NCBI GenBank assembly: GCA_012269985.1
Contig: JAAXJF010000079.1
Span: forward strand, 1-53,501
DNA: 53,501 nt
Direction: 5' to 3'
Source of the DNA: Acidimicrobiaceae bacterium
GTDB lineage: Bacteria; Actinomycetota; Acidimicrobiia; Acidimicrobiales; Ilumatobacteraceae
Each line of letters opens with the position of its first letter. Positions within the stretch are counted from its first letter, which is position 1. This document shows, piece after piece, positions 1 through 53,501 of the stretch. A program made the translations under genes and the position numbers. The notes under the pieces were generated by a model. The model ran no database searches. It saw only the letters and a program-made list of their open reading frames with translations, and was not told the origin of the DNA.

Positions 1-1
1 C

Positions 2-505
2 TCTTCCAAAGTGCAAGAGATCATTCATCGTGTGCGCGACCTCGTTGATATTCCTCCCCATCACTCGGAGTCGATGCAGGTGGTTCATTACGCCGAAACC
101 CAGGAATATCGGCCTCATTTCGACGGCTGGGATTTGAGAACCGAAAAGGGTCGTCTTCGAACAGAAAATGGCGGTCAACGTGTGCTCACCGCACTGATGT
201 ACCTCAACGATGTTGCCGGCGGCGGGGGCACAAGCTTCCCAAAACTCGACCTTGAGGTTGAGGCGAAACCTGGCCGTCTGGTGATCTTTCACAACATCGA
301 AGATGAAGCGACGAACCGCCGGCTGAGCGCTCTTCACGGTGGAATGCCAGTTGGTGAGGGTGAGAAGTGGGACTGCAATCTTTGTTTCCGGGCAAATCCG
401 TATAAGGCGGGCGGGAACCGTGGAAGTAAACCAGTCGCAGCAAGTCGCCGCACCGGAGGTGGGCAGCCAGGAAATCGGGCGGCTCGACGACGAAAAAAGA
501 AGTGA
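2..505 (+). CDS. 2OG-Fe(II) oxygenase, prolyl 4-hydroxylase type (5' partial)
   Basis: The reading frame is open from the first bases, so the true start lies upstream; 167 residues are visible. The double-stranded beta-helix core of the prolyl-4-hydroxylase alpha-subunit family is present: an HFD iron-binding pair follows the 'HYAETQEYRPHFDGW' strand, a distal His sits in 'ALHGGMPV', and a basic residue for the 2-oxoglutarate carboxylate is offered by 'EKW'. Known members hydroxylate peptidyl proline or similar substrates using Fe(II), O2 and 2-oxoglutarate; the substrate here cannot be told. The last 35 or so residues form a strongly basic tail ending in RRRKKK, which is not part of the catalytic fold and may bind nucleic acid or be disordered (inference). 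It ends about 200 bp before the ABC transporter genes and is probably a separate unit. Confidence 0.85.
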   Translation, partial: SSKVQEIIHRVRDLVDIPPHHSESMQVVHYAETQEYRPHFDGWDLRTEKGRLRTENGGQRVLTALMYLNDVAGGGGTSFPKLDLEVEAKPGRLVIFHNIEDEATNRRLSALHGGMPVGEGEKWDCNLCFRANPYKAGGNRGSKPVAASRRTGGGQPGNRAARRRKKK

Positions 506-701
506 TCTGCTGTTCACAGCGAATGATATTGGTCGTTTCAGGGTGCGGATAATGGCGCCTACCGGGCAAACCGACTAAGGTCTCCTACTGAGGTCGCTTT
601 GAGTGACCCCGGGTGAGCTCACAGGTCCGGCGATCTGGGCTAGTGCGTTCCGCGGGAGTTGCTTGGCGTTTTGGTGGCCCGAGCCGACACATATCGAGAT
701 C

Positions 702-1910
702 GTGACAGGAACCATCCGCCTAGAGGGCGTCTACAAGATTTTCGGGGAACAACCGCGTGGTCGTGCCCTCGAACTCGCACGAGCTGGACATTCAAAGACG
801 GAGATCCAAGCCTGGACTGACCACGGCGTAGGCCTTGCTGATGTCAACGTTGATATTCGTCAGGGTGAACTTTTCGTGATCATGGGGCTTTCAGGGTCTG
901 GAAAGTCGACAGCAATCCGAACGGTCAACCAATTGCATTCGGTCACGGCCGGGAGTGTCTGGGTTGACGATGTTGATATCCAAACCTTGGCGGGGCGTGC
1001 GCTGCAGGCAGTACGCCGCGAGAAGATGGGAATGGTATTCCAGCACTTTGCGTTGTTCCCGCATAGAAACGTCATCGACAACGTGGCATATGGGCTTGAG
1101 GTGCAAGGAGTCGATAAAACTGAACGCCTAAATTCGGCGATGGAAGCGTTGTCGCTCGTCGGGCTCCAGCGATACGCCATGTCGATGCCTTCGCAGTTGT
1201 CGGGTGGCATGCAGCAGCGGGTTGGTCTTGCTCGGGCCCTTGCAAGCGACCCTTCGATTCTGCTCATGGACGAAGCCTTCAGCGCTTTAGACCCACTCAT
1301 TCGTCGTCAAATGCAAGACGAACTAATGGCGATTCAGCAGCAATTGAAAAAGACCATTCTCTTCATTACTCACGACCTCAACGAAGCCCTCCGAATCGGC
1401 GATCGGGTGTGCATTATGCGGGGCGGTCGAGTGGTGCAGATCGGTACGCCCGAAGAGATCCTGACGAAGCCTGCATCGGGTTATGTGGCCGAGTTCGTCC
1501 AAGACGTTGATCAAGGCCGGGTTATTGAGGTTCAGGAAGTGATGGTTGAACCTGCGCCGATCACCGCAACCGATTCGCTTGCAAATGCAGTCCGGTCAAT
1601 TGAAGATCGGGCTGGAGTGTTCGTGCTCGACGCGAATGGCGCTCCTGAAGCAATGCTGACCGTCGCCGATGGTCTCGACGCTCTCGAGCGTGGAGCGTCG
1701 GTAGTTTCAGAAGCCCTACGTACCGACTTCGAACGGTGTGGTCCGAGGCAGACGCTGAACGAAATTTACGCGTTTGCAGGGCGCGGTTTGCCGATTGCTG
1801 TTGTCGAGGACGGCAAGCTTGTCGGCAACCTTGATCCGCGTCACATCATGGAAGAATTGGGACGAGTCGAGTCGTTGATCGACAGTTTTGAACGGGAGGT
1901 GTTCTTGTGA
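702..1910 (+). CDS. proV: glycine betaine/proline ABC transporter ATP-binding protein
   Basis: ATPase of an osmoprotectant (QAT-family) importer, 402 aa. Walker A is GLSGSGKST at residues 62-70; the signature LSGGMQQR, Walker B ILLMDEAFSALDP and switch His in FITHD follow in order. The N-terminal 40 residues, rich in helix and ending near 'AWTDHGVGLADV', are typical of ProV/OpuAA. After residue about 275 comes a CBS-domain-like region, which in this family senses ionic strength or nucleotide. GTG at 702 was chosen because family similarity begins there ('TIRLEGVYKIFG'); the frame runs open to 603 but the extra residues look non-coding. Its stop overlaps the GTG start of the permease (GTGA), showing translational coupling. 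The exact substrate (betaine, proline, choline) is not determined by sequence. Confidence 0.92.
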   Translation: MTGTIRLEGVYKIFGEQPRGRALELARAGHSKTEIQAWTDHGVGLADVNVDIRQGELFVIMGLSGSGKSTAIRTVNQLHSVTAGSVWVDDVDIQTLAGRALQAVRREKMGMVFQHFALFPHRNVIDNVAYGLEVQGVDKTERLNSAMEALSLVGLQRYAMSMPSQLSGGMQQRVGLARALASDPSILLMDEAFSALDPLIRRQMQDELMAIQQQLKKTILFITHDLNEALRIGDRVCIMRGGRVVQIGTPEEILTKPASGYVAEFVQDVDQGRVIEVQEVMVEPAPITATDSLANAVRSIEDRAGVFVLDANGAPEAMLTVADGLDALERGASVVSEALRTDFERCGPRQTLNEIYAFAGRGLPIAVVEDGKLVGNLDPRHIMEELGRVESLIDSFEREVFL

Positions 1911-3967
1911 GCCTCGTTCGCAACGATGACGGCCCTGGCATCCTTGACGACGCTGTTCTTGACGAGTTCAACATTCCGTTCGGAAGTTGGATTGAAGAAG
2001 CCGTCAACTGGATCACTCTCAACATGGGTGGGGCGCTCGACGTCATTGCGTGGCCATTTGAGTTCTTGCTCGAAAATCTGGTCGACCGTTTTTTGATCGC
2101 AATTCCGTGGCTTGTCGTCGTGGCGATCATGTTTGTTATCGCGTGGCTTGTCCGAAACTTGACTGTTGCGATGGGTTCAGCAGCGGGCCTCATTATTTGT
2201 GGGCTCCTCGGAAACGAATTCTGGGTACAAACTGCCCGAACGATCGGGTTCATTCTCGTTGCAGTGATCGTGTGCATCATCATCGGCATTCCTCTTGGAG
2301 TGTTATCTGGCCGCGTCGACTCGGTCTGGCAGGTCATGCGTCCGACGCTCGATGCAATGCAGGTCATTCACTCGTTTGTTTACCTGTTGCCCTTCGTGTA
2401 CTTCTGGGGAGTCGGTCGAGTCTCGGCAACGATGGCCACGATGGTGTTCGCCCTCCCACCTTTGATTCGACTGACAAACCTTGGGATCCGCCAGGTTCCT
2501 GAAGATGTTGTTGAGGCCTCGCGCGCCTACGGGGCTCGTGAGTTGCGCGTGTTGCGAGACGTTCAACTTCCATTAGCGCGACCCGCAATCATGACGGGTA
2601 TCAACCAGACGTTGTTGCTTGCATTTTCGATGCTTGGAATCGCGGCAATCCTTGGGGCCGGAGGCATGGGGGCCCTTCTCTTCAGAGCGCTTGGCCAACA
2701 GGACGTCAACCTGGCGGCGTCAGCGGGTCTTGGTTTCTTCCTTCTTGCCGTGATCCTCGACCGAATTTCACAGACTCAGACCGGTGGCGCGGGGCTGTTC
2801 AGTCGTATGTCGACGGCGTGGCGCGCACGGCGTGAGCCGGAACTTCTGTTGGAGAACCCCGATTTCAACCCTTCTTTGTCGTCGACCCAAAGTGAAGAGG
2901 AGATGACCGAAGGTCAGGTTGCGCCGGGCGATTCGCAAGAGCGACTGCTTGCCGGGTTGCTCGGCATCGGAGCCCTCATTTCTCTTGCCAGTTTGGCCTT
3001 TGCCTGGGCATCAAACGGATCATTGTTCACCGGATATTCGCGGCTAGCCGATGCTGGGTTGAACGGGTCGTCGTTCGGAGCCTTCGACGCCGAGGGAGGG
3101 TCGTGGTTCGCTTACATCGTCTTGCTGGGGGCGGTGATGCAGATTGCAACGGTGCTCTTGGTCCTTTCAGGCCGCCGGCGGGCTCGAATGTTTAACCCCG
3201 ATATTGCGGTGGTGATGTCAATTGCGATGGTGATTACCGTGCTCGGGTACTTTGTTGCGAATCCGAGCGCAGCGTCGCCGGACTATTCGGCTGGTCTCGG
3301 AGTGTTCGTTGCTCTGGTCGGCGGATTGGTCTCAACGGTTGCAGGAGTGGTGTGGATTCGTTCTGCACCGTACGGCCCGCGCCGGCCGCTCCGGCAGCGA
3401 ATTGGTGCGTCGCAGATTGTCGTTGCAAGCTTCGCAATCGGCATCGCAGCCGTCTCGATGGTGTCAATGTGGCAACTCGATGAACGCGGCGGCGTCGTGC
3501 TGACTCCGGCGCTTCAGGCTGAGATCGAGGAAGTGAAACGTAAGGCAGAGGCCGGCGAGATGGATGTCGGAGTTGCGGCAACCGAGATTCAGGTCATCCG
3601 TGCGAAGGCTCAAGCGGTTGAGCGCATTGTGATCACCGGCCAAGACCCGAAGGGTGTTCAGTTGGGGCCGTGGGTCTTCGGTGCAGTCATCGTTGCGGGC
3701 GTCGGTGCAGTCGGGGCTTCTGGTGCCGCAGGCTTTTCGAATCGACGCCGATGGATGTCCGGGGTCGTCGCAATGGGCTTTGGCGCTGGAGTCGTCGGTC
3801 TTTCGCTCGGCTTCGTCGGGACGCTCGCTAGAGCAACCGACAAGAACTATTACAGCGGGGTCGGGGCAATGCTTGCCCTCATTGCGGGAGCCCTTGCGTT
3901 CTTCTCGGCGAGGTCGATTGTGACCGTCTTCGAGCGGTCAAAAGTCTACGAAGAGGTGGTCTCATGA
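1907..3967 (+). CDS. proW: glycine betaine/proline ABC permease with long C-terminal membrane extension
   Basis: Residues 1 to about 300 are a ProW/OpuAB-type permease: a periplasmic-leaning N-terminus, several membrane helices and the ATPase-contacting EAA loop around 'EASRAYGARELRVLRDVQLPLARP'. The protein is 686 aa, about twice the usual 280-350. After a charged linker near residues 305-345 there are at least six further hydrophobic stretches (about 347-365, 397-420, 435-450, 462-485, 505-525, 585-605 and 625-670). Between them lies a hydrophilic, probably helical segment at about 535-575 that starts 'LQAEIEEVKRKAEAGEMDVG'. I do not recognise a family for this extension; it could be a sensor or regulatory membrane domain. 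The gene overlaps proV by 4 bp and lies 109 bp before proX, so the three form an operon. Confidence 0.88.
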   Translation: MSLVRNDDGPGILDDAVLDEFNIPFGSWIEEAVNWITLNMGGALDVIAWPFEFLLENLVDRFLIAIPWLVVVAIMFVIAWLVRNLTVAMGSAAGLIICGLLGNEFWVQTARTIGFILVAVIVCIIIGIPLGVLSGRVDSVWQVMRPTLDAMQVIHSFVYLLPFVYFWGVGRVSATMATMVFALPPLIRLTNLGIRQVPEDVVEASRAYGARELRVLRDVQLPLARPAIMTGINQTLLLAFSMLGIAAILGAGGMGALLFRALGQQDVNLAASAGLGFFLLAVILDRISQTQTGGAGLFSRMSTAWRARREPELLLENPDFNPSLSSTQSEEEMTEGQVAPGDSQERLLAGLLGIGALISLASLAFAWASNGSLFTGYSRLADAGLNGSSFGAFDAEGGSWFAYIVLLGAVMQIATVLLVLSGRRRARMFNPDIAVVMSIAMVITVLGYFVANPSAASPDYSAGLGVFVALVGGLVSTVAGVVWIRSAPYGPRRPLRQRIGASQIVVASFAIGIAAVSMVSMWQLDERGGVVLTPALQAEIEEVKRKAEAGEMDVGVAATEIQVIRAKAQAVERIVITGQDPKGVQLGPWVFGAVIVAGVGAVGASGAAGFSNRRRWMSGVVAMGFGAGVVGLSLGFVGTLARATDKNYYSGVGAMLALIAGALAFFSARSIVTVFERSKVYEEVVS

Positions 3968-4076
3968 CCGCTTCAAGATTTCCAGCATCGGTCCCGATGT
4001 TGGGAAACAAAAAGTGTTGCCTCGTGAGCGGCGTGAACTGTTTGCGGCGTGACGACACACCACCTAAGGAGAAAAC

Positions 4077-5165
4077 ATGATTAAGAAAAAGAGAGCACTC
4101 ACAGCGACGCTCGTGGCCCTCGGACTCATCGTGGCTTCCTGCGGCGGCGATGACGCAGCCCCGGGCGAAGGGACGTCAGTGACGATGGCGAAAGCCGACT
4201 GGTCAACTGAGGATCCGAACGCCTATGTTGCCCACTTGCTTCTCGCAGAACTCGGCTACGACGTCAGCGATCCGAAGGATCTCGAACTCGGACCAGCAAA
4301 CGCCTACATTGCAATGGCGCAAGGTGACGCCGACTTCTGGATCAACTCGTGGTACCCAGGTCACAACTCGTGGCTTGCAAACGAACTTCCAGACGGCTCG
4401 CTCGTGGGAGACCATGTGAGCCCCGTTGGCGAGATGATGATGGCAGGCGGTCTTCAGGGCTACCTCATCACCAAGTCATTTGCTGAAGAATATGGAATCA
4501 CCTCACTAGACGATTTCAACTCGAACGCAGATGCGATCGCGGCATACGACGCTGATGACCCAGACCCAGGCAACGGAATCGCCGACATCTACGGCTGTTC
4601 AGAAAGCTGGACCTGTGATGACATCATCCAGAGCCAGATTGCATTCTCTGGTTGGGAGAACATCAAGCAGACCATCGCCGGCTACGACGCAATGTTTGCC
4701 GAGGCCGCAACCAAAGCTGATGCTGGCGAGCCAGCAATCGTTTACACCTGGACACCAAGCGCGTACATCACGCAACTCCGTCCAGGAGACAACGTGCTTT
4801 GGCTCGAGGTCAACGACGTCATTGACGACTCCAACCCACTTGGTGCCGAGGGTGGCGAAGGCTACGACCAGCGGCCTGGTACCGCATCAATCGGTGCAGA
4901 TCAGTGCCCAGGTTCCGAGGACGGCGTGTGCCAGCTCGGATGGGTCGCTGCTGACATTCAGGTGTCTGCGAACAACGATTGGCTTGAGGCCAACCCGGCT
5001 GCCGCTAAGTTGCTCGAACTGTTCAAGATGAGCGTTATCGACGTTTCATTGATGAACGTTGAGATGGCTGAAGGCACCGCTGTCCTCGATCTTGCTCAAG
5101 GCTGGATCGACGACAACCGTGCTCAGGTTGATGAGTGGCTCGAGGCCGCTCGCGCAGCAGCCTGA
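4077..5165 (+). CDS. proX: glycine betaine/proline ABC transporter substrate-binding lipoprotein
   Basis: Secreted ligand-binding component of the preceding importer, 362 aa. It begins with a lipoprotein signal: MIKKKR charge cluster, hydrophobic stretch and lipobox VASC, so Cys22 would be lipidated. The mature part is the OpuAC type: 'ADWSTEDPNAYVAHLLLAEL', a GDADFW segment and 'WYPGHNSW' supply aromatic residues of the kind that cage quaternary ammonium ligands. Two Cys in 'YGCSESWTCDD' and two in 'DQCPGSEDGVCQ' may form disulfides outside the cell. The ATG is preceded by a strong ribosome site (TAAGGAG, about 7 bp away), suggesting higher translation than the membrane genes. A strong hairpin follows the stop. 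Confidence 0.93.
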   Translation: MIKKKRALTATLVALGLIVASCGGDDAAPGEGTSVTMAKADWSTEDPNAYVAHLLLAELGYDVSDPKDLELGPANAYIAMAQGDADFWINSWYPGHNSWLANELPDGSLVGDHVSPVGEMMMAGGLQGYLITKSFAEEYGITSLDDFNSNADAIAAYDADDPDPGNGIADIYGCSESWTCDDIIQSQIAFSGWENIKQTIAGYDAMFAEAATKADAGEPAIVYTWTPSAYITQLRPGDNVLWLEVNDVIDDSNPLGAEGGEGYDQRPGTASIGADQCPGSEDGVCQLGWVAADIQVSANNDWLEANPAAAKLLELFKMSVIDVSLMNVEMAEGTAVLDLAQGWIDDNRAQVDEWLEAARAAA

Positions 5166-5185
5166 TCAGCTCAGACTGACGAGTG

Positions 5186-5215
5186 GTTCGGCCGGCCCTT
5201 CGGGGCCGGCCGAAC
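5186..5215 (+). terminator. strong GC-rich hairpin after proX
   Basis: A perfect 13-bp inverted repeat (5186-5198 with 5203-5215) closed by a TTCG tetraloop, 20 bp after the proX stop. It lacks a clear T-tract, as is common for actinobacterial hairpin terminators. It separates the transporter operon from folD and argues against folD translation starting upstream at 5183. Confidence 0.75.
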
Positions 5216-5296
5216 TCGCGTCTCGGGGCAACAACTCCAAGAGCAGCGACTGTCAAGCGATGGAACATTTGTTGGGGTGTTCGTAGACTTGGCATC

Positions 5297-6184
5297 GTGA
5301 ACGTTGTTGCGGAGCCAAGTTATACCGAAGGCGGGGCCTTATTGCTCGACGGTAACCGCCTTCGCGATCTCACCGTGGGGCGCTTGAGAGACCGCATTGA
5401 ATCGGCCGGCTCACCCGCAATCTGTCTTGCGACAGTACTCGTTGGTGACGATGCCCCGAGTCGGGTGTACGTCAATATGAAGCACCGAAAGGCAACCGAA
5501 GCTGGCATCGTCTCTCGCGGTGTTGAACTGCCCAGCTCAGCGACTCAGCAAGAGGTCGAGCAGGCTGTAGCCGAACTTGTTGCCGACTCGAATGTTCACG
5601 GAATCCTCGTGCAGTTGCCACTTCCAGATCATCTTGACGCCGAACCCGTGCTCGCAATGCTGCCTCCGGAGAAAGATGTCGATGGCTTGACCGATCGTTC
5701 GCTTGGACGACTCGTCCGTGGGCTACCTGGACACGCACCATGCACACCGCTCGGAGTGATGAGGCTGATTGACTCTTACGGTATTACCACAAGTGGGCAG
5801 CGGGCGGTCGTTGTAGGTCGCTCGACATTGGTCGGTCTGCCGCAGATGTTGCTCCTCGGTCGTCGTGGGGTGGATGCGACGACAACTCTTGCGCACTCGC
5901 GCACGAGCGACCTCGTGTCTGCATGCCGGGAGGCTGACATCATCGTTGCGGCGGCTGGTCAGGCTGGCATGATCACCGCCGACCATGTTCGCCCGGGGGC
6001 GACAGTGATCGATGTGGGCATTTCCCGCAGTGAAGACGGAATCGTCGGCGATGTGCGGTTTGACGAGGTGCAGGCGATCGCAGGGGCGATTACACCGATG
6101 CCTGGCGGCACTGGGCCGATGACAATTGCGTGTCTGCTCGAAAACACCATTGCCGCGGCTGATATGGCCGGAGTTTCCTGCTGA
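5297..6184 (+). CDS. folD: bifunctional methylenetetrahydrofolate dehydrogenase/cyclohydrolase
   Basis: FolD interconverts 5,10-methylene-, 5,10-methenyl- and 10-formyl-tetrahydrofolate in cytosolic one-carbon metabolism using NADP. At 295 aa it has the family's usual length. Visible motifs are the catalytic Lys region 'YVNMKHRKATEAGI', 'QLPLPDH', 'KDVDGLTDRSLGRL' (most FolD have VDGFHPxNxG here), 'PCTPLGVMRLI', the Rossmann segment 'VVGRSTLVGLPQMLLL' and the C-terminal 'PGGTGPMTIACLLENT'. GTG at 5297 is the start that matches the family N-terminus; a frame-compatible GTG at 5183 lies inside the terminator hairpin and was rejected. It appears to be monocistronic. Confidence 0.93.
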   Translation: MNVVAEPSYTEGGALLLDGNRLRDLTVGRLRDRIESAGSPAICLATVLVGDDAPSRVYVNMKHRKATEAGIVSRGVELPSSATQQEVEQAVAELVADSNVHGILVQLPLPDHLDAEPVLAMLPPEKDVDGLTDRSLGRLVRGLPGHAPCTPLGVMRLIDSYGITTSGQRAVVVGRSTLVGLPQMLLLGRRGVDATTTLAHSRTSDLVSACREADIIVAAAGQAGMITADHVRPGATVIDVGISRSEDGIVGDVRFDEVQAIAGAITPMPGGTGPMTIACLLENTIAAADMAGVSC

Positions 6185-6383
6185 CAGTCGATAACGCCGT
6201 ACACATCTTGGGGCGACTCTGCGTCGCACAGAGCAACGGGAAACGCTGAGTGTGCGCAGCGTTGAACGGTTGTATTGCGAAACTTCGAGGCTCGCCGAAG
6301 AGGTGGAATTTCGATCACTCTCACATTGTGTTAAGCGAAGCCAATGATGCGGTTTGAAGGCTCGCGAAGTAGCGTCGGGTCAT

Positions 6384-7262
6384 ATGGCTTCCGAACTCGT
6401 GAATCGCTTTGAAAGTGTCCAACAAGTCCGAGATGGGCTTCGCGACATCAACTACCTTGCCGATGACGGCATCGCTGGAGTTGCGTACCTCGCCGACCGG
6501 CTGGGGAAGCCCGTGCTCGTGGAAGGTCCTGCAGGCACGGGTAAGACACAGCTTGCGAAGTCGGTTGCCGAGTTCACTGGAGCTCGCCTTATTCGTCTGC
6601 AGTGCTACGAGGGCATGGACGAATCAAAGGCGTTGTTCGAATGGAACTACAAGAAGCAGCTCCTGCGCATTCAGGCCGACAAAGCTTCAGATTCGTGGAC
6701 GGACATCCACGATGACATCTTCTCTGACGAATTCTTGTTGACTCGTCCTCTCCTTGAGGCGATTACGGCTGACGATCCGGTTGTGCTGCTGATTGACGAA
6801 GTTGATCGTGTTGAGGTTGAAACCGAAGCGTTGCTGCTTGAGATTCTCTCGGAGTATCAGGTGTCAATTCCTGAGTTGGGAACGATCGAAGCAAAGCAGA
6901 TTCCATTGGTGTTCCTCACCTCGAATAACACTCGGGAGTTGTCTGAAGCGCTGAAGCGCCGGTGTCTCTTCCTGCACGTCGATTACCCCTCAATGGAGCG
7001 TGAACGCGAAATCGTGTTGGCGAAGGTGCCAGGAGTCACCGAAAGCCTTGCGGAGCAAATTGCCCGAGTAGTTCGTTCCATTCGCTCACTTGACCTGAAG
7101 AAGGCGCCGAGCGTGTCAGAAACGCTCGACTGGGCCCGAACACTGTTGCTGCTCAACATCGAGACCATCGATGAAACGGTTGCAAAAGAGACGTTGCACA
7201 TCTTGCTGAAATATCAGACCGACATCGCCAAAGCCGCGAAGGACTTGTCGGTCGACGAGTGA
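6384..7262 (+). CDS. MoxR-family AAA+ ATPase
   Basis: Cytosolic AAA+ ATPase of the MoxR family, 292 aa from ATG 6384 (an upstream TTG at 6354 is possible). Walker A is GPAGTGKT, Walker B is VVLLIDEVDR, a sensor-1 Asn lies in 'FLTSNNTRELSEALKRR', and the arginine-finger region follows. MoxR proteins act as chaperones that insert cofactors or assemble protein complexes, nearly always with a VWA-domain partner; here that partner is encoded 10 bp downstream. This pairing resembles CoxD/CoxE of carbon monoxide dehydrogenase loci, but no CO dehydrogenase gene is present, so the client is unknown. Confidence 0.9.
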   Translation: MASELVNRFESVQQVRDGLRDINYLADDGIAGVAYLADRLGKPVLVEGPAGTGKTQLAKSVAEFTGARLIRLQCYEGMDESKALFEWNYKKQLLRIQADKASDSWTDIHDDIFSDEFLLTRPLLEAITADDPVVLLIDEVDRVEVETEALLLEILSEYQVSIPELGTIEAKQIPLVFLTSNNTRELSEALKRRCLFLHVDYPSMEREREIVLAKVPGVTESLAEQIARVVRSIRSLDLKKAPSVSETLDWARTLLLLNIETIDETVAKETLHILLKYQTDIAKAAKDLSVDE

Positions 7263-7272
7263 GGACACATTC

Positions 7273-8739
7273 ATGAGCGCCACCGAAACACGGTCGATGC
7301 TCGACCTGCTCAACGGTTTTGTGGTTCAACTGCGAGAGGCCGGGCTTCCCGTCAGTCTGACGGAGAACCTTGATGCAATGGACGCAGTCCAGCACATTCC
7401 AATCGAAGACCGCGAAGCATTCAAATATGCCCTCGGCGCAACACTCATCAAAAACCAGGCGCACTGGCGGTCGTTTGAAACGGTCTTCGAGGTGTATTTC
7501 AGCCTCCGTGGGCCTGAGTACAAGCTGGCAAACGCAGATGGTGAATCATCTGAACTCGATGACCTGTGGCGCGAGATGCAAGATGCGTCTCAGGAGGGTG
7601 ACGGTCGGGGCGGAGCGGGTTCGCTCGATGCCTTGACCCCAGAAGAGATCGCCCACCTGTTGATGCAAGCGCTGATGCAGGGCGATCAAGCGTTGATGAA
7701 AGCTCTTGCTCGACAGGCGGTGCAACGCTTTGCGGGTATGGAGCCGGGTCGACCTGTCGGAGGCACCTACTACCTGTATCGCACCCTTCGTAACCTCGAC
7801 CTCGATGGCATGCTCGCAAAAATGGTTGACGCTGCTAACCACGGTCAAGAAAGTGATGCCGGTCGCCTCGAACAGCGCTTAGAGCGTGAAGAGTTTGAGC
7901 ACCGCATCACCGAATTTAAAGCCGAGGTGGAAGCAGAAATTCGGCGTCGCCTTGTCGCCGATCGTGGTGCAGAGGCAATGGCGAAGACGCTGCGGAAGCC
8001 GTTGCCCGAAGACGTCGAATTTATGCACGCCTCACGGGAAGAGATGGTGAGCCTTCGGAAAGCGCTTCAGCCTCTCACCCGAAAGCTCGCAGCACGGCTT
8101 GCCCGAAAGCGTAAGCATGGGCGCAAAGGCCCGCTTGACTTCAGAAATACTGTGCGGCATTCGTTGAGTTACGGCGGTGTTCCAGCCGAACCGAAATTCA
8201 AATATCCGCGCCCCGCAAAACCAGAGTTGATGGTGGTGGCAGATATTTCCGGGTCGGTGGCTGCATTCGCCCGCTTCACCCTCATGTTGGTGTACGCGAT
8301 TTCGAACCAGTTCTCAAAGGTGAGATCGTTCGTGTTCATCGATGGCATCGATGAAGTTACGGATTACTTCAAGGCCACTGAAGACATCACCGAGGCGATT
8401 CATCGCGTCAACACCGAGGCCGACGTGGTGTGGGTCGATGGGCACTCCGATTACGGCCATGCGTTCGAAGTGTTTTGGGAGCGCTACGGCAAGGACATCA
8501 GTCCGAAAACGACGGTGTTGCTGCTCGGTGACGCTCGCAATAACTACCACGCCAGCCAGTCATGGGTCATTAAAGAAATGCGAATGAAGGCACGGCATGT
8601 CTACTGGTTGAACCCTGAACCGAAGTCATATTGGAATACGGGTGATTCGATCGTCGGTGAGTACGGCAATTTCACCGATGGCGTGTACGAATGCCGCAAC
8701 CTCCGGCAGCTTGAAGGCTTCGTCGAAAAGCTTGCGTGA
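7273..8739 (+). CDS. VWA-domain protein, CoxE-like
   Basis: A 488-aa cytosolic protein with a C-terminal von Willebrand A domain. The MIDAS metal site is visible as DISGS at about residues 321-325, and 'LLGDARNNYH' near 415 supplies the later MIDAS Asp. The N-terminal half is helical and charged, containing 'EEIAHLLMQALMQGDQALMKALARQAVQRF'-like repeats of hydrophobic heptads and a long basic stretch (RKRKHGRKG) before the VWA fold. It follows the MoxR ATPase by 10 bp with a GAGGA ribosome site, so the two are co-expressed. Such pairs load metal or assemble oxidoreductases in known cases; that role here is inference. It ends 9 bp from the convergent thioesterase gene. Confidence 0.87.
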   Translation: MSATETRSMLDLLNGFVVQLREAGLPVSLTENLDAMDAVQHIPIEDREAFKYALGATLIKNQAHWRSFETVFEVYFSLRGPEYKLANADGESSELDDLWREMQDASQEGDGRGGAGSLDALTPEEIAHLLMQALMQGDQALMKALARQAVQRFAGMEPGRPVGGTYYLYRTLRNLDLDGMLAKMVDAANHGQESDAGRLEQRLEREEFEHRITEFKAEVEAEIRRRLVADRGAEAMAKTLRKPLPEDVEFMHASREEMVSLRKALQPLTRKLAARLARKRKHGRKGPLDFRNTVRHSLSYGGVPAEPKFKYPRPAKPELMVVADISGSVAAFARFTLMLVYAISNQFSKVRSFVFIDGIDEVTDYFKATEDITEAIHRVNTEADVVWVDGHSDYGHAFEVFWERYGKDISPKTTVLLLGDARNNYHASQSWVIKEMRMKARHVYWLNPEPKSYWNTGDSIVGEYGNFTDGVYECRNLRQLEGFVEKLA

Positions 8740-8748
8740 TGCGCGTGC

Positions 8749-9558
8749 CTACATCGGCGAGATGACAAGCGATTGAACGGCCCGCCCTACCGGGCCCTGC
8801 TCGTCAAATAAGAGGGCGTCTGCCATTCCAATGCCATCGGGACTCCAATGCGAGGTTGCTTCAGACCTGAACCACTCTCCGACTGGCTCTCGGTGTAAGT
8901 GAATACTGAGGTCGGTATTCATAAAGCCAAAATCGAGCGGCTCGCCATTTCGAGAAATTGCATTACCGCAGTCGGCGAGAGGGCAGATTCGTTGAAATCC
9001 TGATGCTGAGGCGTTGGTGAAGAGAGGTACGGTTCGAAGCCATATCGACGTTGGTCCGGTTGAGTTGTCGTGGCCATCGGGGTAACGGGTTTCTACACCA
9101 TTAATAAAGCCGACCGACCCGTGGCGGGTGGCATCAAAGACAAACGGCCCTGGCGTTGACGCCTCAAGCGGAATCGAATCAACTGCGATCGTGGGAATGT
9201 CGGGCTGCGGGGTTCGAGAGGCAAGGTGAGCACTGTGACTTACAGCGATGAGCACGTCATCGAGATCGCGCAGTTCGATTCTGCTCGTCGCTACGTTGCG
9301 TCCAGGTTTAGTCACTGTTGCAGTCAGGGTGAATCCGGCCATTGGAATCGGTTTCATGATCTCTGTTGTCAGGCGAACGAGCCGGAGGTCAGGAAGGGCC
9401 TGTCCGGCGGCGCGGGCAATTGCCCCAGTTGGTGGCCCGGCGTGGCACGAGTCGGGATCCCACGGGCCTCGGCACAATGACGTTGGTCGGAGTATCTCTG
9501 TGCCGTCCGGTTGAGTTTCGATCTCAATGAACCCTGCTGGATTGTCAGACGATGACAT
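8749..9558 (-). CDS. acyl-CoA thioesterase-like (TesB/hotdog) protein
   Basis: A protein of about 269 aa with the double-hotdog layout of the acyl-CoA thioesterase family: an N-terminal half with 'CRGPWDPDSCHAGPPTGAIAR', a central strand pair 'RLTTEIMKPIPM', and a C-terminal hotdog ending 'SHWSPDGIGMADALLFDEQGPVGRAVQSL', where the closing strand is characteristic. Members hydrolyse acyl-CoA to free acid and CoA, in keeping with the many acyl-CoA enzymes nearby. ATG 9558 fits the family better than an ATG 18 bp upstream. The stop codon is TAG at a natural family end, which shows that TAG terminates normally in this genome. It is divergent from the GMC oxidoreductase. Confidence 0.75.
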   Translation of the reverse strand: MSSSDNPAGFIEIETQPDGTEILRPTSLCRGPWDPDSCHAGPPTGAIARAAGQALPDLRLVRLTTEIMKPIPMAGFTLTATVTKPGRNVATSRIELRDLDDVLIAVSHSAHLASRTPQPDIPTIAVDSIPLEASTPGPFVFDATRHGSVGFINGVETRYPDGHDNSTGPTSIWLRTVPLFTNASASGFQRICPLADCGNAISRNGEPLDFGFMNTDLSIHLHREPVGEWFRSEATSHWSPDGIGMADALLFDEQGPVGRAVQSLVISPM

Positions 9559-9635
9559 AGCTAGATGATGGCGCACTTTTCGGGTGAGTCGCTTGTTGGC
9601 ATTGCAGAATTCTTGAGGGCTGGCAGGATAGACGA

Positions 9636-10760
9636 GTGGAACAGCGCTGGACGGTCGTTGGTGGGGGAGTTGCCGGATCGGTCATCGCTGCACGGCTGGC
9701 GGAGGCGGGAGCGGCAGTCACGCTCATCGAACTTGGGGTCGACGGCGCAACGCCAGACGATATGCATGAAGCGGCACAGATTCCGGGTCGCACGATCGAC
9801 GGCCTGCGTGTGCGGCGTGTTGAGGGTGGACCTTACGTCTCGTATACCGCAGGCTCTGGCCTCGGCGGAGGGTCAGCAATCAATGCCGGGCTTGCGTCGA
9901 GCACGGGTCCATTCTTTTTGCAACACCGACTGCCAGTTGAAGGTGAAGGAATCAACCAACGAGTGCGTCGAAACGGGTCACGCGCATCGGTTGCTGAGGT
10001 GTATCTCAACGCATTGCGCTCAAAGGTGGAGATTCGGTCAAGCACAACGGTGGAACGTGTCGTCATGGGCGATGCACAGGCCTGCGGTGTCGAACTCAAC
10101 TCGGGAGAGATCGTGGAGGCCGATCGCATCGTCGTTTGCGCCGGAGCGTTGATGTCGCCGTTGTTGTTGATGAAGTCGGGGTTCGCCGTTGAGGGCCTAG
10201 GTCGCCGGCTCCAGGATCATCCGAGCGTCGCTCTCAGATATCGCAATGATGGCTTGCCTTCAACAATGTTGATAGCGCGACGCTCTGGCGGGGTGCAGGT
10301 CATTGAAACCGTTGTCGGTGATGAGGTGTGGGTTGTACCAGCGCTCATGCGCCCAACTTCGACCGGCGTCATCGGTGCCAATGACAACGGGGAGATTGAG
10401 GCACAGTTTCGGCTTTGCCAACACGTGGGCGAGCAAGAACTGCTGTTGGCTGCGGTGACAAAAGTTGCTGCCGAGCACGCTCACCGCGAGGGTATCGACG
10501 TTCCGAGACCCGGGCGCGAAGGCGAGTGGCTTATGGATCGGCTCGCTTCGACAACTTCGGTTTATAGCCATGCAACCGGCGGGTGTTGCATGGGTGAGGT
10601 CACCGATCGCCTCGGGAGGGTGAAGGGTATCGAAAACCTTTTTGTCGCTGATTCGTCTGTCTTCCCAGCGATCCCGTCGGTGAATCCGATGATTCCCACG
10701 GTGCAGCTGGCTGAAACGCTCAGTGATCGCTGGAGAGACGCAGGGCTCGTTTCTGGCTGA
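9636..10760 (+). CDS. GMC-family FAD oxidoreductase
   Basis: A flavoprotein of 374 aa. The FAD-binding Rossmann motif GGGVAGSVIAARL opens the protein and an acidic 'LIELG' ends the second strand. 'GSGLGGGSAINAGL' is the GMC signature region. The C-terminal catalytic His lies in 'SHATGGCCMG' and the partner Asn in 'SVNPMIPT'. Known members oxidise alcohols or sugars such as choline, glucose or cholesterol. It is shorter than the usual 500-550 aa, with a reduced substrate domain, so the substrate cannot be inferred. GTG start at 9636. Its 3' end overlaps the convergent SURF1 gene by 41 bp. Confidence 0.82.
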   Translation: MEQRWTVVGGGVAGSVIAARLAEAGAAVTLIELGVDGATPDDMHEAAQIPGRTIDGLRVRRVEGGPYVSYTAGSGLGGGSAINAGLASSTGPFFLQHRLPVEGEGINQRVRRNGSRASVAEVYLNALRSKVEIRSSTTVERVVMGDAQACGVELNSGEIVEADRIVVCAGALMSPLLLMKSGFAVEGLGRRLQDHPSVALRYRNDGLPSTMLIARRSGGVQVIETVVGDEVWVVPALMRPTSTGVIGANDNGEIEAQFRLCQHVGEQELLLAAVTKVAAEHAHREGIDVPRPGREGEWLMDRLASTTSVYSHATGGCCMGEVTDRLGRVKGIENLFVADSSVFPAIPSVNPMIPTVQLAETLSDRWRDAGLVSG

Positions 10761-11496
10761 CCTTCATCGCAACTACCCAGCCCGCGAGAATCGCTAGCGA
10801 AAACACGAACCACTGAATCGCATACGACAAATGGTTCCCTTCACTGAGGTCGGGAGCGATTACCGGTTCTGGGACCCCTGACACCTCCGGGGGGTCTGAA
10901 GAGAGCAGGTCCATATACATCGGAAGAAGGTCACCCGGAATTTGAGGATCGAGGCGAGACAGATCGAGCCGCTGTACTTCGGTAAGCACACCTTCTGATG
11001 GGTCTCGTGCTCCAAGAAGCGATCGTTCCTGGCTCGGATGAAGCCTTCCGGTGACCTCAACCGATACGGAGGGAACATCTGGGGCTTCGACACCAAGCGG
11101 CACAAAACCGCGACTCACGAGTAGCACCCGAGTGTCGTCAAGTCGCAATGGCACAACAAGATTGTCGCCAGCACGACCATTCTGCGACCGATTGACAACG
11201 CGAATTGCGTGCTCAGGAAGGTAGGTGCCTGAAACGGTGGCCGACCTCCACTCGATGTCTGCTGCGAGTACGTCGGCACCATCGCTGTCAATCACGACAT
11301 CATCTGGGACGAGAACGTCCAAGGCGACCGCAGGTTCACTGAAGCGCTGCTCGACTACAGCATTAAATGTTTGGCGTTCATCGAGTCGGCGAAGTTGCCA
11401 TAGACCGAGGTTGAACAGAGTGACCGCCGCAATAATCACAACAAGGTGAAATGCAATCCACTTCGGTGAGAGAAACAGTGCCCAACGACCTCGCAT
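10720..11496 (-). CDS. SURF1-family protein
   Basis: A membrane protein of about 258 aa assisting cytochrome c oxidase assembly (heme a insertion in studied bacteria). It has the diagnostic plan of two terminal membrane helices, 'WIAFHLVVIIAAVTLFNLG' followed by 'LWQLRRL' near the N-terminus and 'SYAIQWFVFSLAILAGWVV' at the C-terminus, flanking an extracytoplasmic domain. 'GTYLP' and 'SRGFVP' are typical internal motifs. ATG 11496 gives the family-like start; an ATG at 11562 would overlap the divergent gene. This supports an aerobic respiratory organism. Confidence 0.88.
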   Translation of the reverse strand: MRGRWALFLSPKWIAFHLVVIIAAVTLFNLGLWQLRRLDERQTFNAVVEQRFSEPAVALDVLVPDDVVIDSDGADVLAADIEWRSATVSGTYLPEHAIRVVNRSQNGRAGDNLVVPLRLDDTRVLLVSRGFVPLGVEAPDVPSVSVEVTGRLHPSQERSLLGARDPSEGVLTEVQRLDLSRLDPQIPGDLLPMYMDLLSSDPPEVSGVPEPVIAPDLSEGNHLSYAIQWFVFSLAILAGWVVAMKVSQKRALRLSSDH

Positions 11497-11555
11497 GACA
11501 AAACTGACCGTATCTGGCCAAGGTGCGTCATGCGAGTCTGCGCGAGAATAAGACC

Positions 11556-12038
11556 GTGACATTTGACCCAGCCGACTTCACCATCTCGCACCGAGAAAAG
11601 ATCGAATGGATGCTCGAGACCAACGGATGGGCGCTCGAGGCGGTTCGGCCATCGGTCGACGATGCTCAAGCAACCCCCGCTCATGCATACTCCATCGGAG
11701 TTACTGCCCTCACCGGTTTTCCAGAAATTCTTGTCGTCGGGCTCGCACCGGCGACGGCGAATGACGTGATCAGCGTTGCGGTAGATGCTCTGAAAGGTGG
11801 GACTGACATTCCGACCGGATGCGAGCTGGTGGGTTTACTCGATGGTGAGCAGCGATGCGCATTTGCCCCGCTCACCGACGAAGTCGCCACCTCGTGGTGT
11901 CCGGCACTCGAGGAGTTCACCACTGCATCAATTTGTGTCGTGCAGATGCTGTACCCAGACCGGCAGGGCTTTTTGCCATATGAAGCGGGCTACGAACAGC
12001 GGATGCGCTACGCCCAGCCAGTTATTGGACAGATGTGA
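11556..12038 (+). CDS. DUF4262-type protein
   Basis: A soluble protein of 160 aa similar in pattern to the DUF4262 family: 'WALEAV' followed by 'PAHAYSIGVTALTGFPEILVVGL' and a closing 'QMLYPDRQGFLPYEAGY'. No catalytic role is known for the family. The GTG start at 11556 keeps it clear of the divergent SURF1 gene, and its stop overlaps the GTG start of the DCC protein (GTGA), so the two are co-translated. Confidence 0.7.
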   Translation: MTFDPADFTISHREKIEWMLETNGWALEAVRPSVDDAQATPAHAYSIGVTALTGFPEILVVGLAPATANDVISVAVDALKGGTDIPTGCELVGLLDGEQRCAFAPLTDEVATSWCPALEEFTTASICVVQMLYPDRQGFLPYEAGYEQRMRYAQPVIGQM

Positions 12039-12445
12039 CGCCACCAGCCAACCTGCCAGCGCTGATTTTCGATGGTGACTGCGGGTTTTGTACCTCCTCG
12101 GCGAACAAGGCTAGAGAGTGGTTGAGGCTCCCACGAGTAGAGCCATGGCAACATGCAGATCTTCCGCCACTCGGACTCACCCCACATGAATGCAACGAGG
12201 CTCTTCAATGGGTTGGTGTCGATGGGGAGATCCACAGCGGTCATGCTGCGGTCGCTGCGGCAATGCGCTTTCGTGGCGGACTGTGGGGAGTGCTCGGGCG
12301 AGTGATCCCGCTGCCGGTAATCAACATTCTTGGTAGTGCTGCGTATCGCGTGATTGCACGCAACCGACACCGTTTGCCCGGAGGCACCCCAGCGTGTGCG
12401 ATTGATCAAACGAGCGCGGCCGACGACGACCGCGGCGACCGTTGA
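12035..12445 (+). CDS. DCC-family thiol-disulfide oxidoreductase (DUF393)
   Basis: A small thioredoxin-like protein of 136 aa with the family hallmark 'FDGDCGFCT', giving a CxxC redox pair at the first helix as Cys-Gly-Phe-Cys. A hydrophobic segment 'GLWGVLGRVIPLPVINILGSAAY' may contact membrane. Family members are predicted thiol-disulfide oxidoreductases; no partner is known. Translation is coupled to the upstream DUF4262 gene through a 4-bp overlap. The last 15 or so residues are low complexity and rich in Asp. Confidence 0.8.
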   Translation: MTPPANLPALIFDGDCGFCTSSANKAREWLRLPRVEPWQHADLPPLGLTPHECNEALQWVGVDGEIHSGHAAVAAAMRFRGGLWGVLGRVIPLPVINILGSAAYRVIARNRHRLPGGTPACAIDQTSAADDDRGDR

Positions 12446-12492
12446 TGACGACTCCCGTGCATTCGCCGTTGAATACTGCTAGCGTTTGAACA

Positions 12493-12605
12493 GCATTCAG
12501 AGCGGTCGGAGTCGTAGTGCTCTTGGCCCGGCAACCTGGGTTCGCCCCCAAGGTGCTTGCACACGATGTGCGATGCGGTCGGATACCCGGCAAACCGGCG
12601 CCGAT
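12493..12605 (+). promoter_or_regulatory. SAM riboswitch (SAM-I/SAM-IV clan) before metX
   Basis: The leader folds into the SAM-clan core: closing stem GCATT (12493-12497) with GATGC (12572-12576), P2 AGAGC (12499-12503) with GCTCT (12519-12523), the conserved GGCCCGGCAACC junction, P3 ACCTGGG with CCCAAGGT, and P4 GCACA-CGA-TGTGC. A GC-rich 3' tail (GGTCGGATACCCGG onward) may form the extra pseudoknot of SAM-IV-type elements common in actinobacteria. Its place just upstream of a methionine biosynthesis gene fits repression by S-adenosylmethionine. Exact subclass and ends are uncertain. Confidence 0.8.
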
Positions 12606-12657
12606 TCGCTCAGATGCACAGTGTTGTTGTGTTGCTGAACGCGAGGAGGTGAAGGAA

Positions 12658-13827
12658 ATGGCTGAAGATCTACCGGTAACAGGTGCCTGGGCGCCGGGAG
12701 ACCCTGTTGGTCGTCGTCAATTCTTTACCTTTGCTGACGATCGGCCATTTGCTCTTGACTCGGGGTCAGTACTGCAGTCGGTCACGCTCGCCTACGAAAC
12801 GTGGGGTGAACTCAACAGCGATGCGTCGAATGCAATCCTCATCTGCCATGCGTGGACCGGTGATTCACATGCCGCTGGCCGAGCCGAACTTGGACACCCT
12901 GCCCCGGGCTGGTGGGACGCCTTGATTGGGCCGGGGCTTGCCATTGACACAAACGAGTTTTTTGTGGTGTGCTCGAACGTGCTCGGTGGCTGTCAAGGTT
13001 CGACAGGGCCCGCCTCTATTGACCCAAACAGTTCCGATGGGGCGCCGTACGGTCCTCGGTTTCCAGTGGTCACCATTCGAGACATGGTTCGCGCTCAAGA
13101 ACGTTTATCTCGACACTTAGGCATCAATCGTTGGGCATCGGTGATTGGCGGATCGATGGGTGGCATGCAGGTGCTCGAATGGGCGGCAACCTACCGACGC
13201 CGTGTCGGTTCAATCATCCCGATTGCAACATGCCTTCAGGCATCAGCTCAACAGATTGCCTGGGGAATGATCGGTCGACGAGCGATCTCAATCGATCCGA
13301 AATGGCAGGGTGGCGACTACTACGACGCTGCGCCCGGGCAGGGCCCAGCCGAAGGACTCTCCATCGCTCGTCAAGTTGCTCAGGTGACCTTTCGGAGCGA
13401 CAACGTCTTCACTGAACGTTTTGGTCGCGCCGTTGCCGATCGCTCCACCGGTGATCGCTTCGGTCTCTGGCAAGAATTTCAGGTCGAGAGCTACCTCAAC
13501 TACCACGGCGAAAAACTTGCCCGCCGTTTCGACGCAAACAGTTACTTGCTGATTTCAAAGGCAATGGATCTTCACGACGTTGGGTGGGGACGCCAGTCGG
13601 TTGAACGAGCGTTGCGTGACGTTGACATGCCGTGCCTCTCAATCGGTGTCACGAGCGACATCTTGTATCCCGCATACCAACAGCAACAGATCGCTGATGC
13701 GTTCATCGCTGCCGGAGCGCCCACCGAATTTGTGGGGATTGACTCTCCTCACGGTCACGATGCGTTCCTCATGGAGACTGAGCAGATGAGCGCTCCGATT
13801 GCGGCTTTCTTGAACCGTCTCGGCTAA
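12658..13827 (+). CDS. metX: homoserine O-acetyltransferase
   Basis: An alpha/beta-hydrolase-fold acyltransferase of 389 aa that activates homoserine for methionine synthesis. The nucleophile Ser is in 'GGSMGG', the catalytic Asp in 'TSDILYP' and His in 'SPHGHDAF'; the family marker 'TGPASIDP' and 'GPRFPVVTIRDMVRAQ' are present. Whether acetyl- or succinyl-CoA is used cannot be settled by eye; MetX proteins of actinobacteria are usually acetyltransferases. ATG 12658 is chosen because a strong AGGAGGT ribosome site lies about 8 bp upstream and the family N-terminus starts there. The riboswitch ahead implies control by S-adenosylmethionine. Confidence 0.92.
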   Translation: MAEDLPVTGAWAPGDPVGRRQFFTFADDRPFALDSGSVLQSVTLAYETWGELNSDASNAILICHAWTGDSHAAGRAELGHPAPGWWDALIGPGLAIDTNEFFVVCSNVLGGCQGSTGPASIDPNSSDGAPYGPRFPVVTIRDMVRAQERLSRHLGINRWASVIGGSMGGMQVLEWAATYRRRVGSIIPIATCLQASAQQIAWGMIGRRAISIDPKWQGGDYYDAAPGQGPAEGLSIARQVAQVTFRSDNVFTERFGRAVADRSTGDRFGLWQEFQVESYLNYHGEKLARRFDANSYLLISKAMDLHDVGWGRQSVERALRDVDMPCLSIGVTSDILYPAYQQQQIADAFIAAGAPTEFVGIDSPHGHDAFLMETEQMSAPIAAFLNRLG

Positions 13828-13832
13828 CTGGC

Positions 13833-14600
13833 ATGCCCGAAGGACTCGAAGCAGCAATCTACGCCGATGCTGCAACTGAACTCATTGGGCATGTGGTTTC
13901 GTCCATCGAGGTTGATGACCGCTGCGCCGACTCGAATGAGTTCGCGATCCTTGTCGGTCAACGAGTACAGAATGTGCGTCGGCACGGCAAGCGGGTTGCG
14001 CTTGTGCTCGATGACGATCAACTGGAATTGTTCTTTGGCATGACCGGACGTGTCATCATCAACGATGTTGCACCAATCGGTGCGCTCAGATATGGGCCGT
14101 CATCTGAGCGCCCAGAATGGGATCGGCTCAAGTTGACAACCGATGTCGGCTCGTTGCGCGTCAACGATCCGCGACGTTGGGCTCGATTCACGCTCAACCC
14201 TGACTGGTCAACTCTTGGTGTCGACTTCATCTCCGACGCACATCAACTTGATGATGTGCTCGACCGGCAGCAGCGTCGTACGGCCGCAGTGAAGTCAGTG
14301 CTGCTCGATCAACGAGTTATCGCCGGCCTTGGGAACATGTTGGTCGATGAAGTTTTGTTCTCGGCAGGGATCGACCCTTGTCGCGCGTTTGAGTCCCTTA
14401 GCGTTGGTGAACGACGCCAACTCTCGACTCATATTTCGGCAGTCGTTACTCGACTGGGTGAACGCGGAGGAAGCCATACCGGAGTGCTGAGCCCAGAAGT
14501 TCGAGGAAGCCTTCCAGCATGCCCGCTCGACGGGGCCCCTCTTTCGCGTGTGAAGGTTTCCGGGCGAACCACAATCTTTTGTTCGCTCCACCAGCGCTAG
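13833..14600 (+). CDS. Fpg/Nei-family DNA glycosylase with altered zinc finger
   Basis: A 255-aa base-excision repair enzyme. The N-terminal Pro2 and Glu3 (catalytic nucleophile and acid) are kept in MPEGLE, the Lys of 'RRHGKRVAL' matches the conserved phosphate-contacting Lys, and the helix-two-turn-helix 'LDQRVIAGLGNMLVDEVLF' is clear. The C-terminal hairpin, normally a CxxC...CxxC zinc finger, reads C-P-L-D ... C-S-L-H, so two of four Cys are replaced by Asp and His. It may still bind zinc with mixed ligands or be zinc-less; this is inference. It begins 5 bp after metX and ends with TAG. Confidence 0.85.
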   Translation: MPEGLEAAIYADAATELIGHVVSSIEVDDRCADSNEFAILVGQRVQNVRRHGKRVALVLDDDQLELFFGMTGRVIINDVAPIGALRYGPSSERPEWDRLKLTTDVGSLRVNDPRRWARFTLNPDWSTLGVDFISDAHQLDDVLDRQQRRTAAVKSVLLDQRVIAGLGNMLVDEVLFSAGIDPCRAFESLSVGERRQLSTHISAVVTRLGERGGSHTGVLSPEVRGSLPACPLDGAPLSRVKVSGRTTIFCSLHQR

Positions 14601-14618
14601 GTCTGTCACACTCAAAGA

Positions 14619-14924
14619 GTGGAGGTCAGCCAGACGGTCGCACTGTGGGGAGCCAATGTGTCGGTTGGTGACTCTTCGGCGTCGGCCACAGTTGTTGTCA
14701 TCGTTGTCGTTCTCCTCGGCTTGGCTGTCGGACTTGGCGCGCTGGCCGTGTGGCTGTGGAGGGTTACGGCAGTCGACAGTCCTTCGCTGATGGTGCTTGA
14801 GCAAATGAGTTCACGGCGGTACCAAGACGCTAACGACGACGAGCGAGCAGTACTTCGAACCTCAGCGATTCCGGTCATCGCAGATGACGCCGAGATTGAC
14901 GACGAAGTACGATCTGAAGAATGA
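14619..14924 (+). CDS. small single-pass membrane protein, unknown function
   Basis: A 101-aa protein starting at GTG 14619, with one strong hydrophobic helix (about residues 24-48, rich in Val, Leu and Gly) followed by an acidic cytoplasmic-type tail ending in DDAEIDDEVRSEE. I recognise no family. Its ATGA overlap with the next gene shows it is translated and coupled to it, which supports it being real despite its size. Confidence 0.6.
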   Translation: MEVSQTVALWGANVSVGDSSASATVVVIVVVLLGLAVGLGALAVWLWRVTAVDSPSLMVLEQMSSRRYQDANDDERAVLRTSAIPVIADDAEIDDEVRSEE

Positions 14925-15163
14925 GCGATTCTCAACCAGGCCTTGATGTTGACGGAATGTTGGAGCGGTTCAAGGAGCGTGCTCTTGCCGTGAAGCAACG
15001 TCCTCTTCCGCCGGTGGCCGGCGATGAGCGTAAAGCGTTTATCGATCAGGCGAAGCAGGACTACATGGATTTTGCAATCGTCGGTGACGCATCTTGGGAG
15101 CTGAACGACGGTGTGTTGACGCTCACGGTAGATCTTCGCCCAGGCGGCGACTCCGAGACCTGA
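14921..15163 (+). CDS. small conserved-looking hypothetical protein
   Basis: An 80-aa soluble protein overlapping the upstream membrane protein gene by 4 bp. It has an amphipathic helical first half ('LERFKERALAVKQR', 'FIDQAKQDYMDFAIVGDASW') and a short beta segment 'GVLTLTVDLRP' at the end. No family or function can be named from the sequence. Codon use and coupling suggest a real gene. Confidence 0.6.
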   Translation: MSDSQPGLDVDGMLERFKERALAVKQRPLPPVAGDERKAFIDQAKQDYMDFAIVGDASWELNDGVLTLTVDLRPGGDSET

Positions 15164-15219
15164 TCGATTTGGCGGGTGTCCGCTCAGGGCACCGGGCTGG
15201 TAGATTTCTCTGTCACAAC

Positions 15220-15292
15220 GCGGACGTGGCTCAGCTGGTAGAGCATCACCTTGCCAAGGTGAGGGTCGCGGGTTCGAATCCCGTCGTCCGCT
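15220..15292 (+). tRNA. tRNA-Gly (GCC)
   Basis: A 73-nt cloverleaf: acceptor GCGGACG pairs with CGTCCGC, D-arm GCTC-AGCTGGTA-GAGC, anticodon loop TTGCCAA with anticodon GCC at 15253-15255, and T-arm CGGGTTCGAATCCCG. The 3' CCA is not encoded. It stands alone between two unrelated protein genes. Confidence 0.96.
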
Positions 15293-15297
15293 CTCTG

Positions 15298-15335
15298 CAA
15301 AGGCGCTCGGACATCCGGGTGCCTTTGTCATTTTT
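15298..15335 (+). terminator. terminator of tRNA-Gly
   Basis: CAAAGGC (15298-15304) pairs with GCCTTTG (15321-15327), with further weak pairing in the loop, followed by TCATTTTT. It lies 6 bp after the tRNA-Gly 3' end and fits a Rho-independent terminator. Confidence 0.75.
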
Positions 15336-15446
15336 GCGCTGCTCTTGAGCGAGTGGCATTTTCGCAACGGAATCTCAGATACATGGTCATCTTGATCTCA
15401 TGTTGTGCGACATACTGAAGCGGATTATCCGCAGAGGGAGACCGAA

Positions 15447-16304
15447 GTGAAGATCACATCAGCAAGGCGAGGCACCGACCTCATTTTTGGAGTGGTAAGT
15501 GATGACGAACTCGCAGATCTCAGCGCGTCGTTTTCGTCTCCTCAAGAGCTTGTCGCTGAAGCACACGCAGAGGGTGGTCGTAGTCGTATTGATTCGATGG
15601 CCGCTGAAGCGGAAAGGTTCAATCTTGGTGATGTGACCTTGTTGCCTCCGGTGCCATTTCCGCGCCGGATCCTTTGTGTAGGCAAGAACTACGCAGCTCA
15701 TATCGCGGAATCTGACCAAGCGGCTGCGGCCACGCCACATCCGGCGATCTTTACTCGGTTTCCCAGCTCTCTTGTTGGCCATGGCGAACATCTCGAGCGT
15801 TCACGAGCGAGCACGAGCTACGACTACGAGGGTGAACTTGCCATCATCATCGGCCAGCCGACAAGGTATGCCACTCGAGACAGCGCACTCGACGCGATTG
15901 CCGGATACGCCTGCTTTATGGATGGCACGATGCGAGATTTCCAGCGTCATACCTCACAGTTCGTTCCCGGAAAGTCGTTTGACCGTTCTGGAGCTTGCGG
16001 TCCGTGGATGGTGACCGCCGATGAGATCGCTGACCCGTACACGCTCACGTTGACTACTCGAGTCGACGGCAAAGTCGTTCAACAGGCATCGACCAGCCTG
16101 CTCATTCATGATCTAGAAGCGGTCATCATCTACTGCTCGACGTTTACGACGCTCGAGCCTGGCGACATCATCGCCACCGGCACTCCGGGGGGTGTCGGCT
16201 ATGTGAAAGAGCCGCCGTTGTGGCTTGAACCCGGCCGCGAGGTCTCAGTAGATGTCACCGAGGTCGGCACGCTCATCAATACGGTGATCGACGAACCCAG
16301 TTGA
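15447..16304 (+). CDS. fumarylacetoacetate hydrolase-family protein
   Basis: A 285-aa enzyme of the FAH superfamily, which cleaves or decarboxylates beta-diketo acids in aromatic and sugar-acid breakdown. The C-terminal catalytic domain starts at 'RRILCVGKNYAAHI'; the metal-binding acidic residues are seen in 'DYEGELAIII' and 'FMDGTMRDFQ', and 'GDIIATGTPGGVGY' is the family signature. GTG 15447 has an AGGGAG ribosome site; an upstream GTG at 15405 lacks support. It is convergent with the interrupted acyl-CoA synthetase. Confidence 0.87.
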   Translation: MKITSARRGTDLIFGVVSDDELADLSASFSSPQELVAEAHAEGGRSRIDSMAAEAERFNLGDVTLLPPVPFPRRILCVGKNYAAHIAESDQAAAATPHPAIFTRFPSSLVGHGEHLERSRASTSYDYEGELAIIIGQPTRYATRDSALDAIAGYACFMDGTMRDFQRHTSQFVPGKSFDRSGACGPWMVTADEIADPYTLTLTTRVDGKVVQQASTSLLIHDLEAVIIYCSTFTTLEPGDIIATGTPGGVGYVKEPPLWLEPGREVSVDVTEVGTLINTVIDEPS

Positions 16305-16335
16305 CAGCAGAGCACATCTGTTTGAAGCAGGGCTG

Positions 16336-17904
16336 CTAGATCGCTGAGTTGAACTCATCCCAGTACGGCTGGCGCAGTTCTCTCTTCAGAATCTTCCCTG
16401 AACCTGTTTTGGGAAGTTCGTCTGTCCAAGAAACGCTCCGAGGAATCTTGTAACTCGCAAGATGTGTTCGGGCATGTTGATCGAGCACTTCTTCGGTCAC
16501 TTCTGTCGTTCCATTCTGCACGACAACTGCGTGAACGATTTCTCCCCAATCTTCGCTCGGAATTCCAAATACTGCGGCCTCCAAGACGCCGGGGTGCTGC
16601 TCGAGTGCGGCTTCAATTTCAGCCGGATAAATGTTCATTCCGCCCGAGATAATCATGTCTTTCTTTCGGTCGCAGATGTAGATGAACCCTTCATCATCGA
16701 TGTAGGCGATATCGCCGACGGTCTGAAAGCCATCACGGTGATCTTCCATGAACTTGTCGTTCTGCTTGTAGTAGTCACTGAATACCGACGGTGAACGAAC
16801 GAAGAGCTCGCCGGTGTGTTCTGGGCCTATGCCGTCGACGATGTTGCCATCATCGTCGTACAGCCTGATTTCGACCATGGGAGAGGGTTTACCGCATGAC
16901 CCGGGCTTACGCAGCTGGTCTTCAGGCCGAAGAATGGTGTTCACTCCAAGTTCGGTTGAGCCGTAGACCTCGAAGAGCGAGTGAGCGGGGAAGTGGCTGA
17001 GATACTGCTGCTTCAGAGCGAAACTCCATGGGGCGGCATTTGCAATCATCACCCGCATCGATGACACGTCGTAGTTCGCAATCGTCTCATCTGGAAGGTT
17101 GCAGATCATCCGAATTGGAGTTGGAGCCGAGAATGTTGAGGAGCAGCGATACTTGTCGACGAGCCGAAGCCAGTCTTCGGCGTTGAACTTGCGTTGCACC
17201 ACGACGGTTTGGCCCATGGTGACGGCAATGCTCATGAACCCCGCAGGGCCTGAATGGTAGAGCGGGCCGGTTGTGAGGTAGGTGTCGTCTAACCGGTATC
17301 CGATGTGTTCCAACATGGCGAGCATCTGCGTTGGGTCTGTCGCCCTCTGACGAAATGCGCCCTTTGCTTTTCCTGTTGCTCCCTACGTCTAAATCATCGG
17401 TGCGCCGTCTTGGGTTTCTGCCGGAGGCTCAGGCGTAGATGATGTTGGCATTGTGCTGATCTCGCCATCGACGGACACGAACCATGAATCAGATGCAGGG
17501 AGCTCGCCATCGAAGACGAGTACTTCTCTGATCTTTGGGATGCTCTCACGCACCCGTTCCAGCATCGGAGCAAAGTCTGCATCGACGTACACGATCTCAG
17601 CGTCGCAGTGGTCGATGACGTATGCGGCTTCATCGTCAGAGAGCCGGTAGTTCAGCGGTACCGCGGTTGCGCCAATCTTCCTTGCAGCAGACATGACTGC
17701 GACAACGCCAATCGAATTCTGTCCACACCAGACCACGCGGTCTCCGGGTTTCACACCGTGGCCAACTAAAAGATGGCCGAGCTGGTTGGTGTAGTCATCA
17801 AGTTCGGCATACGTGATCGTGAGCACGTTGCCATCTGGACGGTCGTCAATGACCGCAGGACGGTCGCCGAAGTTCTGAGCGTGAGCATTCAAGATGTCTG
17901 CCAT
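16336..17904 (-). pseudogene. AMP-forming acyl-CoA synthetase interrupted by two in-frame TAG codons
   Basis: One continuous reading frame of 522 positions encodes a full ANL-superfamily acyl-CoA ligase except for two TAG codons, at complement 17389-17391 and complement 17383-17385, separated by one Thr codon. They sit in the ATP phosphate-binding loop, where the family reads Y-T-S-G-T-T-G; here the frame reads I-[TAG]-T-[TAG]-G-A-T-G-K. All later motifs are intact: 'YGSTELG', 'GELFVRSP', the hinge 'YICDRKKDMIISGGMNIYP' and the catalytic Lys in 'PKTGSGKILKREL'. There is no frameshift. Unsuppressed, only a 171-aa N-terminal piece is made, and a restart at 17325 would lack the loop. The paralogue at 25302-26906 keeps YTSGTTG. 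Recent nonsense mutation, sequence error or amber readthrough are all possible; I list it as a pseudogene by default. Confidence 0.85.
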
Positions 17905-17984
17905 CTCCCAAGACTGTCACACTGGGAAGAGCGAATTTTCGTTGGGCGTCGGCGCTCGGAATGCTCGGTGTCTATTCTCAAGAG

Positions 17985-18599
17985 ATGCTTGATCACATCG
18001 TGTTCGCAACGCCAGATATTGCTATGAGTTCAGAGTGGATTGCCGACCTCACCGGCGTCATCGCCACTGAGGGTGGCCCTCATGTCAATAACGGAACACG
18101 AAATCGGTTGTGTTCCTTTGGCGATACCTACCTTGAGATCATCGGGCCTGACCCAGAACAAGGCGACCCAGGTGTGCCGAGATCATTCGGAATTGATGAG
18201 TTAGAGACCCATCGGGTCGTCACATGGTGTGCTCGACAACACGATCTGTCATCGGTAGTTGCCTCAGGTGCAGAGGTAGGTCTTGGTTATACCGAGCCTG
18301 TAGCGATGCGACGGGTTGCCCCCGACATGACACTTGACTGGCATTTGAGTTTGCCGACAGGAGACACCGAGGGCGGAATTTTGCCGTTCTTTATTGATTG
18401 GGGTCAATCAAGACACCCATCGGAAACTGCTGCGCCCGGACTCACTGTTGCCGAAATGCACGGCCTTCACCCTGATCCAGATCGTGTTAAAGAGCTACTT
18501 GCTGCGCTCGGGGAGACGATGAAGGTCGAACGCGCTGACTCGCCAGGGCTTTATGTCGAATTGTCCGGCCCCTCAGGCCCGATAGTGCTGCCCAACTAA
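17985..18599 (+). CDS. glyoxalase-like (VOC) domain protein
   Basis: A 204-aa protein starting 'MLDHIVFATPD', the usual beginning of glyoxalase-like domain proteins (VOC superfamily). A second repeat-like element and metal-ligand candidates are seen in 'DTYLEIIGPDPE' and 'DWHLSLP'. Reaction unknown; VOC proteins catalyse isomerisations, dioxygenations or bind ligands using a divalent metal. ATG 17985 is preferred over 17961 because of the family N-terminus. It is divergent from the interrupted acyl-CoA synthetase. Confidence 0.75.
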   Translation: MLDHIVFATPDIAMSSEWIADLTGVIATEGGPHVNNGTRNRLCSFGDTYLEIIGPDPEQGDPGVPRSFGIDELETHRVVTWCARQHDLSSVVASGAEVGLGYTEPVAMRRVAPDMTLDWHLSLPTGDTEGGILPFFIDWGQSRHPSETAAPGLTVAEMHGLHPDPDRVKELLAALGETMKVERADSPGLYVELSGPSGPIVLPN

Positions 18600-18637
18600 T
18601 CGTCGCCTTCATAGGTAGCCGGCGATGTCAAGGCGGA

Positions 18638-18653
18638 CCTCGCCTAGGCGAGG
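18638..18653. repeat. 16-bp perfect palindrome at the end of the MBL gene
   Basis: CCTCGCCTAGGCGAGG is a perfect inverted repeat overlapping the TAG stop (complement 18644-18646) of the metallo-hydrolase, in the short space before the convergent glyoxalase-like gene. It may act in a bidirectional terminator or be chance. Confidence 0.4.
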
Positions 18654-19585
18654 CAACTCAGTGGTTTGCCGCCGTTGTAGGCAACCATGTCACCGATTGC
18701 GGCAACGATATTGATCGTGCTTCCGGGCTCAGCACCATTGAGTTCAAACATTGCTCGATGAAGGTTGCCGACAATTCGCTCCGGGTCAGAGAGCTCTCCG
18801 AACTCGCCAAGGTCAGTTTCCCTCGCTGCCTCGAGAGCACTTACCCCATCTGCAATCGCGCGTCGGGCGAGATCAAGAATGAAGTTGTCGTAGGCCCGAA
18901 GTTGATCGATGACCGTGAGATCGCAGACAGGTCCGTGCCCGGGGACGACCACATCGGCATCAAATTCGCTGAGTCGATCGAGTGCCGCCAGTGAGCCAGT
19001 AACCGAGCCCATGACCATGAACGGTGTTCCGCCGTTGAAGACGAGATCTCCCGTGTAAAGCACCTTTCGGTCGGGTAACCAGACCACAATGTCGTTGGTC
19101 GTGTGAGCGGGTGTTCCGATGTAGTGAAGTTCTGCTTGAATGTCGCCACAATGCACATTGATGTGATCGTCGAATGTCACCATCGGCGGTTCGATCTGAA
19201 TGTTGCCCCAATCAACGGGTTCAAACACGCCCTCAAAATGTGGCAGACCGGCTTCAAGAATTGCCTCTCGGCATCGACGATGACCGATGATTGCGGCTGG
19301 TTTTGTCAGCCAGTTTCCGTGGGTGTGATCGCCATGATGATGTGTGTTGACCACGGCTCGTATCGGGCCTGAGTCGAGGCGCTCAACCGTTTCAAGAAAG
19401 AGGTTTGTACGGTGCTCTGTTGAGCAGGTATCAACGATGACGGTGTCACCACCGTTGGCAAGAATCCCGCAGTTGTTGATCCACCACGATCCGTCCGGCT
19501 GGATATACGCAAAGACACCGTCGTCGATATTGACGACTTCTGGTGGCTCGATGTGGCCGTGATCATGTCCGTGGTGACGACTCAT
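18644..19585 (-). CDS. metallo-beta-lactamase-fold hydrolase
   Basis: A 313-aa protein with the complete two-metal site of the MBL fold: 'THHHGDHTHG' (HxHxDH motif), His in 'GTPAHTTND', Asp in 'YTGDLVF' and His in 'VPGHGPV'. The start at ATG 19585 gives a His-rich opening (MSRHHGHDHGH) that may bind metal; a longer start at 19633 is possible. The family includes lactonases, thioesterases and quinoprotein-relay-like hydrolases, so the substrate is open. The gene is divergent from the YbaK-type deacylase with almost no intergenic space. Confidence 0.87.
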   Translation of the reverse strand: MSRHHGHDHGHIEPPEVVNIDDGVFAYIQPDGSWWINNCGILANGGDTVIVDTCSTEHRTNLFLETVERLDSGPIRAVVNTHHHGDHTHGNWLTKPAAIIGHRRCREAILEAGLPHFEGVFEPVDWGNIQIEPPMVTFDDHINVHCGDIQAELHYIGTPAHTTNDIVVWLPDRKVLYTGDLVFNGGTPFMVMGSVTGSLAALDRLSEFDADVVVPGHGPVCDLTVIDQLRAYDNFILDLARRAIADGVSALEAARETDLGEFGELSDPERIVGNLHRAMFELNGAEPGSTINIVAAIGDMVAYNGGKPLSCLA

Positions 19586-19634
19586 GATCTGAACGGTACG
19601 AAACTCGTCAAGTGAGGTCAACAGTTGCGACAAT

Positions 19635-20132
19635 GTGTCAATGAGCGAGATTGAACAGCGAGTGCTTGACGTCGTGACTGCGACGGGTGTGCCATTTGAG
19701 GCAATGCCGTGTGATCCCGATCTCGCCGATACGACCGAGTTTTGTGAGCACTATGGGTTCTCGCCCGACGACTCAGCGAACACGATCGTCATCGCATCGA
19801 AAGGTGAGTCGCCGGTGTTTGCTGCATGCGTTGTGCTCGCAACGAGCCGGCTCGACGTCAATGGGGCCGTTCGAAAACGGCTTGGGGTGAGAAAAGTCTC
19901 ATTTGCTCCAGCTGACCTCACGGCGGAGGTGACGGGAATGGTGATGGGCGGCGTAACGCCATTCGGGCTGCCAGATGCCGTTCCACTGTGGATCGATGCG
20001 GCGGTGATGGAGCGCGACCGAATCGTTGTTGGTGGGGGGAGTCGGGCGCTGAAAATAATTGGTGCACCGAAGATGCTGGCCGAGTTGGCGAATGCTGAGG
20101 TTGTCGAAGGGCTCGCTCGGCCGACGACGTGA
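19635..20132 (+). CDS. YbaK/EbsC-type aminoacyl-tRNA deacylase-like protein
   Basis: A 165-aa single-domain protein of the YbaK/ProX-deacylase superfamily, whose studied members hydrolyse mischarged tRNAs such as Cys-tRNA(Pro). Visible features are 'NTIVIASKG', 'RLDVNGAVRKRLGVRKVSFA' holding the conserved Lys, and 'MGGVTPFGLP', the GxxPxG-type signature. GTG 19635 or ATG 19641 may be the start. Confidence 0.85.
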   Translation: MSMSEIEQRVLDVVTATGVPFEAMPCDPDLADTTEFCEHYGFSPDDSANTIVIASKGESPVFAACVVLATSRLDVNGAVRKRLGVRKVSFAPADLTAEVTGMVMGGVTPFGLPDAVPLWIDAAVMERDRIVVGGGSRALKIIGAPKMLAELANAEVVEGLARPTT

Positions 20133-20299
20133 ACTGTCGGGTCCAAAGATCTGGAGCGCTCTTGCGGAGGCGATGAAATGATGCTCGACTTCCGCCAAGA
20201 CATGGCCCACTTGAAGTGGCTGGAGGTTGCTTGGGGACTTGCTTTTGTGAGGCTGGGAGTACTGAGTGTTAGGTTTCTCACATCAAGCGATCTGTTGTT

Positions 20300-21298
20300 G
20301 TGTGCTTAGCCTTAGGCGTCGCCGTGGGGATTTCAAGTTGCGGAGACTCAGGCTCTTTGGGGAGTTCTTCTGCGCAGAACGAGTCAGAGACCGATGTTGA
20401 ATCGGCTCAGATTGTTGTGGAGTCCTCTGAAAATGAAGAGCACTCAGTCGATGGCAAAGACGAATCAACAACGACTTTGAGTGATGAGTTCACTGCAGAA
20501 TTGCTGGCAGAGCACCCGTTTGACTGTTTGAACCAGGAACTCGATGTATTCGTAAACGTCTTTGGTATTTACGTGATTTCTCATTCGAGTATCCCGCGAA
20601 AATACATCGAGCATTCCGCCAATGTTGTTGCCGAATTCATGGACAATGACTATGACGGTGTCGTCGATGATCCCGAAGTTCACCGCTTCCTAGTAGACAA
20701 CAACTTTGTTGTGCCCGTTTGGACTGAAGAACTGCGAGACAGGGTGTTTCCTTCTTTGAGGGGCTCGTTTTGTGAAGACAACCTTGGCTGGGCCGCCAGT
20801 ATGTACTTCGGCGAGGACAGATGGGCATTCGGCGGAGTAAGACAAGCGGGCTCGTGGGATACCAATCTCGAAGAAATTTGGCATGTCCTCTCCATGGGTT
20901 GGTACCACACCTATCCGGAATATTTTGGAGATGAGCCTGGCAGCCGCCTCGCCGACGCCATGGACTCTGCACGCGGAGGGCAGTTTCAAACCGTTCCTGA
21001 AAGTTACCCAGAGTCGGCGTGGTACCGCTATGACGACGATTCGTGCGACTATTTCTGTCAAATCCACGAATACTTCTATTGGATCTTGATGGCAAATATT
21101 GATGCACTGAGCCCGGAATACACGACTAAATGTGCAGACAGTGAAGATGAGTGGTTCCTCTGCACGAGAGCTGAACTGCAGCAGGTAGACCTTCTCGCAT
21201 ACGATTTGCTGAACAACCAGGGATTCAACCTTCCAACAAATATCCCTTCGGGGGACTACCAGCGTCGAGTGACCGGCGCCCAAGTCAATCGAAGTTGA
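20300..21298 (+). CDS. secreted lipoprotein with EF-hand-like calcium loop, unknown function
   Basis: A 332-aa protein with a lipoprotein signal: hydrophobic 'VVVCLALGVAVGISSC', lipobox ISSC, then an acidic Ser/Glu-rich linker. The mature domain has a textbook EF-hand calcium loop, DNDYDGVVDDPE (Asp at 1, 3, 5 and 9, Gly at 6, Glu at 12), and 'EEIWHVLSMGWYHTYPEYF', which could place His residues near a site. Several Cys (SFCEDN, CDYFC, KCADSEDEWFLC) suggest disulfides. I know no family. The start is unclear: the frame opens after TAG at 20270 with no ATG, GTG or TTG until GTG 20300, which would cut off the basic n-region (IKRS) of the signal peptide. Base composition is visibly more AT-rich than the neighbours, hinting at transfer. 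Confidence 0.65.
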   Translation: MCLALGVAVGISSCGDSGSLGSSSAQNESETDVESAQIVVESSENEEHSVDGKDESTTTLSDEFTAELLAEHPFDCLNQELDVFVNVFGIYVISHSSIPRKYIEHSANVVAEFMDNDYDGVVDDPEVHRFLVDNNFVVPVWTEELRDRVFPSLRGSFCEDNLGWAASMYFGEDRWAFGGVRQAGSWDTNLEEIWHVLSMGWYHTYPEYFGDEPGSRLADAMDSARGGQFQTVPESYPESAWYRYDDDSCDYFCQIHEYFYWILMANIDALSPEYTTKCADSEDEWFLCTRAELQQVDLLAYDLLNNQGFNLPTNIPSGDYQRRVTGAQVNRS

Positions 21299-21465
21299 GA
21301 GGCCGGGAGTGGGAAGGGCGTTGTGGTGCGCCCGGCTTTGTTCGTTGCCCTGCTCAGGGGGTGGCAGCAGAAGTGTTCCTGCTGAGACCCACGAGAGTGA
21401 ACCTGCAACTTGGCTCCTCCAGTCGTCTTCCCTTGAAGGCGAGTAGCACGAATTAAGGTGCGAGC

Positions 21466-21570
21466 ATGACAACCTCTTCGTTGCTCATCATCTTGTCTGG
21501 AATCGCTCTTGGGTTTGTGTTGGCAAAGAAATGGAAAGAGCGATCAGAAAAGAACCAGCGGCCGAGCTGA
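21466..21570 (+). CDS. tiny single-helix membrane protein
   Basis: ATG 21466 opens a 34-codon frame: a hydrophobic helix 'SSLLIILSGIALGFVLA' followed by a basic tail 'KKWKERSEKNQRP'. An AAGG element lies about 8 bp upstream. The inside-positive pattern is that of a real micro-membrane protein, but nothing else supports it. It lies in the otherwise gene-free stretch 21299-21713, in which I see nothing further. Confidence 0.4.
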   Translation: MTTSSLLIILSGIALGFVLAKKWKERSEKNQRPS

Positions 21571-21713
21571 ACTCGCGAGCGTCGTCGTTATGCCGTACAG
21601 GCTCGTGATCAACCCGTGAGTCAGGATGTGCTGGTTCGAGAGCGACCAACTGCACGACATACATTGCTGGGTAACCGGCCCTCGGGCATATTCACGATGA
21701 AGGAGTTGTCGTC

Positions 21714-22472
21714 ATGAGCGACCAATCAGCAGTAGTAACCGAAGTACGAGGTCGAGTTCTCCTCATCACCTTGAACCGACCCGATCAGATGAATGCGGTC
21801 AACACAGATCTTGCACAAGGTCTTGTGGCAGCCATTCGTGAACTTGATGAGAACCCCGAACTCACCGCTGGGGTGCTGACGGGTGCAGGACGCGGATTTT
21901 GCGCAGGAATGGACCTCAAAGCATTCCTCACCGATGGACCACCAGTTGGGTTCAACGAGTTTTTAGAGAACGGTGCGAAGAAGCCGCTTATCGCCGCAGT
22001 TGAAGGCTTCGCCTTAGCTGGTGGCCTTGAAGTGGCGTTGACCTGCGACCTCATCGTTGCCGCCGCGGGTGTGAAACTTGGAATCCCCGAAGTCGGTGTA
22101 GGGCTTCTCGCCGCGGGCGGAGCGTTGCTTCGGTTGCCAAGTCGTGTTCCATATGCGGTTGCAATGGAGATGGCGCTGACGGCAGATCCGATTACCGCGG
22201 AAAAAGGCGCGGAGTATGGGCTTGTTTCTCGGGTGACCGAAAAAGGCGGAGCGGTCGAGGGAGCGATGGAACTTGCAGATCGCATCGCTCGAAACGCGCC
22301 GCTTTCCGTTGCAGCATCAAAGCAGATGATTCAGGCGGTTCAGGGTCGAACCGAAGCCGAGTTTTGGGAGCACCAACGTCCGGTCATGGCTGCAGTGTTC
22401 TCATCAGAGGACGCCAAGGAGGGCCCAAAGGCCTTCGCAGAAAAGCGCCCTCCATCTTGGTCGGGTCGCTGA
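21714..22472 (+). CDS. enoyl-CoA hydratase/isomerase (crotonase family)
   Basis: A 252-aa crotonase-fold enzyme. The oxyanion hole is seen in 'GAGRGFCAGMDLKAF' and 'EGFALAGGLEVAL', and 'IPEVGVGLLAAGGALLRLP' carries the position of the catalytic Glu (PEVGVGL). Members hydrate or isomerise enoyl-CoA in fatty acid or steroid breakdown. AAGGAG lies 8 bp before the ATG. It precedes an LLM oxidoreductase gene by about 110 bp. Confidence 0.9.
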   Translation: MSDQSAVVTEVRGRVLLITLNRPDQMNAVNTDLAQGLVAAIRELDENPELTAGVLTGAGRGFCAGMDLKAFLTDGPPVGFNEFLENGAKKPLIAAVEGFALAGGLEVALTCDLIVAAAGVKLGIPEVGVGLLAAGGALLRLPSRVPYAVAMEMALTADPITAEKGAEYGLVSRVTEKGGAVEGAMELADRIARNAPLSVAASKQMIQAVQGRTEAEFWEHQRPVMAAVFSSEDAKEGPKAFAEKRPPSWSGR

Positions 22473-22584
22473 GGCACTGCGCTGTGGTAATCAACAGAGG
22501 TTTGGGCGCCAGGTCGTAGCGAAAACCATGAGTTTTCCGCAGGTGATTCGTGCGTAGCTGTCGCGCGCATGTCAAACTGATCTC

Positions 22585-23748
22585 GTGCGAATCGATGCGA
22601 ATTTTTATGGTGGAGTCCCGATGCCTGATGCCGGCTATGGAGGGCCAGACCCGGTAGACCGCCGCTACGACAACCCAGACTTCATCGCTTGCTATGACAA
22701 TCTGACGGCCTGGGCGAAAACGATGGACCGGCTCGGTTACGACACGATGTGGCTGACCGAACATCACTTCCAATATGAAGGCTATGAGGTGACGCCAAAC
22801 CTCATTTTGTTTGGGTTGCACCTCGCGAAGGAGACAGAGCGCCTACGCCTCGGACAAATGTTCAACGTCGTTCCGCAATGGCATCCTCTTCGTCTCGCAG
22901 AAGATGCTGCGATGATGCAGATCCTCACCAACAATCGGATGCAATTCGGTGTTGGGCGCGGCACGGTTCCTCGAGAGGCGCAGTCGCTTGGTGGGGTTGT
23001 TGCGTCAGGTGACAATGAGATGTCTGCCGAGCTTGATCGTGTCAACCGCGAGATCTTCGAAGAATCGATGGAGATCATTAAAGAGGCTTGGTACAACGAG
23101 CGCTTCTCGTTCACCGGCAAACATTTCGTGCTGCCTCCCCCCGGTATTCCAGACCGTGGTTCTACCGTCCAAGACCTCACCCTTATTCCGAAGCCGATCG
23201 CACCTATCGATGTGTGGCAGGCGGTCACCTCTCCTGCGACACTCGAGTACACGGCCCGCGTCGGACACCACGCGGTCATGCCCGCCCGCGGCATCGAAAA
23301 AACAAAGACATGGTGGGACGACTTCGGTGCCAAGGCAAACGAACACGGTTGGGAACTTGGTCAGGGTGACCACCGCTGCTTAGCGCTCAATGCTCACGTC
23401 GGCCGGACCTCTGATGAGGCCCGAAACGGTGCACGCAATGCCCATGACGAATGGATCAAGTTCCTATCGCCATACGGTCGATTCCGCAGTTACTCAATGC
23501 CTGATGGGTCTGAGACTCCGTTTGATCACAAACCAAGCCTTGAAGATTCGATCGATCAAGATGTGATGGCAATCGGGTCTGTCGAAGAAGTCGCAGACAC
23601 GATGGGCCGTTATCGAGACGAGGTCGGCGTCGAGCACTTCGTGCTGTTCTTCGATATGCCGGGCCTCACACAAGAAGCGATGAACGAGCAACTTGAACTC
23701 ATGGCGACTGAGGTTCTTCCCCGGATTGGTGCCGATCTGAATTCCTGA
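22585..23748 (+). CDS. LLM-class flavin-dependent oxidoreductase
   Basis: A luciferase-like monooxygenase of 387 aa with the TIM-barrel hallmarks 'MWLTEHHFQYEGYEVTPN', 'VVPQWHPLRLAEDAAM', 'FGVGRGTVPRE' and 'FDMPGLTQEAM'. Such enzymes use FMN or F420 in oxygenation or reduction; which is not readable here. A close paralogue is encoded at 46383-47537 on the other strand, sharing the HHFQYEGYE and WHPL motifs. The alpha/beta hydrolase gene follows after 1 bp, so they form an operon. Confidence 0.9.
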   Translation: MRIDANFYGGVPMPDAGYGGPDPVDRRYDNPDFIACYDNLTAWAKTMDRLGYDTMWLTEHHFQYEGYEVTPNLILFGLHLAKETERLRLGQMFNVVPQWHPLRLAEDAAMMQILTNNRMQFGVGRGTVPREAQSLGGVVASGDNEMSAELDRVNREIFEESMEIIKEAWYNERFSFTGKHFVLPPPGIPDRGSTVQDLTLIPKPIAPIDVWQAVTSPATLEYTARVGHHAVMPARGIEKTKTWWDDFGAKANEHGWELGQGDHRCLALNAHVGRTSDEARNGARNAHDEWIKFLSPYGRFRSYSMPDGSETPFDHKPSLEDSIDQDVMAIGSVEEVADTMGRYRDEVGVEHFVLFFDMPGLTQEAMNEQLELMATEVLPRIGADLNS

Positions 23749-23749
23749 A

Positions 23750-24544
23750 ATGCGGCACAACGTTGCACTCGATGGCCTTTCGCTCTCGGTCGATCGAGGT
23801 GGGAGCGGACAGCCGTTCATCTGGGGTCACGGGTTGACCTCGTCGATGGATCTTGAAGGAGAGTTGCTTGATTTCGACTGGCGTTCCATTGCCGCCCGCA
23901 GCGAGGTCATTAGATACGACGCCCGTGGCCACGGAGGGTCAACGCTGACACCAACACTCAGTGACTACTCCTGGCAGCGCCTCGCTGACGACCAACTCGC
24001 TCTCGCTGACGCTCTCGACGTGCCGACCTACGTCGCGGGAGGCGCGTCGATGGGAGCCGGTACCGCTCTTCATGCAGCGGTCGCAGCACCGTCTCGAATT
24101 AGCGGTTTAGTGTTGGTGATTCCGCCAACGGCTTGGGAGACTCGAGACGCTCAACGAGCGCTTTACCTCGAGCGCGCTGACCGAATTGCCGCTGGAAATA
24201 TCGAGCACGTCATCGAAGCGAGTCGGCGTATACCTCCACCCGATCCGTTTGGCTCAGAGTGGCATGATCGAATGGAACGCAACTTACGAACTGCCGATCA
24301 CCAACAGATGGCGCACGTCTGGCGGGGCGCCGCAACTGCTGATTTTCCAACACGAGACCAGGTAAGGAATATCGCTGTCCCCGCGTTGATTCTTGCCTGG
24401 TCAGGTGATGCTGGGCATCCGGTGAGTAGCGCCGAGGCTCTGCATCAGCTGATTCCCACATCAGAACTCGCGATTGCGACGTCCGCACATGATGTTGCAA
24501 CGTGGTCGTCTCGAATAGTTGAGTTTCTGAGCTCGTTGAACTGA
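23750..24544 (+). CDS. alpha/beta hydrolase
   Basis: A 264-aa alpha/beta-hydrolase-fold protein. The nucleophile Ser is in 'GGASMGAG', oxyanion region 'WGHGLTS', acid Asp in 'WSGDAGHP' and catalytic His in 'TSAHDVATW'. Directly follows the LLM gene, suggesting sequential oxidation and hydrolysis of one substrate (inference). Confidence 0.87.
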   Translation: MRHNVALDGLSLSVDRGGSGQPFIWGHGLTSSMDLEGELLDFDWRSIAARSEVIRYDARGHGGSTLTPTLSDYSWQRLADDQLALADALDVPTYVAGGASMGAGTALHAAVAAPSRISGLVLVIPPTAWETRDAQRALYLERADRIAAGNIEHVIEASRRIPPPDPFGSEWHDRMERNLRTADHQQMAHVWRGAATADFPTRDQVRNIAVPALILAWSGDAGHPVSSAEALHQLIPTSELAIATSAHDVATWSSRIVEFLSSLN

Positions 24545-24564
24545 TCGTGAGGAACCGCAGATGA

Positions 24565-25272
24565 TTATGCGGTGCCGAGATGAGACAGCCAGAACAATTC
24601 TGATGCGCGGTGCGATGAAAATGATCCGTCGATGTGCAGCAACGCGTCGTCGATGTTGCGATCTGAGATCGGGCCTCCCCGACTTGCGGCAAGGATGGCG
24701 GCGATGACCTGAGGAGTGAATTCAGGATGGGGTTGCATTGTTAACAGGTTGTCGCCGCTGAGCCCCGCAATTGCGCACCCAGGTGACGTAAGGTAACACT
24801 GCGTTCCTGAGGGAACGGTGTGAACTTGATCTTGGTGGAACGCCAGCAGACGCAATGGGTCGGTTGAATCTGCATGCGGTCCGCTAAGAACCTCGTAGTT
24901 CTGCGCAGCGAGATTCCACCCGGTGGTCGAGGGGCCGACGTCGGCGCCCATCGCTGCTGCGACCACTTGATGCCCGAAACAGATTCCCCAGGTCGACATT
25001 CCACTCTCGAGTGAGCAACGCACGACTGACAGCAAAGGCGGGATCCAGTCATGCGGTTCGTACACACTGGCGCGACTGCCGCCGATGACGACTGCGTCAA
25101 ACGATGTGACATCGTCGGGAAGATCACCCTTATGGGCAAGGAAAACCGAGGTCTCCAGAACGTCGGGTGCGGCCAAGTTGAGAAACTCGGCATACAGCGT
25201 TTCGTACGGCGCGTACTCCGTTGAAATTCGACGACCTAGGTCGTCGCACAGCACGATTGCAACTCGGATCAC
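24565..25272 (-). CDS. class I glutamine amidotransferase-like protein
   Basis: A 235-aa stand-alone type-1 glutamine amidotransferase domain. The nucleophile Cys98 lies in 'GICFGHQVVAAAMG', and the His-x-Glu pair in 'MQPHPEFTP'. Stand-alone members act on peptides such as gamma-glutamyl compounds or remain uncharacterised. It is the last gene of a minus-strand run after an enoyl-CoA hydratase and an acyl-CoA synthetase (30-bp gap). Confidence 0.87.
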   Translation of the reverse strand: MIRVAIVLCDDLGRRISTEYAPYETLYAEFLNLAAPDVLETSVFLAHKGDLPDDVTSFDAVVIGGSRASVYEPHDWIPPLLSVVRCSLESGMSTWGICFGHQVVAAAMGADVGPSTTGWNLAAQNYEVLSGPHADSTDPLRLLAFHQDQVHTVPSGTQCYLTSPGCAIAGLSGDNLLTMQPHPEFTPQVIAAILAASRGGPISDRNIDDALLHIDGSFSSHRASELFWLSHLGTA

Positions 25273-25301
25273 CTGCGCACATTACCGACGTGAGTGGGCG
25301 G

Positions 25302-26906
25302 TCACTCGAGATGTTCGAGTTCGTTGTTGTTCCACATTTCGACGAGACGGAACTTTTGAATTTTCCCCGATCCGGTAAGGGGAAACTCGCTGGTCGTAAA
25401 CCAACTGGCTGGGGTCTTGTGGGGTGCGAGATGTTCGCGTACCCATGCGCGAAGTTCAGCAACTGGCGGGGACGCGTCAGGGGTTGGTCGTATAACTGCA
25501 CCAACGGTTTCACCCCATTTGTCGTCGGGAAGACCGATCACTGCGACCTCACCGACCGAGGGGTGACGGAACAACACCTCCTCGATCTCTTTCGGATAGA
25601 TGTTTTCGCCCCCGCGAATGATCATGTCTTTGATTCGGCCAACGATGTAGCAATACCCGCGCTCGTCCATCGAACAGATATCACCTGAGTGCAGCCACCC
25701 GTCAGAGTCGATGGTTTCTTCTGTCGCTTCAGGATTGTCGTTATAGCCCAGCATGTTGAGATATCCGCGAGTACAAAATTCTCCGGGCTCACCGATGGGG
25801 ACCGTATTCCCATCCGGATCGACGATCTTGATTTCAACGTGGGGGAGTGCAGTACCGAGGCTGTTCGCTTTGTCGTCGACGCCGTCATCAGGTCGCGTCA
25901 TTGTTGCGACGGGCGACATCTCTGTCTGGCCGAAGACAATGGTTAGTTTCGCCCCGACCTCGCGTTCGAAACGCTCGACGAGGGCTGCGGGCACTGTAGA
26001 TCCCCCCGAGGTAATCGTCTTCAACGCGGAGAGGTCACGGTCTTTGAACGTTGGGTGCTCCATCATTGCGATGAGCATCGTCGGGACACCACCGCCGAGG
26101 GTGACGCCGTACTTTTCGAATGTATCGAGCACGTGGCCGGGCTCGAATTCCTCGATGATCACAATCGTCAGCATTCGTGTACCAGCGGCGAGCACGGCCA
26201 ACACAGATCCGCCGGTGTGAAAGAGCGGCATCGCTCCCAACATGACGTCGCCCGGCTTGCTCCCATTGCGAAGGGTGCTGTGCAGCGCATTGGTAACGAT
26301 CCCTCTGTGATGCAGGCTCGCCCCTTTCGGGAAGCCGGTCGTTCCCGAGGTGTACTGAATCATGACGAGGTCGCCCGGGTCGGGGTTTGGTAGCGGTGTT
26401 GTTGACGACCTTGCATGTTGAGCGACAGAGGTGAGCTCACCCAACGAAGACACCTCACGAACCGACGGGCACCGTTCCATGAGTTGCTCAGCAATGCTCA
26501 TGAGATTGCGGCCGCGGTAGCTGGTCGATGCGATTACACCCACCGATGTCGACTGGTTGAAGACGTACGCCGCTTCGTCTTCAAGGAGATTTGGGTTCAC
26601 AGTAACTATCACCATTCCGGCGAGAGCGATTGCGTACTCGGCAATGACCCACTCAGGAAGATTCTGTGCCCAGATCGCAATGCGGCTGCCGGGTTCAAAC
26701 CGTTCAACCAGATCACGAGCCACAGCCTCTGCATCTGAGAGCAATTCGGCGAACGTCCATGTCGCTCCCGTGTTGGATGCAACCAGCGCAGGTTGATCCG
26801 GACGCTCAGATGCGGCGCGTCGGAGGACATCGCCAAGAGTGAGATCAAGGATTGCAGGCTCGCTCGGGCCAATGGTGTGGCTCATCGTGAGTGGTGGAGT
26901 TGTCAT
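25302..26906 (-). CDS. AMP-forming acyl-CoA synthetase
   Basis: A 534-aa ANL-superfamily ligase that activates a carboxylic acid through an acyl-AMP to acyl-CoA. Complete motif set: P-loop 'YTSGTTGFPKGA', 'FGQTEMSP', 'GEFCTRGYLNMLGY', 'GWLHSGDICSMDERGYCYIVGR' with hinge 'KDMIIRGGENIYPKEIEE', and catalytic Lys in 'LTGSGKIQKF'. AAAGGATG precedes ATG 26906. It is the natural intact comparison for the TAG-interrupted synthetase at 16336-17904. It lies between an enoyl-CoA hydratase and an amidotransferase in one operon. Confidence 0.93.
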   Translation of the reverse strand: MTTPPLTMSHTIGPSEPAILDLTLGDVLRRAASERPDQPALVASNTGATWTFAELLSDAEAVARDLVERFEPGSRIAIWAQNLPEWVIAEYAIALAGMVIVTVNPNLLEDEAAYVFNQSTSVGVIASTSYRGRNLMSIAEQLMERCPSVREVSSLGELTSVAQHARSSTTPLPNPDPGDLVMIQYTSGTTGFPKGASLHHRGIVTNALHSTLRNGSKPGDVMLGAMPLFHTGGSVLAVLAAGTRMLTIVIIEEFEPGHVLDTFEKYGVTLGGGVPTMLIAMMEHPTFKDRDLSALKTITSGGSTVPAALVERFEREVGAKLTIVFGQTEMSPVATMTRPDDGVDDKANSLGTALPHVEIKIVDPDGNTVPIGEPGEFCTRGYLNMLGYNDNPEATEETIDSDGWLHSGDICSMDERGYCYIVGRIKDMIIRGGENIYPKEIEEVLFRHPSVGEVAVIGLPDDKWGETVGAVIRPTPDASPPVAELRAWVREHLAPHKTPASWFTTSEFPLTGSGKIQKFRLVEMWNNNELEHLE

Positions 26907-26941
26907 GGAGTCATCCTTTCGGTGTTATCGCCAGTCATCAT

Positions 26942-27802
26942 CTATCGAGATGATCCTCGTTCGCCGTAATCACCGAATGGCCGATCACGTTCTCGAACAG
27001 CTTCTCGAAAGCCGACATCTTCTGAGCGAGCGACGAAGTCTTTTCCTTCTTGGCTGTGCCGAGCGACTCCATCGAAGAGAGTTCCGAGCCGTCGAGACGC
27101 CGGCGGGTCATACATATGGTCAGCGACCGCATTGAGCGATCTCGTAATCATTTCGAGTTGGTTGGTTGGCACTTGAGCGATTCGTGTTGCGAGTGCCCAT
27201 GCGTTGTCGGCGAGGTCATCATCGGCTGAGACCTGAAGGACGAGACCCATATCAAGGGCCATTTGGGCGGTGATCTCGTCGCCGGTGAGCATGTAGCGGC
27301 GCGCCTGTTGCAGCCCCATTCGAGCAACCCATGTCCACGGCGCTTCAGGGATGCCCCACACCCGAGATGGCGGGTAGCCAAATCGCGCTGATTCTCCTGC
27401 GATGATCATGTGAGCGTTGAAGACAATGTTGCTGCCCCCGGCGATACACCAGCCGTTCACCGCTGCAATCGTGGGCTTTATCGAGTCGTGCAACTTTGCC
27501 CAGGTCACCGCGAATTCGCCGATCATATGAAGGTCAGATGCTGAGTCCCACGCCCGGGAGTTTTCGGCCTGTTCATCATCTGCCTGCTCACCAGTCGCCC
27601 AGCCAAGGTCGTATCCGGCGCAAAACGCTGGGCCCTCGGCGTTGAGTAGGAGCACGCGAATACTGTCATCGTGCTGAGCCGAATCGATTGCGTCTGCGAG
27701 CTCATCTCGAAGCTGTGGAGTGATGGTGTTGTATTCGACGGGACGACACAGCGTCATGGTTCTCACGCCTGCATCATCAGTTATCCGAACGGCATCCCCC
27801 AT
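26942..27802 (-). CDS. enoyl-CoA hydratase/isomerase (crotonase family)
   Basis: A 286-aa crotonase-fold enzyme with oxyanion-hole segments 'EGPAFCAGYDLGWA' and 'VNGWCIAGGSNIVF' and the later 'YPPSRVWGIPEAPWTW' region. It is first in a minus-strand operon with the acyl-CoA synthetase 35 bp downstream, which suggests activation and beta-oxidation-like processing of one acid. Stop codon TAG at a natural end. Confidence 0.88.
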   Translation of the reverse strand: MGDAVRITDDAGVRTMTLCRPVEYNTITPQLRDELADAIDSAQHDDSIRVLLLNAEGPAFCAGYDLGWATGEQADDEQAENSRAWDSASDLHMIGEFAVTWAKLHDSIKPTIAAVNGWCIAGGSNIVFNAHMIIAGESARFGYPPSRVWGIPEAPWTWVARMGLQQARRYMLTGDEITAQMALDMGLVLQVSADDDLADNAWALATRIAQVPTNQLEMITRSLNAVADHMYDPPASRRLGTLFDGVARHSQEGKDFVARSEDVGFREAVRERDRPFGDYGERGSSR

Positions 27803-27885
27803 AACTCCCCCTCAGCCGAGTTGCTAACGAGACGGTAGCAAAGCGACATTCGATGGGCGGCTTTGGCATGCTCCGTTTGAAGTGT

Positions 27886-27897
27886 GCGAGCGCTCGC
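27886..27897. promoter_or_regulatory. 12-bp palindrome in the divergent promoter region
   Basis: GCGAGCGCTCGC is a perfect palindrome in the 130-bp space between the divergent enoyl-CoA hydratase and monooxygenase genes, 36 bp before the monooxygenase start. It could be an operator; no cognate regulator is adjacent. Confidence 0.3.
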
Positions 27898-27932
27898 CGT
27901 CTAGCGTTTGATGACATAGGAAGGGGAATCAA

Positions 27933-29564
27933 TTGAGCGAAGTCATGTCACATCCTGAATCTGCAGAGCACAGAGAAGTCATTGTGATTGGCGCCGGCGT
28001 CGCCGGAATTTACGCGCTGCACCGCCTTCGAAATCTTGGCGTCGACGCTCTGGTGATCGAAGCCGGAGATGACCTCGGTGGCACCTGGTACTGGAATCGA
28101 TATCCGGGGTGCCGCTTTGACTCTGAGAGCTATTCGTATGGCTACTCGTTTTCAAAAGAACTGCTTGATGAGTGGCACTGGAAAGAGCGATTTTCTCCCC
28201 AGCCTGAAAACCTGAAGTATCTCCAATACGTCGTCGAGAAGTTCGCGCTTCGCGATGGCATGCGCTTCAACACACCGTTGGAAAAAGCCGTATGGGATGA
28301 CGAGGCCAACCGCTGGACTCTGCATCTTGGTGGTGGCGAGGTCATGACCTGCGATCTCTTGTTGCCAGCGATTGGTCTTCTCTCCGCGCCGACGCTTCCG
28401 AGATACGAGGGTCAGCAAGACTTCACCGGACAGTCGTTTCACACCTATCACTGGCCGAAAGAGCCAATTGATATGTCAGAACTACGAGTTGCCATTGTTG
28501 GAACTGGCGCAACCGGCGTGCAAATCATTCCCGCCATTGCAGAGAATGTGAAGTCGCTGCATGTGTTCCAACGGCGCCCAAATTGGTGCGCTCCACTCAA
28601 GAACGGACCTATCAGCGACGAGGAGATGGCCGATATCCGCACTCGGTATGACGAGATATTTGCTCGTTGCGCAGAGACTCCCGGCGGATTCATGCACGGT
28701 CCGATCGATGGCTCGTTCCACGACGCAACCGAGCAAGAGCGGTATGAATTTTGGGACGACCTGTACGACAAGCCGGGGTTTGGCATCTGGTTGGCCAACT
28801 ACCGAGAAGTCTTGATGGAAGAAGATGCGAACGCCGAGTTCTCATCGTTTATCGCAGACAAGATTCGTGAGCGAGTGAATGATCCGGTGATTGCAGAGAA
28901 ACTCATTCCGAAGGATCACGGCTTCGGAGTGCAGCGAGTGCCGATGGAGACGAATTACTACGAGGCGTATAACCGCGACAATGTGACGCTCGTCGATATT
29001 TCGGAGCAGCCAATTGACCGAATCGTTCCGGAGGGCATCAAGACCTCGGCAGATACCTACGAGTTCGACCTCATCATTTATGCAACCGGGTTTGATGCCA
29101 TTACGGGGGCGTTTGACCGCATTGAATTCATCGGTCAAAACGGTCGGCGACTGAGAGATGAGTGGGAGAAAGGGCCACGGACCTACCTCGGGGTGCAAGT
29201 TGAGGGGTTCCCGAATCTCGTCATGCTCGCTGGCCCCCAAGGCGCATCGGTGTCGACCAACTTCCCACGGGCCATTGAGACTTCTGTTGAGTGGGCGTCG
29301 GATCTCGTCGAACATATGCGTGCCGAGGGATTACGTCGGGTCGAGTGCACCAAAGAAGCACAAGATGCGTGGGTTGTTGAAATCGAAGAGCTCTACGGCA
29401 TGGTGCTGCTGCGAAACGCAAAGAGTTGGTTCACCGGGTACAACTCAAACGTCGATGGACACGACATCAAGCGCCACATGATCTATAACGGAGGCGCACC
29501 TCGCTATCGCCGTCGGCTCGACAAAGTGGTTGCAAACGATTACGACGGCTTCGTGCTGACGTAG
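27933..29564 (+). CDS. Baeyer-Villiger-type flavin monooxygenase
   Basis: A 543-aa FAD- and NADPH-dependent monooxygenase. The FAD Rossmann motif GAGVAGIYALHRL is followed by the Baeyer-Villiger fingerprint 'FTGQSFHTYHWP' and the NADPH Rossmann motif 'GTGATGVQIIPAIAE'; 'IYATGFDAITGAFDRI' is the ATG(F) motif. These enzymes turn ketones into esters or lactones, for example cyclic ketones in steroid or terpene degradation. The start is TTG 27933 with GGAAGGGG upstream (ATG 27945 possible). Stop codon TAG. It lies 19 bp before selA but is functionally unrelated to selenocysteine. Confidence 0.92.
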   Translation: MSEVMSHPESAEHREVIVIGAGVAGIYALHRLRNLGVDALVIEAGDDLGGTWYWNRYPGCRFDSESYSYGYSFSKELLDEWHWKERFSPQPENLKYLQYVVEKFALRDGMRFNTPLEKAVWDDEANRWTLHLGGGEVMTCDLLLPAIGLLSAPTLPRYEGQQDFTGQSFHTYHWPKEPIDMSELRVAIVGTGATGVQIIPAIAENVKSLHVFQRRPNWCAPLKNGPISDEEMADIRTRYDEIFARCAETPGGFMHGPIDGSFHDATEQERYEFWDDLYDKPGFGIWLANYREVLMEEDANAEFSSFIADKIRERVNDPVIAEKLIPKDHGFGVQRVPMETNYYEAYNRDNVTLVDISEQPIDRIVPEGIKTSADTYEFDLIIYATGFDAITGAFDRIEFIGQNGRRLRDEWEKGPRTYLGVQVEGFPNLVMLAGPQGASVSTNFPRAIETSVEWASDLVEHMRAEGLRRVECTKEAQDAWVVEIEELYGMVLLRNAKSWFTGYNSNVDGHDIKRHMIYNGGAPRYRRRLDKVVANDYDGFVLT

Positions 29565-29583
29565 ATCACACTGGCTGCAACCG

Positions 29584-30894
29584 ATGACAGAAGGCGGAAC
29601 ACATCAACGGCCTCCATCGGTGGACGCTCTCGCCCGCTCACTTGCCGGTCAATTTGAACTTCCGCACGCCGTGCTGGTCGACTGTGCTCGACATGCAGTT
29701 GACCAGCAGCCTGATGACTATGAGGAAGCGGCCCGACTACTTGCAGAGCAGTTGTACTCCTCGTTGATTGGTGAGGTCATTAATGCGACGGGCGTGCTGT
29801 TGCATACAAACCTTGGACGGGCGCCGTATCCAACTCAACCGAGTTCGCGGGCAACCTCAGTTGAATTCGACCTTCTCGACGGAGTTCGGGGCTCGCGTCA
29901 TACGGGGATTGCATCGCTACTTCGGATCTTGACAGGGGCCGAGGACGCGCTTGTCGTCAACAACAACGCATCAGCGGTGCTTCTCGTGCTTTCAGCTCTT
30001 GCTGAGGGTCGCGGGGTGGCAGTCTCCCGTGGCGAAAGTGTTGAAATTGGGGGCGGCTTTCGCGTGCCAGACGTCATGCAGCGATCTGGAGCGCGGCTCG
30101 TCGACGTCGGTACGACCAACCGGACGCGACGCGCTGATTACCAACAAGCTTGCGATGTCGCCGAACACGACATCGCCATGGTGTTAAAGGTGCATCCATC
30201 CAACTTTTCGGTCGAAGGATTTGTCGAAGCTGCGTCGGTGCGAGACCTTGCCGACTTAGAACCAGTACTTGCGGTTGATCTCGGATCAGGCCTCCTCGAC
30301 TCAGAGGCGCCCTGGTTGCCGTCAGACATGCGACCGTTTCCCTCATGGATTACCGATGAGCCCTCGGTGAAGCAAAGTATTGATGATGGCGCCGACATCG
30401 TGATGTTCAGTGGTGACAAGTTGTTGGGAGGGCCACAGTGCGGCATCATTGCCGGTCGCTCAGATCTCATTGAGCGGTGCGCCCGCCACCCATTGATGCG
30501 AGCGCTCCGCCCCGGTCATCACGCGCTCGTTCCTCTTCAGCAGGTGTTGATGTCGTATCTCAACCGAACGGCTACCAACGACATTTTGTTTTGGAAGATG
30601 GCAAGCACGTCACCCAACGATCTCGCAGCTCGCGCAGAACGAGTAGTTGTGCAGGCCGGTCGTGGAGAGGTGCGGGAATCGCTGGCAGTGGTGGGAGCCG
30701 GGGCTGCCCCAGCGGCGACGCTGCCGTCACGTGCCGTCGTCGTGCAGGGTGATCGGTCTGACGAACTTCGCCAGGCACTTCCGTTTCCGGTGATTAGCCG
30801 AGTAGCTGACGGTTACACCTGGATCGATTTGAGGTCGGTTGATCCATCTGACGATGACAACATCGCCCAGGCGCTCGCCGCGCTGGAAGGTTGA
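29584..30894 (+). CDS. selA: L-seryl-tRNA(Sec) selenium transferase
   Basis: A PLP enzyme of 436 aa that converts Ser-tRNA(Sec) to Sec-tRNA(Sec) with selenophosphate. Family landmarks are 'INATGVLLHTNLGRAPY', 'NNNASAVLLVLSAL', 'SRGESVEIGGGFRVPDV', and the PLP-binding Lys279 in 'FSGDKLLGGPQCGII'. It is followed by selB with 1 bp between stop and start, and tRNA-Sec lies just past selB. selD, needed for selenophosphate, is not in the window and must be elsewhere. Confidence 0.96.
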   Translation: MTEGGTHQRPPSVDALARSLAGQFELPHAVLVDCARHAVDQQPDDYEEAARLLAEQLYSSLIGEVINATGVLLHTNLGRAPYPTQPSSRATSVEFDLLDGVRGSRHTGIASLLRILTGAEDALVVNNNASAVLLVLSALAEGRGVAVSRGESVEIGGGFRVPDVMQRSGARLVDVGTTNRTRRADYQQACDVAEHDIAMVLKVHPSNFSVEGFVEAASVRDLADLEPVLAVDLGSGLLDSEAPWLPSDMRPFPSWITDEPSVKQSIDDGADIVMFSGDKLLGGPQCGIIAGRSDLIERCARHPLMRALRPGHHALVPLQQVLMSYLNRTATNDILFWKMASTSPNDLAARAERVVVQAGRGEVRESLAVVGAGAAPAATLPSRAVVVQGDRSDELRQALPFPVISRVADGYTWIDLRSVDPSDDDNIAQALAALEG

Positions 30895-30895
30895 C

Positions 30896-32590
30896 ATGGC
30901 GGTCATCGCCACCGCAGGCCACATCGACCATGGCAAGTCAGCTCTCGTTCGGGCAATGACGGGCATCGAGCCCGATCGATTCGAGGAAGAACGGCGACGG
31001 GGTCTCACGATTGATCTTGGCTTTGGGCACGTCGCCGCGGGAGATGGCACTGTGCTCGACATCGTTGACGTACCAGGTCACGCTGACTACCTGAAGACGA
31101 TGATCGCCGGCATGTCGCACGCTTCGATTGCGTTGCTTGTCATCGATGCAGTCGAGGGATGCCGGGCGCAAACTCGTGAACATCTTGCGGTCATCGATTC
31201 GATCAGGCCGTTAGCCGGAGTTGTTGCGCTGACCCGAGTTGACCTTGTAAGCGCTGACCGCAGAGTAGAGGTTGAGAGAGAAGTTGACGAACTACTTGCC
31301 TCGTCACCTATTTCGTGGTCGCGCCCGCTGTGTACCTCAGCAGTAACCGGAGAGGGCATTGAGGCTCTCGTCGACACGCTTGCGCAAACAGTACGGGAGG
31401 TCGAAGCGAGTGAGCAGACGTTGACTGAGTTGCCGGCACGTTTGTTCGTCGACCGGGTGTTTTCAGTGAGCGGCGCGGGAACCGTGGTGACAGGAACATT
31501 GTCGTCAGGGTCAATATGTACCGGAGACGAGTTCGTTATCGCGGGAACCGTTCAGAGTGTCAGCGTGCGGTCGGTTCAGCGACACGGCACCAACTGCGAC
31601 CACATTGCTGCGGTGAGACGAACGGCTATCAATCTTTCTGGTGTCTCAGCCACCGACTTAGGTCGCGGCGATGTCATCGTTGCCGCAGCACGTTGGATTC
31701 ATACCGATGTTGTTGATGTGCACGTTGAACTCCTTGAAGGAGCAACGATCAGAAATGGCAAGGGCTTTAGCGCTCATATCGGCTCGGCGCGCAGGGATAT
31801 CACTCTTCGCCCTGTCGGAGGCCCCGATGGCGCTCAACGAGGGTGGTTCCGGATGCGTTTCCCGAACGCGTTGCCTCTCGCTCCAAGCGATCGATTTCTG
31901 CTGAGAGACAACGGCTCTGGGGTGGTCGTCGGTGTTGCGACAGTTTCCGATGTCTCACCGGTCGCCGCCCCGTCTCGCGCAACTCCAGACGGCTCGATCA
32001 ACCAGCAACTGATTCATCATGGATGGGTGACCATTGAGCAAGCCGAGCGTCTCACCGGGCGTGTTGTGGAGCCTTACGTTGGGCGATGGACTGCGGCGAA
32101 GAGTGTGATCGATGAGTCGATTGCGACCCTGCGTGAACGTCTCGCTCAGTCGACGATCGAGACAGCGGAGTGCACCGAGGTTGAGCGGGCACTTTTGCAG
32201 ACGATGGAGGGTGTTGTCATCGAACACGGTGCAGCGAGAATCGGTGAATCAGACCCGGCACTCGAGTCCCCACTGGTTGACCGACTACTTGCCGAGGGAG
32301 TCTCCACCGGTCCGATCGAGGTGAGCGATCGAAAGGTTGCTGCTCGACTCGTCCGTCTCGGTGTGCTGGTGAGTCACGACGATGTCTACTTCCATGTTGA
32401 TGTCATCCGAAGTCTTGAACCGATTCTCGAGGTGCTCTGGTCGGCCGACCCAGATGGATTTACGGTGGCAGAACTTCGCGACGCTCTTGGCGTGACCCGC
32501 AAACATGCTCTTCCACTTGCGAATTGTCTCGACCAGATGAGGATCACTCGCCGTGCCGGTGACCGAAGGGTTCGTGGACGTGGTGAATAG
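30896..32590 (+). CDS. selB: selenocysteine-specific elongation factor
   Basis: A 564-aa GTPase that delivers Sec-tRNA(Sec) to the ribosome at UGA codons with a SECIS hairpin. G1 is 'GHIDHGKS' at residues 8-15, G3 'DVPGH', then elongation-factor beta-barrel domains ('RLFVDRVFSVSGAGTVVTGTL') and a C-terminal third made of winged-helix repeats that bind the SECIS RNA. ATG 30896 matches the family start; an upstream frame extension inside selA was rejected. Stop codon TAG. Confidence 0.96.
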   Translation: MAVIATAGHIDHGKSALVRAMTGIEPDRFEEERRRGLTIDLGFGHVAAGDGTVLDIVDVPGHADYLKTMIAGMSHASIALLVIDAVEGCRAQTREHLAVIDSIRPLAGVVALTRVDLVSADRRVEVEREVDELLASSPISWSRPLCTSAVTGEGIEALVDTLAQTVREVEASEQTLTELPARLFVDRVFSVSGAGTVVTGTLSSGSICTGDEFVIAGTVQSVSVRSVQRHGTNCDHIAAVRRTAINLSGVSATDLGRGDVIVAAARWIHTDVVDVHVELLEGATIRNGKGFSAHIGSARRDITLRPVGGPDGAQRGWFRMRFPNALPLAPSDRFLLRDNGSGVVVGVATVSDVSPVAAPSRATPDGSINQQLIHHGWVTIEQAERLTGRVVEPYVGRWTAAKSVIDESIATLRERLAQSTIETAECTEVERALLQTMEGVVIEHGAARIGESDPALESPLVDRLLAEGVSTGPIEVSDRKVAARLVRLGVLVSHDDVYFHVDVIRSLEPILEVLWSADPDGFTVAELRDALGVTRKHALPLANCLDQMRITRRAGDRRVRGRGE

Positions 32591-32597
32591 CGATAAG

Positions 32598-32690
32598 CGG
32601 AGGTGGACGGGAATCGAACCCGCCGGACGGAGTTCATCCGTCCCAACCGTGTTGAAGACGGCGGAGCCCACCAGGCGCTCGGACACCTCC
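32598..32690 (-). tRNA. selC: tRNA-Sec (UCA)
   Basis: A 93-nt tRNA on the minus strand: acceptor GGAGGTG pairs with CACCTCC plus discriminator G, the anticodon loop CTTCAAC carries TCA at complement 32653-32655, a long variable arm GGACGGA/TCCGTCC has 7 bp, and the T-arm holds TTCGATT. Acceptor plus T-stem total 13 pairs (7+6 by my fold), the hallmark of bacterial tRNA-Sec. CCA is not encoded. It is transcribed against selB and the following genes, so its promoter must lie inside the start of the thioredoxin-like gene. Confidence 0.95.
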
Positions 32691-32713
32691 ACTTCGTAGG
32701 GTACCGTTGTCAT

Positions 32714-34174
32714 ATGCCGTCCCCAGCACAAGAACTTTCCTCCACAGATCTCACTGACGGGCTCACTGTCGTCGTGAAACGAGATTGTGAGACCTGTCAG
32801 ATGGTCGAGCCCGTGATCGCGGAGATCGCTTAGGTTCGTCACATCCGGGTGATTTCGCAAGATGATCGGTCATTTCCGGGTTCAGTCGATCGCGAACACG
32901 ACGACGAACTCGCATTCTCTTGGCATCATGACATCGAGACGGTGCCGACGCTCATCAAGGGGAGCTCGCAGTCTGAAGACGAGCGAACGGTCGGCTGGTC
33001 GCAGGCGGAATGGCAGCGGATCACCGGCATTGATTCTTTAGGGGCTGACCTTCCCGTGATGCGGCCCGGGTGCGGTTCAATGAGTGTTGACCCGAATCTC
33101 ATCGACACATTGCGTGCACGTTTTGCAGGTGACGGGCTTGCGGCCCGAGAAGTTGAATTTGCGCAGGCGGAAGACCCGTTTGAAGCGATGTTCGAACGCG
33201 GGTGGACCGATGGGCTTCCGGTTGTTCCTCCCACGCGGGAGCGGGTGTTGCAGATGTTGGAGGGAACGACGCGAGCACCTGATGAGGTGGTTGCGGTCGC
33301 TCCTCCTGACCTCGTCGAACTTACGGTGGAAAAGATCGCAGTGAACGCGGTGATGGCCGGATGCCGCCCCGAGTATCTACCGTGGGTGATCGCTGCGATT
33401 GAGGCCGTGTGCAATGACACGTTCAACATGCATGGTCTTCTTGCAACGACGATGCCGGTGGGGCCGGTGTTGATTTGTAACGGGCCTGGTACGAAGGCCA
33501 TTGGGATGAACTCAGGAATCAATGTGTTCGGTCAAGGAAACCGAGCCAATCTCACTATCGGTCGAGCTGTTCAACTCGTGATCCGAAACGTTGGCGGTGG
33601 CCGTCCAGGTGAAGTCGATCGCGCAACTCACGGAAGTCCTTCGAAGATTTCGTTCTGCTTCGCCGAAGACGAGGCGGGTTCACCATTTCGCCCACTGTCG
33701 GTGCAGCGAGGAATCGACGAAGGTGTTGACGCGATCACCGTGTTTGCCGGCGAGGGCCCAAAATGCATCGTTGACCAACTCGCCCGAACTCCAGAACAAC
33801 TCATTGCGACCCTTGCCGACGCGTTGATGGGGCTTCATCACCGCAAACTCGTCGTTGGATTCGACGTCGTGCTGGTGGTGAGCCCCGATCACTCTCGTAT
33901 CTTCCACGAGGCGAAGTGGAGCGATCCTGAGGTTCTCGAAGCACTGTATGCCGCAACTGCTCGACCTGGTGCTGAACTAGTGAGAGGCGTTGGTGGCATC
34001 GCTGAGGGTGTGCCGGAAGGATTTGGGGAAATACCTTCACTGCCCAAGTTTCGACCCGACGGAATACTTCTGGCCCACGCCGGAGGGGGAGCGGGCTTGT
34101 TCTCTTCGATGATCGGCGGTTGGGTAAACGGAGAGATGGGTAGTGACCCTGTCACCGTCGAGGTTCGTCCATGA
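32714..34174 (+). pseudogene. thioredoxin-like fusion protein interrupted by one in-frame TAG
   Basis: The frame from ATG 32714 encodes a thioredoxin-like domain with redox pair CETC (Cys25, Cys28), meets TAG at codon 40 (32831-32833), then continues without frameshift into the second half of the same domain ('VISQDD', then 'IETVPTLI' with the cis-Pro loop). A larger domain follows (about residues 155-486), with 'DGLPVVPPTRERVLQMLEG', a conserved-looking 'MAGCRPEYLPWVIAAIEA' and a Gly-rich C-terminus; I cannot name its fold or function. A GTG at 32849 could restart translation but would lack the CxxC. Its position between tRNA-Sec and the UGSC selenoprotein suggests it serves that pathway. 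The TAG may be a mutation, an error or a readthrough site. Listed as a pseudogene by default. Confidence 0.75.
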
Positions 34175-34204
34175 TGGTCGGGCCAATCGTCTAGGGTGGT
34201 CGTC

Positions 34205-34726
34205 GTGAGCGAGAATCTTGTCCTCGACCCGACCGCAGAGCGTGCCCCGGCGACGCGCACGCGGCTTGCAAGGCCAGAGTCACTAGATGGTCAGACCATT
34301 GGCCTTCTCGATATCTCGAAGCCACGCGGTGATGTGTTTCTTGATGAGATCGAGCGGCAACTGGTCGAGCGTGGCGCAAAGGTTCAGCGCTACAAAAAGC
34401 CGACGTTTTCAAAACCTGCCCCGGTCGACCTTCGGCACGAGATTGCAACGCAATGCACGCTGGTGATCGAAGCCCTAGCTGATTGAGGCAGTTGCACGTC
34501 GTGCAGTGTGCACGACATCGCTGATCTTGAAAGTCGTGGAGTGCCTGGTGTGTTCGTTGCGTCAAGCGAGTTTGTGAGTGGTGCGGATGCTCAATCTGCA
34601 GCGCTCGGATTTCCCGATGTGGCGCGCATTTTTGTTGAACACCCGATTCAAGACCGCACCGATGACGAAATGCGGGCCATTGCCGCTGGTGTGATTGACT
34701 CGGTCATCAGCGAAATTATCTCCTGA
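34205..34726 (+). CDS. UGSC-motif selenoprotein (UGA decoded as Sec)
   Basis: The frame from GTG 34205 runs to UGA at 34484-34486 and then continues in the same frame to a TGA stop at 34724-34726, giving 173 residues with Sec94. The context is D-U-G-S-C-T-S-C-S-V-H, matching the known UGSC-motif selenoprotein family, in which U-x-x-C is the presumed redox pair; Cys97 and Cys100 are beside it. A SECIS-like hairpin follows the UGA at the expected distance, and selA, selB and tRNA-Sec are adjacent. The rest is a compact alpha/beta protein with 'TIGLLDISKPRGDVFLDEIE' near the start and 'VFVASSEFVSGA', 'GFPDVARIFVEHPIQD' after the Sec. Conventional gene calling would split it in two or end it at the UGA. 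Substrate unknown; redox role inferred. Confidence 0.93.
34498..34516 (+). promoter_or_regulatory. bacterial SECIS-like hairpin
   Basis: GTCGTGCA (34498-34505) and TGCACGAC (34509-34516) form a perfect 8-bp stem with a 3-nt GTG loop (or 6-7 bp with a wider loop). The stem starts 11 nt after the UGA of the UGSC gene, the spacing at which SelB recruits Sec-tRNA in bacteria. It lies inside the coding sequence. Confidence 0.85.
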
Positions 34727-34744
34727 TCTTCCGGCCTCTCTCTG

Positions 34745-34759
34745 CACGTGTGGCACGTG
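34745..34759 (+). repeat. CACGTG hairpin between UGSC and DUF169 genes
   Basis: Two CACGTG hexamers (34745-34750 and 34754-34759) are separated by TGG, forming a 6-bp hairpin or a 9-bp direct repeat, followed by a related ACATGTGA. It lies 18 bp after the UGSC stop and may be a weak terminator, attenuator or operator site. Confidence 0.4.
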
Positions 34760-34796
34760 TCAACATGTGATGAGCCCTGACCTTGGGAGGTTTGAT

Positions 34797-35588
34797 ATGA
34801 GCGAAGCAGTCACAAAAGTTTCGATTGGCGACAATCTCGACTGGCCCCAAGTGGTCGACGACCTCAATCGTTTGTTGCGTCTTCGCACGACACCGATCGG
34901 GATGAAAATGTTTGCAACCCGTGACGAAATGGAAGCAATCCCAAAGATTCGCCGACCGCAATCAATCCACACGACAGACCAAATCGTCGGTCAGGCAAGT
35001 CGACTCGGTTGGACTGTCGGAATCACCGTGGAGGACCTCGTTGGCGATCAGTGTTCAACCGTTATCGGCCTGCATCCTCGTGACGAAGAATGGCTCTCAG
35101 GTGAACGCATGGCGGGGGTCTGGTACGAAACTCTCGAGGACGCATCTGCGCATCAACATTCGATGACGACAGTGCCGTTTGGACAGTACGAGGCGATGGC
35201 AGTATCACCGCTCGCGAGCGGCCGACTCAGCCCACCAGATATCTGTCTCATTTATGCGACTCCTGCCCAGATGATTTTGTTTATCAACGGGCTCCAATGG
35301 ACAGGGTTCAAAAAACTTGAGTGGGGTTGTGTTGGCGAGTCATCTTGTGCCGACTCCTGGGGGCGGGCGCTCGCAACTGGTGAACCAAGTCTTTCTATCC
35401 CGTGTTTCGCAGAGCGGCGGTATGGCGGTGTCATGGAAGACGAACTACTCATGGCGATTCCGCCGCGCTTTTTGCCAGGAGTGATCGCTGGCCTCGAATC
35501 GCTATCAAAAAATGGACTGCGGTACCCGATTCCGCCATACGGGGTGCAATCTGATGCCACGGCGGGTCTTGGCCGAAGCTACGGGTGA
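34797..35588 (+). CDS. DUF169-type protein
   Basis: A 263-aa protein with the layout of the DUF169 family: 'RTTPIGMKMFATRDEM' near the start, 'SCADSWGRALATGEPSLSIPC' with spaced Cys, and 'DELLMAIPPRFL' near the end. The family is uncharacterised; it is often found near redox or C1 enzymes (general knowledge, not proven here). ATG 34797 has a strong GGGAGG ribosome site; a longer frame from 34695 overlaps the selenoprotein end and was rejected. The gene sits between the UGSC selenoprotein and fdhD in the same orientation. Confidence 0.8.
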   Translation: MSEAVTKVSIGDNLDWPQVVDDLNRLLRLRTTPIGMKMFATRDEMEAIPKIRRPQSIHTTDQIVGQASRLGWTVGITVEDLVGDQCSTVIGLHPRDEEWLSGERMAGVWYETLEDASAHQHSMTTVPFGQYEAMAVSPLASGRLSPPDICLIYATPAQMILFINGLQWTGFKKLEWGCVGESSCADSWGRALATGEPSLSIPCFAERRYGGVMEDELLMAIPPRFLPGVIAGLESLSKNGLRYPIPPYGVQSDATAGLGRSYG

Positions 35589-35629
35589 CCGATATCGGCG
35601 CGTGGTTGTCCGCGTGACAGACTGAGAGC

Positions 35630-36436
35630 GTGACCACGCGACCTCTTCATGGACGAGCACGTCGCCATGCGGCCGATCGTCATACGAGCGGGTGGTCGGT
35701 GCAGTCCGAGGAGTGGCTCGTCGTTGAACAGCCACTCGCAATCCACGTCGATGGTGAAATCGTTGCAACGACAATGTGCACACCAGATGACCCAGCCTCG
35801 TTAGCCGTTGGGTTTTGCATCGCTGAGGGAATGCTTGATCGAGACGTCACCGCCGGGGTTTCCGTAGATCGCTCGGGCCCGACGGTGACCGTGCACGTAG
35901 AGACAGGCCACCTGCCGGGCTCATTTTCCGCGCGCCTCGGCACTGTTTCATCGTCGTGCGGGGCATGCGGTACTGCTGACATGGCGGCCCTTGTTGCAGG
36001 TGTGGCAGCAGTCGATGCAGGACGGCAACCCGACGGCGATGTGGTTTCTGCGGTCGCATCGAACCTTCGCTCTCAGCAAGAGGTATTCGCACTAACCGGA
36101 GGTTCTCATGCTGCGGCGGCAGTGACCGTCGATGGTCAGGTTGTTGACATCGCGGAAGATGTAGGCCGGCATAACGCGGTCGACAAAGTTGTCGGCCATC
36201 TGTATAACAGCGGTCGGCTGCCTGCGACCGACCTCATGCTCGTCATCAGCGGACGCGCAAGTTTTGAAATGGTGCAGAAGGCGTGTGCAGCAGGGTTTGG
36301 AACGCTCATCGCAGTGAGCGCTCCGTCGTCCCTTGCCGTCGATGCTGCCGGGCGCGCGGGACTGCGTCTCATCGGGTTTGCCCGCGACGATCGGTTTACT
36401 GCGTACGTCGACCCTTCATCCCCGCCGACGTATTGA
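35630..36436 (+). CDS. fdhD: formate dehydrogenase accessory sulfurtransferase
   Basis: A 268-aa protein that transfers sulfur to the molybdenum cofactor of formate dehydrogenases, needed for their activity. The catalytic Cys pair is in 'SSCGACGTAD', and the family signatures 'GGSHAAA', 'EDVGRHNAVDKVVG' and 'SGRASFEMVQKA' are all present. GTG start. It precedes the molybdoenzyme gene by 7 bp, its obvious client. Confidence 0.95.
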   Translation: MTTRPLHGRARRHAADRHTSGWSVQSEEWLVVEQPLAIHVDGEIVATTMCTPDDPASLAVGFCIAEGMLDRDVTAGVSVDRSGPTVTVHVETGHLPGSFSARLGTVSSSCGACGTADMAALVAGVAAVDAGRQPDGDVVSAVASNLRSQQEVFALTGGSHAAAAVTVDGQVVDIAEDVGRHNAVDKVVGHLYNSGRLPATDLMLVISGRASFEMVQKACAAGFGTLIAVSAPSSLAVDAAGRAGLRLIGFARDDRFTAYVDPSSPPTY

Positions 36437-36443
36437 GAACACG

Positions 36444-38693
36444 ATGATTTCGTGGCGCCCCCTACGTCTGTGGCCTTGGCGATGGCACCTACGTCGCCCT
36501 CGACCATCACTATGGGTGAGTTGGCGACCGAATGGCATCGGGCTCGTGAAGCCGAATCACTATGGCGAGATGCTTCGAACGGTGTGGGCAAACCGTCGTA
36601 ATTTGAAGTACGGATGGAACGTTCTTACCAAGGGGGCCTGTGATGGGTGTGCTCTTGGCGTGGCCGGGCTTCACGACTGGGGGCAAGACGGCATCCACCT
36701 GTGCAGCACGCGACTTCGGTTGTTGGAGTTCAATACCGCTGGCGTGATAAATGCTGATGCGTTGTCGGATGTTGCATCGATCGATCATCTCGACGGGGCA
36801 AGATTGCGAGAACTTGGTCGACTCGGCTACCCAATGCGACGACGGGCGGGAGAGCGCGGGTTCTCGGTGGTGAGTTGGGATGAGGCGCTATCGCTTACCG
36901 CCGATGCAATTCGTTCGACCACGCCCGACCGGGTTGGGGTGTACCTCACGAGTCGAGGGCTGACGAACGAGGTGTATTACGCCGCAGGGAAGGCTGCGCG
37001 TTCGATGGGTGTTGCATCGATCGATTCGGCGGCTCGTGTGTGCCATGCGCCATCGACGGTGGGGTTGAAAGCAACGATCGGTGTTGCGGCAACGACGTGT
37101 TCGATGGAAGACATCATTGCGTCTGACCTGGTCGTGATTTGGGGCGCAAACCCTGCGGCAAACCAGCCGGTGTTCACCAAGTATCTCTATCTTGCGAAGG
37201 CCAGAGGGTGCAAAGTTGTGGTCGTCAATCCGTTGCTTGAACCGGCTCTCGACAGATATTGGGTTCCGAGCAATCTTGAGTCCGCGGTATTCGGTACGCA
37301 ATTGTGCGACCTGCATGTGCCGGTGCGCCCTGGGGGAGACGTGGCGCTTGCCCAAGCGGTCCTCAAGCGACTAGTCGAGAAGAATTCAGTCGACGTTGAG
37401 TTCATTGAACAGTGCACTACCGGGTGGGCCGAACTCACCGAGCAATTGAATCGCCTTGATAAAACTGATCTGCTCGCAGTATCTGGTGTCGACGCCGGCA
37501 CGGTTGAGGCACTTGCTGATCTTTACTCGACAACAGAGTCGGCCATCTTCGTCTGGTCGATGGGCATCACGCAACGTTCTGATGCGGTCGATGGTGTTCG
37601 GGCGATCGTGAACCTTGCTCTTTCTCGAGGAATGATCGGGCGCGATGGGGCAGGCCTCATGCCCATCCGAGGACACTCTGGGGTGCAGGGAGGTGCCGAA
37701 ATGGGGGCGTATGCAACTGCGCTCCCGGGCGGCGTTGACCTCAGTGATGAGAACTGTCGTTCATTGGGTGACAAGTGGGGGTTTGAGATCCCGCGAGAAC
37801 CAGCGCGGACTGCACCTGAATTGGTCGAGGCTGCTCTGTCCGAAGAGATCGACGTGCTGTTGCTCTCAGGCGGCAACATGGTCGATGTCTTGCCTGATCC
37901 ACAGCGAGTGTCATCGTCGTTGTCGAAGGTGAAGCTACGAGTGCATCTTGATGTCGTCGCAACAACGCAGATGCTTGTTGACGGTGAAGACGTGCTGGTT
38001 CTGCCCGTGCGAACCCGCTATGAGCAAGAGGGCGGAGGCACGGAGACATCGACAGAGCGCAGGATTATTTTCTCCCCCGAGATTCCTCGCACTGTTGGAA
38101 CGGCAAAGAGCGAGTGGCGTCTTTGGGGCGAAATTGCGAGCAGAGTTAACCCCTCGCATCACGACCTCTTCAACTGGAGCGATAACCAGCGCCTTCGCGC
38201 CGAGATCGCCGAAGTCGTGCCGGCCTATGCCGGAATTGAAGGCCTTTCTTCGACTGGAGATTCAGTGCAGTGGGGTGGCCGTCATCTGTGTGCCGGAGGA
38301 AAGTTTCCGACCGCAGATGGGAAGGCCCGATTCACAACACCTACTGCGAGGCCAGTGACTCTCCCAGATGGTGCATTCATGCTGTCGACGCGACGCGGCA
38401 AGCAGTTCAATTCGATTGTGCATGGTGCTCGTGACCCCCTCACCGGAACGGCCCGAGACGCAGTGTTTATGAATCGGGTCGACGCGACTCGTCTTGGTCT
38501 GAGCAGCGGTGACCCAGTGGTGCTTGAATCTCCGGCAGGACATTTCGATGGAACCGTTCACCTTGCCGATATTGCTCAGCAGTCGCTTCAGGTCGTCTGG
38601 CCGGAAGGCAACGTGTTGATGAGTGCGGGGGTGTCTGATAGCGAAAGTGGGATACCGGATTACAACGCCGTCGTGACCGTCCGGCCCCGGTAG
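36444..38693 (+). CDS. FdhF/YdeP-family molybdopterin oxidoreductase
   Basis: A 749-aa molybdopterin enzyme of the formate-dehydrogenase-like FdhF/YdeP branch. The N-terminus has only a CDGC pair (Cys66, Cys69) in 'TKGACDGCALG', as expected for this branch. The molybdenum-ligand position is Cys200 (TGC) in 'ARVCHAPS', where classical FdhF has Sec in ARVUHGPS, so this is not a selenoprotein. Later motifs 'IWGANPAANQPVF', 'MGITQRSDAVDGVRAIVNLALSRGMIG' and a C-terminal domain ('RRGKQFNS', 'DYNAVVTV') are intact. ATG 36444 follows the fdhD stop by 7 bp; an earlier in-frame ATG lies inside fdhD. Substrate may be formate or another small molecule; unknown. Stop codon TAG. Confidence 0.9.
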   Translation: MISWRPLRLWPWRWHLRRPRPSLWVSWRPNGIGLVKPNHYGEMLRTVWANRRNLKYGWNVLTKGACDGCALGVAGLHDWGQDGIHLCSTRLRLLEFNTAGVINADALSDVASIDHLDGARLRELGRLGYPMRRRAGERGFSVVSWDEALSLTADAIRSTTPDRVGVYLTSRGLTNEVYYAAGKAARSMGVASIDSAARVCHAPSTVGLKATIGVAATTCSMEDIIASDLVVIWGANPAANQPVFTKYLYLAKARGCKVVVVNPLLEPALDRYWVPSNLESAVFGTQLCDLHVPVRPGGDVALAQAVLKRLVEKNSVDVEFIEQCTTGWAELTEQLNRLDKTDLLAVSGVDAGTVEALADLYSTTESAIFVWSMGITQRSDAVDGVRAIVNLALSRGMIGRDGAGLMPIRGHSGVQGGAEMGAYATALPGGVDLSDENCRSLGDKWGFEIPREPARTAPELVEAALSEEIDVLLLSGGNMVDVLPDPQRVSSSLSKVKLRVHLDVVATTQMLVDGEDVLVLPVRTRYEQEGGGTETSTERRIIFSPEIPRTVGTAKSEWRLWGEIASRVNPSHHDLFNWSDNQRLRAEIAEVVPAYAGIEGLSSTGDSVQWGGRHLCAGGKFPTADGKARFTTPTARPVTLPDGAFMLSTRRGKQFNSIVHGARDPLTGTARDAVFMNRVDATRLGLSSGDPVVLESPAGHFDGTVHLADIAQQSLQVVWPEGNVLMSAGVSDSESGIPDYNAVVTVRPR

Positions 38694-38733
38694 CCGAGTC
38701 GTGCTCCTTGCAGAGAACTCGCCGAGCTGTCGT

Positions 38734-39597
38734 TCACACTGCTGATTGGAGGCGCTCGACGAGCATCTCGACGCCGGGGTGCTGGGGTGCTCCGGCACGC
38801 TGACAGATCACGAGGTTGCGGGTGACGATTGCGTCACCGATTTCCACGTCGAGGTGCGAGGGGACCTGAGCGATTGGCAACACACCCCACCCGAGACCAA
38901 GACTCACCATTTGTGCGAGCACATCAGGTTGATGACTTTCAGCAACAACCTGGGGCAAGGCACCGATATCTCGAAGACTGCGCTCGATAAGTGACCTGGT
39001 TTGGGAGTTCTGAGGGAACAGCACCCAAGGACCCCACTTTCGTGCGGGAAGTGACCCGGTGTTGGGAGGACGAACCACGACGAGTTCCTCTTCAAGTAGA
39101 TGAGCAGATGTGGTCGACGGAGGTATTTCAGACGGTTGCACACACACGATGAGGTCGAAGTCAGATCGCCGAAGTCCCGCAAGAAGTTCGCTTGAGGGGG
39201 CAACAGTGAGGTGAAACCTGATGTCAGGGAAGTCAGAGCGGAATGTTCGGAGCACTTCTGGAAAGTGCACCACTGCCCCTACATCGAGCATGCCAACACG
39301 CAGTGCTCCCATTTTGAGGGTGTTCACGCGTTCCGCCCACTGAGCCAGATCGTGAGACATCGCTTGCACGGTTCTTGCATGTTGCAGCACTGGCTCAGCG
39401 AGGTGGGTGAGCACCCGGCGACGCCCTTGCCGATCGAAGAGCTGAACCCCAAGGCGACGCTCGAGGTCTGCAAGACCTTGAGACAGGGCAGGTGCCGACA
39501 CTCCGATCGATGCAGCCGCAGCCGCCCAGGTTGAGTGGTCGGCAACTGCGACGAGGTATTCGAGTTGACGGAGTGGAATATCGAGAGGGTCAGCCAC
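38734..39597 (-). CDS. LysR-family transcriptional regulator
   Basis: A 287-aa regulator with an N-terminal winged helix-turn-helix ('LRQLEYLVAVADHSTWAAAAASIGVSAPALSQGLADLE') and a periplasmic-binding-protein-like effector domain from about residue 95. It is divergent from the inositol-phosphate-synthase-like gene, with a LysR-type palindrome between them, so it most likely controls that gene and itself. The effector is unknown. Confidence 0.92.
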   Translation of the reverse strand: MADPLDIPLRQLEYLVAVADHSTWAAAAASIGVSAPALSQGLADLERRLGVQLFDRQGRRRVLTHLAEPVLQHARTVQAMSHDLAQWAERVNTLKMGALRVGMLDVGAVVHFPEVLRTFRSDFPDIRFHLTVAPSSELLAGLRRSDFDLIVCVQPSEIPPSTTSAHLLEEELVVVRPPNTGSLPARKWGPWVLFPQNSQTRSLIERSLRDIGALPQVVAESHQPDVLAQMVSLGLGWGVLPIAQVPSHLDVEIGDAIVTRNLVICQRAGAPQHPGVEMLVERLQSAV

Positions 39598-39610
39598 CTG
39601 AACACTTTAG

Positions 39611-39625
39611 TTAAGCAATACTTAA
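39611..39625. promoter_or_regulatory. LysR-type operator (T-N11-A palindrome)
   Basis: TTAAG-CAATA-CTTAA is a 5-5-5 interrupted palindrome containing a T-N11-A core (39612 to 39624). It lies 13 bp from the LysR start and 40 bp before the opposite gene, in an AT-rich divergent promoter region, the typical place for LysR binding. Confidence 0.65.
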
Positions 39626-39665
39626 TAAAAACAAATTTTGAATCAAGATGACTTATCTTGGAAGT

Positions 39666-40967
39666 ATGTCTACGAACAACATCACACCCGCTCAAGGACG
39701 ACTCGGAGTGCTGCTTCCTGGCATGGGGGCGGTGGCATCAACATTCATTGCCGGCGTCATGGCAGCTCGCCGAGGAATTCACCCGCCGATCGGTTCAGTT
39801 ACTCAGATGGCGAATATTCGGTTGGGAAGCCGTGAAGAAGACCGCAACCCGTTAATCCGTGACTTCGTCTCACTTGCCTCGCTTGATGACCTCGTATTTG
39901 GTGGATGGGACCCAATTTCGCCAAATGCAATGGAGGCAGCAAAAACAGCCGGAGTGCTGCAAGGGGGCGACCTCGAAGAAGTGGCAAAGGAGCTCGAAGG
40001 CGTCGTGGCGATGGAAGCCGTCTTTGACGAAGAATGGGTGGCGCGCTTATCGGGGGGACGCGTGTAGGCCATTCCGAATAAGTGGGACCATGCCCTTGGG
40101 CTCATCGACGACATCAACCGATTCCGTGAAGAAAACGAGTGCGATCGCCTCGTGATTGTGTGGTGTGGATCAACCGAGGCGTATCAGGAACCGAGTGGTG
40201 TCCATGCATCAGTGGCCGCATTCGAACAGGGCCTGAAGGACAACGACGCCAATATCGCTCCAAGTCAGATTTACGCATACGCAGCGCTGCAGTGCGATGT
40301 CCCATTTGCGAACGGCGCACCAAACCTGACGACTGACCTCGACTGCATCGTCGAGCTCTCGAAGCAGCGCAATGTGCCGATCGCTGGAAAAGATTTCAAG
40401 ACCGGACAGACATTGATGAAGACGATTCTTGCTCCTGGGTTGAAGTCCCGCATGCTCGGTCTTCGTGGCTGGTACTCAACCAACATTCTTGGGAACCGAG
40501 ACGGCGAAGTTCTCGATGCGCCAGAAAACTTCAAGACCAAAGAGATGTCGAAGCTTGGAGTGCTCGGTGGCATTTTGCAGCCAGAGGTGTACCCAGATCT
40601 CTACGGCAACATCGACCATGTCGTTCGTATCAACTATTACCCGCCACGCGGTGACAACAAAGAAGGATGGGATGCCATCGATATTTTCGGGTGGCTCGGT
40701 TACGAAATGCAGATCAAGGTTGACTTCTTGTGCCGTGATTCAATTTTGGCCGCCCCAATCGTTCTCGATCTTGCGTTGTTTATGGACCTCGCTCATCGCG
40801 CCGGTGAGTCGGGCGTTCAAGAGTGGTTGAGTTTCTATTTCAAGGCACCGCAAGCAGCAGGTGCTCGTGATGCAGAGCAAGATATTTTCATTCAGCAGAC
40901 GAAATTGAAGAACACCCTGCGCGAGTGGATGGGTGAGAAGCCTGTCACCCACTCAGAAGCCGGCTGA
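39666..40967 (+). pseudogene. inositol-3-phosphate synthase-like gene interrupted by one in-frame TAG
   Basis: The frame from ATG 39666 (or 39648) encodes a myo-inositol-1-phosphate synthase-like enzyme, which converts glucose 6-phosphate to inositol phosphate using NAD. 'GRLGVLLPGMGAVASTFIAGV' holds the NAD-binding loop. TAG at 40065-40067 (codon 134) falls in 'LSGGRV-[TAG]-AIPNKW', a spot where relatives I recall usually have Lys. The frame then resumes with no shift: 'CDRLVIVWCGSTEA', 'KDFKTGQTLMKTIL' (catalytic Lys region), 'INYYPPRGDNKEGWD' and 'DSILAAPIVLDLALFMDLA'. Total 433 positions, full family length. No ribosome site or ATG follows the TAG closely. Divergent from the LysR regulator. 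Listed as a pseudogene by default. Confidence 0.85.
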
Positions 40968-41044
40968 CCTCCCGTTGTTCCTATGGATAGTGATGGCCGC
41001 AGCGCCATCAGCAACATCCATGTCCGTGGCGCTGCCTTGATCTG

Positions 41045-41896
41045 ATGGTGATTTTTCTTGCGGTGATCTCGGCCGTGCTGTACGGCTGGTCGGACTACAT
41101 GGGCGGCCGCGCAACCCGGCATATGTCGGTGTTGCGCGTCACGCTGTACGTCGAGTTTCTCATGACGATCTCGTACGTTGCGCTCGTCGTCTTCGACCCG
41201 GCACCCTTCGCTTTTCGAGATGTGATGTGGGGCGCAATCGCTGGCATCGGCGGAGTAGGCGGCGTAGCAGCGTTCTACTTGGCGTTATCGATGGGGGCGA
41301 TCAGTGTTGCCTCCCCAGTCGCAGGCGTACTTTCGGCGGTCGTCCCGGTCATCGTTGGTATTGCGTTGGGCGAGCGTCCAGGCGTCATTGCAATGCTCGG
41401 CATTCTGCTTGCGTTGTCATCGGTCGTCCTCGTAAGTGGAGCCTTGTCGTCTCGCCGCGCCGAGGTCACGATGCCTCGCCGACAAGTGGCTCTTGTCATC
41501 GTCTCAGGGGTGCTCTTTGGGTTGTGGTATGTCGCTCTCGACATGGCCGGCTCAGAGAGCGGATGGTGGACTCTGCTGGGCTCGCGAGCGCTCACTGTTC
41601 CGGCGCTCATCATTGCCGCATTTATGCTTCGCGATCGACTCAAGGCTGATCGGGCATCATCATCAGGAAACCGCTGGACCTTCGGAGCATGGGCGACAAT
41701 TCTTATTGCGAACCTTGCGTATTTAGTAGCCGTGAGATCCGGTTTGCTTTCCATCGTTGCGGTGATTGCTTCGATGTATCCCGCGAGCACGATCGGCCTC
41801 GCAATACTTCTCGATCGAGAGCGACTGTCAAAGACCCAGTGGCTCGGCGTGTGGGCGGCCGGGTGCGCGTGTCTGCTGGTCGGTGTTGGAGCCTGA
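41045..41896 (+). CDS. EamA-family (DMT) membrane transporter
   Basis: A 283-aa protein made almost entirely of hydrophobic helices, about ten in two repeats, the EamA/DMT plan. 'AAFYLALSMGAISVASPVAGVLSAVVPV' and, in the second half, 'ASMYPASTIGLAILLDRERLSKTQWLGVWA' are the matching repeat signatures. Such carriers export amino acids, nucleosides or drugs; the substrate is unknown. Its last 69 bp overlap the convergent metallo-hydrolase gene. Confidence 0.88.
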   Translation: MVIFLAVISAVLYGWSDYMGGRATRHMSVLRVTLYVEFLMTISYVALVVFDPAPFAFRDVMWGAIAGIGGVGGVAAFYLALSMGAISVASPVAGVLSAVVPVIVGIALGERPGVIAMLGILLALSSVVLVSGALSSRRAEVTMPRRQVALVIVSGVLFGLWYVALDMAGSESGWWTLLGSRALTVPALIIAAFMLRDRLKADRASSSGNRWTFGAWATILIANLAYLVAVRSGLLSIVAVIASMYPASTIGLAILLDRERLSKTQWLGVWAAGCACLLVGVGA

Positions 41897-43219
41897 GTTT
41901 GCGTCAACAATTACCTGTGACTCCTTAGCCGCCGCTGCGAAGATTCCCTTTGCCATCAGCGAGGGCTCAGACTTTCTTCGCAGAAGATAAATAGCGCTTC
42001 GACGCTCGTGAACTTCGGGGTCGTCAGGAGCAGCCCAACCCGCAAGATCTGCAAGATGGCAAGCGACACGAAGATCGTTGGCAGTGGCCTGACGTTCTGC
42101 TTCGGTGAGCAACGCATCAGGCCCGCCAGTCATGCCGGCGACTACTTCTGCGAGCCGAGCGTCGGAAGCGGGCTTGAGGCGGCTCGGAGCTTTGTCCCAC
42201 CAACCGCCGTACATACGCCAGATATTCCGCACAACGAATTCTGGTTCATCGTAGAGAGGGCGCAAATAGGGCAGTGCCAACGTGTCGGCAGGGAGAGTAA
42301 CCGTATGGATGATCTCATCGAGGGTGGCGCCATCGTTCATGAGGTCAACAACGGGCGACACAAGCGATTCCAGGGCCGCAGCGACGTCGCTGAGCCCTCG
42401 TTGGCTCCGTGCGTTCCCGGGGATGGGAAGTCCGTTAGCGGGAACGATGAGTTCGTTCTCCATCGCCGCCATCGCTCGGAGTGCCGCTGCCCACTCTCCC
42501 GGGTATCGCTGGACTTTCTGAGGGTTGCCGGCGTTGGGGAAGTTCCAGATGAGAAAATCCCCGGCCATGATCGTCTTCGACTGGGGAAGCCAAAACCAGA
42601 GGAGGTCATCAGTTTCGCCTCGAGCATGGTGAGCCTCGATGTCGACCGCTCCGATCGTCATCGAATGGTGATCATCAACTTCAAGTGTGGGGCGAAGAGT
42701 TCCCTTCGGCAGGAAACTTCTCCATTGCCGTTCAGATGAGGCTGGCGCAAAGTCGCTCGCCGGGTCGTTGTCATCGGTGACGAGACCAAGATTGAGGTCG
42801 GCGCGAATGCCGCCAAACTGTCGGAGATTGATATCTAAGTTCCAGTTATTGGTGTGTTCGTAGCGGTCAAACCGGTGGGCAACATTGCTGTGGCCAACGA
42901 CGACGGGTGACTCCCATCGTGCGGCGAATTCGCGGCTTCCTCCGACATGGTCAGCATGGCCGTGGGTGTACATCAGATGGGTAACCGGCTGTGGTCGCCA
43001 GCGAGCAATTTCATCGACGACTGCGCGCCCGGTGTTGCCGGCTGATGTGTCAAAGGCGATGAGTCCCTCGCCGCTGTCAACAACAACAGAGTGGCTAAAA
43101 CTCTCGACGATTGCGAGGTCATCCCGCAACTCGGACAGTTCTTGAGTAACCCGGTTCACGGGAGCATCTGCAACCCCGCTATCGATGACGCGCGATGAGA
43201 ACTCGAGAAGATCAGCCAT
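41828..43219 (-). CDS. alkyl sulfatase-like metallo-beta-lactamase-fold hydrolase
   Basis: A 463-aa MBL-fold protein. The N-terminal catalytic domain has 'YTHGHADHVGG' (HxHxDH), His in 'AHHARGETDDLLW' and Asp in 'IMAGDFLIW'. After about residue 300 a helical part beginning near 'YDEPEFVVRNIWRMYGGWWD' resembles the dimerisation domain of alkyl sulfatases (SdsA1 type), followed by 'ATANDLRVACHLADLAGWAAPDDPEVHERRSAIY'-like helices. Sulfate ester hydrolysis is the best guess. The C-terminal 23 codons overlap the transporter gene on the other strand, so the real end may be a little shorter in function. Confidence 0.82.
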   Translation of the reverse strand: MADLLEFSSRVIDSGVADAPVNRVTQELSELRDDLAIVESFSHSVVVDSGEGLIAFDTSAGNTGRAVVDEIARWRPQPVTHLMYTHGHADHVGGSREFAARWESPVVVGHSNVAHRFDRYEHTNNWNLDINLRQFGGIRADLNLGLVTDDNDPASDFAPASSERQWRSFLPKGTLRPTLEVDDHHSMTIGAVDIEAHHARGETDDLLWFWLPQSKTIMAGDFLIWNFPNAGNPQKVQRYPGEWAAALRAMAAMENELIVPANGLPIPGNARSQRGLSDVAAALESLVSPVVDLMNDGATLDEIIHTVTLPADTLALPYLRPLYDEPEFVVRNIWRMYGGWWDKAPSRLKPASDARLAEVVAGMTGGPDALLTEAERQATANDLRVACHLADLAGWAAPDDPEVHERRSAIYLLRRKSEPSLMAKGIFAAAAKESQVIVDANSGSNTDQQTRAPGRPHAEPLGL

Positions 43220-43459
43220 ATCGCAACACTACGCAATCTTGAGACGACCATCGGTCGCTCCAAGCATCCCGTTGAGAGCATTTGGTGACTTCGCCAGGGT
43301 GTGCGAAGTGAGGCCATCGGGCTCACACCAGTTGGGGCAGCGGGATGACATGCATAGCGATCACCAGAGTGCGTGTTCGCATTTTCAACGCAGCGCTCAA
43401 CGGATCATCAGAGGGGAAACAACTCGGTTGCACCAATTGACGTCGGCTAGAACTAGGTC

Positions 43460-44878
43460 ATGGCGCAAGTAGCCATTTCTCGCTACGCACTCTCTGCGGC
43501 GAATACCGAGCGCGCCCGGCAGGCTGGATATGTCGACGCTCAATGGCCGCTTCCTGCAATTGACCCGTCCCGGCTGCGAGAATTTCAGCAGCGCTCGAAC
43601 GCAAGGGCAGCACTGAGTACAGCGTTGTGGCTCGCGCTACTTCTGATGTCAGGTTGGGTGCTCGTCACCACGTGGTGGTCATGGTGGTCGATTCCAGCGA
43701 TCGCTGTGTACTCAGCTCTTTACGGAGGAGCGAGCGATTCGAGGTGGCATGAGATGGGGCATGGAACCGCCTTCAACTCTCGCCAGCTCAATGACGCGGT
43801 CTATTACCTCGCATGTTTCATGCTGTTTCGAGGGCCGACAGTATGGCGGTGGTCGCACTACCGCCATCACACGGACACGATCATCACCGGCCATGATTCG
43901 GAAATAGCGTTTCAGCGACCGCCCAGCATCGCCCGAACTCTGTGGCGTTTTACCCATGTGCAGGGCGGGCTTGAATTGCTTAGTCGGCTTCTTCGTCACT
44001 CGGTTGGTCGTCTCGATGCGGAAGCACGCGCGCGCGGGCCCGAGCACGAACAGCAGCGGGTGGGTGGCGTTGCTCGGGGCATGGTGGTGATCCTGGCTGC
44101 AGCAGTGATGATGAGCGGCTTGCTGAGGAGCGCTGTTCCCGTCATCCTGGTTGGAGGGTCAACAGTTCTCGGTGGCTGGCTTGTCGTCTTCTTTGGAATT
44201 ACCCAGCACGCAGGGTTGCAAGAAGATGTTCTTGACCACCGTCGCAATACGAGGACAGTGATGATGAACCCGGTATTCCGGTTCCTCTATCTCAACATGA
44301 ATTTTCATGTTGAGCATCACATGTTTCCGAGTGTCCCTTACCACGCGTTGCCCGAACTTCACGCAGAGATTGCGCCTCAACTCGCTCCTGCCCTTCCCTC
44401 GACAGGTGCTGCGTACCGACAAATCTTTTCCGCAATGCGGAAGCAGCGAAACGATCCGTCCTATGAAATTCCGATTGATCTGCCGACGATGACCGGTGGA
44501 GAAAAAGCGGTTGATATTGGCGCAGAGAATTGGATGCGTGGCCCAGAGGGGCAGGTTATTCTCGGCCTTGAAACCTCGCTCGGCGATAGAGAACTTCGAC
44601 GAGTTGACGTCGGTGATCGCAGTCTCGTCGTTGGCCGTACTGAGAGCGGAAGGTTGTTCGCCTGCGACGGGTGGTGCTCGCACCAAAAGGTTCATCTTGC
44701 TGGTGGAGCGATTATTGGTGAGGAAATCGCGTGCCCGAAACACAATGCCCGGTTCGATTGTTTGTCAGGAGAGGCCACACGGAAACCAGCGCACGAAATG
44801 CTTCGCACCTACCCTGTCACCGTTAGCGAGGGTCGCATTTCAGTCGATGTCCCTCGTAGCGATTCAGTAGGGGGCTGA
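43460..44878 (+). CDS. membrane fatty acid desaturase fused to a Rieske ferredoxin domain
   Basis: A 472-aa fusion. Residues 1 to about 330 are a membrane di-iron desaturase with the His boxes 'HEMGHG', 'HYRHH' and 'NFHVEHH' and several membrane helices between. Residues from about 360 on are a Rieske domain with 2Fe-2S ligands in 'CSHQKVHLAGG' and 'CPKHNARFD'. The fusion supplies its own electron entry point for desaturation or hydroxylation. The pair is encoded as two genes in relatives such as MocE-type systems (general knowledge). ATG 43460 has no strong ribosome site. Its end overlaps the convergent aldolase gene by 15 bp. Upstream 43220-43459 holds no gene. Confidence 0.87.
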   Translation: MAQVAISRYALSAANTERARQAGYVDAQWPLPAIDPSRLREFQQRSNARAALSTALWLALLLMSGWVLVTTWWSWWSIPAIAVYSALYGGASDSRWHEMGHGTAFNSRQLNDAVYYLACFMLFRGPTVWRWSHYRHHTDTIITGHDSEIAFQRPPSIARTLWRFTHVQGGLELLSRLLRHSVGRLDAEARARGPEHEQQRVGGVARGMVVILAAAVMMSGLLRSAVPVILVGGSTVLGGWLVVFFGITQHAGLQEDVLDHRRNTRTVMMNPVFRFLYLNMNFHVEHHMFPSVPYHALPELHAEIAPQLAPALPSTGAAYRQIFSAMRKQRNDPSYEIPIDLPTMTGGEKAVDIGAENWMRGPEGQVILGLETSLGDRELRRVDVGDRSLVVGRTESGRLFACDGWCSHQKVHLAGGAIIGEEIACPKHNARFDCLSGEATRKPAHEMLRTYPVTVSEGRISVDVPRSDSVGG

Positions 44879-45676
44879 ACCACCCTTTTCAAGAGGCACT
44901 TCGACTGACCGAGCCTTGTCAAGATCATCAGCAAGAGCGGTTCTCAACATTGGAAGATCGGTGGACACAGTGATCATCTTGAAGCCTTGACGTCGGCGAA
45001 GGGGGGCAAGGTCTGACGTTGCGTGAATTCCTGGCGTCACTCCGTGGCGGGTGCATGCCTCGACAATCGTTGCAAGGGCATTATCAAATACGGGTGTTCC
45101 GTCGTTCCCGGCTGCGCCAAGTCCAAGACTGATTGCAAGATCTGCAGGGCCGACGTATGCGGCGTCGATTCCATCGACGCTGAGAATGTCGTCAACGTTG
45201 TTGAGGGCTTCGACGGTTTCAATCATTGGGATGACAGTGATGTGAGCGTCTGCCCAGACGCGATAATCGCCGTGGCGTGGAGCGGATACTGCAGGCCCCC
45301 AGCTTCGACTGCCGAGCGGGGCATAGCGAGCTGCTCGAACAGCTGCTCGGGCCTCTTCGGCTGTGTTCACCATCGGAATGATGATGCCGTGGCATCCCGC
45401 ATCAAGCATCTTGCCGATAATGCCGGGTTCATTCCAAGGCACTCGCGCAATAGGAATGCCACCGCCGAGCTCGATCGCTTGAATCATTGGCACGACAGAG
45501 TCGTACCCGATCGCCCCGTGTTGAGTGTCAATGCATACGTAGTCAAACCCGGCGCGAGCGCACGATTCAGCAGTGACTGGTGATGGTATGAATGTCCATG
45601 CTCCCAAAGTTTCTTCGCTTCGATCCCACTTCGTTCGCAGTGTGTCTCGCTGTGTCACGTCGCCGCTCCTTGTCAT
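44864..45676 (-). CDS. HpcH/HpaI-family aldolase/citrate lyase-like protein
   Basis: A 270-aa class II pyruvate-aldolase-fold protein (2,4-dihydroxyhept-2-ene-1,7-dioate aldolase family). Landmarks are 'YVCIDTQHGAIGYDSV', 'IPIARVPWNEPGIIGKMLDAGCHGIIIPMV' and 'MIETVEALNNVDDIL', with the metal-binding Glu and Asp in these and 'GIDAAYVGPADLA'. It cleaves or forms 2-keto-3-hydroxy acids. It follows the carboxymuconolactone-decarboxylase-family gene on the same strand and both may act in one pathway of aromatic or sugar-acid breakdown. Confidence 0.88.
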   Translation of the reverse strand: MTRSGDVTQRDTLRTKWDRSEETLGAWTFIPSPVTAESCARAGFDYVCIDTQHGAIGYDSVVPMIQAIELGGGIPIARVPWNEPGIIGKMLDAGCHGIIIPMVNTAEEARAAVRAARYAPLGSRSWGPAVSAPRHGDYRVWADAHITVIPMIETVEALNNVDDILSVDGIDAAYVGPADLAISLGLGAAGNDGTPVFDNALATIVEACTRHGVTPGIHATSDLAPLRRRQGFKMITVSTDLPMLRTALADDLDKARSVEVPLEKGGSAPY

Positions 45677-45740
45677 GAGGCTTTGTCGTGAGGGTATTCG
45701 GGAAGAGGGCTATTTCGAGAGTCGATTGGGTGCGTGACGT

Positions 45741-46346
45741 CTACGAGAACCGTGTGTGCTCACCGTCGGGAAGAGGAACTGCAAACGTATTCAACGTGAA
45801 TGAGACAAGGGTGTAGTAGCCGGCGAGCGCAACGATCTCGACTGCGGTTGGCTCACCAACGATGTCGACGAGCCGAGACAGTTCTTCTTCCGGAATAACG
45901 CCGTGCTCTACGAGAGCGGAGACCGCCGAGAAGATCTGTCCGTGAGATGCATCACTTGTCGCTGACCGAACAGCAGCGTCAGAGCCTGATTCGATAGCTG
46001 CGATCAATTCTTCAGACATCCCGGCGCTTCGGGCGATCCCTGCGTGAGCCCAAAACTCAAATTCGCTTTTCCAATGCGCTCCAACGGTGAGAATGACTAA
46101 CTCGCGGGTGATGGCATCAAGGCTTGAAGAAAATCGAAGTCGCTCACCCGCAGCAGCGAAGGCTCGACCGATATGCGGAATCTGCAGCCAGGCGTTGAAC
46201 GGCCCTGTGAGCGCGCCATCTTGGACCATCCATGGTGCGGCACCCCGCGGCCCTTCGGTGATGTCGTTCCACAGTTGTGTTTGAGACTCGTTGAGATCTG
46301 CTTCTGTGAGAGCTGGAAGGTGGCCAACCCGTCGGTTATCTGTCAT
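45741..46346 (-). CDS. carboxymuconolactone decarboxylase-family protein
   Basis: A 201-aa helical protein of the CMD/AhpD superfamily, recognised by 'RFSSSLDAITRELVILTVGAHWKSEFEFWAHAGIARSAGMSEELI' pattern split over two helices. The AhpD-type CxxC redox pair is absent; the position carries Ala/His residues, so a peroxidase role is unlikely. ATG 46346 or 46355 may start it. Stop codon TAG. It lies 65 bp before the aldolase and 27 bp after the LLM gene on the minus strand. Confidence 0.8.
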   Translation of the reverse strand: MTDNRRVGHLPALTEADLNESQTQLWNDITEGPRGAAPWMVQDGALTGPFNAWLQIPHIGRAFAAAGERLRFSSSLDAITRELVILTVGAHWKSEFEFWAHAGIARSAGMSEELIAAIESGSDAAVRSATSDASHGQIFSAVSALVEHGVIPEEELSRLVDIVGEPTAVEIVALAGYYTLVSFTLNTFAVPLPDGEHTRFS

Positions 46347-46382
46347 AGCCGACACCGTAGGCGCGCCTGTCGGCGCGGTGCG

Positions 46383-47537
46383 TTATGAGACCTTTGGCAT
46401 GACATCTTCGGCAAGACGGTGAAGCTGGTCATCGACCTTGTTGTATGAATCACCCGGCATCGCCGGGAAGATGATGAGGTTTTCAAGTCCGAGTTCGTCT
46501 TTGTACATGCCGATCGTTTCCGCAACGTCTTCTGCGGTGCCGACCGCCCATGTGCGCTGACGATCCATCGAGTCTTCGAGAGTGGGGATGAGGCCCGGAG
46601 GAGACGGCTTTCCATCGTCACCCATGTAGCCCTTCGACCATCCGTAAGGACCAAGAAATTTCCAAAATTCATCGTGTCCGGGTCGCACCGATGCGATCGC
46701 TTCTTCTCGGGTGTCGCCAACGAAGGTGCACAGCACCAGTGCCCGCTTCTCGCCCTGGGGTAGATCTTCGCCGTGGACAGATGCATAGGTCTCTGCAAAG
46801 TGTTCCCAGCGAGCACGAGTAAATGAGTGGTGGTTGTTCCAAAACACACCACCCCAACCAGATGTTGCGACTTGATCGAGCGTTGGCGGCGATGTGATGG
46901 CCTGCCATGTCTCGTAGGGGTACAGCGGACGCGGAACGAGGCTGAGTTCTTCAACAAAGCCTCCACGATCTGGAATGCCAGCGGGTGGAAAGTCAAAGAC
47001 GTCTCCGTGAAACGAGAATGACTCATTGTTCATTGCGAGGTGAATGACTTGCATGGCCTCATCAAACATTGCCCGGTTGAGATCATCGGCTGCCTTTGCA
47101 TCGGGGTTATCAAAACTGCCGATTTTCGTGCCGAGTGTCTCAGCTTCTCGTGGAACCGTGCCTCGGCCGACCCCAAGAATTCCTCGTCCGCCCGAAATGT
47201 TATGGAGTGTTGCGAAATCCTCGGCCAGTTTTAGAGGGTGCCATTGGGGGACGATGTTGAATGCCATGCCAATGCGGATGCGTTCGGTGCGTTCAGCAAG
47301 GATTGCTCCGGTGAGAAGTCCGTTGGGGATGATCTCGTAGCCCTCATATTGGAAGTGGTGCTCGGTGAGCCAGAACGAGTCAAAACCCAAGTCGTCGGCG
47401 AGCACTCCCATGTCGAGAATTCGTTCGGTGGCGTGCCACACCGCAGCGTTGTCATAGCGGCGATCGGTTGGTGCTGGCAGCCCCGCACCAGCGTCTTCCA
47501 TCTCGACACCGCCGAAGAGGAAAATTCCAGTTCGCAT
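46383..47537 (-). CDS. LLM-class flavin-dependent oxidoreductase (paralogue)
   Basis: A 384-aa luciferase-like oxidoreductase, clearly paralogous to the gene at 22585-23748: both carry HHFQYEGYE, 'VPQWHPLKLAEDFA' and 'GVGRGTVPREAETLG'. FMN or F420 dependence is undetermined. ATG 47537 fits the family start; 47546 is possible. It heads a minus-strand run with the CMD-family and aldolase genes and is divergent from an enoyl-CoA hydratase. Confidence 0.88.
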   Translation of the reverse strand: MRTGIFLFGGVEMEDAGAGLPAPTDRRYDNAAVWHATERILDMGVLADDLGFDSFWLTEHHFQYEGYEIIPNGLLTGAILAERTERIRIGMAFNIVPQWHPLKLAEDFATLHNISGGRGILGVGRGTVPREAETLGTKIGSFDNPDAKAADDLNRAMFDEAMQVIHLAMNNESFSFHGDVFDFPPAGIPDRGGFVEELSLVPRPLYPYETWQAITSPPTLDQVATSGWGGVFWNNHHSFTRARWEHFAETYASVHGEDLPQGEKRALVLCTFVGDTREEAIASVRPGHDEFWKFLGPYGWSKGYMGDDGKPSPPGLIPTLEDSMDRQRTWAVGTAEDVAETIGMYKDELGLENLIIFPAMPGDSYNKVDDQLHRLAEDVMPKVS

Positions 47538-47602
47538 GATGTCCACTGTAGATGATCGTTCGTCTCTCTGTTTCAGGCGGTGATCGTCAAGAATCGGAAG
47601 CT

Positions 47603-48433
47603 ATGAGCAATTGGACAACGATTCGTTATGACATGCCGGTTGAACGGGTGGCGAGAATTACGCTCGCTCGTCCAGAGAAGGCGAACGCTCAGGATTACAC
47701 CATGCTGAGTGAGATCAATGAGGCATTCGATCAGGCGGCGAATGACCCTGAAGTTCGTGTGATCGTGCTTGCGGCTGACGGAAAGCACTTCTCGTCAGGC
47801 CACGATCTCGCTGCGGGAACTTCGATGAACGACATTGATGCGATCGGGACCTGGTGCCATTTTGATGCTCCCGGTGCTGAGGGCTACATGGCAACTGAGG
47901 CCGAGATGTACGTGGGACTCTGTTGGCGTTGGAGAAACCTTCCGAAGCCGACGATTGCGCAGGTGCAGGGCAAGGTCATTGCTGGAGGACTCATGCTCGT
48001 CTGGCCGATGGATCTCATCGTCTGTGCTGATGACGCATCATTTTCCGATCCGGTTGTCGCGTTTGGTGTGAATGGTCACGAGTATTTCACTCATCCGTTT
48101 GAGGTCGGGGCGCGTCTTGCGAAAGACATGCTTTTCACCGGACGTGCAATCACTGCTGATGAGGCACATCGCGCGGGAATGGTGTCGCGGGTGGTGCCGC
48201 GTGATGAACTTGAAGACACCACTTTGGAGTTGGCATCTCATATCGCAAAGCGCCCGATGTTTGGCCTCAATCTTGCGAAGCAAAGTGTCAACCACACCTT
48301 GGACGCAATGGGGATGTACACCGCTATCCAGTCAGCATTTGGATTGCATCACGTCGGCCACAACCATAATTTCCGCTTACATGACATGTTGGTTGACCCG
48401 TCAGGAATCGACGTCATTCGTTCAGAGGCGTAA
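47603..48433 (+). CDS. enoyl-CoA hydratase/isomerase (crotonase family)
   Basis: A 276-aa crotonase-fold enzyme: oxyanion-hole segments 'DGKHFSSGHDLAAG' and 'VQGKVIAGGLMLVW', and 'FSDPVVAFGVNGHEYFTHPFE', where the usual PE(x)G pair is changed, so the catalytic Glu may be missing and the reaction may differ from hydration. ATG 47603 follows GGAAG; an upstream start at 47552 is less likely. Confidence 0.85.
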   Translation: MSNWTTIRYDMPVERVARITLARPEKANAQDYTMLSEINEAFDQAANDPEVRVIVLAADGKHFSSGHDLAAGTSMNDIDAIGTWCHFDAPGAEGYMATEAEMYVGLCWRWRNLPKPTIAQVQGKVIAGGLMLVWPMDLIVCADDASFSDPVVAFGVNGHEYFTHPFEVGARLAKDMLFTGRAITADEAHRAGMVSRVVPRDELEDTTLELASHIAKRPMFGLNLAKQSVNHTLDAMGMYTAIQSAFGLHHVGHNHNFRLHDMLVDPSGIDVIRSEA

Positions 48434-48459
48434 CAGCCGCAAGATCTGCTCAGATCGCG

Positions 48460-49677
48460 CTAGGCGTACGCGCCTGGACGTTTGAACATCGAGCGATGCC
48501 AGCGTCGTGGGGTGACCGCAATTGCTCGTGGCTCGTCTTCAAACATCCAACGGGCAAAGTTTCGGCGCCCCCATCGGCCACTTTTCGCAACGATCGTGAG
48601 CGCGGTTTCTGCTCCTCGTTGCGAGGCAAGAATTTTGCCAAGCCGGACTGACATTCGATGGTCCGCAACAAGTTCTTGCCGAACAGAGCGCTCGTAACGC
48701 TCTGTGACTGCGGTCGTTGCTCCGCCGGTGAGTAGCGACTCGGCTGCGAGCCGTCCGGTGAGCAGCGCTTGACCGATGCCTTCTCCGGTCATCACATCGG
48801 TAGCCGCAGCGGCGTCACCGGTAAACATCACCGAGCCTGAAATCAACGGCAGTTCGCCGACCCGGGCTGGAATTGGCCAAGCGGTGTGGCGATCGATGAG
48901 GGTGCAGTCGTCGCCGAGCGCCTCACGGATGTGCGGACGCTCAAGCAGGTCGCGCCAGATGTTCGCCATGTTCTTCCCCGAGAGGATTTCACCGCGAGGC
49001 ATGCCGAATCCGATGTTGACGTCACCGTTGCCGAGAGGGAATGACCATGCGTAGCCCGGCAGTAAATCGCGCTCAAACCAGACGATGAGTTCATTGCGCG
49101 CTGGCCCTGTGGCGCTCTGGCCGTATTGACGGAATGCATGCCACTCACCTCGGTAGCCCTCCGGAGTGAGCCCGAGTTCGCGGCGAACGGTGCTCCACAT
49201 GCCATCAGCGGCAACAACAAAAGATGGGGAGACCGGACCGAGGCCATCGAGATCAACGGTGACCACGTCGCCCGCTCGGGATGCCCCGTTCACACCGACG
49301 CCTTGAAGGACCTGCGCCCCTTCGCGTTCTGCGGACGCAAGCAATGTGGCATCGAGGTCGAGTCGACGAGCGACAGCGGCGTAGGTGCCCGTTGTCGGCA
49401 AGGGGACGGTGAATTCTCTGCCGGCGGGGGAACGAAGACGGGCGCCGCCGATCTCGGTAAATGAGGTGATGTCGCCGGTTGGCACTCCGAGATGTTCCAG
49501 CTCTCGAAGTGCAAGAGTCGTGAGTCCGTCACCACAGCACTTATCTCGCGGGAAGGTCGCCTTGTCGACGACAGTGACCGATCTACCGGCTCGGGCGAGT
49601 GAAATTGCCGCTGCGGAACCAGCGGGGCCTCCACCGACGACGAGCACGTCAATCTTCGGAGGCGCAGTGTTTGTCAC
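48460..49677 (-). CDS. geranylgeranyl reductase-family FAD oxidoreductase
   Basis: A 405-aa flavoprotein of the geranylgeranyl-reductase family, which saturates isoprenoid chains of menaquinone or lipids. FAD motif 'VVGGGPAGSAAAISLARAG', then 'KCCGDGLTTLALRELEHLG', the family signature 'PGYAWSFPLGNGDVNIG' and the FAD-contacting 'FTGDAAAATDVMTGEGIGQAL'. GTG 49677 is used; TTG 49704 would add nine residues. Stop codon TAG. Confidence 0.88.
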   Translation of the reverse strand: MTNTAPPKIDVLVVGGGPAGSAAAISLARAGRSVTVVDKATFPRDKCCGDGLTTLALRELEHLGVPTGDITSFTEIGGARLRSPAGREFTVPLPTTGTYAAVARRLDLDATLLASAEREGAQVLQGVGVNGASRAGDVVTVDLDGLGPVSPSFVVAADGMWSTVRRELGLTPEGYRGEWHAFRQYGQSATGPARNELIVWFERDLLPGYAWSFPLGNGDVNIGFGMPRGEILSGKNMANIWRDLLERPHIREALGDDCTLIDRHTAWPIPARVGELPLISGSVMFTGDAAAATDVMTGEGIGQALLTGRLAAESLLTGGATTAVTERYERSVRQELVADHRMSVRLGKILASQRGAETALTIVAKSGRWGRRNFARWMFEDEPRAIAVTPRRWHRSMFKRPGAYA

Positions 49678-49835
49678 GCCATCGAGATTAGAGGCGATCT
49701 GCAAACGGTGTTGATTCGTTCTCCAAACATGTGGAACGCAAGTTCTCCGCCTCCGTTGTCGTTAGGTCATGCGCTCTAATCTGATCGGGTGAGCAATGGC
49801 ACGGGCTCGATTGCCCGTCGATTATCGGAGGAAAC

Positions 49836-50762
49836 ATGGCACGGCTTTGTGAAGGGCGAGTAGCGATTGTGACGGGGGCTGGTCGAGGGATCGGGCGTGA
49901 GCACGCTCTAAGCCTCGCTCGTCAAGGAGCAAAGGTCGTGGTGAATGATCTTGGTGGAGCGGTCGACGGTACCGGTGGCGAACTCACTCCAGCACAGTCT
50001 GTTGTCGATGAGATCATCGCGATGGGTGGCGAAGCTGTTGTGAATGGTGACAATGTCGCCGACTTCGATGGTGCAGGGAGAATGATTGCTCAAGCGGTCG
50101 ACACCTTCGGTGACTTGCATGCAGTCATCAACAACGCAGGAATTCTGCGAGATCGCATGCTCGTCAACATGACCGAAGAAGAGTGGGATGCGGTCATCAA
50201 TGTGCATTTGAAGGGCACATTTGCGCCGGCAAAGCATGCGTGTGGCTATTGGCGAGATCGCTCAAAGGCGGGTGATGCGGTCAGCGGCCGAATCATAAAT
50301 ACGTCGTCGGTATCGGGTATCTACGGCAACCCTGGCCAGACAAATTACGGGGCAGCAAAGGCAGGCATTGCAGCGTTTACGGTCATTTCTGCCCTTGAGA
50401 TGGAGCGGTATGGGGTGACCGTTAATGCAGTTGCCCCCGTCGCATTAACTCGCATGACCGAAAACCTCGGTCCCGCACCCGAGACACCCGAAGAGGCCGA
50501 CCTTCGGTCGCCACGTTGGATTGCTCCGATCGCAACCTGGTTGGCCTCGGAGGAGTCAAGTGGGGTGACGGGTCGCGTATTTGAGGCGTCAGGTGAGTTC
50601 TTGGCAGTAGCCGAGGGTTGGGTGCGTGGTCCATCGGTGTCACCAATCGATGATCCGGAAGCGCTCGGCCCGCTCGTTGAGACTCTGCTCTCTACGGCTC
50701 GTAAAAATTCAGGAATGAACGGTGTTGCCGGAGGTCCTCCGCAACCACAGGAAGGGAACTGA
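49836..50762 (+). CDS. short-chain dehydrogenase/reductase
   Basis: A 308-aa SDR with coenzyme motif TGAGRGIG, 'NNAG', catalytic Ser in 'NTSSVSGIYG' and Tyr-x-x-x-Lys in 'NYGAAKAG'. Its length and C-terminal tail 'SSGVTGRVFEASGEFLAVAEGW' resemble the 3-hydroxyacyl-CoA dehydrogenase part of peroxisomal multifunctional enzyme type 2. The MaoC hydratase follows directly at 50764, the same pairing as in that enzyme, so both likely act on one acyl-CoA. Confidence 0.9.
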   Translation: MARLCEGRVAIVTGAGRGIGREHALSLARQGAKVVVNDLGGAVDGTGGELTPAQSVVDEIIAMGGEAVVNGDNVADFDGAGRMIAQAVDTFGDLHAVINNAGILRDRMLVNMTEEEWDAVINVHLKGTFAPAKHACGYWRDRSKAGDAVSGRIINTSSVSGIYGNPGQTNYGAAKAGIAAFTVISALEMERYGVTVNAVAPVALTRMTENLGPAPETPEEADLRSPRWIAPIATWLASEESSGVTGRVFEASGEFLAVAEGWVRGPSVSPIDDPEALGPLVETLLSTARKNSGMNGVAGGPPQPQEGN

Positions 50763-50763
50763 T

Positions 50764-51600
50764 ATGCCACTCGATCCATCTGCAGTTGGGACAAAAGGCG
50801 ACCCGGTCGACCTCTCATGGGATTCAAAAGATTGCCTTCTCTACGCCGTCGGCATCGGCGCGGGTGCTGATGAACTGGCCTTCACTACAGAAAACACAGC
50901 TGACGTTGTTCAGCAGGTCTTTCCAACATTCCCGGTCGTTCTCGGGTGGGGCAAAGGCTCACCGATGAAAGCTGTCGGAGAATTCGACCCTGCGCTACTC
51001 GTTCACGGTCAACAAGCGGTGACACCAGCTCGAGCGTTACCGACGTCGGGCTCGGCGACAATGCAGAGTGAGATCGTCGCCATGTACGACAAAGGGAAAG
51101 CCGCTGTTGTGGTGTCAGAAACGACGCTGACCGATGCCGATGGAGTGCTCTGCACATTGACATCGTCGGCATTCATCCGCGGTGCCGGCGGTTGGGGTGG
51201 TGATCGTGGGCCTTCGGGGCCAGTGAACGAACCCCCTCAGCGAGACCCCGACCATATGGTGAGTTACACGACCGCCCCTGATCAGGCATTTGTTTACCGT
51301 CTGTCAGGCGACCGTAACCCACTACATACCGATCCGTCGTTTGCAGCTCGCGGCGGGTTCCCGACCCCGATTCTGCACGGACTGTGCTCGTATGGGTTTA
51401 CCGGCCGTGGCCTTCTTCACTCGCTGTGTGGGTCTGACCCATCTCGCTTCAAACACATCGAGGCTCGGTTTGCGTCGCCGGTGATCCCCGGAGAAACCCT
51501 CGACATTCGAATATGGGATAACGGCGACGGGTCAGCCATGTTCACCACCTCAGTCGGCGACCGCACGGTGATCGACCAAGGGCTCGTCAAGTTTGACTGA
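50764..51600 (+). CDS. MaoC-type (R)-specific enoyl-CoA hydratase
   Basis: A 278-aa double-hotdog protein. The hydratase-2 motif is 'YRLSGDRNPLHTDPSFAARGGFPTPILHGLCSYG', seen in two stretches with the catalytic Asp and His in 'GDRNPLH'. ATG 50764 has GGAAGGGA before it; a longer frame was rejected. It pairs with the upstream SDR for hydration and oxidation of acyl-CoA. Confidence 0.92.
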   Translation: MPLDPSAVGTKGDPVDLSWDSKDCLLYAVGIGAGADELAFTTENTADVVQQVFPTFPVVLGWGKGSPMKAVGEFDPALLVHGQQAVTPARALPTSGSATMQSEIVAMYDKGKAAVVVSETTLTDADGVLCTLTSSAFIRGAGGWGGDRGPSGPVNEPPQRDPDHMVSYTTAPDQAFVYRLSGDRNPLHTDPSFAARGGFPTPILHGLCSYGFTGRGLLHSLCGSDPSRFKHIEARFASPVIPGETLDIRIWDNGDGSAMFTTSVGDRTVIDQGLVKFD

Positions 51601-51608
51601 GGTCACCT

Positions 51609-52850
51609 ATGTCGATTGATCCCCGCTCGATGTACCGAACGTTTCGTTCGGTCGTTCGTTTTAAGTCGTTCGAACTTGACCCGGTCGAACGCCGCTTGTC
51701 GAGTTGTGCCGATATCGAAGATCTTCGGCGTATCGCTCGGCGTCGCCTCCCTCGAGGTGTCTTCGATTACATCGATGGCGCGGCTGAAGATGAGCGGACG
51801 CTTGAGCGGAATTCTTCGGCGTTTGGGCGTCTTGGGCTCCGCCCGAATGTGCTTCGTGATGTGAGCAATATCGATACGTCGGTCGACTTTTTTGGAAGCA
51901 CGTTGCCATTGCCGCTGATGTTGTCTCCGACGGGGTACACGCGCATCACCAACTCTCAAGGTGAACTTGCCGTTGTTCGAGCAGCGCAGCGAGCCGGAAT
52001 TCCATATTCGTTGTCAACGATGGCGACCCGCTCGATTGAAGAAGTCGCCGAGGCAGGACCAAACGTCGACAAGTGGTTTCAGGTGTACACGTGGCGCGAT
52101 CGAGGGCTTGTCGCCGAACTCGTCGGTCGAGCGAAGGCTGCGGGTTACACGGGCCTGTGGCTTACCGTTGATACTGCGGTGCTTGGCCGTCGTGAGCGCG
52201 ACGTTCGACGCGGCTACACGATTCCTCCAAAGATTGGTCCTGGCACCATCGTCGATGGCATTTTGCACCCAGGGTGGACTCTTGATTTCATCACGAACCC
52301 GCCGATCATGTTCGCCAACGTCGTTGGACATGACGGCCACGACGAAGATGGCACCGACCCCATTTCGCTTGCGGAGCACGTGATGCACAGCTTTGACCAG
52401 GCACTGTCGTGGGACGATGTGCAGTGGTTGCGCTCGCTGTGGGATGGCCCCATCGTGCTGAAAGGCATTCAGCGCGTTGATGACGCGCAGAGAGCAGTTG
52501 ACGCAGGTGTCGAAGGTATTGCTCTTTCAAATCACGGTGGTCGTCAACTCGATGATGCTCCTTCGCCCGTCGAACTCATTGAGCCAGTAGCCCAGGCGGT
52601 AGGTGGCCAGGTCAAGATCATTTGTGATGGTGGAATTCGTCGGGGATCTGACATTGTGAAAGCACTCGCGTTAGGTGCTGACATGTGTTCGATCGGCCGC
52701 GCATATTTGTACGGGATGGGTGCGGCTGGTGAACGCGGGGTCGATCACGTGATCAAGTTCCTCGACGACGGTGTTCGTCGCACGATGGCGCTGTCGGGTC
52801 GGCGTTCGATCGATGAGATCGATCGTGATCTCGTCGAATGGCGTCTGTGA
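51609..52850 (+). CDS. FMN-dependent alpha-hydroxy acid dehydrogenase
   Basis: A 413-aa TIM-barrel flavoprotein of the lactate dehydrogenase/glycolate oxidase family. The catalytic His lies in 'SNHGGRQLD', FMN phosphate contacts in 'CDGGIRRGSDIVKALALGAD' and 'IGRAYLYG', and substrate residues near 'LMLSPTGYTRI' and 'QVYTWRDR'. It oxidises 2-hydroxy acids to 2-keto acids. ATG 51609 is 8 bp after the MaoC stop. Confidence 0.92.
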   Translation: MSIDPRSMYRTFRSVVRFKSFELDPVERRLSSCADIEDLRRIARRRLPRGVFDYIDGAAEDERTLERNSSAFGRLGLRPNVLRDVSNIDTSVDFFGSTLPLPLMLSPTGYTRITNSQGELAVVRAAQRAGIPYSLSTMATRSIEEVAEAGPNVDKWFQVYTWRDRGLVAELVGRAKAAGYTGLWLTVDTAVLGRRERDVRRGYTIPPKIGPGTIVDGILHPGWTLDFITNPPIMFANVVGHDGHDEDGTDPISLAEHVMHSFDQALSWDDVQWLRSLWDGPIVLKGIQRVDDAQRAVDAGVEGIALSNHGGRQLDDAPSPVELIEPVAQAVGGQVKIICDGGIRRGSDIVKALALGADMCSIGRAYLYGMGAAGERGVDHVIKFLDDGVRRTMALSGRRSIDEIDRDLVEWRL

Positions 52851-52862
52851 CAAGATGCTCTC

Positions 52863-53501
52863 ATGACGCTCGATAGTTCTGCCGCAAGTTTTCTGCAAAT
52901 GCTCGTTGACGCAGGGCGTCCCCCGTTACATGAGTCGATTCCGGTTGACGCTCGTGCTGGATATGACGCCCTCGCACCGTTCGGCGGTGAGGGTGCTGAC
53001 GTCGAGTCAGTCACCGAGACCACCATCGATGGAGTGCCATCTCACGTGGTTCGGCCTCTCGGGGTAAGTACTCCGCCGGTGCTCGTATGGTTCCACGGCG
53101 GCGGATGGGTCATTGGTTCTGCGGAAGCTTCACTCGCCGTGTGTCGAGATCTCGCTGCTGCTGCCGGATGTGCGGTGGTGTCTGTCGATTACCGGCTCGC
53201 TCCTGAGCATCCAGCTCCGGCCGCGGTGGTGGATTGCACTGCGGTGACGAAATGGGTTCTCGAGCATGGGGCTGAGATTGGTCTTGATCACCGTCGGGTT
53301 GCCGTTGGCGGTGACTCAGCGGGGGGCAACCTTTCGGCACTTGTCGCTCTTGATCTCGGCGAGGAACTCTGCCATCAGGCACTTGTGTATCCCGCCGTTG
53401 ACCTCACCATTTCGCATCCATCAATCGACGAAAATGCTGACGGATCACTGTTGACAAAAGCGGGCATGGAATGGTTCGTCGGCCATTATCTCGGCGGGAC
53501 T
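52863..53501 (+). CDS. alpha/beta hydrolase-fold esterase, HSL family (3' partial)
   Basis: ATG 52863 opens a frame that runs to the window edge (213 residues seen). The hormone-sensitive-lipase-family oxyanion motif 'HGGGW' and nucleophile motif 'GDSAGGN' are clear, with 'VDYRLAPEHPAPAA' between them, typical of acetyl-hydrolases or lipases. The catalytic Asp and His lie beyond the window. It follows the hydroxy-acid dehydrogenase by 12 bp. Confidence 0.9.
   Translation, partial: MTLDSSAASFLQMLVDAGRPPLHESIPVDARAGYDALAPFGGEGADVESVTETTIDGVPSHVVRPLGVSTPPVLVWFHGGGWVIGSAEASLAVCRDLAAAAGCAVVSVDYRLAPEHPAPAAVVDCTAVTKWVLEHGAEIGLDHRRVAVGGDSAGGNLSALVALDLGEELCHQALVYPAVDLTISHPSIDENADGSLLTKAGMEWFVGHYLGGT

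Follow-up and report, generated by a model that had tools for sequence, protein, structure and literature searches.

The window analysed here, a 53,501-nucleotide stretch of DNA from an Acidimicrobiaceae bacterium (contig JAAXJF010000079.1), carries a gene for a UGSC-family selenoprotein together with a partner gene just upstream. The near-constant presence of this neighbour and a distant likeness of the UGSC protein to the selenocysteine (Sec) domains of glycine and D-proline reductase (GrdB/PrdB) suggest, on the basis of sequence comparison, that the UGSC protein is half of an enzyme. In the whole reading, to which we give a probability of roughly 0.45, the UGSC selenoprotein would belong to a two-subunit selenium-dependent reductase that is GrdB/PrdB-like and recycled by thioredoxin. 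The partner gene and the GrdB/PrdB likeness go beyond the first-pass annotation of this DNA, and the new results are the profile likeness between UGSC and GrdB/PrdB and the finding that a partner gene almost constantly accompanies UGSC. UGSC proteins rank among the most abundant selenoproteins of aquatic metagenomes. With the tie to a partner and to the reductases, what had been a "redox protein of unknown function" would become a complex of two proteins, open to expression, purification, and assay with a defined electron donor.

The UGSC gene and its in-frame UGA

The UGSC gene lies on the plus strand (34205..34726, stop codon included). From the GTG at 34205 to the stop ending at 34726 the frame holds a single in-frame TGA, codon 94 (34484..34486), and reading it as Sec gives a protein of 173 residues with the sequence ADUGSCTSCSVHD around Sec94. 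The read-through protein matches the NCBIfam model NF041046, "UGSC family (seleno)protein", with 162.7 bits (cut-off 125) and the Pfam model PF24696 with 164.7 bits (cut-off 25), and it carries the [U/C]GSC motif, with Sec or Cys, that marks the family. By these matches, the gene is a full-length member of the already named UGSC family. The in-frame UGA, the UGSCTSC sequence, and an 8-bp perfect hairpin 11 nt after the UGA are all present as the first-pass annotation had described them, and its description of UGSC as a recognised selenoprotein motif agrees with the matches of both models over their cut-offs.

The "UGSC-containing protein" family was described in the 2008 Global Ocean Sampling (GOS) selenoproteome survey, a table of which counts 255 UGSC Sec forms (PMC2398784), and a passage of a 2026 review places UGSC among the selenoproteins with largely uncharacterised biological functions (PMC13188914). 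Among the named relatives found, the closest is PBWL01000012, an Acidimicrobiaceae MAG with 98% over the UGSC protein. The window gene shares with the known family the full-length match, the UGSC motif, and the presence of Sec in most members and Cys in few. The gene itself is no different from the known family; what the window adds is a locus in the order selA-selB-tRNA-Sec-partner-UGSC.

The use of the UGA has been followed in 81 genomes, the own genome and 80 relatives, searched with PF24696. The search gave 87 matches in 56 of the 81 genomes, and 80 of the 87 have exactly one in-frame TGA. The TGA is at the Sec site in all 30 loci read at this position (L002-L005 and L007-L032) and in 9/9 divergent paralogues, a statement whose scope is those reads rather than all 87 matches. 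The seven matches without a TGA comprise three that stop short of the site, two weak ones below the cut-off, and two with Cys. Cys stands at the Sec position in G066:C8 and G059:C83, and three more Cys forms come from a sample of the phylum described below (G223, G351:C2, and G178:C15). Homologues with Sec or Cys at the site were looked for and found, their proteins run through the UGA, and what the first-pass annotation had said would speak against it, homologues ending at the UGA or nothing conserved after it, did not occur. Homologous protein thus flanks the in-frame UGA on either side, as expected of a bacterial selenoprotein gene. A plain list of open reading frames does split the frame at the UGA, in keeping with the earlier claim that ordinary gene calling would miss the gene; on the other hand, curated NCBI and Pfam models cover it. 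The same split is what favours a true stop followed by a chance open frame. This explanation is most improbable, given that protein and hairpin are conserved after the UGA in aligned relatives, that natural relatives have Cys codons at the site, and that NF041046 and PF24696 span it.

A redox centre made of U-x-x-C with Cys100 nearby had also been proposed, and its two parts fare differently. Cys97, the Cys of UxxC, is kept in sets of 24 and 41 members and in 9 divergent paralogues; paralogue sets selected on GSC cannot test the conservation of Cys97 and were not used for it. Cys100, in contrast, is not family-wide; at this residue Gly, Trp, Ser, Tyr, Arg, or Ala is found in the paralogues.

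Selenocysteine machinery, SECIS hairpin, and surrounding genes

The genes for Sec synthesis and insertion lie within 5 kb upstream of the UGSC gene, as had been stated from the sequence alone. They are selA (29584..30894, plus strand; TIGR00474, 390.4 bits, cut-off 267.9), selB (30893..32590, plus strand; TIGR00475, 276.8 bits, cut-off 242.25), and a tRNA-Sec gene with the anticodon TCA (32597..32690, minus strand; Rfam RF01852, 63.4 bits, gathering score 47), which separates selB from the partner gene and runs opposite to both. SelD is encoded on another contig of the same genome (G000:C96, 332.5 bits, cut-off 125), and the genome therefore has SelA, SelB, SelD, and tRNA-Sec, the complete set expected alongside a bacterial selenoprotein gene. 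The tRNA-Sec gene and the start codon of the partner gene are head to head, ~24 nt apart (window 32597-32714), so a promoter region common to both is possible.

The bacterial SECIS hairpin (34498..34516, plus strand) begins 11 nt after the UGA and has the sequence GTCGTGCA-GTG-TGCACGAC, with eight perfect pairs and a GTG loop. It has been compared in 80 sequences, the window and 79 of 80 contig loci; L142 was left out as its contig ends too soon. All eight pairs form in 80/80 sequences, with G-T counted as a pair, and the GTG loop is present in 80/80. One stem pair varies as a compensatory series of G-C (71), G-T (7), and A-T (2). The mean synonymous entropy of the seven hairpin codons is 0.10 bits, where the codon use of the set leads one to expect 1.50; for 41 other conserved codons of the same sequences it is 1.32, with 1.49 expected (Mann-Whitney p 2.7e-5, for sequences that are not independent and were picked by peptide and TGA patterns). 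Since the loci were picked by patterns containing the peptide and the TGA, the comparison tests synonymous constraint and not the use of the UGA. By this measure, the SECIS hairpin is under strong selection among close relatives, and the earlier claim that the gene has its own SECIS element is borne out by the constancy of pairs and loop and by near-zero synonymous change. Decoding of the UGA at 34484 as Sec94 by SelB, tRNA-Sec, and the hairpin at 34498-34516 is strongly supported by these sequence features.

Further from the window, the picture becomes less uniform. Three distant paralogues (L164, L167, and L177) keep all eight pairs, with one C-G/G-C pair exchanged. In the register of the main hairpin, 22 further Sec forms have eight pairs in seven cases, seven in three, six in four, five in five, and four in three, while the five natural Cys forms have 1, 3, 4, 4, and 5 pairs. 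The Cys form of G066 folds another strong hairpin. Cys forms therefore do no more than tend to lose the SECIS, and the contrast between Sec and Cys forms is weak, because the ranges of pairs overlap and G066 has its strong hairpin. As a control, this tendency is weakened, as divergent Sec paralogues also leave the register of the main hairpin; these divergent Sec forms may use a shifted hairpin. The own genome holds a second UGSC gene (L183, G000:C87:426-2062) of the UGSCTSG type. The partner that follows it lacks the thioredoxin domain, and the hairpin of this UGSC copy differs from the main type.

Other genes surround the locus. A DUF169 protein is encoded directly 3' of the UGSC gene (window 34797-35588); its cluster occurs in 7/80 loci, and the protein is therefore probably not part of the UGSC system. 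Beyond the locus, window 35630-38693 encodes FdhD and a molybdoenzyme of the formate-dehydrogenase-like kind (TIGR01701); the molybdoenzyme is probably not a selenoprotein since its frame is open without a UGA. A SAM-I-IV riboswitch is found at window 12488-12607 (47.8 bits). Among the MAG contigs that carry the locus in other genomes, L115, L118, L098, and L114 are titled Bifidobacterium breve, Ferrithrix, or Acidimicrobium, and these titles look doubtful.

The partner gene and its association with UGSC

The partner gene (32714..34174, plus strand) was characterised by profile, structure, and genome searches. It encodes a thioredoxin-like N-terminal domain with a CETC motif, followed by an unnamed domain of ~370 residues (33065..34171, plus strand) in which DGLP and AGC motifs are seen by alignment. 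The best PDB profile matches of the N-terminal domain are thioredoxins (E 6e-4), and against thioredoxin-fold structures it gives Z 9.5. The unnamed domain has no match over the curated cut-offs in Pfam or NCBIfam (in Pfam, for the paralogues), and a single Cys is nearly invariant in it among 15 aligned members. Many paralogue partners lack the thioredoxin domain and keep the unnamed domain. The unnamed domain may be the "Unknown_1" fusion domain of the 2008 survey. The parts of the literature consulted (PMC2398784, PMC9312934, PMC13188914, PMC7539508, and PMC12176620) contain neither a tie between UGSC and GrdB/PrdB nor a name for the partner, and either may be in print.

The window copy of the partner gene has an in-frame TAG (32831..32833, plus strand) inside the thioredoxin-like domain. 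Matches in 52 other genomes cover the site, and none of the 52 has a stop there (counted by eye). The TAG could represent either a true nonsense allele or a mistake in the assembly. Close relatives have intact partner copies, and the unnamed domain could, judging from the frame, still be made from a GTG at 32849. Recoding of the TAG with the help of the neighbouring tRNA-Sec has been rejected because that tRNA reads UGA and because no covering genome has a stop at this place. A TAA was flagged in the second own copy as well; it falls outside the open frame of that copy (998-2062).

Two candidate relationships of the partner have been tried and rejected. Foldseek put class I fumarases first (E 1.3e-3, probability 0.85), and a fumarase-like partner was dropped with a control-level profile score of 21.0, inside a control range of up to 24.1. 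Of the two profiles used in this test, the first was narrow. The second combined E. coli FumA and TtdA with 3 earlier loci and with those 23 of the 30 new loci for which the motif filter gave a sequence; the other 7 were dropped. A GrdE/PrdA-like partner scored 24.8 against four PF09338 members, barely above the best control of 24.1 and therefore too weak for a claim of kinship between the partner and PF09338.

The association of the two genes has been examined at two scales. At the larger scale, an even draw of 296 Actinomycetota genomes was searched, with UGSC matches taken over the cut-off and partner matches at E < 1e-50; two genomes with weaker UGSC matches and one with a weak partner match were dropped. 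UGSC is found in 22 of these genomes, the partner in 23, and both in 22 (tables compared by eye), the remaining genome, G254, having partners without a detected UGSC. A partner lies within 300 bases, on either side, of 32 of the 35 UGSC matches over the cut-off, the exceptions being G125:C612, G178:C23, and the fragment G030:C68. In the 81 genomes, UGSC is found in 56, the partner in 57, and both in 55 (again compared by eye). The partner occurs by itself in G018, near a contig end, and in G040, as a partial match, and a UGSC fragment by itself in G065.

At the level of single loci, 73 of 80 contig loci have a partner match, which ends at most 140 nt upstream of UGSC in 71 of them (not in L108 and L125). 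Five of the seven loci without a match start within 400 nt of a contig end, and L098 and L129 had room for one; the partner is thus missing or not adjacent despite room in four of the 80 loci (L098, L108, L125, and L129). When the neighbour genes of the 80 loci were clustered, the partner was the one clear functional neighbour to emerge. A single open frame in G059:C83, of which 580 residues were translated, joins a Cys-type UGSC domain (residues 19-188, E 4e-12) and the partner domain (224-509, E 9e-45), in this order. Taken together, co-occurrence, adjacency, and this one natural fusion strongly support the view that UGSC and the product of the upstream gene are two subunits of one enzyme. 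The G059 genome has ten UGSC and ten partner matches, some of them fragments at contig ends, and one of them is the Cys-type fusion.

Likeness to GrdB/PrdB and the proposed reductase

In GrdB/PrdB, the selenocysteine lies just past the end of PF07355, the Pfam GRDB model. A GrdB/PrdB profile was built from proteins of relatives, 12 of them PrdB-like and 3 of them GrdB, the latter represented by their C-terminal parts. In hhalign, a diverse UGSC profile matches it with Prob 91.9, E 6.9e-7, and a score of 48.7 over 81 columns, and the alignment places Sec on Sec. The 31 neighbour families that served as controls (from 34 clusters, with UGSC, its antisense frame, and the partner left out) have a mean score of 15.2, a standard deviation of 2.9, and a maximum of 20.2. 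Masking the columns of residues 94, 97, and 100 leaves a score of 35.6, still above the control maximum of 21.1. Smaller profiles give weaker matches, with Prob 18 for PrdB-like proteins alone (smaller first alignments) and Prob 25 for the three GrdB alone. UGSC thus appears to have a Sec domain homologous to that of GrdB/PrdB, with Sec in the matching position; the likeness is distant, at the level of profiles, and makes the two domains remotely akin.

The shared part comprises ~80 residues with Sec on Sec and a UxxC(xxC) motif; part of a review describes UxxCxxC for GrdB (PMC13188914), and this is also the motif of the window UGSC. The differences are equally clear. PF07355 has no match in the window protein or in the other 23 UGSC members scanned, the pyruvoyl subunit PF09338 was not found in the own genome (G000, about 94% complete), and UGSC has a different, unnamed partner, here with a fused thioredoxin-like domain. 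Membership in GrdB/PrdB is not shown, and UGSC is not filed there, because of the missing PF07355 match and because no PF09338 subunit was found in the genome. PF09338 occurs in 4 of the 81 genomes, a small number, and none of the four has UGSC. The own genome also encodes a PrdB-like selenoprotein (L236, G000:C47, about 26733-27400) with an in-frame UGA at about 27147 in the context PVUPLCTRT. Like UGSC, this protein has a Sec domain of the same kind, with a UPLC motif; unlike UGSC, it matches PF07355, has Pro-Leu in place of Gly-Ser, and has no UGSC partner in the surrounding 4 kb.

We propose that UGSC works like the Sec domain of GrdB/PrdB and that the unnamed domain of the partner would hold the substrate. 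Sec94 would act as the nucleophile that attacks the bound substrate, and Cys97 as the resolving Cys that closes a selenenyl sulfide with Sec94, Cys100 being optional. The thioredoxin-like CxxC domain of the partner would then reduce the selenenyl sulfide, a task that could fall to free cellular thioredoxin in paralogues without the fused domain.

The UxxC motif, the thioredoxin-like CxxC domain of the partner, and a peroxiredoxin gene near one paralogue (L181) are also compatible with UGSC being a thioredoxin-like thiol-disulfide oxidoreductase or peroxidase-like protein, with the partner as a thioredoxin-fused reductant or client and no bond cleavage on a small substrate. The section of the 2008 survey that deals with UGSC expected a thioredoxin-like fold (PMC2398784), which agrees with this explanation. 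However, the likeness to thioredoxin lies in the partner, whose N-terminal domain likewise has CxxC and has thioredoxins as best matches, while a profile comparison of UGSC with that domain revealed no likeness (score 13.0, at the control level). The confident model of UGSC (pLDDT 91.3) is a five-stranded alternation of strands and helices with Sec94 between strand 86-92 and helix 95-110. The 50 rows listed from a PDB fold search are mostly generic Rossmann-like folds and contain no thioredoxin, although this listing does not exclude them. Among PDB sequences, neither UGSC by itself nor its profile had a match at E 10. In view of the profile score, the strand-helix model, and the many paralogue partners that keep the unnamed domain and lack the thioredoxin domain, we consider the oxidoreductase explanation rather unlikely.

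The top row of the fold search, with Z 11.9 (rmsd 2.8, 126 residues; the next row has Z 10.4), is a putative chain of the methyl-coenzyme M reductase activation complex, a complex with [8Fe-9S-C] clusters according to a part of PMC12176620. This match, NifU-like genes near L164, L181, and L250 (the L181 match being below the Pfam cut-off), and the weak class I fumarase matches that Foldseek gave for the partner would fit an iron-sulfur or other metal enzyme, or a system handling metalloclusters, with Sec94 and Cys97 as ligands. Rossmann-like folds, however, commonly give Z values this high, the fumarase profile score of the partner stays within its controls, the unnamed domain has only one nearly invariant Cys, and no NifU is present among the annotated genes of the window, part of which was annotated. 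We consider a metal-based role for the pair quite improbable.

The GrdB/PrdB-like reductase may extend beyond this locus. More tentatively than for the window itself, we suggest a new class of two-subunit selenium-dependent reductase, in which a GrdB/PrdB-type Sec domain would have been freed from the pyruvoyl system and joined to a substrate subunit that is unrelated and brings a thioredoxin of its own. Such a class would be common in aquatic Actinomycetota, with the habitat taken from record titles, and would have multiplied for different substrates, as in the genome with ten family matches. The neighbours of some paralogues, chosen examples and not counts, bear on what these substrates could be. 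In G223, a Cys-type pair is directly followed by genes for a CoA-transferase III and an acyl-CoA dehydrogenase; a TRAP transporter lies near a paralogue in G193, an enoyl-CoA hydratase near the second UGSC copy of the own genome, and a thiolase and an acyl-CoA synthetase near a paralogue in G059. The acyl-CoA genes near several paralogues give a hint of organic-acid catabolism, with no substrate named.
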